Source: a virus
Length of the DNA: 38,018 bases
IMG/VR virus record: IMGVR_UViG_3300020020_000102
Location: 1 to 38,018 of that record
Direction: 5' to 3' (one strand)
Under the pieces are notes generated by a model that saw only the letters and a program-made list of their open reading frames with translations, was not told the origin of the DNA and made no database searches. Made by a program: the position numbers and the translations under genes. Positions within the stretch are counted from its first letter, which is position 1, and each line of letters starts with the position of its first letter. This document shows positions 1 to 38,018 of the stretch, in pieces.

Positions 1-49
1 CCTTATCGGTTCGGCAATCGCCAATATAGAAAATGACAGAAATATGAAA

Positions 50-1567
50 TCACTTTCCGAATGAAACTGGCGATTGATATTGCTTAGCGTTGATGCGTGG
101 ATTGAATCCAAACCATAAACGATAGTCATGGGCATCAGTGCCATGGGTGGCATGCTGTTGCTTGATACGTGGATTGTTCTCGGACTTCTTATCCTTCTTG
201 CCATCCTTCATGGGTGCAGACTCTAAAGCTATCCGCAGATCTTTACAGTGGTTGGCATTGTACATCACCCTGGGCAGAGTGGAGTTCTCTTCCCGGTGCA
301 GTGTATTGATAAAGTCATGCCTGGCCAGGTGCTCGGCATCGCCGGTCCGTTGTTGGCTAACGTACCATCCAGCCTTCTGCAGGATCTGTGCGAATTCCTG
401 GAAGAGATTGTCTTTGCTGTTAGCCTGTCGATCGTTGCCTGACTTATCCCCGTACTGAAATACCTTCTTGTTCTTGTGATAGTGGTAGTAGGTGCAGAAG
501 TCCTTTGCAATATCCTTGTGAATCCGTGGGTGATTGCTGTACATGTAATTAATGAACCTTACCGTCTTTGGCGGAATGGTGAACTTCTCATTGATATAAT
601 GTTCCTTCTCACTGTACTGATCGATCGTGATGCAGTTGAAGGCTCCCCAATCGTGGGAGATATTTATCGGCTGGTTCGGATCGCAGTCCTTATCCCAGCG
701 ACTGTCTTTACGCGAAAGCTTCTCAGCATCAAGGCCCAGATTGTCAATGAAGTTGTATTCGTAACTGTCGATGTACCAATGCCGATCGGAGAGAGAAGGA
801 TAAAACAAACTTCCAAGCTGACGGATCCGCTTGTTCATCACTTCGATCTGATAAATGATCGTAGGCATTGCACGCTTCCACTTTAGCAATACTTTCTCGG
901 TAAGGATCTCCACGTTGTCCCAGCTGGTGCCTTCGATGTAAAAAGTATCATTCTCCGGATTGTTCGCCTCTGATTGTTTATTCAATAACCATTCGCCCAT
1001 GGATCCATACGGCATAGAGCTGGTAAACTCTTCACCCAGGTGTCCAGGCTTGCCATGGAGCAGGACATGGGAACCTCTTATCGTTGGCGTGATTATCTGG
1101 GTGTAAGCATCTTCCTTCACCAGGAGAGATTCATCGGTTATCACCCAATCATAATTACCACCACGCATCAGGTGTGGCCGGTCCATCGAGCCTAAAACAA
1201 TGGTTGTACCATTGCGCCAGGTGATTACGTTCTCGTATCGATCAGGTTTTTGATAGGGAGAATCAAACCACTGCGGTGGACGTTTCCCAATGACATAATC
1301 TTCTCCTTCTTTATATCCAAACCATTCCCAGGCTGATTTCATGGGAAGAAGCGTACTCGTTAAGATCTGCGTATACGTGGCACCGATAAACATACCGCGC
1401 GATCGCGGCATCATCGCCACCTTAATCATGACGCTGATTCCATTGATGAATGACTTTCCAAATCCACGGCCAGCAATGAGGACCTTTACCAGCTGCTTGG
1501 CCATCAGATAAAGCATAGCCACCGGGTTGAGATAAAAACCAGCTTTGGATTTTATGCCATTGATCAT
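50..1567 (-). CDS. terL: Terminase large subunit (packaging ATPase and nuclease)
   Basis: This is the motor protein that pumps DNA into the prohead and cuts the concatemer. The 505-residue length is normal for the family. The N-terminal ATPase shows a Walker A motif AGRGFGKS (residues 32-39) and a Walker B-like YDWVITDE (139-146). The C-terminal RNase H-like nuclease is suggested by acidic residues in ISHDWGAF (about D306), YGDKSGND (about D372) and the late TDAHDYRLWF. Its ATG overlaps the stop of the upstream gene in an ATGA, so the two are translationally coupled. It is the last gene before the window edge. If the sequence is circular, the next gene in the operon is the small gene at 37997 and then portal, which is the usual order. 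The family call is firm; I cannot tell cos from headful packaging. Confidence 0.93.
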   Translation of the reverse strand: MINGIKSKAGFYLNPVAMLYLMAKQLVKVLIAGRGFGKSFINGISVMIKVAMMPRSRGMFIGATYTQILTSTLLPMKSAWEWFGYKEGEDYVIGKRPPQWFDSPYQKPDRYENVITWRNGTTIVLGSMDRPHLMRGGNYDWVITDESLLVKEDAYTQIITPTIRGSHVLLHGKPGHLGEEFTSSMPYGSMGEWLLNKQSEANNPENDTFYIEGTSWDNVEILTEKVLLKWKRAMPTIIYQIEVMNKRIRQLGSLFYPSLSDRHWYIDSYEYNFIDNLGLDAEKLSRKDSRWDKDCDPNQPINISHDWGAFNCITIDQYSEKEHYINEKFTIPPKTVRFINYMYSNHPRIHKDIAKDFCTYYHYHKNKKVFQYGDKSGNDRQANSKDNLFQEFAQILQKAGWYVSQQRTGDAEHLARHDFINTLHREENSTLPRVMYNANHCKDLRIALESAPMKDGKKDKKSENNPRIKQQHATHGTDAHDYRLWFGFNPRINAKQYQSPVSFGK

Positions 1568-2142
1568 TCTTCCGGAGTTATATCGATGGCGTTGGCTGCC
1601 TGAGCTTTTTTCCTGAGCTCATTCATCTGCTTCTTGAGCGTCTCGGGATCCGCGTCGAAAATGATTGTTGCAGGTTTCCAATCTTTCGCATCCGTGTTGC
1701 TGTGATTCTTCAAATCGTTCAGCTCATTGTATTCCTTGATCAACCTGGCGGCTGACATATGTTTTCTTTTTTTAACAGCTTCACGAATGGCATTCAATAA
1801 GATTTCGCTCGAGATAGCACGCTGCGCAGCCTTACTTTGCTTGTTGCGATCGCCGAACAACATCTTAGCATGTTTCAGATCTTCATACGCGATAGATTCC
1901 TTCACGGAGTATCCATTCTCTTCGCACCATTTTATATGAGCGAGCACGGCCTTACGATCGGTAAGGATATCAGCCAGGTGACCCCAGATATTTATAAGCC
2001 GCTGCCTGATCTCTTCTTCCTTTGGCTTCAGGGTGATGCTGTTCTTCGGATCGTAGTAAAACTTCCAGATCCGTTCGAAGGTGCTATCGTTGATGCGATC
2101 AGCTGAACGCAGTACGACGGCGGTGGACTTTTCTTCACTCAT
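1564..2142 (-). CDS. Probable terminase small subunit
   Basis: This 192-residue, mostly helical, charged protein sits directly ahead of the terminase large subunit with ATGA overlaps on both sides. Position, size and basic helical middle (about residues 80-125, rich in Lys, Arg and Ala) fit a small terminase subunit, which binds the packaging site and loads DNA on the motor. The last 40 residues are acidic and Asp/Glu/Pro-rich, as in many small subunits that contact the large subunit through their tail. I see no unmistakable helix-turn-helix signature, so the call rests mainly on synteny. An AAGGGAAAGC stretch just ahead of the ATG could act as a weak ribosome site. Confidence 0.66.
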   Translation of the reverse strand: MSEEKSTAVVLRSADRINDSTFERIWKFYYDPKNSITLKPKEEEIRQRLINIWGHLADILTDRKAVLAHIKWCEENGYSVKESIAYEDLKHAKMLFGDRNKQSKAAQRAISSEILLNAIREAVKKRKHMSAARLIKEYNELNDLKNHSNTDAKDWKPATIIFDADPETLKKQMNELRKKAQAANAIDITPEE

Positions 2143-2741
2143 GCTTTCCCTTCCATTACTTTAAGGCGCCGTTCAACATCATTATATTCCGCATTGGCCT
2201 TCTCAAGTTCCAATTCCCAATTGGCCACCTGAGCAGGCTTTGAAGGTTTAGCAGATTTCTGCAGCTTGATTTGCAGCTTGCATCGCTTATCAACGAGCTT
2301 TCGTTTCTTATCCTTCAATTCGAAGATCGTTTCTTCGTGGTGGGCTTCTGTCTTTATTTCCGGAAGGGCACCGTGCTGTTTCACGAAGGCAATTTTATCG
2401 TAATGCTGCTGCAGGGGAATCCGATAGCCTTCAATTTGCTGATAAAGATCTTTCAATTGTTCCTGGCTGGCGCCGCCTTCCACCATCATGCAGATCTGCG
2501 AGCTGAGCTTATTTCGCTCCATGCGGATCTCACCATATTCGCGTTCCAACTGATGAAGCAATACTTTCTCATCGCCATATTCCTTGACGAAATCAGTAAC
2601 CTCAGAATGGGTTTCATCCAATATCTTTTGAGCGATTGGACTCCTGGTTGATCCTTTTATCCTAAGCTTAGGCAACGGCTTCGGCTTCTGTCGTTCAATC
2701 TCACGCTGTTCCAGGACCTTGTTTACATTCAGTTTGATCAT
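2139..2741 (-). CDS. Coiled-coil protein of unknown function at head of terminase operon
   Basis: I do not recognise this 200-residue protein. It is highly charged and helical: an N-terminal KPKPLPKLR basic/proline patch (about residues 18-28) is followed by two long coiled-coil stretches (about 60-115 and 135-195). It is the first gene of the cassette that ends in the terminase pair, and its stop overlaps the next ATG. The start at 2741 lies after a terminator and an intergenic gap that carries a candidate late-promoter motif, so it is probably a transcription entry point. A packaging accessory or DNA-binding role is possible from position alone. Confidence 0.7.
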   Translation of the reverse strand: MIKLNVNKVLEQREIERQKPKPLPKLRIKGSTRSPIAQKILDETHSEVTDFVKEYGDEKVLLHQLEREYGEIRMERNKLSSQICMMVEGGASQEQLKDLYQQIEGYRIPLQQHYDKIAFVKQHGALPEIKTEAHHEETIFELKDKKRKLVDKRCKLQIKLQKSAKPSKPAQVANWELELEKANAEYNDVERRLKVMEGKA

Positions 2742-2745
2742 AGAC

Positions 2746-2784
2746 CAAACCTAGTTTGTGGCGATCGCCATTTTTAGGACAATA
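2746..2784 (-). promoter_or_regulatory. Candidate late promoter of the packaging operon
   Basis: Reading toward the gene at 2741, the gap holds ATTGTCCTAAA (TGTCCTA core at 2775-2781), then the palindrome GGCGATCGCC (2760-2769), then TAGGTTTG (2746-2753), which matches the Bacteroidota -7 element TAnnTTTG. The -7 match is only four bases from the ATG, so if used the transcript would be nearly leaderless. The TGTCCTA core ends 33 bases before the ATG, the same distance seen ahead of three other late genes. This is an inference from spacing; no transcript data are available. Confidence 0.4.
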
Positions 2785-2813
2785 AAAAAAGTCCTGGGGC
2801 AAACCAGGACTCT
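2784..2813 (-). terminator. Rho-independent terminator
   Basis: On the minus strand AGTCCTGG and CCAGGACT form a perfect 8-bp stem around a 6-base loop and are followed at once by seven T residues. It lies 27 bases past the stop of the 76-codon gene at 2840 and just ahead of the next operon. It therefore separates the capsid-side transcript from the terminase operon. Confidence 0.88.
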
Positions 2814-2839
2814 CATTCTTACCAAACCCAAACCTAACG

Positions 2840-3070
2840 TTATGGCTTCTTTATCAATATGCCTCGTGCGGCGAGCTTCTCAGCCTTAGCAACCGTGATC
2901 TTGTTCAGATCGACCAGTGCACCACCGCCACCAGCATCAACGAAAATTCTCACAATGCCAGGTTTCACGGTATAGCTCTTCGCTACATCATCTGGCAACT
3001 TCAAAGCATCCTGATCCTTCAGGGCTTCTTCCTGAGCTTTCAGCTCATCTGATTTGTCTGACGGCTTCAT
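2840..3070 (-). CDS. Small protein of unknown function, end of capsid operon
   Basis: A 76-residue protein with a charged N-terminal half and a C-terminal half that looks like a small folded domain (VRIFVDAGGGGALVDLNKIT, then a LAARGILIKKP tail). It starts one base after the stop of the 3072 gene and is the last gene before a clear terminator. Many tailed phages have a small head-tail connector or head-completion protein here, but I see nothing that proves this. Confidence 0.7.
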   Translation of the reverse strand: MKPSDKSDELKAQEEALKDQDALKLPDDVAKSYTVKPGIVRIFVDAGGGGALVDLNKITVAKAEKLAARGILIKKP

Positions 3071-3071
3071 A

Positions 3072-3779
3072 TTATGCTCCTGGTGTTAAGGGTACTGTGC
3101 CTTTGTAATAAATCGCCTCGTGATTGGCGCTGTGCTTGAACTGGAAGGTTTTCCCACGTCGATCGGCACGAGCTGCACCTGAAGATCCCGAAGAACTTTC
3201 CAGATAGGCCGGAATGTCGCCGGTGAAAACATCGGTCGTATCATCGAAGCTGCCGATACCAAGCGCACGGAAGTTTCCGTTTGTGTCTTTGCAGATCACA
3301 ACGCACGGTGTATTCAAAGCGAAGCGTTCAAATTCTGAAACGTCCTGCTTGCTTCCAGGGAAAAAAAATTCTAGCATGTTCTCCTTACTCTTACCATCAC
3401 GGCTTCCAACGGTAGCATCGTCAAGCTTGCCCGTTTCTGCTGTATGATAGATGGTAATGAACTTCTTACCGGTCTTCATTACGAAGCTCTCAATGGTGTC
3501 CAACTTTCCAACTGCCGAGGCATCTGGAAACGTAAGGATATCCTCAATGGGCGCGTAGTAAATGTTGCCGATGATACCGCCCATGTTCTGCTGACCCTGC
3601 GTCCAACCAAGGTTGGCCAGCGTAAGTGCAAGCACACCCTTTGGAGCGTGCTTGCCAGACATGAGAATGAGTGCGATCGCGAATAACGTCCAGAATAACG
3701 GAACCCCTGCGGCAAAGCAGATGAAGCCGACAACCAGCACGCTGAAAAGGAGAGAGATTATAAATCGTAGTTTATTCAT
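3072..3779 (-). CDS. Structural-type protein with N-terminal membrane segments, paralogue of the protein at 11128
   Basis: This 235-residue protein begins with two hydrophobic stretches (about residues 7-26 and 28-42), followed by a soluble region. From about residue 65 it aligns by eye with the protein at 11128-11880: GGIIG/GGVIQ, TGKKFITIY/AGKGFVTWY, CKDTNGNFRALGI/YKDSNGNQILFGL and YYKGTV/YFYNGTV occur in the same order. The start is well supported because AAGGAGG lies seven bases before the ATG, unusual in this genome, so the hydrophobic N-terminus is really translated. It sits two genes downstream of the major capsid gene. A minor virion protein is likely; the membrane segments are unexplained. 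Confidence 0.72.
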   Translation of the reverse strand: MNKLRFIISLLFSVLVVGFICFAAGVPLFWTLFAIALILMSGKHAPKGVLALTLANLGWTQGQQNMGGIIGNIYYAPIEDILTFPDASAVGKLDTIESFVMKTGKKFITIYHTAETGKLDDATVGSRDGKSKENMLEFFFPGSKQDVSEFERFALNTPCVVICKDTNGNFRALGIGSFDDTTDVFTGDIPAYLESSSGSSGAARADRRGKTFQFKHSANHEAIYYKGTVPLTPGA

Positions 3780-3791
3780 CTGTTCCTCCTT

Positions 3792-4115
3792 TCAGTCTTC
3801 GATCAGTTGAATGATGCCGCTTTTCATTTGAACAAGCTTGGCCAGTACTTCTGTGAAGGGTCCTACCTTCTTCGCCTTCGCTTCGGCTTCAGATCCGGCC
3901 ACCACTTCTGCCGCATCATATTCAACATTGTCCATGTTGAACTTCATGCAGGTGAAATGGAACGAGCCTTCTTCTTCCGTTTCGAATTGGACATCTTTTG
4001 GATTTGCAACAGCGGCTACCTTGTGAGCCTTGAGCTGAGCTTCCAGTTGCGCTATTCGCTTTTGATCAGGAGTGAGCGCCTCGGCTCCCTCCTGTGATTT
4101 CTTTGCTTTTGCCAT
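3792..4115 (-). CDS. Small acidic protein between capsid and minor structural gene
   Basis: A 107-residue protein of unknown function. It opens with a Lys-rich stretch and a short coiled coil (about residues 15-38), then a compact region (VQFETEEEGSFHFTCMKFNM) and an acidic Glu/Ala/Lys-rich stretch. It starts 18 bases after the capsid stop and ends just before the SD-led gene at 3779. Its place in the head cassette suggests a virion or assembly role; nothing more specific is supported. Confidence 0.68.
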   Translation of the reverse strand: MAKAKKSQEGAEALTPDQKRIAQLEAQLKAHKVAAVANPKDVQFETEEEGSFHFTCMKFNMDNVEYDAAEVVAGSEAEAKAKKVGPFTEVLAKLVQMKSGIIQLIED

Positions 4116-4133
4116 TGTGTGTTGCTACAGAGT

Positions 4134-5366
4134 TTAAGCCTGGTCGCCTACTTTAAGAGCAGCAAGATCTCTGATCTGCCATCCGATCACGAACTTGATA
4201 CCGGTCTTCAGTGTGTATACATCTTCAATAACACTGATGTCGTTCATGTCGCTGAGCAAATCGGTACCCATGATCAAGTTCTCTTTTGGAGTACAGATCA
4301 ACCGGCGTGAACCGTTCATCCAGGTAGCTGGAACAACCTCGCACTTGCGGCCTGTTTCAGGCAGGAACAAGTTGCCGGAAGGACTAGCATCTTCCTTGAT
4401 GTACTTCGTGTTTTCAGAAAGTCCGTCGAGAAGGAATTCGTAATCTGTGTATGAACAGTATACGATCACACCGGCCTTTTTATACGCCGCACTTTGTGCA
4501 CGGAATATTTTTTTGAATGCAGTCTTAGCTGTCGCGCCATCGGTGATTGCACCCGTAGCCGTCACTGAAAGTGTGGTGGCAACAATTTCTTCGGCGATGA
4601 TCGTACCCAACCCTTTTGAGATTACGATCGCTGTTACATCGCTCCACTTCGCTGGATGCGTTGTTGGAGACTCAGCTGCCGAAGTATTCGTTACGCACTT
4701 GTACCATTTTGTTGGAGAGCCAAACGTAATGAACTCACCGGCAGTGTAGGTATCCCCAGCATCAAAAGGAACTACGGTTAGAGCTGAAAGATCCAATCCG
4801 AAGTATGCGGTTTCATCATTGATTTCGGCGCCTAACGCTTTCATCACTTCAGACCACACATATTGTTCGAATGGGATTGTCTTCTTGCTGGCACCGGATC
4901 CTGCACCTACTTGAGAAGCCATCCAGGTTGAACGATAGTCTTCAGGATCGATCAGCAGATCTCTCTTACCGACTTTCACCTCGAGTACGCGCGGCGTGTA
5001 GATCAGATCGCCGGTATCAGGTTCGTGTGAGCCGCTGTAAGGCCTGGCACCTTTTTTAACACGAAGCTTCGTAAGGTTCAGCTTCTTCTTAACGTTAGGA
5101 ATCACCGTGATATCCTTGGCGATGTCCATACTATTTATCAGCGTGCTGAATAGCTTCTGTTCATATTCACCCGGGAAGGCAGCTAATGCAGAAACATCAG
5201 CAGCCGTGATGAAGCTCACACCATTGGGAACTTTGCTGTAGTTGTTAATCGCCTTCGTAAGCAGATACACAGAGCCAGCGCCAACGGCAGGGTTAAAGCC
5301 GGCCATGAATGCGATCAACGCACCCAGGAACAGCGGAAGGATTTTAAAAGGAGAAATTGTTTTCAT
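4134..5366 (-). CDS. Major capsid protein with an inserted carbohydrate-binding-like module
   Basis: The 410-residue length, the position after the S49 protease/scaffold gene and motifs such as LEVKVGKRDLLIDPEDYRST, then a C-terminal CEVVPATWM..RLICTPKENLIMGTDL, fit the major head protein of Bacteroidota siphoviruses. Two features are odd. The first 35 residues are hydrophobic and read like a signal or membrane segment (ILPLFLGALIAFMAGF). Residues about 203-244 hold YTAGEFITFGSPTKWYKCVT followed by P..HPAKWSDV, the pattern of CBM5/12-type modules, apparently an insertion displayed on the shell. The ATG lies three bases after the upstream stop. Met21 is an alternative start that would shorten the hydrophobic part; neither has a clear SD. 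Confidence 0.82.
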   Translation of the reverse strand: MKTISPFKILPLFLGALIAFMAGFNPAVGAGSVYLLTKAINNYSKVPNGVSFITAADVSALAAFPGEYEQKLFSTLINSMDIAKDITVIPNVKKKLNLTKLRVKKGARPYSGSHEPDTGDLIYTPRVLEVKVGKRDLLIDPEDYRSTWMASQVGAGSGASKKTIPFEQYVWSEVMKALGAEINDETAYFGLDLSALTVVPFDAGDTYTAGEFITFGSPTKWYKCVTNTSAAESPTTHPAKWSDVTAIVISKGLGTIIAEEIVATTLSVTATGAITDGATAKTAFKKIFRAQSAAYKKAGVIVYCSYTDYEFLLDGLSENTKYIKEDASPSGNLFLPETGRKCEVVPATWMNGSRRLICTPKENLIMGTDLLSDMNDISVIEDVYTLKTGIKFVIGWQIRDLAALKVGDQA

Positions 5367-5369
5367 GGA

Positions 5370-5975
5370 TTATAGAAAGTTATTGTTTAAGGCTTCAGCA
5401 TACTGTTGTGCTTCCTGGTCTGCAGGCGTTTCTTTGCGCGCTTCCTTCTTCTCTTCCTTTTGGATGATATTAGTCGTCGGCGCTGCAGGCGTTTCGTCCA
5501 TCTTCTTCTGAAGATCTTTTACCGATTGTTCCAGCGTTGCAACCTTCGTGGTAAGCGAAACTATTTCGGCTTCTGCCTTCTTGGCTTTTGCATTCGCGGC
5601 CTTCAAGGCAACATTAAGCTTGGTAACGGATGTCTCTTCCTTCACTTCAGCTTTCGCTTGTGCTTTGGATTCAGACGCATCGCCAGCTGCTGCGGCTTCG
5701 GCAACGGCAGACCAGTTGTCATCTTCTGTAGTAGCTGGATCTGTGGGAGGTTCGTTACCGGTGTTGGCATCGGTTTTAGTTTCGAATTTCCTGTCATTAC
5801 CTTCGCTGTCTTCGTGAAGGCAGAATGCTCCATCGCCGGAGCCGTCCGTGTTGAACACCATCGTGTCCGTCCACCGGGGCGTGTTATCTTCTGCGGCCGG
5901 TGCATCACCTTCGGCAGATTTCTTTTCTTCCTTCTTTGGATTGAAGAAAGAACTCACTTTCGATTTTAGACTCAT
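5370..5975 (-). CDS. Probable scaffold protein from an internal in-frame start
   Basis: The ATG at 5975 is codon 315 of the protease gene and would give a 201-residue protein: the carbohydrate-binding-like module followed by the coiled coil. The codons just before it spell SISNSTNNNS, an A/T-rich, structureless stretch that looks like the leader of an ordinary gene in this genome rather than a folded domain. In lambda the scaffold Nu3 is made from an internal start in the protease gene C, so the arrangement has a precedent. This is an inference; the full-length protein is surely also made. Confidence 0.5.
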   Translation of the reverse strand: MSLKSKVSSFFNPKKEEKKSAEGDAPAAEDNTPRWTDTMVFNTDGSGDGAFCLHEDSEGNDRKFETKTDANTGNEPPTDPATTEDDNWSAVAEAAAAGDASESKAQAKAEVKEETSVTKLNVALKAANAKAKKAEAEIVSLTTKVATLEQSVKDLQKKMDETPAAPTTNIIQKEEKKEARKETPADQEAQQYAEALNNNFL

Positions 5976-6917
5976 TGAATTATTATTGGTTGAATTAGAA
6001 ATAGAGCTTGCTTTTGGTTTGGCAGACGCTGACGATTCTGCCGCTTTGTTGATGGCATCCTGCAATGATCCCTTGCTATCGGCAAGGCCATTGGCAATGG
6101 CTTCATCGGTTGGATACATTTTGCCGGTGAACATTAAGCTATCATCTTTCAGTTTGTCACCACGACCAGCCTTTACCGCTGATATGAAACCTTCCACACC
6201 AAGGCGCAGATCTTCATCCAGTTCGGCGCGAACCTTTTTTGAAACAGGCTCGATGTAATTAAAGAGTGCTTTGTTGTAGGATTGAGGCGCACGGAATATT
6301 TCAATGCTCGGAAAGTTTCCGGCTTCAATCATATTTTGAACGTTCTCCGAGATGATAAGGGAACCGATCGAGCCCACTTCAGAATCAAGCAGGCTATTCA
6401 TCATGATGTGCTTCGTCTGACTGGCCATCCAATAATGAGCGCTTGCCGCATAGCCATCTACAAAACCAACCGTATTTTTTGGAAACGTGCCGATCTTATA
6501 GCCGGTCTCTTGCGTGCCATCGTGGCTTCCACCTGGTGCATTGTTGAAATGAAATACAACGCCGGCCACTTCCGGATCCTTGGCGATCTTTGACATTACG
6601 TTTTGATAATCACGCATGCCATAACTGCAGGCATCACCATTCTTTGTAATTGCACCCAACATGGTAACTATGGCAACTTTCTTCCCGGATGACGATTTAG
6701 CAACGCGATATGGAGGTACGCCATCATCCCAATCAAAAACTATCTGAGCATCCAGGCCAGCATAGAATGAGGAAATTACTTTTTCATTGCTCTCACGATT
6801 TTGTTTAAAGAATTTTTCGATACTGCCCTGCTGGATAGAACGCAGAATGATGGGCGCCATTCGATTGGCGAACATCGGTTCAATGAGCCAGGTCTTGTAG
6901 GAAAGTATTCCAAGCAT
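5370..6917 (-). CDS. S49-family prohead protease fused to a scaffold-like C-terminus
   Basis: Residues about 75-290 resemble phage S49 (SppA-like) serine peptidases: GFVDGYAASAHYWMAS carries the likely nucleophile Ser159, followed by VGSIGSLI (181-188) and a FTGKMYPTDEAIANGLAD stretch. These enzymes trim scaffold and capsid during head maturation. After about residue 300 the protein becomes low-complexity and then a long coiled coil (about 430-490), as in scaffolding proteins. Between them, residues about 349-405 form a module (W..DTMVF..DGSGDGAFC, then ETK.D, then EPPTDPATTE..NW) shared with the protein at 10301. It lies directly upstream of the capsid gene. An internal start at 5975 probably yields free scaffold. 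Confidence 0.85.
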   Translation of the reverse strand: MLGILSYKTWLIEPMFANRMAPIILRSIQQGSIEKFFKQNRESNEKVISSFYAGLDAQIVFDWDDGVPPYRVAKSSSGKKVAIVTMLGAITKNGDACSYGMRDYQNVMSKIAKDPEVAGVVFHFNNAPGGSHDGTQETGYKIGTFPKNTVGFVDGYAASAHYWMASQTKHIMMNSLLDSEVGSIGSLIISENVQNMIEAGNFPSIEIFRAPQSYNKALFNYIEPVSKKVRAELDEDLRLGVEGFISAVKAGRGDKLKDDSLMFTGKMYPTDEAIANGLADSKGSLQDAINKAAESSASAKPKASSISNSTNNNSMSLKSKVSSFFNPKKEEKKSAEGDAPAAEDNTPRWTDTMVFNTDGSGDGAFCLHEDSEGNDRKFETKTDANTGNEPPTDPATTEDDNWSAVAEAAAAGDASESKAQAKAEVKEETSVTKLNVALKAANAKAKKAEAEIVSLTTKVATLEQSVKDLQKKMDETPAAPTTNIIQKEEKKEARKETPADQEAQQYAEALNNNFL

Positions 6918-6954
6918 AGTGGCCGGAAAATTGAATTTCTTCCAGCCATTGCTT

Positions 6955-6963
6955 TAGGACAAT
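6955..6963 (-). promoter_or_regulatory. Candidate late promoter element ahead of protease/capsid genes
   Basis: ATTGTCCTAAA occurs in transcript sense with 37 bases between the TGTCCTA core and the protease ATG. It is identical over 11 bases to the element ahead of the packaging operon. GCGATCGC (6972-6979) lies just upstream. The role as a promoter element is inferred from the repeated spacing. Confidence 0.38.
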
Positions 6964-6992
6964 GATTTTTGGCGATCGCTAAACGGTGATAA

Positions 6993-7271
6993 TTATGGCT
7001 TTAGGTTGCTTTGTTCTTTATCAACCATTTTATCGATGAGCTCGGTCTTCTTCGCTGAGCTCTTTGAGGATCCGAAGTACCAGGACACGATGTTCACAAA
7101 GGTTGCGTCGACGATACCGATTAGTGTGTGAAAGATAGCCGTGTTATGCTCCGGAATTTCGATGTAGGCGAGTGCGTAGTTGCAGAATAGAAATGAAGCG
7201 CAGGCAGTCAGGAGTACGAGCGTCTTGGAAAGGTCGATTTTTTCGAGGTAGGAGTGAATTATATTTTTCAT
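6993..7271 (-). CDS. Small two-helix membrane protein, holin-like
   Basis: A 92-residue protein with two predicted membrane helices (about residues 17-37 and 46-67) and a charged C-terminus. The run WYFGSSKSSAKKTELIDKM just after the second helix resembles a motif seen in phage holin-type proteins, where a (F/Y)FGSS...K stretch follows the last helix. A holin would form pores in the inner membrane to release or trigger the endolysin. However, it lies far from the endolysin and spanin at 33.5-34.6 kb and next to the fibre and capsid genes, so holin is likely rather than certain. Confidence 0.6.
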   Translation of the reverse strand: MKNIIHSYLEKIDLSKTLVLLTACASFLFCNYALAYIEIPEHNTAIFHTLIGIVDATFVNIVSWYFGSSKSSAKKTELIDKMVDKEQSNLKP

Positions 7272-7303
7272 TCTATAGCCTACTTATGTACGTGCCAATT
7301 TTT

Positions 7304-9430
7304 TTAAGGTAGTTGTCCTATGGATTGTAGATAAGTATAAAGTTTAGCCCTTGCCCAGACGCTTAAATGAGTCGTTATAAAAATATCCCCCATTCGTTGC
7401 GTTCCTGTTACAGAACTAGAAGATTGTAACCTACCCCATCGCATTGTATCTGCTGCACCCCAAACAAGGTCAGGTCCTTGTCCTGTGTTTGTTCCCGCTT
7501 GATCAGTTAGTGTTTGTTCAACTTTGTTGATAAAAATTTTATTTGGATTCACACCCACTCTAAAAGATAACATTCTATTTGTTCCGGCATTAGTGTCAGT
7601 AACACCGTGACGCGTTACAGTTCCCGCACCGTCAGTGTGTTCAATATGTAAATAGCTGGCCGGTGAATTACTTGAACTGTTGTGCATGAAGGCATAGCGA
7701 TTGACGTTCGTGCCGGTATTGCATATCCCCATGAACACGGCTCTTGCGCCGGCTGAAGATCGCTGCGCAACCATTGTGAATTCAAAATCACCGCTGGCAA
7801 GTATGGTAGACATATAAGAATACCCTGAAGCGGTCCAATGCCGATTACCCCCTGTCATTGCCCACCAATGATTAGTATTGTCCCACAACGGATAGAAACC
7901 GGCCGAGAAATAAGAAATCCCATTTACTGAACCCGGGTCGACTAGGTTGTACATTCGCGAACCTTCGTTTCCGTCTGCATCCCAAAACCTAACACCCGCT
8001 GCTTGCCATTGTTGGGTTAAATCATATTTAGTTGTTTTTTCACCAGTGTACCACGCAATTAAAGTATCTCCAAGATCGTAAGGCGTCCAGTCACTTGATG
8101 GTGCTGGTGCTAGTGGCTTAACGCGAACCTGCATATAACGGTCAGTTGTAGGAGTAGACTGCCATGAACCCGGAGTAGTTGAACCCCAACCGTCATTCGT
8201 ACCGTTAGCGTCATAGATAACAAGGTCATGATATTCGCGTGTTGTTTCAGGCGTTGTCGTTGGTGCTGTACCTGATCCACGAAATTCTATCTCCCCATTT
8301 TCACCTTCACCAAAAGTCCAGTTACCTAATGTCTGCTGTCCTGTGAACGCACCATAATCTATAACTGGACCGATTGAAAACCCTACTCCTTTTATGGCCT
8401 CTGTTCCAAAAACTCCCGTGATGATATTTCCACCGCTTAATTGCCATACCTCCGAGAAACGATCCATGTGCGGGGATCGGTAAAATTTTTTATACCATCC
8501 TCTTGGATCAGTATGCCACAACCTACAGCCAAACGTTATATTACCGTGTAATGGAAAACATTGATCACTGTTAATCCAAAAAGTCCCGTCGGCTTGATCA
8601 ACTGTGAAGCCCTCGACAACGCCTGACATACTTGTCATTGGGTAAGGATATTCTGCAATATCTTTTCCATCCGTATAGTGCTGTTCTCGTATGGTTCCGG
8701 TTGGGTTCTGTGAAGAAATTCCGCCATTATAAACCATCTTTCCACCTGTCAAATAGTCTATACACGAACCTTCATTTGCATCATAATAAGATGTGAATGT
8801 GTGCGTCCATGTTCCATTGACTTTTTTGTAACCGTAAACTAATTCACCATCTGAGGATAGGTAAACTGTTTTCGATCCATAGTCATAGCTATTAAATGAA
8901 AGCTCAGGTCCTAATGATGAGAAGTCAATTGTTTCCAAAACGGTTCCGGCGTAGTTCCTTCGTGTAAAACTTTCATCCCCCGGGTCCTGTGAATAAAATT
9001 CCCTATTGATCGGATCAATAGACAACCCTTGACCTGACGATCCGGCCAAAGTTATATCTTCATCGTGTGCAGGTTCGTTTCCAGCCCCCAACGTTGCCGC
9101 TGCTGTAAACGCTTCACGTGTCATGAAGTAATTACCGCTGGCTCTGACAATAAAACGATCTGTTAAAGGATCGTAAGACAAGCCAGTGTTTGTTCCGGTC
9201 ATGTCCGCAACGTCTATCACATTTGATCCTGTTGCAAATGGGCCATCAAGGTCGGAATATCCAAATCCAGTTTTATTGGTGATATAACTATATGTTGAAG
9301 TGTTGTACTTAACATTAACAGAACTAATCTGTGGACCTGTAGCCCCTTGTGCGTTAAGCATAAAAAACATATCCTGTCCATTAGACATGGAAATGATTGA
9401 TGAAAATAGAAGTATGAATATTCCTTTCAT
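7304..9430 (-). CDS. Large fibre-like or secreted protein with signal peptide and C-terminal LamG-like domain
   Basis: The start is taken as the ATG at 9430, which overlaps the upstream stop as ATGA and gives 708 residues. The first 19 residues (MKGIFILLFSSIISMSNGQ) look like a Sec signal peptide. Residues about 30-350 contain recurring YDPLTDRF and SIDPINREFY phrases suggestive of a beta-propeller. The last 200 residues (for example GDFEFTMVAQRSSAGARAVF) look like a concanavalin/LamG-like sandwich. The next gene upstream is a classic tail-fibre-type protein, so receptor binding is plausible. Base composition seems more AT-rich than the neighbours, hinting at exchange. The signal peptide is odd for a virion protein: it may instead be exported. 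Confidence 0.68.
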   Translation of the reverse strand: MKGIFILLFSSIISMSNGQDMFFMLNAQGATGPQISSVNVKYNTSTYSYITNKTGFGYSDLDGPFATGSNVIDVADMTGTNTGLSYDPLTDRFIVRASGNYFMTREAFTAAATLGAGNEPAHDEDITLAGSSGQGLSIDPINREFYSQDPGDESFTRRNYAGTVLETIDFSSLGPELSFNSYDYGSKTVYLSSDGELVYGYKKVNGTWTHTFTSYYDANEGSCIDYLTGGKMVYNGGISSQNPTGTIREQHYTDGKDIAEYPYPMTSMSGVVEGFTVDQADGTFWINSDQCFPLHGNITFGCRLWHTDPRGWYKKFYRSPHMDRFSEVWQLSGGNIITGVFGTEAIKGVGFSIGPVIDYGAFTGQQTLGNWTFGEGENGEIEFRGSGTAPTTTPETTREYHDLVIYDANGTNDGWGSTTPGSWQSTPTTDRYMQVRVKPLAPAPSSDWTPYDLGDTLIAWYTGEKTTKYDLTQQWQAAGVRFWDADGNEGSRMYNLVDPGSVNGISYFSAGFYPLWDNTNHWWAMTGGNRHWTASGYSYMSTILASGDFEFTMVAQRSSAGARAVFMGICNTGTNVNRYAFMHNSSSNSPASYLHIEHTDGAGTVTRHGVTDTNAGTNRMLSFRVGVNPNKIFINKVEQTLTDQAGTNTGQGPDLVWGAADTMRWGRLQSSSSVTGTQRMGDIFITTHLSVWARAKLYTYLQSIGQLP

Positions 9431-10293
9431 TGTTCCCAATTTGAAATTGCTACTTTGTAATCTGTACCATCTTTATAGATAACCATAACCCAAATGTCTC
9501 CAGAGTTTCCAACAAGCGTTGCGGTATTGTCTCCAGTCGCAATTCCATTAACCCTACAAAGTGTGTTAGATGGAAAGGTGTAAGTTGTTGTAGCAGTGTT
9601 CAACGTAATAACTGTAGTTTGAAAATCAGAAGTCTGTGAAAGCGTCCATGTAACCGTCGCCTCATCGCTTGTTAAAGTGTGCTTTGTTCCGGTTATCGTT
9701 ATAGCTGATCCATCCGTGAGCGAACTTGATGTGTTTGCAATAGCTAGTTTTTCGCCGTCCAGTTCATTGATCGCCGCTTGTGCCGTTGTGGCTGCAATGT
9801 TGCCGGCCGGAGTGTTAATGACGGCAGTTCCTGGAAGTCCTGTTGCATTTGTTAAGACCAAAGCGGACGGCGTTCCAAGCGCTGGCGTCGTAAAAGTTGG
9901 TGACGTTGTGTATGCGACGACGCCTGTTCCAGACTCATCCGTCAATTTCCCGGCGAGATCTGAGCTGGAGAATGTAGACATCTTCGCGGTCGTGACAACG
10001 TTATTATCAATTGTCCAGGTCACACCGGATCCAGTGACTGTGATATCACCTTTATCTCCGTCCGTTACGCCAACGCCACTGCCGGATCCCAATGAGATCG
10101 TCGATCCATTTTGCCTGAACCGAAACTTGTTCGAAACAGAACTATAAAACACCGTACCGTTAGTGAGGTTCGTAGTATCGGTTGCAGTTACCGGCGTGAA
10201 CCGGACGCGCTTGAAGCTCGGTTTGTCACCAACCTGCGCAGCTGCGGTCAGCGTGAATACGAAAAGGACAAGAGCTAAGAATATTTTTTTCAT
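9427..10293 (-). CDS. Tail-fibre-type protein with an N-terminal signal peptide
   Basis: The ATG at 10293 gives 288 residues starting MKKIFLALVLFVFTLTAAAQ, a textbook Sec signal peptide with a Bacteroidota-style Ala-Gln cleavage site. An open frame continues upstream but overlaps the previous gene and lacks sense there. The mature part carries the tail-fibre phrase SPTFTTPALGTPSALVLTNA (about residues 127-146) and alternating Thr/Ser/Gly-rich beta repeats typical of trimeric fibre shafts. It starts eight bases after the 10301 gene stop and overlaps the next gene by ATGA. Family resemblance to fibres is strong; why a fibre should carry a signal peptide is unclear. Confidence 0.75.
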   Translation of the reverse strand: MKKIFLALVLFVFTLTAAAQVGDKPSFKRVRFTPVTATDTTNLTNGTVFYSSVSNKFRFRQNGSTISLGSGSGVGVTDGDKGDITVTGSGVTWTIDNNVVTTAKMSTFSSSDLAGKLTDESGTGVVAYTTSPTFTTPALGTPSALVLTNATGLPGTAVINTPAGNIAATTAQAAINELDGEKLAIANTSSSLTDGSAITITGTKHTLTSDEATVTWTLSQTSDFQTTVITLNTATTTYTFPSNTLCRVNGIATGDNTATLVGNSGDIWVMVIYKDGTDYKVAISNWEQ

Positions 10294-10300
10294 GATCGTT

Positions 10301-11131
10301 TTAGTAAGGTCCATATGCATCGACATACCAGGTTGTTCCATTGAAGTGACCGATGAACTTGTACTCGCCGGTGTATTCAGGTGTCCACGTTTTTGGTCCA
10401 TCAAGCCAGAGTCCACTTGACATCTTTACCGATGCCGGAAAAGTGAGCACAGCAGCGACGTCGGTTATGTTGTGAAAGGCTTGGAATTCTTTGCCTTTCG
10501 TTGAATTTAGAAATGCGATCGTCTTTGGCGTTGTGATCGCCGCGGATCCCTGGAAAGATCTTTCGGGTGTGTTGTTAAACTCGTAGTTGATTGTTCCTCC
10601 GGCCGTGGAGACAGTTATCAATTCTGATCCGGTTATTCGTTCCCAATCAAGCGCAGTAATTTCGGTTTCAATGTTTGTGCTGGTGTAAGGCCTGGCAGGA
10701 TCCACTAATACATAAAGTCCTTTTCCGTCGACCGAATGATTGTGATACACGATGATCAACCCTGGACCATAAACTCCAGCTGCCCATTCCGGAATCGCAG
10801 CTGACGCGCTTGCACTCACTTCGCGCCAGAAAGAATTCTCTGTTGTTGCCGGATTTGTCGGAGGTACATTATTGATGTTATCGTCAACCTTAGTCTCGAA
10901 TAACCTGATCTTGCCATTCGTGTCTGCATACCGACAGAACCGACCATCATCACTTCCGTCTTGTTGGAACGTAAGATCATCTTCCCACAAAGGAATGATC
11001 GTTGCGATCTGTGTTGCGAAGTAGCCGACTATGTTTTGGCATGCCGTTAATATGTCGGGACCTGATATCCGATTGCTTCCTACTCGTGTAAGCAGCGTTA
11101 ACAGCGAAGAGTAAAGTTCATCGAGTGTCAT
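10301..11131 (-). CDS. Tail or adsorption protein with two carbohydrate-binding-like modules
   Basis: A 276-residue protein. After an N-terminal helical part there are two short modules: residues about 49-105 (WEDDLTF..DGSDDGRFC, then FETKVDD, then PPTNPATTE..FW) and about 116-166 (W..GVYGPG..VYHN, GLYVLV, ending in LDWERI). The first is close kin of the module in the protease/scaffold protein. Such short Trp/Tyr-rich modules usually bind glycans or act as virion decorations. The rest (about 170-276) is beta-rich (FNGTTWYVDAYG near the end). It overlaps the upstream gene by ATGA and precedes the fibre gene, so a tail-tip or adsorption role is likely. Confidence 0.68.
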   Translation of the reverse strand: MTLDELYSSLLTLLTRVGSNRISGPDILTACQNIVGYFATQIATIIPLWEDDLTFQQDGSDDGRFCRYADTNGKIRLFETKVDDNINNVPPTNPATTENSFWREVSASASAAIPEWAAGVYGPGLIIVYHNHSVDGKGLYVLVDPARPYTSTNIETEITALDWERITGSELITVSTAGGTINYEFNNTPERSFQGSAAITTPKTIAFLNSTKGKEFQAFHNITDVAAVLTFPASVKMSSGLWLDGPKTWTPEYTGEYKFIGHFNGTTWYVDAYGPY

Positions 11132-11880
11132 ATGGAGCCGATTATTTCAAAGTCGAATGTGAAGTCTGTTTCTACGACTAATACATCACCAGGCTGAAGA
11201 CTGGCGATCGGAGTGTCGTCATCCCATTTCACAACAGCAGGTATACCGCTTGGACCAGATCCTGGTAATTGTGTGAAAGTGTGCGTAAAGTCTGAGCTTA
11301 CGACCAGCACGTCGCTGGGGTTCAGCGTCGCGATGATTTCGCCAGTGGAGAATTGAACGATGGATGGCGCGGTACCTGGTGGCTGGGCTGTTACGGTGCC
11401 GTTGTAGAAATAGCGATTGTCTGGACCATCATAATAGAATTTGCTTTCGTAAGAATTAAAGCTTGCGAAACCGTCGCCGCTATCATGGGCATATTGAAAC
11501 TTGACCGGGTTCTCTTTCAGCCCGAAAAGTATCTGATTGCCATTGCTGTCTTTATAGAGTACAATGAACTCGTCGTCTTCGCATTGGTCCAGCTGAGCTT
11601 TTATGATCGCCCGATCTTTTGGAATCAGGAAATTAAGCTGGTTGGATTTGACGGCACCCTCGCGGCTAGTTCGGCTGTTTGATGTGTTGCGCGTAGTTTC
11701 TAAGGTGGCGTACCAGGTGACAAAACCTTTGCCGGCTGAAAAGACAATGTCGCCAAGAATGCTTCCGGCGACTGGATCTGGGATGCTGACTACATCAGCG
11801 GCTCGGGCGACTTTCAATTGAATAACGCCACCACGGTTGCCGGATCCCGAAAAACGCGAAATGTTACTGAGGTAACTCAC
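11128..11880 (-). CDS. Minor structural protein, paralogue of the protein at 3072
   Basis: A 250-residue protein. Residues about 15-165 align with the soluble part of the protein at 3072-3779 (shared GGVI, AGKGFVTWY, LYKDSNGNQILFGL and YFYNGTV in order) but it lacks the membrane segments. The C-terminal part contains two similar repeats around LQPGDVLVVETDFTFDF and LNPSDVLVVSSDFTHTF, each with a PAVVKWDDDTPIAS-type lead. The start is a GTG at 11880; no SD is visible and an 8-bp hairpin ends exactly at this codon. It heads the adsorption gene cluster and lies 33 bases after a candidate late motif. Confidence 0.7.
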   Translation of the reverse strand: MSYLSNISRFSGSGNRGGVIQLKVARAADVVSIPDPVAGSILGDIVFSAGKGFVTWYATLETTRNTSNSRTSREGAVKSNQLNFLIPKDRAIIKAQLDQCEDDEFIVLYKDSNGNQILFGLKENPVKFQYAHDSGDGFASFNSYESKFYYDGPDNRYFYNGTVTAQPPGTAPSIVQFSTGEIIATLNPSDVLVVSSDFTHTFTQLPGSGPSGIPAVVKWDDDTPIASLQPGDVLVVETDFTFDFEIIGSI

Positions 11881-11906
11881 GATGCGAAGTTGATTTCATC
11901 GCATCG
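11880..11906. promoter_or_regulatory. Hairpin ending at the GTG start of the 11128 gene
   Basis: CGATGCGA and TCGCATCG form a perfect 8-bp stem with an 11-base loop. On the minus-strand transcript the 3' end of the stem is the first G of the GTG start, so the structure would cover the initiation region. There is no T tract, so it is not a normal terminator. Translational control is an inference. Confidence 0.5.
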
Positions 11907-11913
11907 TAACTCT

Positions 11914-11965
11914 TAGGACACTACTTTAACAAGCCGTTGGACAGAATGGGCGCAGAATTAGGACA
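11914..11965 (-). promoter_or_regulatory. Two copies of the TGTCCTA motif ahead of the adsorption genes
   Basis: In transcript sense GTGTCCTAAT (core 11959-11965, overlapping the stop of the upstream gene) and GTGTCCTAAG (core 11914-11920) lie 45 bases apart. The nearer copy ends 33 bases before the GTG start. The intergenic stretch 11881-11957 otherwise holds only the hairpin described separately. Confidence 0.35.
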
Positions 11966-12410
11966 CTTCTGGCGCATTATTTTTATTCTTTATTTCATTG
12001 AATCGTTGCCATAGTTTGTACGCAGCGTCGTAACTGTATTCATTTTCGTCAATCTTGAGAGTCGCCAAAAAGTTTTTACACGCTTCATTTGCTGGACTTC
12101 CCATTTTGCGCTGAGCTCTAACCCACAGAAGTAGACCCACTTGAAACTCGCGTTCCAGTTCGGTGTTCATGTAGATCAACCGGTGCAATCTTGGCGATCG
12201 CTCGCGCATATCGTGCGTAAGAACTACTTTTATGCGAGAAGTGAATTGATCAAGGCGTCTGTCAAATTTGTGTTGCCTGGTCTCCTGGAGGGCCTTCATG
12301 ATGGCACTGCCAAGAAGATCCTTCTCCTTAAGTACGACCGGTTCAAAAGCTTCCATGGTGAAGATTACAAACTTCTTCAAGTGTGGTTTAATCGGGATGT
12401 CGACTGTCAT
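11958..12410 (-). CDS. Conserved-type protein of unknown function downstream of the DGR
   Basis: A 150-residue, basic, mainly helical protein. The opening VDIPIKPHLKKFVIF followed by a LGSAIMKALQETR stretch and a closing YDAAYKLWQRF resembles a family I associate with Bacteroidota phages and plasmids and thought to bind DNA, but I cannot name it. It follows the 116-residue gene by 21 bases and precedes the adsorption cluster. A regulator of late genes is one possibility, since it is the last gene before the first candidate late promoter; that is inference only. Confidence 0.62.
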   Translation of the reverse strand: MTVDIPIKPHLKKFVIFTMEAFEPVVLKEKDLLGSAIMKALQETRQHKFDRRLDQFTSRIKVVLTHDMRERSPRLHRLIYMNTELEREFQVGLLLWVRAQRKMGSPANEACKNFLATLKIDENEYSYDAAYKLWQRFNEIKNKNNAPEVS

Positions 12411-12431
12411 AGTTTAAAAAATAGTTGGTTG

Positions 12432-12782
12432 CTACAGGGTGATGATGTTCTCGGTCTCACTTCTTCTCCTGGTTCGGCTTCTGCTGGAACGACGCATCTC
12501 AAGGTCCTCGCCATCTACCTGCAAATAAGTGAACAGGCATGCGAAGAAAATACCAAACAGCTTTTCATGCATACGGAATTCGCGAATGCGTTCTATCAGT
12601 CGCTCGCTGTTCTTCTTTACCAGGTCGTTGATTTCATCGTCACTAACGATCTGCTGGCGCTGAAGGTTGATGATTCCCTCGTGGCTCGTCTTAAATCCAT
12701 CCAGGATGTGGTCGAATAAGTAATCCATCGATTGCTTAGACATCATTTTCGGTTTCATAATTAAGTAATCAGTTAAGTCCAT
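12432..12782 (-). CDS. Helical protein with Arg-rich tail, unknown function
   Basis: A 116-residue, largely alpha-helical protein ending in EMRRSSRSRTRRRSETENI, a very basic tail. It lies 16 bases after the 98-residue gene coupled to the reverse transcriptase. By size, helicity and basic charge it could be an analogue of the DGR accessory protein Avd, a small basic four-helix bundle. However, Avd usually lies between target and RT, and I see no sequence motif to confirm this. It may equally be an unrelated early phage protein. Confidence 0.6.
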   Translation of the reverse strand: MDLTDYLIMKPKMMSKQSMDYLFDHILDGFKTSHEGIINLQRQQIVSDDEINDLVKKNSERLIERIREFRMHEKLFGIFFACLFTYLQVDGEDLEMRRSSRSRTRRRSETENIITL

Positions 12783-12798
12783 TTATAGGTGAGGGCCT

Positions 12799-13095
12799 TT
12801 AAGTGAACTCGTAATAGTCATTGTCTCCTTTGATGGTGGTCACGAAAGGAAATTTATTTTCGGGTACGCGCTTGATTTGATCAATAAGGACGGTCGATCC
12901 GGTGAACACGACACGTTTCTCTCCTGACTTTTCAATCTGAAGCGTCAGTAATTCTGTACCTGGCTTTTGCTTGGATGGTTCTAATTTAAATTCAAGCACT
13001 GTGATCGGTACGTTGAACAGTTTCTTTACCGGTATCTTGTCACCGACAAAAGCGTTGATGTTGGGTTTGATGTCGAAGTCTTTAAAGCTATTCAT
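12799..13095 (-). CDS. Small beta-rich protein translationally coupled to the DGR reverse transcriptase
   Basis: A 98-residue protein whose start lies inside the end of the reverse transcriptase gene (8-base overlap), so it is co-translated. The pattern (VGDKIPVKKLFNVPITVLEF, SKQKPGTELLTLQI, KRVVFTGSTVLIDQI, FPFVTTIKGDNDYYEFT) suggests a small all-beta fold of OB type, as in single-strand nucleic-acid-binding proteins. That is a by-eye judgement. Its coupling makes it a candidate accessory factor for template RNA or cDNA handling, though a general phage ssDNA-binding role is also possible. Confidence 0.62.
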   Translation of the reverse strand: MNSFKDFDIKPNINAFVGDKIPVKKLFNVPITVLEFKLEPSKQKPGTELLTLQIEKSGEKRVVFTGSTVLIDQIKRVPENKFPFVTTIKGDNDYYEFT

Positions 13096-14041
13096 TGGCT
13101 AACAGTCTTTTGGTTAAGTGTTTTGCATTGCAGTGACTAAGCCACCCGAGATAGGAAGCCTTCGAAGGATGTCGCTGATTTTGGCTTAGCTTACGTGCGA
13201 AGTTCTTTTTGATCTGCTTCCGTATCCGGACATGCGTGTGATAGAACACGTACCCGATAAAGTCGATACCGCGAGAAGCAACGGGAAAGACTTGGTGGTT
13301 TTCTTTTACCTCTAGCTTTAGGTCGAGCAGATATTGCATGGCATCAACAAGCACCTGGTGCAAGGATATTTTGGATGCAGCGAGAATAACTATGTCGTCG
13401 GCATAACGATAGTAGTACTTTACCCGCTTCTGCTCCTTGATCCAATGATCAAAATACGATAGGTAGAAATTGGCCAGGTACTGACTGAGATAATTGCCGA
13501 TCGGCAGTCCTGGTGCGCTGTCGATGATCTCATCCAGGAGCCAAAGCAGATCCGGATCCTTAAATTTTTTCCGGATCAACTGTTTTAGCACATTGTGATC
13601 AATGCTCGGGTAGAATTTCTTTATATCAAACTTCAGGCAGTACGTCGTGCCTTCAGTGTCTTTAAGATCGTTTTTTAGTTTTCGCTGCAGGTGATGGATG
13701 CCGCGAGTTTTAATGCAGCTGTACGTGTCTGCTGTGAATGTGCTGACGAAGATGGGTGCAAGCACGTTCATGATCGCATGGTGTGTAATGCGATCGGGGA
13801 AATATGGTAGGCGATAGACGATCCTTTCCTTGCGTTCGCGTATCGTGAAGATGTCGTAGGTCGATGTCTTGTAGGTTTTGTTTATGAGCATATCTTGAAG
13901 GACAAGGAGATTGCCTTCTCTGTTTGCATTGTGAAGGATAACGCCGTGCGTGTTGGCCTTTCCTTTCTGCGCCTTGTGATCTGCTTCCTGCAGGTTCTTC
14001 AGGCTGGTGATCTGATTATAGATATTACCTATTCGTTTCAT
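13088..14041 (-). CDS. Reverse transcriptase of a diversity-generating retroelement
   Basis: A 317-residue reverse transcriptase. Visible motifs in order are FDIKKFYPSIDH (about 138-149, first catalytic Asp in FDI), LPIGNYLSQ (179-187), YRYADDIVIL (211-220, catalytic YADD) and a thumb region. The IGNxxSQ form in place of the usual QG motif marks the DGR class, whose enzymes copy a template repeat with errors opposite adenine and install the cDNA in a target gene. Size is normal for DGR enzymes. The gene lies downstream of the template repeat at 14154-14225 and two target genes, all on the same strand. The ATG at 14041 is preceded by an overlapping 11-codon leader ORF. Confidence 0.95.
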   Translation of the reverse strand: MKRIGNIYNQITSLKNLQEADHKAQKGKANTHGVILHNANREGNLLVLQDMLINKTYKTSTYDIFTIRERKERIVYRLPYFPDRITHHAIMNVLAPIFVSTFTADTYSCIKTRGIHHLQRKLKNDLKDTEGTTYCLKFDIKKFYPSIDHNVLKQLIRKKFKDPDLLWLLDEIIDSAPGLPIGNYLSQYLANFYLSYFDHWIKEQKRVKYYYRYADDIVILAASKISLHQVLVDAMQYLLDLKLEVKENHQVFPVASRGIDFIGYVFYHTHVRIRKQIKKNFARKLSQNQRHPSKASYLGWLSHCNAKHLTKRLLANE

Positions 14042-14060
14042 GCGTTCCTTTGCTTTTCAT
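14025..14060 (-). CDS. Possible 11-residue leader peptide overlapping the RT start
   Basis: An ATG at 14060 preceded six bases upstream by AGGAGAAGG opens an 11-codon frame, MKSKGTHETNR, that stops at 14025, inside the first codons of the reverse transcriptase but in another frame. Ribosomes ending here would be well placed to restart at the RT ATG (14041). It is too short to judge as a protein; the evidence is the strong SD and the overlap. Confidence 0.35.
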   Translation of the reverse strand: MKSKGTHETNR

Positions 14061-14113
14061 AAGTCGCCTTCTCCTGAGATACCAACGCCTTAGATTTTGA
14101 TGTCGTTATTTTT

Positions 14114-14130
14114 TGCCCGTTCGGCAGGGC
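14114..14130. other. Small GC-rich hairpin between template repeat and RT
   Basis: GCCC and GGGC flank TGCCGAAC (alternatively TGCC and GGCA flank GAACG), so a short GC-rich stem can form about 24 bases past the template repeat in the spacer leading to the RT gene. In characterised DGRs this spacer RNA is structured and needed for cDNA priming. There is no T tract in the minus-strand direction, so it is not a terminator. The remaining spacer (14061-14153) has no other clear feature. Confidence 0.4.
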
Positions 14131-14150
14131 CTGCGATAGTCTATTTTCAT

Positions 14151-14237
14151 TTAGCATAGGTGAGAGCTGACATTCGAATTCGAATTCCAATTATCGTTGT
14201 CGTTGAACTGAAAGCCGGACGAACCTCGCTCAACCAT
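14151..14237 (-). CDS. Mini-ORF spanning the DGR template repeat
   Basis: An ATG at 14237, with AAAAGG a few bases upstream, opens a 28-codon frame MVER-GSSGFQF... that runs through the entire template repeat in the same frame as the targets and stops (TAA) immediately after its last codon, TGC. The central residues read FQFNDNDNWNSNSNV. Whether it is translated is unknown. It may simply be a remnant of the target gene from which the template arose. Confidence 0.35.
   Translation of the reverse strand: MVERGSSGFQFNDNDNWNSNSNVSSHLC
14154..14225 (-). repeat. DGR template repeat (TR)
   Basis: This 72-base repeat aligns without gaps to 14332-14403 and 14737-14808. On the coding (minus) strand it has 18 adenines, concentrated in six Asn codons, spread over 12 codons. 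The two variable copies differ from it at 13 and 14 positions, every one an adenine in the template; the other 54 positions are identical in all three copies. This is the signature of adenine-directed mutagenic retrohoming. Homology ends sharply on the RT side after TATGC/TTTGC, and fades on the other side with a gapped ATGGTT-GAG match. Confidence 0.95.
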
Positions 14238-14256
14238 CACACAGCCTTTTAAAGTT

Positions 14257-14646
14257 TTATAATGTGAAATAGTCTTTGTACAAATCTTCGAATTGCTTGC
14301 CTATGTACACAGCCACCTCGCGTGAGATGACGCAAAGGCGAGAGCCGACATTCGAAGTCGAAGCCCAACCATCGCCGCCGCTGAACCGAAAGCCGGACGA
14401 ACCATTCATCTCGAACCATGGGTAATATTTCCATTGACTGGAGTTACCCCAATTCGGCTTCCACTCTTTTCCTTTGTTGGCTAGGCGATTTGCTGCACGA
14501 GCAATGATGACTAGTTTGGCGTGTGCTTGCATGGCAGCATGATCTTGTTTCGGATAGCATGAGAAGTCTGGCAATACTTTTTTCGCATTGAGTTTTAACA
14601 CCGTGCAGGCATCTTCGAACGTTTTTAGCTCTTCAATCTTTTTCAT
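14257..14646 (-). CDS. DGR target (variable) protein 1
   Basis: A 129-residue protein whose codons 82-105 are the variable repeat, in frame with the template. Conserved phrases are YYPWFEMNGSSGFRF and VGSRLC, with the variable residues SGGDGWAST between them, and a helical C-terminus (EVAVYIGKQFEDLYKDYF). It is paralogous to target protein 2 just upstream. The N-terminal 60 residues are helical and differ from those of the paralogue. No signal peptide is present. Small variable proteins with this WFxMxxSSGF...VGSRL core occur in Bacteroidota phages; their ligand is unknown. The diversified loop is expected to be a binding surface. Confidence 0.88.
   Translation of the reverse strand: MKKIEELKTFEDACTVLKLNAKKVLPDFSCYPKQDHAAMQAHAKLVIIARAANRLANKGKEWKPNWGNSSQWKYYPWFEMNGSSGFRFSGGDGWASTSNVGSRLCVISREVAVYIGKQFEDLYKDYFTL
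14332..14403 (-). repeat. DGR variable repeat 1 (VR1)
   Basis: Seventy-two bases aligned without gaps to the template at 14154-14225. Thirteen differences, all at template adenines (coding strand): one to C, one to T and eleven to G, read on the coding strand. It encodes residues 82-105 of target protein 1, changing the template FQFNDNDNWN to FRFSGGDGWA. Confidence 0.94.
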
Positions 14647-14658
14647 AAAGGTTTGGTT

Positions 14659-15114
14659 TTATTGGATGATCAAGAATCGGTTGTACAGGAAGGTGAATTG
14701 CCGGCCAGCATATTCTGCCAGTTCACTTGTCTTGAAGCAAAGGCGAGAGCCGACAGCCGAAGTCGAATACCAAAAACCGTCGTCGCAGAACCGAAAGCCG
14801 GACGAACCATTCATCTCGAACCATGGAAAGTATTTGTATTCCTTGGAGTTGCTCCAGTCTGGAACCCATCCTTCGTTGAGTGACTTGGTTAGTAGCTTCA
14901 ATGTTCTGTATGCTACTTCATCCTGCGATAGACCTTCACTCCAATCGTTGAAGGTTGATTGAGTGATTCCATTGTCAGCCAGTACATCATCAATTGTTTT
15001 GATTCTCTCCATCACGTTCTTTGGCTTTGCCGCCTTGAACTTGATTTCACCGGATAGCTTGTCGAAGCTATCGATCTCGTACCCTTTTGGGATTTCAATT
15101 TTTAGTGTTTGCAT
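14659..15114 (-). CDS. DGR target (variable) protein 2
   Basis: A 151-residue protein whose codons 103-126 are the second variable repeat, in frame. It shares with target 1 the block NEGWVPDWSN, YKYFPWFEMNGSSGFRF, VGSRLC and a C-terminal ELAEYAGRQFTFLYNRF, but has its own N-terminus (about residues 1-60; MQTLKIEIPKGYEIDSFDKL and a helical part). The variable residues read CDDGFWYSTSA. It lies 12 bases upstream of target 1, a tandem duplication served by one template. No signal peptide or fibre repeats are seen, so the display site is not obvious. Confidence 0.87.
   Translation of the reverse strand: MQTLKIEIPKGYEIDSFDKLSGEIKFKAAKPKNVMERIKTIDDVLADNGITQSTFNDWSEGLSQDEVAYRTLKLLTKSLNEGWVPDWSNSKEYKYFPWFEMNGSSGFRFCDDGFWYSTSAVGSRLCFKTSELAEYAGRQFTFLYNRFLIIQ
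14737..14808 (-). repeat. DGR variable repeat 2 (VR2)
   Basis: Seventy-two bases aligned without gaps to the template. Fourteen differences, all at adenines of the template coding strand, spread over G, C and T substitutions. Only four of the 18 template adenines are unchanged. The pattern differs from VR1 at ten of the adenine sites or so, showing independent rounds of mutagenesis. Confidence 0.93.
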
Positions 15115-15147
15115 AAGCGTTTGTTTGGTTTTAAGTTGTACAATATG

Positions 15148-15654
15148 TCAAGAGAGAATTTTTGAGTTGATAGCGATGTATGGTTGAAGGCTGCACTTTG
15201 ATTTCATCCATATCGTTGCGGCTAATGGGTGGATCGGGTTTCCCTTTGAATCTTTACCAAAGCATAGTGCCCCAGGAAACATTGGTGTTATCTTCTTTGC
15301 GCGGTAAACTGCTTGCTTGAATGCTCCCCAACAGAAAATAACATCTCGAACTTCAGTCCTTATGGCTTCGAGGTATTGATCATTGTCCTTAACTGGATCC
15401 GGACATTCTCTCAGCTTGTCTGGTTTTGAAGTAATCAATGCGAAGAGGTTCATCATATAGAATCCACCATAGCCAAGACTGCCCATCATTGTAATTAGAT
15501 TTCTTATAGTCGTATCGTTTGACTCTGCATCAGCAGTTGATGGATTAAGTCCGATACACATTGCTTGAGGACGATCATTGCGCCATGCCCTGCGTAGGTA
15601 ATACCGATACAGGCCATCATCTGAAAATTTCGCGGAGCTCTCGATACAATTCAT
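15148..15654 (-). CDS. DUF1643 family protein
   Basis: A 168-residue protein with the DUF1643 hallmarks: CIGLNPSTADAESNDTTIR (about residues 33-51), GYGGFYMMNLFALITSKPD (about 61-79), a DNDQYL stretch and VIFCWGAFK. The biochemical role of this family is unknown; it is common on bacterial mobile elements. Its ATG overlaps the stop of the gene upstream (ATGA), and it lies 33 bases before the DGR targets, so it is part of the same leftward transcript. No link to diversification is implied by sequence. Confidence 0.85.
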   Translation of the reverse strand: MNCIESSAKFSDDGLYRYYLRRAWRNDRPQAMCIGLNPSTADAESNDTTIRNLITMMGSLGYGGFYMMNLFALITSKPDKLRECPDPVKDNDQYLEAIRTEVRDVIFCWGAFKQAVYRAKKITPMFPGALCFGKDSKGNPIHPLAATIWMKSKCSLQPYIAINSKILS

Positions 15655-15998
15655 AACCCGAAGAGTTGACGTGACAGATACAATCCGGTCATGCAGAGCT
15701 TCAATACACCAGCTTCATACCGACGCTGCCTGATGTTGTTCAATACACTTGAGTTCTCCCTGGCTTGCGCGAAAAAAGTGCCCAGGTAGTCTTCGTATAC
15801 GTCCTGGTCAACCTGTTCCATACGGCTTACTTCTTCGTCAAGCCTGGCTTTGGTAGGGTAGGTGGTAGGCTGGTGAACCAAGGGCAGCATCTTTTCTGGA
15901 TCTGGTATTCTGATTTCAGTAGCAGTGGTATCGCTTTCACGCTTCAGGCAGTGGCCTGCCAGGCGGTAGAATTGAGGATAACTTGTTTCTGCATTCAT
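15651..15998 (-). CDS. Early protein of unknown function
   Basis: The ATG at 15998, preceded by an A-rich GCAAAAAACT leader, gives 115 residues; the open frame extends further up but reads into the unusual repeat region. The protein is helical and charged, with a C-terminal YEAGVLKLCMTGLYLSRQLF. I do not recognise it. It starts after the polypyrimidine inverted repeat and overlaps the DUF1643 gene by ATGA. Confidence 0.62.
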   Translation of the reverse strand: MNAETSYPQFYRLAGHCLKRESDTTATEIRIPDPEKMLPLVHQPTTYPTKARLDEEVSRMEQVDQDVYEDYLGTFFAQARENSSVLNNIRQRRYEAGVLKLCMTGLYLSRQLFGL

Positions 15999-16028
15999 AG
16001 TTTTTTGCTTTTGGTATGTATGTTTCGA

Positions 16029-16217
16029 GTACCTTTTTCCCCTACTTCCCCACTCGTTGATTATCAATTAATTACCGTCACTTTTTGTCCGGGGAAGTTT
16101 TTTGTGTTTTCCCATCTTCCCCTTTTTCCCCGCCTTTTCCCCTCCCTTCCTTACTATGTATATGTTTGATTTTTAATTAGTTAGTAGTAGTAGGGGAAAG
16201 AGGGGAAAAAGGGGAAG
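16029..16217. repeat. Polypurine/polypyrimidine inverted repeat between replication gene and next operon
   Basis: The gap 15999-16229 has no gene. Its plus strand is a C/T tract with repeated TTCCCC units (from about 16029 to 16146) followed by a G/A tract (16192-16217). CTTCCCCTTTTTCCCC at 16116-16131 is the exact reverse complement of 16202-16217, and with one bulge the arms extend to 16143 and 16192, leaving a loop of about 48 bases. It lies just past the primase-helicase gene. A replication origin, a long transcript hairpin or triplex-forming DNA are all possible. Confidence 0.75.
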
Positions 16218-16229
16218 GAAAATGCAATC

Positions 16230-19160
16230 CTAAAAAGGAAGGTCTTCCGTGCCACCAGCTGGCGGTGGATTGGCCGTTGGCGGTGGTGGAGTCCCCTGGT
16301 GCCCCTCGCTTCCACCCAGGTACACACCCATGGCTTTCAGCATTTCGTAGTCAAAACAGTAGCAGCTGGTGCGACTGTCTTTGAAGTTGAACTTGTCCAC
16401 CACCCCAATGAATGGCTTGCTGTGTTGCAGGTAATGTTGCAGCGAGCTCTTATCCATGGGCGACGCCGTGCTGCTGTTCTGGCGTTTGAACGCTTCACGG
16501 TAAAGCGGAATGATCTTGCTGAACCGGATGAACAATAGTTCTTTGGTCCTGCCAAATTCCCGCTTTACTTCACCACCATTTTGATAGAGAGTAAGTATTG
16601 CTTTGCTCTCGAATGCGTAATCCTCGCTCTCTTTTATCTCGCCCTTTCGCGCCAGGAAGGTGACCGTATCCCAGAAAGTATTTGTCTCATTGCTATTGCT
16701 GATCAGAGTCATCTGCTCTTTAATGTTCTTGATCAGGATCTTCTTTAACTCGTCGTAGCCGTAAGGAATAAGGTCGATAAGTTTTCCACCCAGCACTTTC
16801 ATCGTCGTAAGGACAATGCAAGCATTGCGGACAATTCGATCTTCAACCTCAAAGGCTTGCTTGGTGATCTCTTTCATCAGGTCCTCGAGTACTTCATCGA
16901 AAGCGTTGTAGTACTTTTCTTCAATCTCTTTCCGGAAGTGCATGAAGCCAGCTGTGATGAAGCTCAGGCCGCCTTCTTCGACCGTCTGCAGATCGGCAAA
17001 GAGTTTCTTTTCATCAGCGCTGTATTCGGTTTGATGGAACTGCAGCAGCACTACACGTTTGAACAGTGCATTGTCTGCGATCGGTAACTCCTGGCCACTG
17101 ATCATGATGGCTCGGTTTACTTGCGTGGACTTTGTGCGCTTATCTGAATCCTTCACTGACTTCTTATGACCAACACCATCATAAGCTGCCTTCAATGCCT
17201 GGATCCGTTCGAACGGCATGCTATTGCTATACTCATCGCACCAGGCTGGAAAGTTTCTGAAGTGTGCGAACTCACGGTGAAAGGCAACCGCGGTACCGGT
17301 GTTCAAGTTGAAAGGTTTGACCAGGCCTGCGAAGCCCAGCGATCGGATGCTCCAACCGACCTGGCTCTTTCCGGTACCAGGAGGACCGAACAGAAATAAA
17401 TGCGGAAAGAACTTGAAGCGTTGATAAATGAAGTCTCTATATAATGAAGAGATATACCACGCCAGTGCGATACGACCGTTGTCCTTATGAACTTTGCAGA
17501 ACAGATCTGCCCATTCTTTCAGGCCGGTTTCACGCTTCTCTTTGTAGACGAACTTCTTTTCATCTTCCCACTCTTCGGAATTGTCTCTGATAATGCAACT
17601 GAGTGGCTGGATGAAGAAGTTTTTTTCACCAAGCTTTACAAAACCGTAACGATCGATCGGCGTGAACTTGCCGTTGTACGCGCCGTTGGCAAAAAGGAAG
17701 TAGCCGGTGTAATGCCAGCCAAGGTTTTCTATTTCATCGAAGGTGAGCATGGTATCATAGAGCTTCGCGCGGATCTTCTTGAGGTCGGTTCCAACGCCAT
17801 CGTACTGAAAGTTGCCAACGCTTTCCATGAACACAGTGAATTCAGTCGGCGACGCAAAGGCCTTCGTCGGTACCTTCACCACTTCCAGGTGACTGTGCAC
17901 GTTCTTGATCTCTACTAACCTGGTTGGCTCCAGCTCACTCGCGATAAGTCCAAGCGAACGGATGGTGAAATTGGTAATCGGCGTACAGTAATATGCAGCA
18001 TCACCTTTAGCTTCATAGTCGTTGCCAGAAGTCTTCCGCTTCCGAGCGATGTAAATCCGGCCAGCATGTTCGAAGTGCATGTATCTTCGGATGTCATCTT
18101 TCACTTCAGAGAAGGTAACACCATTAGGGAGATCGTATGCCAATGAATCGTCATACTCCACTTTCTTTTTTGCGCCGACTTCATCCTTGCCTTTCGTCCA
18201 GGTAGGAATGATCTCTGGGCGAAGGCCATCAACAATAGCGTCGCCGATATCGTAACCATCGTGACGACCTGGAAAGAGATCTACGATGTGAAAATTTTCT
18301 ATCTGATCGATCAGGTTGCGGACGCTGCTCGGTTTTATAACGCCCTTGTCGTCGAGCTTCATCCGGCCGGCATTGTCGGAGTCGCACAACCAGTAGACCG
18401 TACGTCCCTTCAGGTGCTGGATCTTGTCTACAGTTAAACCGTTGTTACTTCCGCACGCTACCCAATGGAATTGCTTATAGAAGAAGCTTGCCAAAACGGC
18501 AGTCTTTTCACTTTCGACCACACAAACCGGAATGGTATCCACTTCCCGCGGCAACAAATGCTCGCCGTACAAACACAATTGATATTTTTCAATCGTATCC
18601 CTTTCCTTTCCAAAATTTTTTTCTTCTGGAGATTTAGGGGGGTGTGGGGGGGATGGTTGCTTGAGCGAGAATGAGTTGAACTCCTTATCGCGATGGCCGT
18701 CGTCTTTGTACTTAAACCACTTCAGGTTCACCACCTGGTTATTGAAATTGCGGAAGATGTAAACGGTAAGGTCGTCCTTATCGCTATACACTCCCCACTT
18801 CAATAAGTGATCATTCGGAATGAGCAGCTTCTTATTGCAGAATACGTGAAGCGGACTGATGCATGTTTTTGTTTTATTGATGATGGGTCCGTAGATGCTT
18901 TCAGCCGGAAAGATCTGCACCACCTTCGGCTCTGGCTTCGGCACAAAGCTCTCCTGCTTCTGTGCCGCCAGCTCAGGATCTTCTTTGGGATGCCTGTGAT
19001 AGCCACAGTTGTTCTCACGATCGCACCGGCCGAACTGGTATACATCTACGGGCTCCTTCGTTTCGCTGTTCACATACGCCACGAAAGTGGACTTGTGGCC
19101 GCAGCTAGGGCAAGCGTATTTCTTGCTAGAGGTGTCGAGCTGATAGAGGTATTGGGACAT
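16230..19160 (-). CDS. Primase-helicase replication protein
   Basis: A 976-residue multidomain replication protein. An N-terminal zinc ribbon uses CPSC (17-20) with Cys46 and Cys52, as in DUF6371-type primases. A TOPRIM-like core follows: VVESEKTA (about 214-221) and YWLCDSDNAG (256-264). The C-terminal AAA+ helicase has a Walker A GPPGTGKS (592-599), an acidic Walker B-like PAWCDEYSN (638-646) and a later MISGQELP...FKRVVLLQF sensor region, resembling P4-type primase-helicases. It should prime and unwind DNA at the phage origin. A Pro-rich linker (about 170-180) is encoded by a G-run tract. The last ten residues are Pro/Gly-rich. The start has an A-rich leader. Confidence 0.88.
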   Translation of the reverse strand: MSQYLYQLDTSSKKYACPSCGHKSTFVAYVNSETKEPVDVYQFGRCDRENNCGYHRHPKEDPELAAQKQESFVPKPEPKVVQIFPAESIYGPIINKTKTCISPLHVFCNKKLLIPNDHLLKWGVYSDKDDLTVYIFRNFNNQVVNLKWFKYKDDGHRDKEFNSFSLKQPSPPHPPKSPEEKNFGKERDTIEKYQLCLYGEHLLPREVDTIPVCVVESEKTAVLASFFYKQFHWVACGSNNGLTVDKIQHLKGRTVYWLCDSDNAGRMKLDDKGVIKPSSVRNLIDQIENFHIVDLFPGRHDGYDIGDAIVDGLRPEIIPTWTKGKDEVGAKKKVEYDDSLAYDLPNGVTFSEVKDDIRRYMHFEHAGRIYIARKRKTSGNDYEAKGDAAYYCTPITNFTIRSLGLIASELEPTRLVEIKNVHSHLEVVKVPTKAFASPTEFTVFMESVGNFQYDGVGTDLKKIRAKLYDTMLTFDEIENLGWHYTGYFLFANGAYNGKFTPIDRYGFVKLGEKNFFIQPLSCIIRDNSEEWEDEKKFVYKEKRETGLKEWADLFCKVHKDNGRIALAWYISSLYRDFIYQRFKFFPHLFLFGPPGTGKSQVGWSIRSLGFAGLVKPFNLNTGTAVAFHREFAHFRNFPAWCDEYSNSMPFERIQALKAAYDGVGHKKSVKDSDKRTKSTQVNRAIMISGQELPIADNALFKRVVLLQFHQTEYSADEKKLFADLQTVEEGGLSFITAGFMHFRKEIEEKYYNAFDEVLEDLMKEITKQAFEVEDRIVRNACIVLTTMKVLGGKLIDLIPYGYDELKKILIKNIKEQMTLISNSNETNTFWDTVTFLARKGEIKESEDYAFESKAILTLYQNGGEVKREFGRTKELLFIRFSKIIPLYREAFKRQNSSTASPMDKSSLQHYLQHSKPFIGVVDKFNFKDSRTSCYCFDYEMLKAMGVYLGGSEGHQGTPPPPTANPPPAGGTEDLPF

Positions 19161-19200
19161 TGTAGTTTAAAAAATGTAGGGTTGTAGTGGTTGTTTAAAT

Positions 19201-19803
19201 TCAGGCTGCTTTGTTAATCAATCTTCCTAATCCGGTTTTGGGAGCCATGCCAAAATCGCGGCGTATTCTTTCTTTGCGCCAGATGTCTTTCATTTTTTGT
19301 GTTGCCTTTACACGTGCTTCTGTATTGTGGCCACAGCGTGTCATGTGTTCTGCGTGAGTAATCATCTTTAGGTTACTGATGTCGCAGTTAAGGGAATCGC
19401 CATCAATGAATGTGATGATCATGTTGGATGGTATTGGCCCGTGTACACTAGCCCATACTGCCCTGTGAAGAAGTTCCCACTTCGCCTTAGCTACTCTGAT
19501 GTACCTGTAGTAGCGCCCTGTTTTATCTCTACGGACAGATGTGGCCCCATCATATAAAGTGTTGTGTGGAAGCTGGCCTTTCTTAAATTCTGTAGCCGGA
19601 CTTAAGCGCATGGATTTTCCTTTGTTCCAGGATGTTTGCCCCGGCTTAAACCGTGTATCGCGTCCAACTTTAATATGATGCCTCTTTAATGTTCCGCGCA
19701 ATGCGCAGACAGAAACATTGAATTGTTTAGCCAGTTGACTTGTATCGATGCGTGTAGCGTTGTCGCGCAGATATGCGATTTCTGTTAAGGTCCAGATCTT
19801 CAT
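19201..19803 (-). CDS. HNH endonuclease with N-terminal helix-turn-helix
   Basis: A 200-residue protein. Residues 1-45 look like a helix-turn-helix (SQLAKQFNVSVCALRGTLKR), followed by a FKPGQTSWNKGK stretch as in NUMOD-type homing nucleases, then an HNH core: LHRAVWASVHGPIP (about 132-145), IDGDSLNCDISNLKMIT. The missing classic HH pair is replaced by LHRAVW and the Asn by CDISN, typical of phage HNH enzymes. It may be a free-standing homing endonuclease or serve DNA processing. Its ATG overlaps the upstream stop (ATGA), and it sits ahead of the primase-helicase. Confidence 0.85.
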   Translation of the reverse strand: MKIWTLTEIAYLRDNATRIDTSQLAKQFNVSVCALRGTLKRHHIKVGRDTRFKPGQTSWNKGKSMRLSPATEFKKGQLPHNTLYDGATSVRRDKTGRYYRYIRVAKAKWELLHRAVWASVHGPIPSNMIITFIDGDSLNCDISNLKMITHAEHMTRCGHNTEARVKATQKMKDIWRKERIRRDFGMAPKTGLGRLINKAA

Positions 19804-20003
19804 AATTCAATTTCTTTTCTGAACTCAGCGATCGAATCATCCACAACCTTTTCAAGTTGCTTTGAACGTTTCAATGTTGTTGCCGCTGCAGCCCAGTCGC
19901 CAGGAGTCTTTGTCTTTCTTGCCTTACCAATCTGTTGGAAGTAATCGATCTGCGCAATGCGCATCTGTTCTACCTGGAAGGCGAATTGTTTTAAGTCTTG
20001 CAT
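19800..20003 (-). CDS. Small helical early protein
   Basis: The ATG at 20003 gives 67 residues; a slightly longer TTG-initiated form is possible. The protein is helical (FAFQVEQMRIAQIDYFQQIG, then LKRSKQLEKVVDD) and resembles a small family found in early regions of Bacteroidota phages whose function is unknown. It lies two bases after the ASCH-type gene and overlaps the HNH gene by ATGA. Confidence 0.68.
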   Translation of the reverse strand: MQDLKQFAFQVEQMRIAQIDYFQQIGKARKTKTPGDWAAAATTLKRSKQLEKVVDDSIAEFRKEIEL

Positions 20004-20005
20004 AA

Positions 20006-20404
20006 TTACCAAGTGATTAAAATTCCTTTGAATATTCTGAGAATCACCTTGCGCTTGCCTTTTTTCACGCCGTGTTCCTGGATCCAGAAGGACTTCATAT
20101 CCTCCCAGCTTTTGAATCCATCCAATCGCGCGAATCTATTCAAGAGGCTTCCACTTAGTGTGATCATTTCATCATCTATTAAGTCTATCCTTACAACTCC
20201 GGAGTTGAATTTGATTTCAATATTCGTCACGGTTTTGCACTTCACTTCACGTAACTTCTTTGCGTACTTTGTGCGTAGCGCCGTGTATAGGTATAGGGTC
20301 TCCCCAGGATAAATAGGATATTTCCTAGGCGCACGAATGGTCTGGCGCTTGGATCCGTTCCGGATCTTTCCAGCGAACCGTTTCTTAAAACTGAGTATGG
20401 CCAC
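20006..20404 (-). CDS. ASCH/PUA-like domain protein
   Basis: A 132-residue protein starting with SFKKRFAGKIRNGSKRQTIR, then PGETLYLYTALRTKYAKKL and CKTVTNIEIKF, the layout of ASCH-type (PUA-like) domains, which are proposed to bind RNA. Phages and their hosts often carry such a protein near replication genes, without a settled role. The start is a GTG that shares its G with the TAG stop of the gene upstream (TAGTG), supporting coupled translation. Confidence 0.78.
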   Translation of the reverse strand: MAILSFKKRFAGKIRNGSKRQTIRAPRKYPIYPGETLYLYTALRTKYAKKLREVKCKTVTNIEIKFNSGVVRIDLIDDEMITLSGSLLNRFARLDGFKSWEDMKSFWIQEHGVKKGKRKVILRIFKGILITW

Positions 20405-20568
20405 TAGCGCGTTAGGTTTAGTTGTTGTTTTATTTCTTCGATTGCTTCGAAGTGTTCCACCGGAATGTGAAGAAAAGCTTCACGAAGAGCTTCCTCCGCT
20501 TGCAACTCCATTTCCGTTATTGTGTAGTTCTGCCAATGTCCTTTGTGCTTCTTTTTCTCGCTGATCAT
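20404..20568 (-). CDS. Small early protein overlapping the 20480 gene out of frame
   Basis: The convincing part is the C-terminal stretch MELQAEEALREAFLHIPVEH followed by FEAIEEIKQQL, helical and protein-like. The start is uncertain: ATG codons at 20568 (54 residues, chosen) and 20532 (42 residues) are possible; neither has a good SD. With the 20568 start it overlaps the end of the 20480 gene by 89 bases in a different frame. Function unknown. Confidence 0.5.
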   Translation of the reverse strand: MISEKKKHKGHWQNYTITEMELQAEEALREAFLHIPVEHFEAIEEIKQQLNLTR

Positions 20569-20836
20569 CTGAGTTATTCTCATATAGATGGTCAGGTTGT
20601 ACATCAATCTTAGGCGCTCTTTCATGTTCGTACAGTTGCAAGTGAAAAGTATACGTATCAATAAGCTTCACGTAGTGCTGACGGTCCGCTGATTTTATCT
20701 TTGCCTCGTTAATCTGAAAAGAAAGCATCTGCTTGTAGTGATCGATCAGGTATTTCAGTCCAGCCTCGGTGTGGTTAACCTTGGTTTCGGAAATTGTGAT
20801 CGGTTCGTCCAGGTAAACTTTCTCAGGACGATGCAT
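20480..20836 (-). CDS. Early protein of unknown function
   Basis: The ATG at 20836, giving 118 residues, is preferred over a TTG 15 bases earlier; it overlaps the end of the previous gene by 14 bases. A helical middle (AGLKYLIDHYKQMLSFQINE, about residues 25-44) is followed by a low-complexity end (NNGNGVASGGSSS). I do not recognise a family. Confidence 0.6.
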   Translation of the reverse strand: MHRPEKVYLDEPITISETKVNHTEAGLKYLIDHYKQMLSFQINEAKIKSADRQHYVKLIDTYTFHLQLYEHERAPKIDVQPDHLYENNSDDQREKEAQRTLAELHNNGNGVASGGSSS

Positions 20837-21047
20837 GAATTCTCGATTCAAGTTGCTTGATGTCCTTCTTCACCTGGTTGAGCCGTATCGTCAGATGTCT
20901 CTTTTGCTTTTTCCAGATGCGGATCTGATGCGGGGAAGAAAAGTCCTTCAGCGAATCGATCTGCCACTTTGCGTCCTTGATATCTTGCTTCAGCCTTGAC
21001 TCCTGGTTGAGCAAAGCGTTCAGCCTGGTTCGTTGCGCGATGATCAT
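20823..21047 (-). CDS. Small coiled-coil early protein
   Basis: A 74-residue, very basic, helical protein with heptad-like spacing throughout (RLKQDIKDAKWQIDSLKDF, then LTIRLNQVKKDIKQLESRI). It overlaps the upstream gene by ATGA. Function unknown. Confidence 0.6.
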   Translation of the reverse strand: MIIAQRTRLNALLNQESRLKQDIKDAKWQIDSLKDFSSPHQIRIWKKQKRHLTIRLNQVKKDIKQLESRIHASS

Positions 21048-21262
21048 GACTTGCGTTTGTTAAAAAGCCTTGATTCATAGCGCTCCAATCCTTCGCGCAC
21101 CTGGCGCAAGGCAGCAGCTGCTCCCTTTCCGTCACCTTTCCTCAGTAATTCTTGCGCGCGACGGATTCGCTCGGCGCTGATAGGCACTTTGCGCGTTGGT
21201 CGCATAGCATTGAAATCGAATAGGGTGAATTGATGGGTTACAGGAACGAATGAACTGATCAA
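21044..21262 (-). CDS. Small basic early protein with a TTG start
   Basis: The start is placed at a TTG at 21262 because it overlaps the upstream stop as TTGA and has GGAAGGAG about eight bases upstream; this gives 72 residues beginning ISSFVPVTHQFTLFDFNAM. The next in-frame ATG (21205) would give 53 residues. The C-terminal half is a charged helical region (AERIRRAQELLRKGDGKGAA). Function unknown. Confidence 0.55.
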   Translation of the reverse strand: MISSFVPVTHQFTLFDFNAMRPTRKVPISAERIRRAQELLRKGDGKGAAAALRQVREGLERYESRLFNKRKS

Positions 21263-21519
21263 GTAGCACTCCTTCCTTGAGTAAGTTCCTGGCCTACGGT
21301 AGCGAACTGCGATGCTGGGATCACATTGCAACGGTCAGTGCGCCAAAATTCTCCGTCTTCGTCGACAAGGCCACAAAGATCCTTCGATTCATAGGTCACT
21401 TTTAGCGCCTTGCTTTCAAGGTGCTTGGTGAAATACTCGAGATCTGGTTTCCTGTCGGTAACATCATTGCGTAATGCGTTTGCATTCACGTCTGGTTTTA
21501 ACATGACTAGCTTTCTCAT
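21259..21519 (-). CDS. Early protein of unknown function
   Basis: The ATG at 21519 gives 86 residues; the frame continues upstream only as a hydrophobic shadow of the neighbouring gene. The protein contains LEYFTKHLESKALKVTYESK and DLCGLVDEDGEFWRTDRC. No family is recognised. It starts 19 bases after the stop of the 21539 gene. Confidence 0.6.
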   Translation of the reverse strand: MRKLVMLKPDVNANALRNDVTDRKPDLEYFTKHLESKALKVTYESKDLCGLVDEDGEFWRTDRCNVIPASQFATVGQELTQGRSAT

Positions 21520-21538
21520 ATAGAAAATGGTTAAGTGA

Positions 21539-21847
21539 TCAATAAGACATGCCCATAGAGGCACCGGTATCGCCTGGATAAGCCATGGCACAAACGTGCT
21601 TGCAATGGCAAAGCTTCTTGCCGCACATACCAAGGTTGGTATCGTGGCTTGGTGCTGGTGTCAACTCAACCTTACGGCCAGTGCGTTTAATTTTTTCAAT
21701 TGAAGCTTTGACTTCCGGATCTGTCTTGGAGCCGAAGAGTTGGACGCGGGTTTGTTTTTGTTTGATCATGGATGTAAGATTTTGGTCGATAATGATGGTA
21801 CCTGTGTAGACTCGGTTGAAATAATCGCGCGAGCCAACGCCAGGCAT
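21539..21847 (-). CDS. Cys/His-cluster early protein, unknown function
   Basis: A 102-residue protein with a CGKKLCHCKHVC cluster near the C-terminus (about residues 74-85) that could bind zinc, ahead of AMAYPGDTGASMGMSY. The ATG at 21847 lies three bases after the stop of the Cro-like gene; an internal ATG at 21769 would give 76 residues. It is the second gene of the leftward early operon. A small regulatory or nucleic-acid-binding role is possible. Confidence 0.58.
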   Translation of the reverse strand: MPGVGSRDYFNRVYTGTIIIDQNLTSMIKQKQTRVQLFGSKTDPEVKASIEKIKRTGRKVELTPAPSHDTNLGMCGKKLCHCKHVCAMAYPGDTGASMGMSY

Positions 21848-21850
21848 GGG

Positions 21851-22081
21851 CTATAATTGCTTCGCGATTTCAAGCACGCGCCTATGATTCTTAACCTTTT
21901 CAGCTTTTGTTTCTGCAGCAAGATTTATAAGAGCTTCAGCTACTTCGAAATGATCTTGCCCATGATGGAGAACTCGGTATACGGTTACTTCACTCACTCC
22001 GCATTTCACTGCCACCGTTTTAGCATATCCTTTCGGTAAAGACAAAAGGATTTTGGAACGGAGTTTTTCCGTTATTTGCAT
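21851..22081 (-). CDS. Small helix-turn-helix regulator, Cro-like
   Basis: A 76-residue protein with YAKTVAVKCGVSEVTVYRVL (about residues 19-38), a helix-turn-helix pattern, and a charged helical tail. It is the first gene of the leftward operon and is divergent from the S24 repressor gene across a 106-base operator region, exactly where Cro lies in lambdoid phages. It likely represses the repressor promoter and tunes early transcription. Confidence 0.78.
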   Translation of the reverse strand: MQITEKLRSKILLSLPKGYAKTVAVKCGVSEVTVYRVLHHGQDHFEVAEALINLAAETKAEKVKNHRRVLEIAKQL

Positions 22082-22187
22082 GATAGTAATTGTTAAGATT
22101 TACTTTATGTATTTGACAGTGCATAGGTATAACTAAAAGTTGTAATTGTCAATACCTGAGGTTATAAAAAACGAGAAAAAGTTTTAA
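22082..22187. promoter_or_regulatory. Divergent early operator/promoter region
   Basis: The gap between the Cro-like and repressor genes is AT-rich. TATTTGACA (22110-22118) and TGTCAATA (22147-22154) form an imperfect inverted repeat, with inner TATAAC and GTTGTA arms around TAAAA. TTGACA occurs on both strands, once in each arm, as expected of opposed promoters overlapping operators. The A-rich run before 22188 would serve as the repressor leader. Binding is inferred. Confidence 0.6.
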
Positions 22188-23051
22188 ATGACACGAAATC
22201 AGAGAATTAAACATGCCCTTAGGGTGTCTGGTGTCAGCCAGGAAAAGCTTGCTGACGCTTTAGGGATCACTCAGGCCGCTGTTGGCAAGCAGTTGAATAA
22301 GGCGGAAGAGATTGATTCAATGAATTTTTTGAAAGCGATTGAAAGTTTGACTGGACATAGTTTTGAATGGTTACGAACCGGAGAGGGTAAGGAGCATGAT
22401 CTTTATATGCTTTTAGGTCGCGTTCAGAAGGGAGCTGAAGAACCAATAGTTGATACAAAATATCTACAAGGTAAATCGATTCGCCCCGTGACAGTAACGG
22501 TCAACTCACAGGGAAAAGAACTGACCACACTGGTTGGCGTCAGAGCCCAGGCTGGTTACCTCAAAGGTTACGGCGATCCACATTACATTGAAAAACTTCC
22601 AGCATTTAATCTTCCGATTCTGAAGGAAGGATCTTACCGTATGTTCGAAGTCGATGGTGATAGCATGCTGCAACAAGGTGGCGGTGGTCTTCACGACGGT
22701 GACATCGTAATTGCTCAATACATCGAGGACATCTTCACCTTAAAAGACCGCCGCGTTTACGTGGTGATCAGCACTGAAGGCGTTGCTGTGAAGCGCTGCA
22801 TCAACCGACTGAAGGATAAGGACAATCCGATACTCATTTGTCAAAGCGATAATAAAAACGGCCAGCACCCTGATATCATCGTGCGTCCACATGAGATCAT
22901 TGAAGTGTGGGAGTTAAAAGCTTTCATCAGCCGGCAGTTGGGCTTTGCCACAGATCTGTGGGATATGCTCAGCAACGTAGAGAAGCAGGTGGCGCTGATG
23001 AATGAAAAGATTAAAAGGATTGAGGAAGAGCGAGCTGGCGGCGGGTTCTAG
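22188..23051 (+). CDS. CI-type phage repressor with S24 peptidase domain
   Basis: A 287-residue repressor that should hold the lytic operon off during lysogeny. Residues 1-65 form an XRE-type helix-turn-helix (VSQEKLADALGITQAAVGKQ). The C-terminal S24 domain has VDGDSM (Ser159) and VAVKR (Lys202), the serine-lysine pair, and a candidate cleavage site Ala122-Gly123 in RAQAGYLKG, so RecA-stimulated self-cleavage is likely. A C-terminal helical tail (about 255-283) may aid multimerisation. It runs opposite to the lytic genes, next to the Cro-like gene, and is followed by a terminator. Confidence 0.9.
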   Translation: MTRNQRIKHALRVSGVSQEKLADALGITQAAVGKQLNKAEEIDSMNFLKAIESLTGHSFEWLRTGEGKEHDLYMLLGRVQKGAEEPIVDTKYLQGKSIRPVTVTVNSQGKELTTLVGVRAQAGYLKGYGDPHYIEKLPAFNLPILKEGSYRMFEVDGDSMLQQGGGGLHDGDIVIAQYIEDIFTLKDRRVYVVISTEGVAVKRCINRLKDKDNPILICQSDNKNGQHPDIIVRPHEIIEVWELKAFISRQLGFATDLWDMLSNVEKQVALMNEKIKRIEEERAGGGF

Positions 23052-23224
23052 CTTCCAAACGGCGTCAGAATGAACGGCATATGGTTATAACTAAGTGGAT
23101 ATCAGCTATGGTAGGGGAGAGTTCAAAGTTCCGTACAGACTACCCGGACGCCTTGTTGGCGTCAAAAACCCGGTTTCTAGTAAGGAATCGGGTCTTTTTA
23201 AAGACAGTTGCTTCCAAATAGCGT
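23051..23224 (+). repeat. Pair of 15-base direct repeats flanking the repressor-integrase gap
   Basis: GCTTCCAAACGGCGT (23051-23065) and GCTTCCAAATAGCGT (23210-23224) match at 13 of 15 positions and lie 159 bases apart just ahead of the integrase. They could be arm-type binding sites for the integrase or an excision factor. No attP core can be identified without a host sequence. Confidence 0.4.
23147..23199 (+). terminator. Terminator after the repressor gene, with a second hairpin
   Basis: The stem 23168-23177/23184-23193 (about ten pairs, two of them G-T, loop TAGTAA) is followed by CTTTTT, a good rho-independent terminator for the repressor transcript. Five A residues on the other side would let it act in both directions. 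Just before it, GACGCC TTGTT GGCGTC forms a perfect six-pair hairpin. This should insulate the integrase from the repressor promoter. Confidence 0.82.
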
Positions 23225-23247
23225 AAAAAATTCAAAGTGAACCAGTC

Positions 23248-24411
23248 GTGAGTTTTAGTGCAAAAATTGTTCTGGGAGATTATGTGAAAGCTGATGGCAT
23301 GAGCGCTGTCTATTTGCAGTGCGTGATCGATCGCCAGCGCGCGACAGTACCGCTCGGATTCTACTTACATTCAAACTTATTCGACAAAACGAAGCAGCGC
23401 GTGAAGTCGAATCATCCGAATGAAAAAGATTTCAATATTGAGATCATGATGGCGATCGCAAAGGCAAATACTATCGCGTCGAAGTTCAGACAGGATGGAA
23501 AGTTGTTAACACCTGAAGCTTTTCGCACCGAGTACACAGATCCGACCGAAGTGATGGACTTAATCAAGTTCATGAAGCATGAGATTGAATTGAAGAAGCC
23601 TTCTATTTCGCCAAACACTTATAAAAGCCACACTACAGTGATCAACAAGCTGAAAGAATTTCAGAAAGTGATTCTCTTCAACCAGGTGAACCGCGAGCTG
23701 GTGCAAAAATTTCGAAATAAATTGATCAAAGATGGTAACGGTGGCGCTACGATCGAGAAAGTGGTGAAGATCTTCAAGCAATATCTTACAGAAGCGAGAA
23801 AGAAGGGAATTGCTGTGCGCGATGTTGAGATAAAAATTAAAACATTCCGGTCAAATCGAAATGCACTCACCGAATCGGAGGTGATTGAACTTGATAAGTA
23901 CTTCAATAAGTCAGACACGCCAGGAAATCACAAGAAAGTCCTTCGCTATTTTTTGTTCAGCTGTTATACAGGCCTGCGGATCTCGGACGTGAAGGTAATT
24001 ACATGGCAAAACATAAGTGACGACATGCTGGTGTATCTACCAGTGAAAACAAAATCTAAGAACGAGCAAGTTTCTGTGCCATTGCTGTCCGTTGACAAAA
24101 AGTATTTACCGGAATACTCTAACGACAAGGCGGTTGTCTTCGATACGTTTACAGATCAAGTGAATAACCGGATACTGAAGGACATCGCCGGCCAGGTTGG
24201 TATTAAAAAAAACATCACCTACCATACCAGCCGACACACTTTCGGAAGTTTAATGGCGGAAGGTGGTGATGTCGTGGCGCTGCAGCGCATGCTTGGTCAT
24301 AGTGACGTGAAGACGAGCATGGGGTACGTGCATACCAATGTGAAGCAACTGATTGATGCAAAGAAAGCAAGATTTGAAAAAGCGATTGTTGTTGGAAAAG
24401 ACACCCAATAA
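23248..24411 (+). CDS. int: Tyrosine recombinase integrase
   Basis: A 387-residue phage integrase. The C-terminal catalytic domain shows TGLRISDVK (Arg244), YHTSRHTFG (His326, Arg329), LGHSDVKTSMGYVH (His351 and nucleophile Tyr360), the full tyrosine-recombinase set. The central SAM-like core-binding domain covers about residues 105-200, and the N-terminal part matches arm-type domains of Bacteroidota integrases. The start appears to be GTG at 23248 as no suitable ATG lies upstream. It would integrate and, with a partner, excise the phage genome. Confidence 0.92.
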   Translation: MSFSAKIVLGDYVKADGMSAVYLQCVIDRQRATVPLGFYLHSNLFDKTKQRVKSNHPNEKDFNIEIMMAIAKANTIASKFRQDGKLLTPEAFRTEYTDPTEVMDLIKFMKHEIELKKPSISPNTYKSHTTVINKLKEFQKVILFNQVNRELVQKFRNKLIKDGNGGATIEKVVKIFKQYLTEARKKGIAVRDVEIKIKTFRSNRNALTESEVIELDKYFNKSDTPGNHKKVLRYFLFSCYTGLRISDVKVITWQNISDDMLVYLPVKTKSKNEQVSVPLLSVDKKYLPEYSNDKAVVFDTFTDQVNNRILKDIAGQVGIKKNITYHTSRHTFGSLMAEGGDVVALQRMLGHSDVKTSMGYVHTNVKQLIDAKKARFEKAIVVGKDTQ

Positions 24412-24494
24412 AATTTCCTGTTCGTTGGAATAGTCCCTACTTTTTTAGAGATTTTCACTACTGACCGTACAGCACACCAATCCCTTTCAATAGT

Positions 24495-25052
24495 ATGCAA
24501 TACTTGAATATTTTTGTACTCACAATCATCGCATTTTATGGGTATTCTCAAGACGTTGTTCTTTTTCATAAGGACGGAAGCGTAGTAAAAACTAAAGTTA
24601 AAGCAACAAGTGACACTCAATTGTTCACACAGAATGGCAACTATAATTATGACGTCATTGATTCAGTGTTTTCTGAAGATAAGGCGCTTCTAGAAAAATT
24701 GAAAGGGAAAATTGGCGGTTTTAAGACAACTATGTCCACCGGAACAATCCATACAAAAAAAATAGTGGTCAATGGTGTTGATATTAACCAGCTCGATATC
24801 GAATTCATAGAAATAATTGGATTTCAAATTTTACCACCTAAAGTGCAGGTTGTAGTGTACTATGGCCAACCTATTAAAGGATTTGAGGATCAGACAATAA
24901 AGGATGATCTGGGAAAATCAATTCGTTTCAATGGAGTGATTGACGCATTGAACTTCATGTACAAGAATGGATGGGAGTACCGCGATTCATTCGCTGTGAA
25001 CACAGGGACTGGTGGTAGTGTTTACCACTATATTCTTAGAAAGGTACACTAA
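24495..25052 (+). CDS. Secreted accessory (moron) protein, likely lysogenic conversion
   Basis: A 185-residue protein with an N-terminal signal peptide (MQYLNIFVLTIIAFYGYSQ, cleavage before DVV) and a soluble part. DVVLFHKDGSVVKTKVKA and the C-terminal MYKNGWEYRDSF...YHYILRK resemble Bacteroidota host secreted proteins, the latter reminiscent of DUF4177-type ends. It lies between integrase and tape measure, on the repressor strand, with an AT-rich composition unlike its neighbours. Its stop overlaps that of the tape measure by four bases. Such genes are typically expressed in the lysogen and alter the host surface or block superinfection. Function here is unknown. Confidence 0.68.
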   Translation: MQYLNIFVLTIIAFYGYSQDVVLFHKDGSVVKTKVKATSDTQLFTQNGNYNYDVIDSVFSEDKALLEKLKGKIGGFKTTMSTGTIHTKKIVVNGVDINQLDIEFIEIIGFQILPPKVQVVVYYGQPIKGFEDQTIKDDLGKSIRFNGVIDALNFMYKNGWEYRDSFAVNTGTGGSVYHYILRKVH

Positions 25053-27358
25053 ACATCAGCGTCCTCTCTGATTTGATTCACGGTCTTTATTCCTTCTTCT
25101 GTTTCTGTGACAACATTGATAACTTTTATATTGTCGATTCGATTGCTCATCGCTTTAAAGTTGTCCATAAGAAGCCCTTCAATTCGATCGGAACCAAGCG
25201 CTGACACTCCAGATTGAGAGCCACCTGAAGCAATTGGTGGTCTACTTTCAAATGGACTCACCGGACCGCCAGCTGCGAATCTCCGTCCACCTGCAGCGTA
25301 ATTGATGTCGCTGGCGATTCGGCGTAAGCGTGGATCCCGGTAAACACCCTTCGTCAAGATGATCTCATCACCTTCCGCTTCAATTGGAATTCCACCCTGA
25401 GCATGAGAAGGACCGCGAAGTACCATACCTCGTTCAGCTTTGGCCGGCGCTTCTACTTTCGTGCTTTGAATCTTCCTAACGTTGGCCATACCTGCCGCTA
25501 GCGCTAGGCCTGCTGCAATTGGTGCAAGTGCTCCACCGACAATCGGAATAGCTGCAGTGCTGGTGTATGCGTTGATTGCTCCTTGAATAGCAGAAAGAAT
25601 TGCTGATGTGGTCGCGAAGGCTTTCCACTGAGCTGTTCCTTGTTTTTGTAATGAAGCGATCTGAGAGAAGAAATTTCCGAACGTGCCCAGACTTCCTTGC
25701 ATAGCAGCCATCTGGTCGGCCATCTCCTGTTTCTTAATGTCGACCGCTTGATCCGACGCATCCTGTTGCATCGACAGGTACGTCGCATACTCTTTCTGAT
25801 ATTCAGCACTTCGCTCTCCATGCGCGGCTTTAATAACCTCAAGCTTTTGTCTTTCAAACTGGAGGGCGTTTTCTATGCTGACTGTGGCAAATTCTGCTTG
25901 TGTTATTTGCCCGTTTAAGAACTGTTCGTTAAGAACGTTTTGTGATTCGGCGAGCTGAAGTTCCAGGTTGGCCAGGGTATCTTCCTGTTCTTTCTTATCC
26001 CACTTCTCGTTGACGTCATTCCGTTGCTTTCGTGCCAGCTCCTGAGCGGCTGCAACACGTTCGGCATAGAACGGAGCGTTCTCATCAATGGATTCTATCT
26101 GTCGTTGAAGTTCAGTCTTCAACTTGAGTAATTCTTTTTCGCGACTATCATCCATTGCCTGGATGTGTGCGTCTTCAATAACACGAAGACTATCATAGTA
26201 TTCTTCCTGGGCCTTTTCCTTTTCGGCAAGGGCTTTCTCTTCGGATTTTTTCTCTTCCTCGATCCGCTTCAATTCTTCGGCGGTGGCCTTCTCGCGTTCT
26301 GCTTCCTGTTTCTCACGAATGGCCGCTTCACGATTGGCAATTTTCTCGATCTGGTTGTTCGTTTTATGTTCCGCATCAACGACTTTAACCTGGGCATCAA
26401 CTATCTTTTGTAACAGGTCGTCTTGAAGTGCACCGCGCTTTTCATATTCTATTTCCTGTGCAAGCGTGCCTTCCGCGAGCTGGAGAATTTCTTCGTCGCT
26501 TAACTTAGACTTTTGTTTTGCTTCAAGCAGTAGTGCATCAAGGTTCTTCTTATCCAGCGCATTGTTGGCCGTGAAATTCTCTTCTGCTATTTTACGTGCT
26601 TCCTGGAGAAGGGCATTTTGTTCTTTTAGTGACAATGACCTATTCTTCGATTGGAGTATCAACCGATCGATCTGTGCTTCCTGCTTTGCATTGGTAAGAA
26701 CAATGCCACGATTGAGGTCATCGAGATCCTGTTGAAGTTTTACGAGCTCAACGCCGGCGTTGTATGCACCTGTAATCGATTCAGTCAATCCATCAAAAGA
26801 AGAAGCCATTTTATCCAGACCACCAGGTGTGCCCGTAATGATATCCCACAATCCAGATCCAAGTGCCTGAAGGCGCTGCGTAAGCTCAGACACAACGGCC
26901 GATATTCCACCAAAGATTTGTTCGACCTTATCAAGGAGTGGTGTGAACTTTGAGAATGCATTGATCAATGCGCCGACTATCAACACGAGGGCGCCGATGC
27001 CTGTGCTTGCGATCGCTCCTTTTAAAAGACCGAATCCAGAAGTAAGACCACCAACGCCGCCCTTTGCCCGTGAAAGAATTCCAGACAGCATACTGAAGCC
27101 TGGTATTTGTGAGAGGACGCCGCTAAAAGCTCCCTTCAATCCATCACTCGCCTGTGTTGTTCCTTTGATCTGCGTTTTGATTTTCCCCATCTCGCCTTCA
27201 ACAACGCGAAGATCTGCGGCTTTCTTTATGAATTCTTCCGTACCTGGCTTCAGGTTTCGTAACTCTTTGTTGAGTGTGTTCGCCTGCTTACCAAGTTCTT
27301 TCAAGGTATCACCGGCTTTATTTCCGTTAGAGAGAGTGATTTCAATCTTTGATTCCAT
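25049..27358 (-). CDS. Tail tape measure protein
   Basis: At 769 residues the longest tail gene. An N-terminal helical part resembles tape measure openings (ITLSNGNKAGDTLKELGKQA). Hydrophobic Gly/Ala-rich segments follow (about 75-160 and about 590-640, for example GALVLIVGALINAF), with a long Lys/Glu-rich coiled coil between (about 330-460). The C-terminal part (GPSHAQGGIPIEAEGDEIIL) is a motif common in tape measures. The protein sets tail length and is ejected to help DNA entry. The ATG lies 36 bases after a TGTCCTA motif. This is the last gene of the leftward tail operon. Confidence 0.9.
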   Translation of the reverse strand: MESKIEITLSNGNKAGDTLKELGKQANTLNKELRNLKPGTEEFIKKAADLRVVEGEMGKIKTQIKGTTQASDGLKGAFSGVLSQIPGFSMLSGILSRAKGGVGGLTSGFGLLKGAIASTGIGALVLIVGALINAFSKFTPLLDKVEQIFGGISAVVSELTQRLQALGSGLWDIITGTPGGLDKMASSFDGLTESITGAYNAGVELVKLQQDLDDLNRGIVLTNAKQEAQIDRLILQSKNRSLSLKEQNALLQEARKIAEENFTANNALDKKNLDALLLEAKQKSKLSDEEILQLAEGTLAQEIEYEKRGALQDDLLQKIVDAQVKVVDAEHKTNNQIEKIANREAAIREKQEAEREKATAEELKRIEEEKKSEEKALAEKEKAQEEYYDSLRVIEDAHIQAMDDSREKELLKLKTELQRQIESIDENAPFYAERVAAAQELARKQRNDVNEKWDKKEQEDTLANLELQLAESQNVLNEQFLNGQITQAEFATVSIENALQFERQKLEVIKAAHGERSAEYQKEYATYLSMQQDASDQAVDIKKQEMADQMAAMQGSLGTFGNFFSQIASLQKQGTAQWKAFATTSAILSAIQGAINAYTSTAAIPIVGGALAPIAAGLALAAGMANVRKIQSTKVEAPAKAERGMVLRGPSHAQGGIPIEAEGDEIILTKGVYRDPRLRRIASDINYAAGGRRFAAGGPVSPFESRPPIASGGSQSGVSALGSDRIEGLLMDNFKAMSNRIDNIKVINVVTETEEGIKTVNQIREDADV

Positions 27359-27393
27359 ATGACTAACAAGCTATTGGCTTCATCCTTTTGTAA

Positions 27394-27933
27394 CTAGGAC
27401 ACCGCCGTCCCTTTCGAAATCGCGTCAGCGAGAAGTCCTTCTATATCGCGTGCGTATGCTGCGATAGTTTCCGTGTTAAGATCCTTTAACAAATCACCAA
27501 GATTTGCTGACTTCTTCCATTTCTTCTGCTTCCAGGTATCTTCCTTGCGTTTGTTTTTGGCGATCGCCCAAGCAATACGTTCTATTTTCTTTTCCGTGCT
27601 AAGACCTGGAGCCGTGCCGTAGGTGTAACCCGGGATGTTACCGAAATCAAGACCTCGCTTTGCCGCCCACTTTTCCAGCTCGGCAACTACGGGAAGTTTT
27701 GTCCACTGTGGATTTTTGTAACCGATGAAGAAACCCTGATCGGCATAGGTGAGCGCAATAACAGGTGCATCATTGTCGGTTGATTTTATAATAGTTACCT
27801 GAACGCTATCGGCGAGCTCACCACTGTTTATGTATTCCGGCCGATTGAATACCTCCTTAACATCCCCGAGTAATCGCGTGGCATATTGCTGCGCTAACGC
27901 ATCGAGCTTTTGTTGAGTGATCTTTGGAATCAT
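27394..27933 (-). CDS. Tail-associated protein, possibly HK97 gp10-like
   Basis: A 179-residue protein directly upstream of the tape measure. ELADSVQVTIIKS and a central YADQGFFIGYKNPQW region, followed by a basic stretch KNKRKEDTWKQKKWKK, fit a small tail or tail-completion protein; the ordering before the tape measure supports this. The specific family is not certain. It overlaps the upstream gene by ATGA. Its stop overlaps the TGTCCTA motif. Confidence 0.62.
   Translation of the reverse strand: MIPKITQQKLDALAQQYATRLLGDVKEVFNRPEYINSGELADSVQVTIIKSTDNDAPVIALTYADQGFFIGYKNPQWTKLPVVAELEKWAAKRGLDFGNIPGYTYGTAPGLSTEKKIERIAWAIAKNKRKEDTWKQKKWKKSANLGDLLKDLNTETIAAYARDIEGLLADAISKGTAVS
27395..27401 (-). 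promoter_or_regulatory. TGTCCTA motif ahead of the tape measure gene
   Basis: GTGTCCTAG spans the stop codon of the upstream tail gene and lies 36 bases before the tape measure ATG, the same distance as in three other late gene heads. The stretch 27359-27393 holds no other clear element. Confidence 0.33.
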
Positions 27934-29846
27934 TGCATCGTATAAAGTTCCGCCGAGTTGACGCGCACGGTCTGGTTCGTTATGGTCATGTCGATCGATT
28001 TGACCAGGTAGTTCATACGATCAAATCTCCTTTTCAATTCCCAATCAAAGCGAAGCAGATTTCTGAAGGCGAATGCTGGAATGATAGTAACGATACGTCT
28101 GTTCCGTTCGAAGTGCAGCCAATACTTCCAGAAGGCATCATACATGCCGGTTAACAAAATGAAGTTATTCAATGGCTCGTAGATCGTAACTCCGTTGATG
28201 TCGGCGGCAGGATATTCAAATGTCGTCACATCTACGATGTCTTTATAGTAAAAGGTTCTCATCTGTCCCTTTTCTCCAAATCGCTGCAACGTCCTGGGAC
28301 CAAATACAGCCTTGCCCTCAATGACTGCCGTGTTCTGCTGGAATAGGCGACCACATTGCATCTCTAATGTTTGTTCCGATGTTCCCACGGAGATACTTTC
28401 GTCAAACGTCGATAGATCTGTGTCATCCTTTTTTAAGGAGATGGTATATCCTGACACGCGCAGATCTTCTACGTTCTGTACTGGCGATGATATCGGCGTG
28501 ATGTCGTCATATTGAATGCTTTTTGCAATCGGCTCTCTGAAACAGATCCTGACCTTTTTGGTGTTCTCATTTTCATACAGTCCGAGGTTATACCGGCTGC
28601 AAAGGCGTTTCAAATATTCGACAACAGTAATATCTGGGACCAGTTCATTCAGGTTGAAACTACGTCGCCAGAAAACAAATTTCCGGGCGCCTATGAATGG
28701 CAACGGATAATCCAGGGCAGCACTGTTCCATTCCAGCATGTTATCAACATCGGTATGGTTGTAGAAGTCGCCTTCCCAGGTGAAGCCGAAAGTTTCACCA
28801 ATTTTGTCTAGGATCCATTTCCTGCGCAGGAACGGCTGTATGGAGTTGTAATTTTTTACCTTGAAGGGTTGATCGTTATTCAATCCCCAGTTGCTTTCGT
28901 TGCGAATAAGGCCACCTGAGTTTACTCCGTTGACTAATTCAAGATCCTTTATTACCTCGGTGTATGGGTTCCCATTAAACAACAACGGGAACCGAAGCTT
29001 TGCATTCGGATAGCTCCCGGACAAGTATCCAGTCAGGAAGGTGTCGAACTCTGCATAGTATGTGCCCAGATCGGTTTCAACAAGGTAGTTGTCGGGATCT
29101 GCATCCACATTCGCCGACAATTCCAATAATGGATCAGTGGCATCTTGCCTGAGTAAAAAATCCATGTCGAGAATGTCGTCATGGAACGTGAAGTAAATAC
29201 TAAGTCTAATAACAACGTAGTCGTCTTCTATAAGTGCTAACGGCGTTGTTCCGGAAGCGACGTATGTAGCATAGGGCATATATTTGCCTGTGTCGAGCGC
29301 CGCGTCTGCGTCTGCGTTGATGGCAATTGCAAAGCTGTTTGCATCTGACGCGGTGTATGCAATTCCGTTAATGGTGACATTATAGTCTCCAGCGGCGGAC
29401 CGCTTCAGATAGATTTTCTTCGTTATGCTGGTGGCGCCTATCACAAAATTTTCAGCAACAACGTCTTTCAATTTTGCGGTCTTAAAGCTTTCGTTAATGC
29501 TGTTCAGACCAAAAGTGAAATGTGCCTGGGCCTTGTTTTTGTCGGTACTTTTTGCGCGTAAGTTTCCCTTTTTAAAAGGAACTGGCGCGTTCATTCCGGA
29601 TGAAGCGAAAAGAGTTGCTTTTTGTAATTGATATGCCTCATTGTTTTCAATGACGAAAGGATGCTTGATCTTGGCGGCATTAGATGGACTTCTGTCACCT
29701 GTCGGAAGTGTGAACGGGAGAGAATATGATCCTGGACTCAATTTTTCACCGTTACCAAAAATAGGATTCTCCAGCTTGACCGTGATTGATGTTGCTGGAT
29801 CTGTTTGAAGGAATTCGCTATCGCCGTCGATCTGGATACCTATCAT
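27930..29846 (-). CDS. Large tail/baseplate protein
   Basis: A 638-residue protein of a kind typical for Bacteroidota siphovirus tails. The opening (IGIQIDGDSEFLQTDPATSI, then SPGSYSLPFTLPTGDRSP) and the later VEYLKRLCSRYNLGLYENEN stretch resemble tail proteins that contact the distal tail or hub. It overlaps both neighbours by ATGA, lying between the large tail protein at 29843 and the 27394 gene. The exact position in the tail cannot be told from sequence. Confidence 0.7.
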   Translation of the reverse strand: MIGIQIDGDSEFLQTDPATSITVKLENPIFGNGEKLSPGSYSLPFTLPTGDRSPSNAAKIKHPFVIENNEAYQLQKATLFASSGMNAPVPFKKGNLRAKSTDKNKAQAHFTFGLNSINESFKTAKLKDVVAENFVIGATSITKKIYLKRSAAGDYNVTINGIAYTASDANSFAIAINADADAALDTGKYMPYATYVASGTTPLALIEDDYVVIRLSIYFTFHDDILDMDFLLRQDATDPLLELSANVDADPDNYLVETDLGTYYAEFDTFLTGYLSGSYPNAKLRFPLLFNGNPYTEVIKDLELVNGVNSGGLIRNESNWGLNNDQPFKVKNYNSIQPFLRRKWILDKIGETFGFTWEGDFYNHTDVDNMLEWNSAALDYPLPFIGARKFVFWRRSFNLNELVPDITVVEYLKRLCSRYNLGLYENENTKKVRICFREPIAKSIQYDDITPISSPVQNVEDLRVSGYTISLKKDDTDLSTFDESISVGTSEQTLEMQCGRLFQQNTAVIEGKAVFGPRTLQRFGEKGQMRTFYYKDIVDVTTFEYPAADINGVTIYEPLNNFILLTGMYDAFWKYWLHFERNRRIVTIIPAFAFRNLLRFDWELKRRFDRMNYLVKSIDMTITNQTVRVNSAELYTMQ

Positions 29847-31573
29847 ATTGATGATGGTGTGAATGACTGATCTTCATAGGCTGGCTTCACGTCGAACCTG
29901 ATAAACCTATCATAGTTCTGATCCGCTTCACTCCAGTTTCCTCCAATGATGTTTAATGGTATGCGCCGTCCGTCAGTGACGTCGTATAGCCGTGAAGTGT
30001 TCAAGAAATCTTGCATGTATTCATGCCAGGCCTTTGCCATGGTACCTTTTATAAAGCCGCTGCTATAGTTATGCTTCGGCTGGATAATGTTGTTGTTTAG
30101 CTCAAATTCACCATCGACGGCAGCGTAATTGTGTGGTAGGAACTTTTGCACGAGCTCGCGGCTAAAATCTGTTTGTTTGTCTGCTTGTCCTGTAAAGCGC
30201 AATACTTCGAATGAACCCAATGAATTGAGGAACATAAAGAACCTGGTGAGCGGATGGCGGACGATCGTGATGAAATAAGAGCGCACTTCACTGATCACGT
30301 TATCGTCCTGGTCAAGCAATGACAATTCGTATCGCGTGAGATTCTTTGCCGGATTTACCAGCGTTGCACCGGAGTTAACCGGACCGGCAGGGATCTGATA
30401 TAGCGACCGATAGGTGACCGGTGAAAGGTTGGTGGTGACTGCTGTCTCATCTGTGTTGTCATCGAAGTAAGCTTTTATCTGAAGCTTAAGTTCGGTGATG
30501 TCTTCGCTGTAGTTCCAGAAATTCAAATAGTCTTCCTGCAGCCGGTCTACATATTTTTGAATCGGCGCCCAGGTGAGAAACTTTTTGTTTGTTGGCAGGT
30601 AGGTATTGAGATAGTCTAAGGTTGGCCAGCTGAATTTAGCAATGCCACCGAACAGCACCAGGTTGGCAGTTGATTCATCAAGATCTCCAGGAGTTACTTC
30701 ATCATTGATCAGCTCCCCAGTGAAACATTTAAAACGCTTGATGCGATCCGTTAACCTCACGATGGTGTTTTGATTTAACGTGGGTGGTACGGTTGTGAGC
30801 GCATCTTTGAACGCTTCATTGAGATAGAAGACGACATTGCCATCTGCATCCGGAGGAAGCTCTAATTTAAGTTTTGAATTGTACGTGCCACTATCAGCTA
30901 CGTCTTCAACGCGCACGTCATTGTACAGCCGGTAGTTTGTAGCCGATTCCCAATCGACGGCAGCGGCTTTACCTAATGTGATCGGATTCTTTGATAGTGA
31001 CGCAACGTCTGTTTCATCCGGTGGCTCTGGTTCGGGTTCGGGCTCAGGATCAGAAGTTCCTACGTATTCGTATACCTCAAACTCATCGACATAAATTTGT
31101 CCGTTCAGAATCGGAGATCCGTCGACGTGTATGTGACAAACCTCATTGAGCGTAGGAAACAAAGCATTAGTATGCTCAAATGAAATTTCGATATCTACCC
31201 AGGCATCCTTCGCCTCTAGCACTGTTTTATCGACGCGCTCAATCTCAGTCTGAGCTAATGTGAGGTTGTTTAGATCAGACAGCAATGTGATATTGATACC
31301 GTCAGTTGCTGGAGGAGTCGCAGTTGGCACGCGTACTTTTGCCTTCAGTAAATATTTTTTCCCAAGCTCGGAGAACCAACGGCAAGGAAGCAGAAGTGTG
31401 TCGCCGGTAGCACTTTTTGTTACAAACGCGGCGTACAGTCCGGCCGTCTGTTGCGCAGAAGACCGAACTACCGTGTAAGCACCGTCCGCGAATCCCCAGG
31501 TGGAACGATCCGTTTCGAACTGCCCGGCATTGCCGAATTGATTAAGATTACCGCTTACAATTGTCTTTGGCAT
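29843..31573 (-). CDS. Tail protein with N-terminal carbohydrate-binding-like domain
   Basis: A 576-residue protein. Residues 1-170 look like a jelly-roll module (STWGFADGAYTVVRSSAQQT, ending with IYVDEFEVYEYVG), as in CBM-type domains. A PEPEPEPEPP linker (about 175-186) follows, then a domain rich in beta strands. The C-terminal part (about 440-576) includes VRHPLTRFFMFLNSLGSFEV and a region typical of tail proteins in this phage group. A receptor- or glycan-binding tail-tip protein is likely. The start follows the 31577 stop by four bases. Confidence 0.68.
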   Translation of the reverse strand: MPKTIVSGNLNQFGNAGQFETDRSTWGFADGAYTVVRSSAQQTAGLYAAFVTKSATGDTLLLPCRWFSELGKKYLLKAKVRVPTATPPATDGINITLLSDLNNLTLAQTEIERVDKTVLEAKDAWVDIEISFEHTNALFPTLNEVCHIHVDGSPILNGQIYVDEFEVYEYVGTSDPEPEPEPEPPDETDVASLSKNPITLGKAAAVDWESATNYRLYNDVRVEDVADSGTYNSKLKLELPPDADGNVVFYLNEAFKDALTTVPPTLNQNTIVRLTDRIKRFKCFTGELINDEVTPGDLDESTANLVLFGGIAKFSWPTLDYLNTYLPTNKKFLTWAPIQKYVDRLQEDYLNFWNYSEDITELKLQIKAYFDDNTDETAVTTNLSPVTYRSLYQIPAGPVNSGATLVNPAKNLTRYELSLLDQDDNVISEVRSYFITIVRHPLTRFFMFLNSLGSFEVLRFTGQADKQTDFSRELVQKFLPHNYAAVDGEFELNNNIIQPKHNYSSGFIKGTMAKAWHEYMQDFLNTSRLYDVTDGRRIPLNIIGGNWSEADQNYDRFIRFDVKPAYEDQSFTPSSI

Positions 31574-31576
31574 GCA

Positions 31577-32059
31577 TCAAGTCCATTTATCTTCATCATA
31601 AGCAAAGCCGCTCGGATCCTGGAAGGAGAAATCAAACCTGCAGCCGACCATGCTGGTTGCGCTAAAAGTAAGTTCACCCATTCCGAACTTGTAGGACGTC
31701 AGCCGTGTGATGAGTAGTTCTTCAGATCGGTCTTTTAACATCTTGCTGATAATGTCTGTCACAATCACCTCGCAGTCCTTGAAGAAGTCAAAGCGAGCCT
31801 GGAACTTTGTGTTAGGTGGAGCTCCGCCAATCCACAGCGATCCTTTCTTCTCCTGGAGATAGTTGTCGCTCAGCTGATCGTTTAATGTTACCGGCTGATA
31901 GGGTTCCAACCACAGCTTCTTACCCTTCCAAACTTTGCCTTCATTCACGGCTACCTGGTCGTCACCAAACAAAAAGGAGCCTTCGCCCAATGCAACATGA
32001 GATTCGGCAATCGCCTTGAAATAATCTTGATAACTCTGAAAGTCGGTCAGGTCGTACAT
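31577..32059 (-). CDS. Tail-associated protein of unknown function
   Basis: A 160-residue protein with aromatic residues and a compact layout (KKGSLWIGGAPPNTKFQARF, then LITRLTSYKFGMGELTFSAT). Its start overlaps the HU-like gene by 13 bases. Position before the large tail proteins points to a tail-tip or baseplate role. I do not recognise a family. Confidence 0.65.
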   Translation of the reverse strand: MYDLTDFQSYQDYFKAIAESHVALGEGSFLFGDDQVAVNEGKVWKGKKLWLEPYQPVTLNDQLSDNYLQEKKGSLWIGGAPPNTKFQARFDFFKDCEVIVTDIISKMLKDRSEELLITRLTSYKFGMGELTFSATSMVGCRFDFSFQDPSGFAYDEDKWT

Positions 32060-32337
32060 TCTACAGATTGATTAATTGTAAAGCATTTCTTACTTGGCTT
32101 GAAGTGCGGCTCTATCCTGGCTGGGATCTCGATCGTACGGCCCCGGGCAATGTCTCTTCCTTTTTTCGCTTTGCGTTTCCGTGGAAGAAAGCAACCGAAT
32201 TCACGGAAGTCTATTCGTTTCCCTTTGCCGACTTCGTCCTTGATCACCTCAAAGCATGCCTTGACAATAAGGTCAACGTCCGCTGTCTCGATTCCAGTTT
32301 TACCGACAATACGTTTTACTACTTCGTGTCTTCTCAT
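32047..32337 (-). CDS. HU/IHF-family DNA-binding protein
   Basis: A 96-residue histone-like protein. KRIVGKTGIETADVDLIVKA and KRIDFREFGCFLPRKRKAKK match the helical body and beta-arm base of HU/IHF proteins, and GRTIEIPARIEPHFKPSKKC is the typical arm-and-return segment. It would bend or compact DNA, for packaging, replication or recombination. It sits inside the tail operon, overlapping both neighbours, an unusual place for such a protein. A virion-packaged form is possible. Confidence 0.88.
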   Translation of the reverse strand: MRRHEVVKRIVGKTGIETADVDLIVKACFEVIKDEVGKGKRIDFREFGCFLPRKRKAKKGRDIARGRTIEIPARIEPHFKPSKKCFTINQSVECTT

Positions 32338-33149
32338 GATTTTTTGCGTTGCAGTTCCTTGTGTTTTTTCTCCAGGTAGTTCAGTGCTTCGTACATCGGT
32401 GCTTTCTTAGCGCGATCCATACCCGGATATGCCGGGCTTTCAGAGAGATCAAAAAGAATATTTTGCCACATCGGTTCGCTGTCAACGGGTGGTTTGTTGG
32501 ATACCGGATTTTGAGTTTCATCTTCATCCTCTAGACGTGGAAAGGTTAGCGGGAATTCTGCGAGGATAAATTCTTTCACATTGGCATATCCATACAGCAT
32601 GCAAACGCGGTAATCATTGTTGATGATCCTGCCAATCTCTTTGCCTCGTTCGGTGATTACCTTCTCATCAAACTGATCGGGATGGGTGTATATAACAGCT
32701 ATCATTTCGTCCAGGAACATTTCCGCCATCGTGCTGGGCGTCTGTGGTGGATGCGCACGCCCGTCGTAATATTCCTGCATCAGGAACTTACTGAACAAAG
32801 AATCGATCCAATAGAGTTGGCCTAGTGTGTGATTCTTTAAGTGTGTCGGTGGATTACAGAATGTGGAATCTGAGAATTTGATTTCGGGGAATGTGAACCA
32901 TTTCTGATGGATGAACTCAAGATCATTAATACAGTCAACCGCCTGTTCGACATTTATTTTTGAGACTAGTCCCTCATTCTTTCGTAACGCCTTTAGGATC
33001 ATAATGGCGTAGTGTCCAGCTGCCTGATGCAAGCCTTGTTCGTTGGCTCGTTGCATCTTGATTTTCATGTCAATGACTGTAGCCATCTCCTTAGGGGAAA
33101 CCTGATCCCATGACGTCTTAAACAGGTCGCTTATGTGATAGGTTTTCAT
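32334..33149 (-). CDS. Tail operon protein of unknown function
   Basis: A 271-residue soluble protein, helical, with Trp/Tyr-rich stretches (LGQLYWIDSLFSKFLMQEYY, about residues 111-130) and an acidic region ending in YLEKKHKELQRKKS. No family recognised with confidence; position between the 33118 gene and HU-like gene in the tail operon would fit a tail-assembly or chaperone role. It starts 32 bases inside the previous gene. Confidence 0.6.
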   Translation of the reverse strand: MKTYHISDLFKTSWDQVSPKEMATVIDMKIKMQRANEQGLHQAAGHYAIMILKALRKNEGLVSKINVEQAVDCINDLEFIHQKWFTFPEIKFSDSTFCNPPTHLKNHTLGQLYWIDSLFSKFLMQEYYDGRAHPPQTPSTMAEMFLDEMIAVIYTHPDQFDEKVITERGKEIGRIINNDYRVCMLYGYANVKEFILAEFPLTFPRLEDEDETQNPVSNKPPVDSEPMWQNILFDLSESPAYPGMDRAKKAPMYEALNYLEKKHKELQRKKS

Positions 33150-33516
33150 TGAGATTGCGTTTCATAAAAAAGACTTTGATCTGATCAAGCTGCTCGATGG
33201 TGAGATAGTCACCCAGGTAACTATAGATACCATGCAGGCCGTGCCGAAGCCAGGCTAGCCGCAAAAGGTGTCTGTGATCGATGGCTTTTGGAATTGGAAA
33301 GCCGTCCTCGTTGATCTGGCCTCTAATGACCGGAACTTCCATTTCATAAGTAGCGGTTGCGTCAATGGGCTTCCCATTCTTGTGCGTCTCGCCTGTGAGC
33401 AATAGTTCAGCTCCTGATATATGTGTGATGTCAGTACGGACATGCTGAAACTGCATCGGCAGCTTATCAGCCATCTGATTGATGAACGATTCGATTTCTT
33501 CTTTTATCTCCTTCAC
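33118..33516 (-). CDS. Small tail operon protein with a GTG start
   Basis: The start is placed at a GTG (33516) that overlaps the spanin stop as GTGA; an open frame continues upstream but overlaps the spanin gene by 70 bases. This gives 132 residues, with IEEEIESF-like N-terminal helix, GAELLLTGETHKNGKP and an aromatic/charged C-terminal helix. Function unknown. Small tail proteins of this size usually precede tail-assembly genes. Confidence 0.6.
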   Translation of the reverse strand: MKEIKEEIESFINQMADKLPMQFQHVRTDITHISGAELLLTGETHKNGKPIDATATYEMEVPVIRGQINEDGFPIPKAIDHRHLLRLAWLRHGLHGIYSYLGDYLTIEQLDQIKVFFMKRNLNENLSHKRPV

Positions 33517-34001
33517 ACTATGCCTGGTTTTAATTTCACGTACGCATAAGCAATCATTCCAATAAGAGCGATGCCGGTAAACCATCGGCAGATCACATCG
33601 ATACGTCTGGTTTTGAATTCCGTCTTTACCTCGAAAGTATTCTTGCGTTCATGCTTTAACCGGAAGACTTCCTTGTCCAGTGTAGTAATAACCTTATGTA
33701 AGCTATCGCAGGAACTTGATGCAATGACCTGTCCTGTTGACTTAACTTTTAAGTTAAGTGTAGCACGTCCAGACTTCTTTTTTACCGTGAGTGGCTTCGG
33801 CTTATTTGTGGTCGAATCACATTCAATCCACTCGATCGTGGTGACTGTGTCGCCTGGGATATAGACAGGAACTTCCCTGGTGACATATTCGATGTGAACG
33901 CTGTCCTTCACATCGCTGGAGTTGGTGATGACACGTTTGCTGCAGCTGAAAAAAAGGATCAGCAGAAGGATGATCATCAGTATGGAAATGACTATTCTCA
34001 T
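33513..34001 (-). CDS. Single-gene spanin (u-spanin) candidate: lipoprotein with C-terminal membrane anchor
   Basis: A 162-residue protein with an N-terminal lipoprotein signal (ILMIILLLILFFSC, lipobox Cys20) and a C-terminal membrane helix (WFTGIALIGMIAYAYVKL, about residues 140-157), separated by a charged periplasmic region with helical stretches. That is the layout of unimolecular spanins such as T1 gp11, which fuse inner and outer membranes in the last step of lysis. It lies directly after the endolysin gene. No Rz/Rz1 pair is seen. Regulation follows the lysis cassette. Confidence 0.72.
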   Translation of the reverse strand: MRIVISILMIILLLILFFSCSKRVITNSSDVKDSVHIEYVTREVPVYIPGDTVTTIEWIECDSTTNKPKPLTVKKKSGRATLNLKVKSTGQVIASSSCDSLHKVITTLDKEVFRLKHERKNTFEVKTEFKTRRIDVICRWFTGIALIGMIAYAYVKLKPGIV

Positions 34002-34008
34002 TTGACTT

Positions 34009-34557
34009 TTACCAGGTTATCGCAAATTCCCATTGTGCAGGATGTGGAAGCTTATGGTAAGGCTTTCCGTCTGCGTAGTATTCCGGACAGACATCAATGT
34101 GTATGAAAGTCTGGCCAATCTTCAGGTACTCTTCGAATCCAATCCTTACCTTAATGTTTAAGATGCTAGCCACCTGCTTCACGTACTTTACCCACTCGCG
34201 AGTCTGAGCTGGTGAAACCGTATCGATGTCTGCGGCCATCTTTACGACGTGTGGGGAGTGTACTGCAGTCTTAAATCCACGACTATGTAGATCTTCCTGG
34301 TGTTCCTTGTTTCTGTTGAAGCTATTGACAATGATACGGCTGTTAATTGCTTCACGTAGATTATCCAGGACTGTCATAAGCAATTCGTTGACGACCAGTT
34401 CACCATAGTCCTGGATGTCGCGGATAAACCGTGATTCGCTAAGGGAAAAGTACCTTCCAATTTTATCCGAATCGACTGGTAGTCCATAGATCTTCTGCCA
34501 TTCTGCCAGAGTCACTTCGTTTCCATTTCTTAGCACCACTGTTACCTTGTCTCTCAT
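34009..34557 (-). CDS. Endolysin, M15-type peptidase
   Basis: A 182-residue cell-wall peptidase. VHSPHVVKMAADIDT (about 99-113) carries the SxHxxxxAxD zinc-site pattern (His103, Asp110) and TFIHIDV (150-156) the second His (His153), as in M15 (D-Ala-D-Ala-type, L-Ala-D-Glu-type) peptidases. This would cut peptide cross-links in peptidoglycan during lysis. There is no signal peptide, so holin-dependent release is expected; it overlaps the gene upstream by ATGA. Confidence 0.85.
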   Translation of the reverse strand: MRDKVTVVLRNGNEVTLAEWQKIYGLPVDSDKIGRYFSLSESRFIRDIQDYGELVVNELLMTVLDNLREAINSRIIVNSFNRNKEHQEDLHSRGFKTAVHSPHVVKMAADIDTVSPAQTREWVKYVKQVASILNIKVRIGFEEYLKIGQTFIHIDVCPEYYADGKPYHKLPHPAQWEFAITW

Positions 34558-34967
34558 TCCTGCTTATGATTATAGTCTTTCAGGTGATTTCGAATAGATT
34601 CAATCCAATCAGCAACCTTGTTATGAAGCAGCCTCAATTCCACCATGACGATGCCTTGAAGTTCCATAGTAACTTCCTTCGTATTCCAGTCCTTTTTCTC
34701 GTAGAGCTGCTCTAAGGTTTTTATAGAACTCTTGATTGCCCATAAAATAAGATTCATCAACCCAACGGCGCTTACGCCGTCTTTTATTGGACCTTCGTGG
34801 TTGATCTTCGCTATCAATTCTTCGAACTCCTTCCTGTGCTCTTCCCTCAGAATCAATATTTGTTGAGCGTGATCCTGATCCGCTTTTCGTTTGGTGTGAA
34901 ACCGAACGATGAAGATGACCGGGAACATTAGAGAACAGCCAACGATAAATCCAATCAAGAACTCCAT
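34554..34967 (-). CDS. Membrane-anchored helical protein in the lysis cassette
   Basis: A 137-residue protein with one N-terminal membrane helix (FLIGFIVGCSLMFPVIFIVR, residues about 3-22) and a long helical, charged remainder. It sits between a three-helix membrane protein and the endolysin gene, so a lysis role (antiholin or accessory) is a natural guess. I see no diagnostic motif. Confidence 0.6.
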   Translation of the reverse strand: MEFLIGFIVGCSLMFPVIFIVRFHTKRKADQDHAQQILILREEHRKEFEELIAKINHEGPIKDGVSAVGLMNLILWAIKSSIKTLEQLYEKKDWNTKEVTMELQGIVMVELRLLHNKVADWIESIRNHLKDYNHKQE

Positions 34968-34976
34968 TTTTCATAC

Positions 34977-35327
34977 TTAATGTTTAAAAAGTCCGGTAAT
35001 TGTTTTGAGTCCGATGCATGCAAGGAATATCGCTCCAACACTTCCGGTTATCCATTTCCATTCTGCATTTTCAGGGAATGCAATCCATAGAAGGATGCAA
35101 ATCACTATACCAGATCCAAAGACGTAAGACCATAATAATTGTGATGTTCTCTGGAAATCATCTAAATGTGGGACGTCGTCTCCGTTCGTAATTCCATGCC
35201 AAACCTTTGCCCTAAAAGTTGGGAATTTGAAAATAGCCTTGATGAATATCATCACTCCGTATATCTCCATAATGATGAAGATCGCCAGCAGAACAATGCA
35301 AACTGTTTTCAGGTCGACCGTTATCAT
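34977..35327 (-). CDS. Three-helix membrane protein, holin candidate
   Basis: A 116-residue protein with three predicted membrane helices (about residues 6-29, 66-84 and 91-110) and a short charged loop with histidines. Located directly upstream of the lysis genes and overlapping the connector gene stop by ATGA, it is the better-positioned holin candidate of the two in this window. Holins are too diverse to confirm by sequence. Confidence 0.58.
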   Translation of the reverse strand: MITVDLKTVCIVLLAIFIIMEIYGVMIFIKAIFKFPTFRAKVWHGITNGDDVPHLDDFQRTSQLLWSYVFGSGIVICILLWIAFPENAEWKWITGSVGAIFLACIGLKTITGLFKH

Positions 35328-36364
35328 ACACTGAAATGTTTATTACACCGATCGTTGTCTACTTGGTACTTCGGATCAGTTGTGTTCTTGCTCGTCCAGC
35401 ACGGACTTGCTTCAATCAATGGATAGTCGGCTATGTTCTCGATGATGAACTGATTGATCTTATCCCAATCCGCGTCATACCCGTATTCTCCATCCTTAAG
35501 ACTGCACAAGAGATCCTTAACTTCTTCACGAGCAGCAGCTGTCTTCTGAACAACGCTGTCGTTAGAACTGTGAATGGTAATGCCTTCATCTGTTACGCTA
35601 ATGCGGATGGAAGGGATTGTGAGGTACAACGCTTTCTTAGCAATATAGGGCTCAAGCAATGCGATCAGGGCTTCGTTCGCGCTGGAGAGTGTGCCGGCTT
35701 TAATCTCCGCGACGATGGCGGCGTACTGATCACTGCACATCATGCGCTTAATGTCATTCTTCTCGATTTCGAGAATGCGTTTCTTTAAACGAAGGAATAC
35801 ACGCCGGCTTTCATTGATATCAATGTGACGGCTGGCGATCTTCGTGGAATAGACGATCACGCCTTGTACAGAGGTATTCGCGTCTGCATCTTCAAACCAT
35901 TCGGAATATTTCAATGCAGTTGCTTCTTCTTCCAGAAATTCCAGTAACGCATCCGCAAAGCGATCGCCTTGATTGATGTATTGCAGTTGAAGATCTCTGA
36001 TCTTGTATCGTGCTGCCGGCCTGGAATTAACGGTGTATTGTTCCTGTACTCCTGATGACCCGAGACTAGCGCCCAGCTGGGGCAGCGCCAGGAACGAAGC
36101 ATAGTAGGCCAGTGGCTTTTGAATATATGGCAGCAGCGTCCAGTTGTCAGGATCCATTGGAGTGGGTACGCCGGTTCCGTTGGCTCCATCATCGGTTGTA
36201 TGATCGCGGTAATCAGCCAGGATGACGGTATAAAAGTCGCCCAGCAAATCTTTCATGAAAAGATCTTGCGCATCCTTGATGAAAGGTTCCATCAAGTCGA
36301 ACGACATGTTAGCGTCGATGATAACGTACTTTCGGAACTCGTCTATGGTTTTGAAGAATGTCAT
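35324..36364 (-). CDS. Head-tail connector type protein (DUF6712-like)
   Basis: A 346-residue protein. DLMEPFIKDAQDLFMKDLLG and LPYIQKPLAYYASFLALPQL resemble a family I know as DUF6712, found downstream of portal in Bacteroidota phages. Such proteins are likely head-tail connectors or adaptors joining portal and tail. It overlaps the portal stop by ATGA and is the first gene downstream of it. The final part has a charged region (REEVKDLLCSLKDGEYGYDA). Confidence 0.7.
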   Translation of the reverse strand: MTFFKTIDEFRKYVIIDANMSFDLMEPFIKDAQDLFMKDLLGDFYTVILADYRDHTTDDGANGTGVPTPMDPDNWTLLPYIQKPLAYYASFLALPQLGASLGSSGVQEQYTVNSRPAARYKIRDLQLQYINQGDRFADALLEFLEEEATALKYSEWFEDADANTSVQGVIVYSTKIASRHIDINESRRVFLRLKKRILEIEKNDIKRMMCSDQYAAIVAEIKAGTLSSANEALIALLEPYIAKKALYLTIPSIRISVTDEGITIHSSNDSVVQKTAAAREEVKDLLCSLKDGEYGYDADWDKINQFIIENIADYPLIEASPCWTSKNTTDPKYQVDNDRCNKHFSV

Positions 36365-37710
36365 GCTGGAGCTGTTGGTGATTCCTCGTTTTCTACTACC
36401 GTGCCGGTCTTCGATTTATCCGTGGTTTCCAAGTAGATATCACGGTATCCCATATGAATAGAAGGATCCCATCCGTTTATACGCTTCACGGTTTCCCAAA
36501 CTTCAAGTGTGGTCTGGCGCGGAATAGTTGTTCGAAGCTGGACGTGTAGATTATACTTCTCCCTGGTGTCTGACCCTGAACCAACGTTCAGAGATTTGCT
36601 CATTCTCAGACCGGATAGACTTGGATCAACGGAGTGGGCAGTGCATATCGCAGCCGCAGAAGTATCGTAGGCATTAAGCCAGGATCCGTCTTTGATGTCG
36701 TTCTTCAGCTCGTTTATCTTCCATCCTGGAAGGGGCTGTCCGTTCTGATCAACTGCAAATTTTGTGTAGAAGATCTTCGATGCGTTCTCTTCTCCCGCAA
36801 GGCATTCGTCGATCTTACGCTTCAATTCTTCTTCGGCTTCCTTACGGGCTTTTAAACAGGCATCGATACTCGGATAGTTGTTCTCCGGGTATAGATCAAT
36901 AAAGTACTTCTCTGGGATCTCAACATGGTACTTTATGTTGACTGAATTCTTGATGTTTGACAGTATCCAGGAAGGAATAGACTTTGCCACCTGTAGCCAA
37001 CGGAAGTTCGATTGCCAATAGGCAGTGGGGTAGTAGTCACGATCAATGCTCACGAGCTGGTGCTTATGTACGGCGTTGACTTCTTTGAATGGATCCCGAA
37101 TGTCAAACACCGGAAGCTCAGCGATATCAATGTTCTCCTGGGCGTTCGGCCAGTTACCGGAGAAGAAGTACTTCGGAATCTTTCCGGTTTTAGGATCTCG
37201 CTTTCCGGAACGGCCATCCTTTGTGCGAAGCCAGTTCACACGGACAATTTTATTGCGTGAAATGTTTGGCACATATTGAACATAAAAGAAATTCCACCAT
37301 TCGAAATCTTGAATGATTGCCTGATAAAAGTTAACTAGGTCGTTGTTGTAGTAGAACGATCTGATTTCTTCGGGTAATTCGCTGACCTCGATCGGTGTGA
37401 TCTTTTCAATACCATTGGGGAATTCCTTTTTGAAAAAGTAAATGCCTTTGCCAAAGTGCGCTTCGATTTTGAACTTCAGCGCGCCTGATGAAGTCTCCTG
37501 TGCTAAGTTTTCATCAATGATGGTTTGAGGATAATCGTTTTTCTTTCCCCAGATAGCCCATGGTTTGCCTGAAGCATTTTGTACATTGGTAACTGTATCC
37601 GGTTCAACGTCAGCTTTGGTGATTTGAAATACAGCGTTCCTTCCGAATGATACACCGGACTGGGTGTGAGCAGTCATTCTCTTCTGTTCTGTCGTTAGTT
37701 CAGTTGTCAT
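36361..37710 (-). CDS. Portal protein
   Basis: A 449-residue protein with the features of the portal of Bacteroidota siphoviruses: PWAIWGKKNDYPQTIIDE near the start, EWWNFFYVQYVP, and a late region with long helix KARKEAEEELKRKIDECLAG. The portal forms the dodecameric ring through which DNA enters and leaves. Its ATG shares its A with the TGA stop of the small gene upstream. It precedes the connector gene. Placement just after the terminase, across the window junction, supports the call. Confidence 0.8.
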   Translation of the reverse strand: MTTELTTEQKRMTAHTQSGVSFGRNAVFQITKADVEPDTVTNVQNASGKPWAIWGKKNDYPQTIIDENLAQETSSGALKFKIEAHFGKGIYFFKKEFPNGIEKITPIEVSELPEEIRSFYYNNDLVNFYQAIIQDFEWWNFFYVQYVPNISRNKIVRVNWLRTKDGRSGKRDPKTGKIPKYFFSGNWPNAQENIDIAELPVFDIRDPFKEVNAVHKHQLVSIDRDYYPTAYWQSNFRWLQVAKSIPSWILSNIKNSVNIKYHVEIPEKYFIDLYPENNYPSIDACLKARKEAEEELKRKIDECLAGEENASKIFYTKFAVDQNGQPLPGWKINELKNDIKDGSWLNAYDTSAAAICTAHSVDPSLSGLRMSKSLNVGSGSDTREKYNLHVQLRTTIPRQTTLEVWETVKRINGWDPSIHMGYRDIYLETTDKSKTGTVVENEESPTAPA

Positions 37711-37997
37711 CAGTGGTAAACTCTAAGCCATTCAGTTGATTGATGCTCTTTGAAACCGAAGATCATACAGACTTTCGGAGTGATTGGATGCTCAGCGGAA
37801 CGCTCACGCAACATGATAATGCCGTTGCGCTTCAAATTGATTTCTGAACGGCCACGCACATCAACCCCGTGCTGTTTCAGCCTGGGTGATTTGATGTTTT
37901 TCCGGATTTCCTTTTCGTGGGTTATACCGTTGCGGTCGATGAATCGGACGCCAAAGAATTTTTCCTCCTGGCTTTGTTCATCATAGGTATCATTCAA
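37710..37997 (-). CDS. Small protein ahead of portal
   Basis: A 95-residue basic protein of unknown function (FFGVRFIDRNGITHEKEI, then INLKRNGIIMLRERS). It is coupled to portal by a TGATG overlap. On a circular map it starts 70 bases after the terminase large subunit stop. The 21 bases from 37998 to the window end plus bases 1-49 hold no other gene. Confidence 0.66.
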   Translation of the reverse strand: MNDTYDEQSQEEKFFGVRFIDRNGITHEKEIRKNIKSPRLKQHGVDVRGRSEINLKRNGIIMLRERSAEHPITPKVCMIFGFKEHQSTEWLRVYH

Positions 37998-38018
37998 CCT
38001 GGTTAGAACTGTAGCGAT

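Follow-up and report, generated by a model that had tools for sequence, protein, structure and literature searches.

The window analyzed here is an entire IMG/VR virus record of 38,018 bases. It holds integrase, S24-type repressor, terminase-like, portal-like, tape-measure-like, and endolysin-like genes, a content that identifies it as a temperate tailed phage. On its minus strand, positions 13088 to 15114 form a genuine diversity-generating retroelement (DGR), in which a DGR-type reverse transcriptase (RT) is accompanied by one template repeat (TR) and by two variable repeats (VRs) lying in tandem target genes (Table 1). The initial annotation had called this a complete DGR with one template and two paralogous targets, and the RT, the TR, VR1, VR2, and both open reading frames are indeed present. 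Its distinguishing features are the paired small targets, the lack of Avd, a candidate accessory protein, and a spacer tail that matches the VRs. An RT search yielded 80 viral loci and a further 78 from bacterial genomes, almost entirely those of Bacteroidota, which are also the hosts of the related phages; related RT stretches in IMG/VR number 322, and more than 100 viral and bacterial sequences carry the same gene pair with the OB-like gene described below. The sequence anatomy of the cassette, its conservation, and its associations were observed directly in this set, whose loci are mutually related, so that the counts given here are of nonindependent events.

Table 1. Features of the DGR cassette, in window coordinates
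Feature	Position	Strand	Remarks
OB-like protein, 98 aa, candidate DGR accessory factor	12799..13095	-	Start overlaps RT stop
DGR-type RT, 317 aa	13088..14041	-	YADD and IGNYLSQ; Pfam RVT_1 E 3.9e-19; PHROG 1423 E 1.1e-117
TR-to-RT spacer, conserved structured RNA	14042..14149	-	Rfam RT-17-like over 14046-14131
Spacer tail AGCAAAGG, predicted priming segment	14047..14054	-	Complements VR IMH-like end (CCTTTGC, plus T in VR2); mismatched to TR (CCTATGC)
TR	14150..14226	-	Mutagenized core 14172-14207, 14 A's
TR 3' end, IMH*-like: GTCAGCTCTCACCTATGC	14154..14171	-	A's fixed at +3, +10, +14 relative to VR
Target 1, RT-proximal, 129 aa	14257..14646	-	Holds VR1; proximal paralogue lineage; PHROG 11581, unknown function
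VR1	14332..14404	-	Mutagenized tract 14350-14385; IMH-like end 14332-14349
Target 2, distal, 151 aa	14659..15114	-	Holds VR2; distal paralogue lineage; PHROG 11581
VR2	14733..14809	-	Mutagenized tract 14755-14790; IMH-like end 14737-14754

The identification of the RT as DGR-type is supported by the intact YADD and IGNYLSQ motifs and by its closest solved relative by sequence, 8ub7 ("Reverse transcriptase," E 3.5e-41), which is its best match in the PDB and is the Bordetella phage DGR RT. Loss of the catalytic residues, named in the initial annotation as grounds for rejecting the element, was looked for, and YADD is intact. Assignment to the antiphage defense RTs (DRT, retron) was rejected, with scores far under the NCBIfam cutoffs (78 versus 200 bits for Drt3a and 54 versus 390 for Drt2). 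No Avd-like open reading frame was found among the cassette neighbors scanned; a known accessory gene is absent from about a quarter of DGRs (PMC7290462).

The TR aligns without gaps to VR1 over 73 nt, with mismatches at 14 of 19 adenines and nowhere else, and to VR2 over 77 nt, with mismatches at 17 of 22 adenines and nowhere else; the probabilities that all would fall at A by chance are 3e-11 and 5e-13, respectively. Gapless alignment with changes at A alone, as originally described, is thus borne out for both repeats, and their unlike patterns fit the separate rounds proposed for them. The earlier tallies of 13 and 14 changes among 18 adenines reflect a repeat delimited a little more narrowly, at 72 nt, but four of those changed adenines are fixed marks. 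The figure of 12 changed codons has to be revised, as the outer A differences are such marks and the mutagenized span is 8 codons. This tract holds 14 adenines, 9 of them changed in VR1 and 10 in VR2, and its ~8 codons make about 1.8e8 protein variants possible per target. Each VR ends 74 to 75 nt before the end of its gene and so lies near the 3' end of an open gene. No third VR was found in the whole window, and in shuffled control windows the best match still had 28 non-A mismatches of 55. Across 181 VRs of relatives, 1,658 of 2,648 internal adenines are changed (760 to G, 562 to T, and 336 to C) versus 50 of 3,868 non-A positions, in counts that leave out loci with identical VRs and in which some kinship remains.

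The fixed marks were numbered on the sense strand from the conserved V codon of VGSRL. Adenines of the TR at -38, +3, +10, and +14 are changed identically in VR1 and VR2. Among VRs of relatives, +3 is G in 115 of 115, +10 is G in 108 of 108, and +14 is T in 96 of 98, whereas core adenines take all four bases. Fixation of this kind leads us to treat +3, +10, and +14 as marks that distinguish TR from VR and not as products of mutagenesis. Taken alone, the +3 and +10 marks could also have their source in selection for Gly and Arg. The change at +14 is synonymous, as is a TCA-to-TCG change at -52 (58 cases in relatives), and protein selection therefore cannot explain these two. The marks behave like the IMH/IMH* difference of Bordetella phage BPP-1. 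A hairpin or cruciform after the IMH is important in BPP-1 but is not known as a requirement of all DGRs; in 60 sequences, no hairpin signal was found downstream of the IMH (mean folding z, -0.05).

The spacer that separates the TR from the RT is conserved and folds into a structure with 19 predicted pairs, 11 of which show compensatory changes among 46 sequences. In this clade the spacer is covered by the Rfam RNA RT-17 (RF03020), with matches above the cutoff in L024, L026, and L028; the window copy falls below it (E 0.12), and the RNA is placed here as the 3' part of the DGR template RNA. In reverse complement, the spacer tail, AGCAAAGG(C), reads as the VR end, GCCTTTGCT; against the TR end it is mismatched. 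This preference is widespread in the clade, the tail complementing the VR better than the TR in 170 of 191 VRs and worse in 4, with a mean longest match of 8.6 to the VR, 4.4 to the TR, and 4.9 to shuffled sequence. In divergent loci (L132, L119, L148, and L158), tail and VR change together. The rule is not universal, as the match is short in some loci, e.g., L111, L112, and L136.

A like arrangement exists in BPP-1 (L225), where positions 48 to 56 of the TR-brt spacer (AGGTGGTCA) are an exact 9-nt complement of the VR sequence TGACCACCT and not of the TR, and where this stretch ends at the priming adenine, A56. In IMH*, an internal spacer adenine has been found to prime cDNA synthesis (PMC12875486), and this, together with the likeness to BPP-1, is the basis on which we predict priming from the tail in the present clade. 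A VR-matching primer may be a general rule of DGRs. We also observed that in a distant DGR of Pumilibacter muris (L158), with 45% RT identity, the spacer complements its own, differing VR end over 10 nt.

Two targets per template had been described as less common than one. That holds for DGRs overall, two targets being present in about 13% of them (cited in PMC10743442), but in this RT clade the arrangement is standard: among loci with a short TR (about 75 nt) and enough upstream DNA, 90 carry two VRs, 19 carry three, and 5 carry one, so that 109 of 114, near-duplicate loci included, have two or three targets. In relatives with a long TR (about 115 nt), a single VR is almost always the rule. 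Targets in relatives span 120 to 165 aa, the proximal ones mostly about 120 to 138 aa and the distal ones about 147 to 162 aa. In a tree of the part that precedes the VR, in which deep support is weak, the proximal targets group apart from the distal ones, in two clusters (11 label changes versus 49 in shuffles, with 0 of 200 shuffles as low). Such separation across loci points to a duplication that is old and that almost every locus has retained, not to a recent one. Additional target copies lie 4 to 5 kb upstream of the RT in L074, L126, and L136, and in L136 also 6.7 kb downstream, which suggests that targets can be dispersed.

The target family has no match in Pfam, NCBIfam, PADLOC, or the PDB, and a BFVD fold search with a target gave significant matches to uncharacterized phage proteins only. 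AlphaFold2 modeled target 2 with confidence in the part outside the VR, as a mostly helical protein that has no PDB match; neither profile nor fold comparison with the PDB found a C-type lectin, the VR region being poorly modeled (pLDDT 49 to 58). A scan of viral contigs with target protein patterns gave no matches, probably owing to the variable residues that those patterns contained. Of 149 targets, 148 are free of membrane or export segments; in the remaining one, a segment is strongly hydrophobic. The VGSRLCF end recurs in sister DGRs that have a single large target, in a likeness limited to the last 24 residues.

The 98-aa protein encoded next to the RT has a predicted OB-like fold and looks nucleic acid binding; neither its gene nor the structured spacer featured in the initial annotation. 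Its AlphaFold2 model (b-b-b-a-b-b, pLDDT 91) finds fold matches in the PDB that include OB domains of RPA, HIN, and RuvB-like proteins, although these matches are weak (E 0.013 or worse). The gene is present in 120 of 124 related short-TR loci, a count that again includes near-duplicates, while conservation of the other neighbors is limited to about 5 loci. An even sample of 395 genomes from across the phylum contained the protein five times, always adjacent to a DGR-type RT. Fusions of RT and OB-like domain exist in two lineages (L121 and two RTs of Parabacteroides massiliensis), and in the archaeal viruses ANMV-1 and vir525 a homologue of the gene follows the RT. The C-terminal extensions that crAss-like RTs carry were also searched for an OB domain, and none was supported. 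The DGR survey of Wu et al. 2018 reportedly lists "conserved hypothetical" accessory classes. The two P. massiliensis RTs (L182 and L183) combine a CDDG-type motif with the C-terminal OB-like domain; no TR or VR was found near L165, at the same place as L182, and this is perhaps an RT of other function that shares the OB-like partner.

Comparison with known systems places the cassette among several DGR types. The BPP-1 DGR (mtd-avd-TR-brt) is alike in its order of target, TR, and RT, its homologous RT, its A-only core changes between TR and VR, its IMH/IMH*-type end difference, and its spacer segment complementary to the VR end. It differs in having Avd and a single target, a large tail fiber protein with a C-type lectin fold, and in having no OB-like gene annotated beside brt. 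Avd-less lineage 3 DGRs, such as that of crAssphage LMMB (PMC7290462), share the target-TR-RT order, the absence of Avd, and an RT that is 48% identical, whereas the LMMB target is a single 486-aa tail-collar protein, its TR is about 104 nt compared to about 75 nt here, and no clear OB-like domain was detected in it. The archaeal virus ANMV-1 (PMC4372165) has the homologous 98-aa gene directly after the RT, with a single 446-aa target, AdtA, and a TR of about 113 nt; at least in part of its text, the ANMV-1 paper does not single out this gene. The gut phage DGRs nd4 and nd12, with tentaclins (PMC10743442), likewise diversify two targets from one TR, but those targets differ in topology and carry C-type lectin domains, unlike the small paralogues of one family found here.

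The genomic context bears on where the targets act. At least 51 of the related loci contain Mu-type genes. MuA (29 of 29) and MuB (33 of 33) share the strand of the cassette and lie upstream of it. Head genes (38 of 38 and 41 of 41) are found downstream and on the opposite strand, as is terminase in 33 of 36. The window phage is of the integrase type, with a primase-like gene upstream of the cassette. Early operons of differing phage backbones, Mu-like and integrase-type, thus harbor the cassette. The MuA/MuB context and the opposite-strand head genes of relatives support the initial view that the targets belong to the early or middle region and are not tail fibers. Such an early-operon context makes a virion role less likely. 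Other features of these loci are a DUF1643 gene directly upstream of the targets (window 15148-15654; Pfam E 5e-34), clustered C-rich repeats, both direct and inverted, in the interval from the primase-like gene to a small open reading frame (window 16032-16217), and, in L089 (14958-15851), a Mu F-like head protein whose C terminus carries a CdiA_C toxin-like domain (Pfam E 1.2e-9).

Most probably, the targets are a pair of variable binders at work within the infected or lysogenic cell; a role as small virion components is less likely, and one as large tail fibers is disfavored. A broader and more tentative proposal, which we regard as possible but short of probable, joins two claims: that the OB-like protein is an unrecognized accessory factor replacing Avd across bacterial and archaeal viruses and that the targets form a paired, early-expressed, hypervariable intracellular binding system. 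The targets might instead be ordinary receptor-binding or virion surface proteins, two copies of which simply widen host range. Viral DGR targets are mostly tail proteins (PMC8144416), the VGSRLCF end recurs in the large single targets of sister DGRs, and uncharacterized genes of 250 to 711 aa, possibly for tail proteins, follow the cassette on the same strand in the window, all of which keeps this a serious contender, if one that stays below an even chance. It has to contend with the small size of the targets and their lack of recognized fiber domains, with their placement beside MuA/MuB and opposite to head genes, with the narrow extent of the likeness to sister targets, and with the occurrence of one cassette in both Mu-like and integrase-type phages. 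As for the 98-aa protein, OB-like proteins are common in phage replication regions and the cassette lies near replication or transposition genes, so that a replication protein might adjoin the RT by chance. This is unlikely when set against the poor conservation of other neighbors, the adjacency of all five matches in 395 genomes to a DGR-type RT, the fusions in two lineages, and the position after the RT in archaeal viruses.

The tail AGCAAAGG could likewise serve the RT gene as a leader or ribosome-binding element, with an incidental VR match, as in most loci it stands just before the RT start codon. In L003, L011, and L015, however, with 400 to 500 nt between TR and RT, the tail keeps its place close to the TR and not by the RT; no shared gene was seen between TR and RT in the long-gap loci (L003, L010, L011, L015, and L025). 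Covariation of tail and VR in divergent loci and the like match in BPP-1, away from its RT start, also speak against a leader element, which we consider improbable. Still less credible is a decayed or dormant DGR with old VR differences. The VR1 and VR2 patterns are known from one assembled genome, which leaves room for that reading, but the cassette retains an intact and conserved RT, TR, pair of open reading frames, spacer RNA, and OB-like gene, and the VR patterns of close relatives are unlike those of the window.

Taken as a whole, the data are very probably best explained by a functional-looking, Avd-less DGR of target-TR-RT order in a temperate phage, with two independently diversified targets; activity in this phage is suggested by its one genome and by its relatives. 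What we infer about priming, the OB-like protein, and the targets can be arranged as a working mechanism. The TR and the structured spacer would be transcribed as one RNA, and the spacer tail would fold back onto the TR end and, by analogy with BPP-1, prime the RT. The RT would then copy the TR with errors opposite A, and the cDNA would replace the homologous core of VR1 or VR2. The fixed end marks, evident as a pattern in the repeats, would be kept in this step and continue to distinguish VR from TR. The OB-like protein, whose association with the RT is observed, may work with it and handle RNA or single-stranded cDNA in place of Avd. About 8 codons would thereby be diversified independently in each of two old paralogous proteins, which would be made in the early operon and which lack export signals.

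In culturable environmental Bacteroidota, the clade to which this cassette belongs provides a DGR that is compact and free of Avd, together with a candidate new accessory gene that can be tested and a predicted priming helix common to the clade and BPP-1. Its targets may widen the use of DGRs beyond tail fibers, and the system makes phage diversification of intracellular proteins directly testable.
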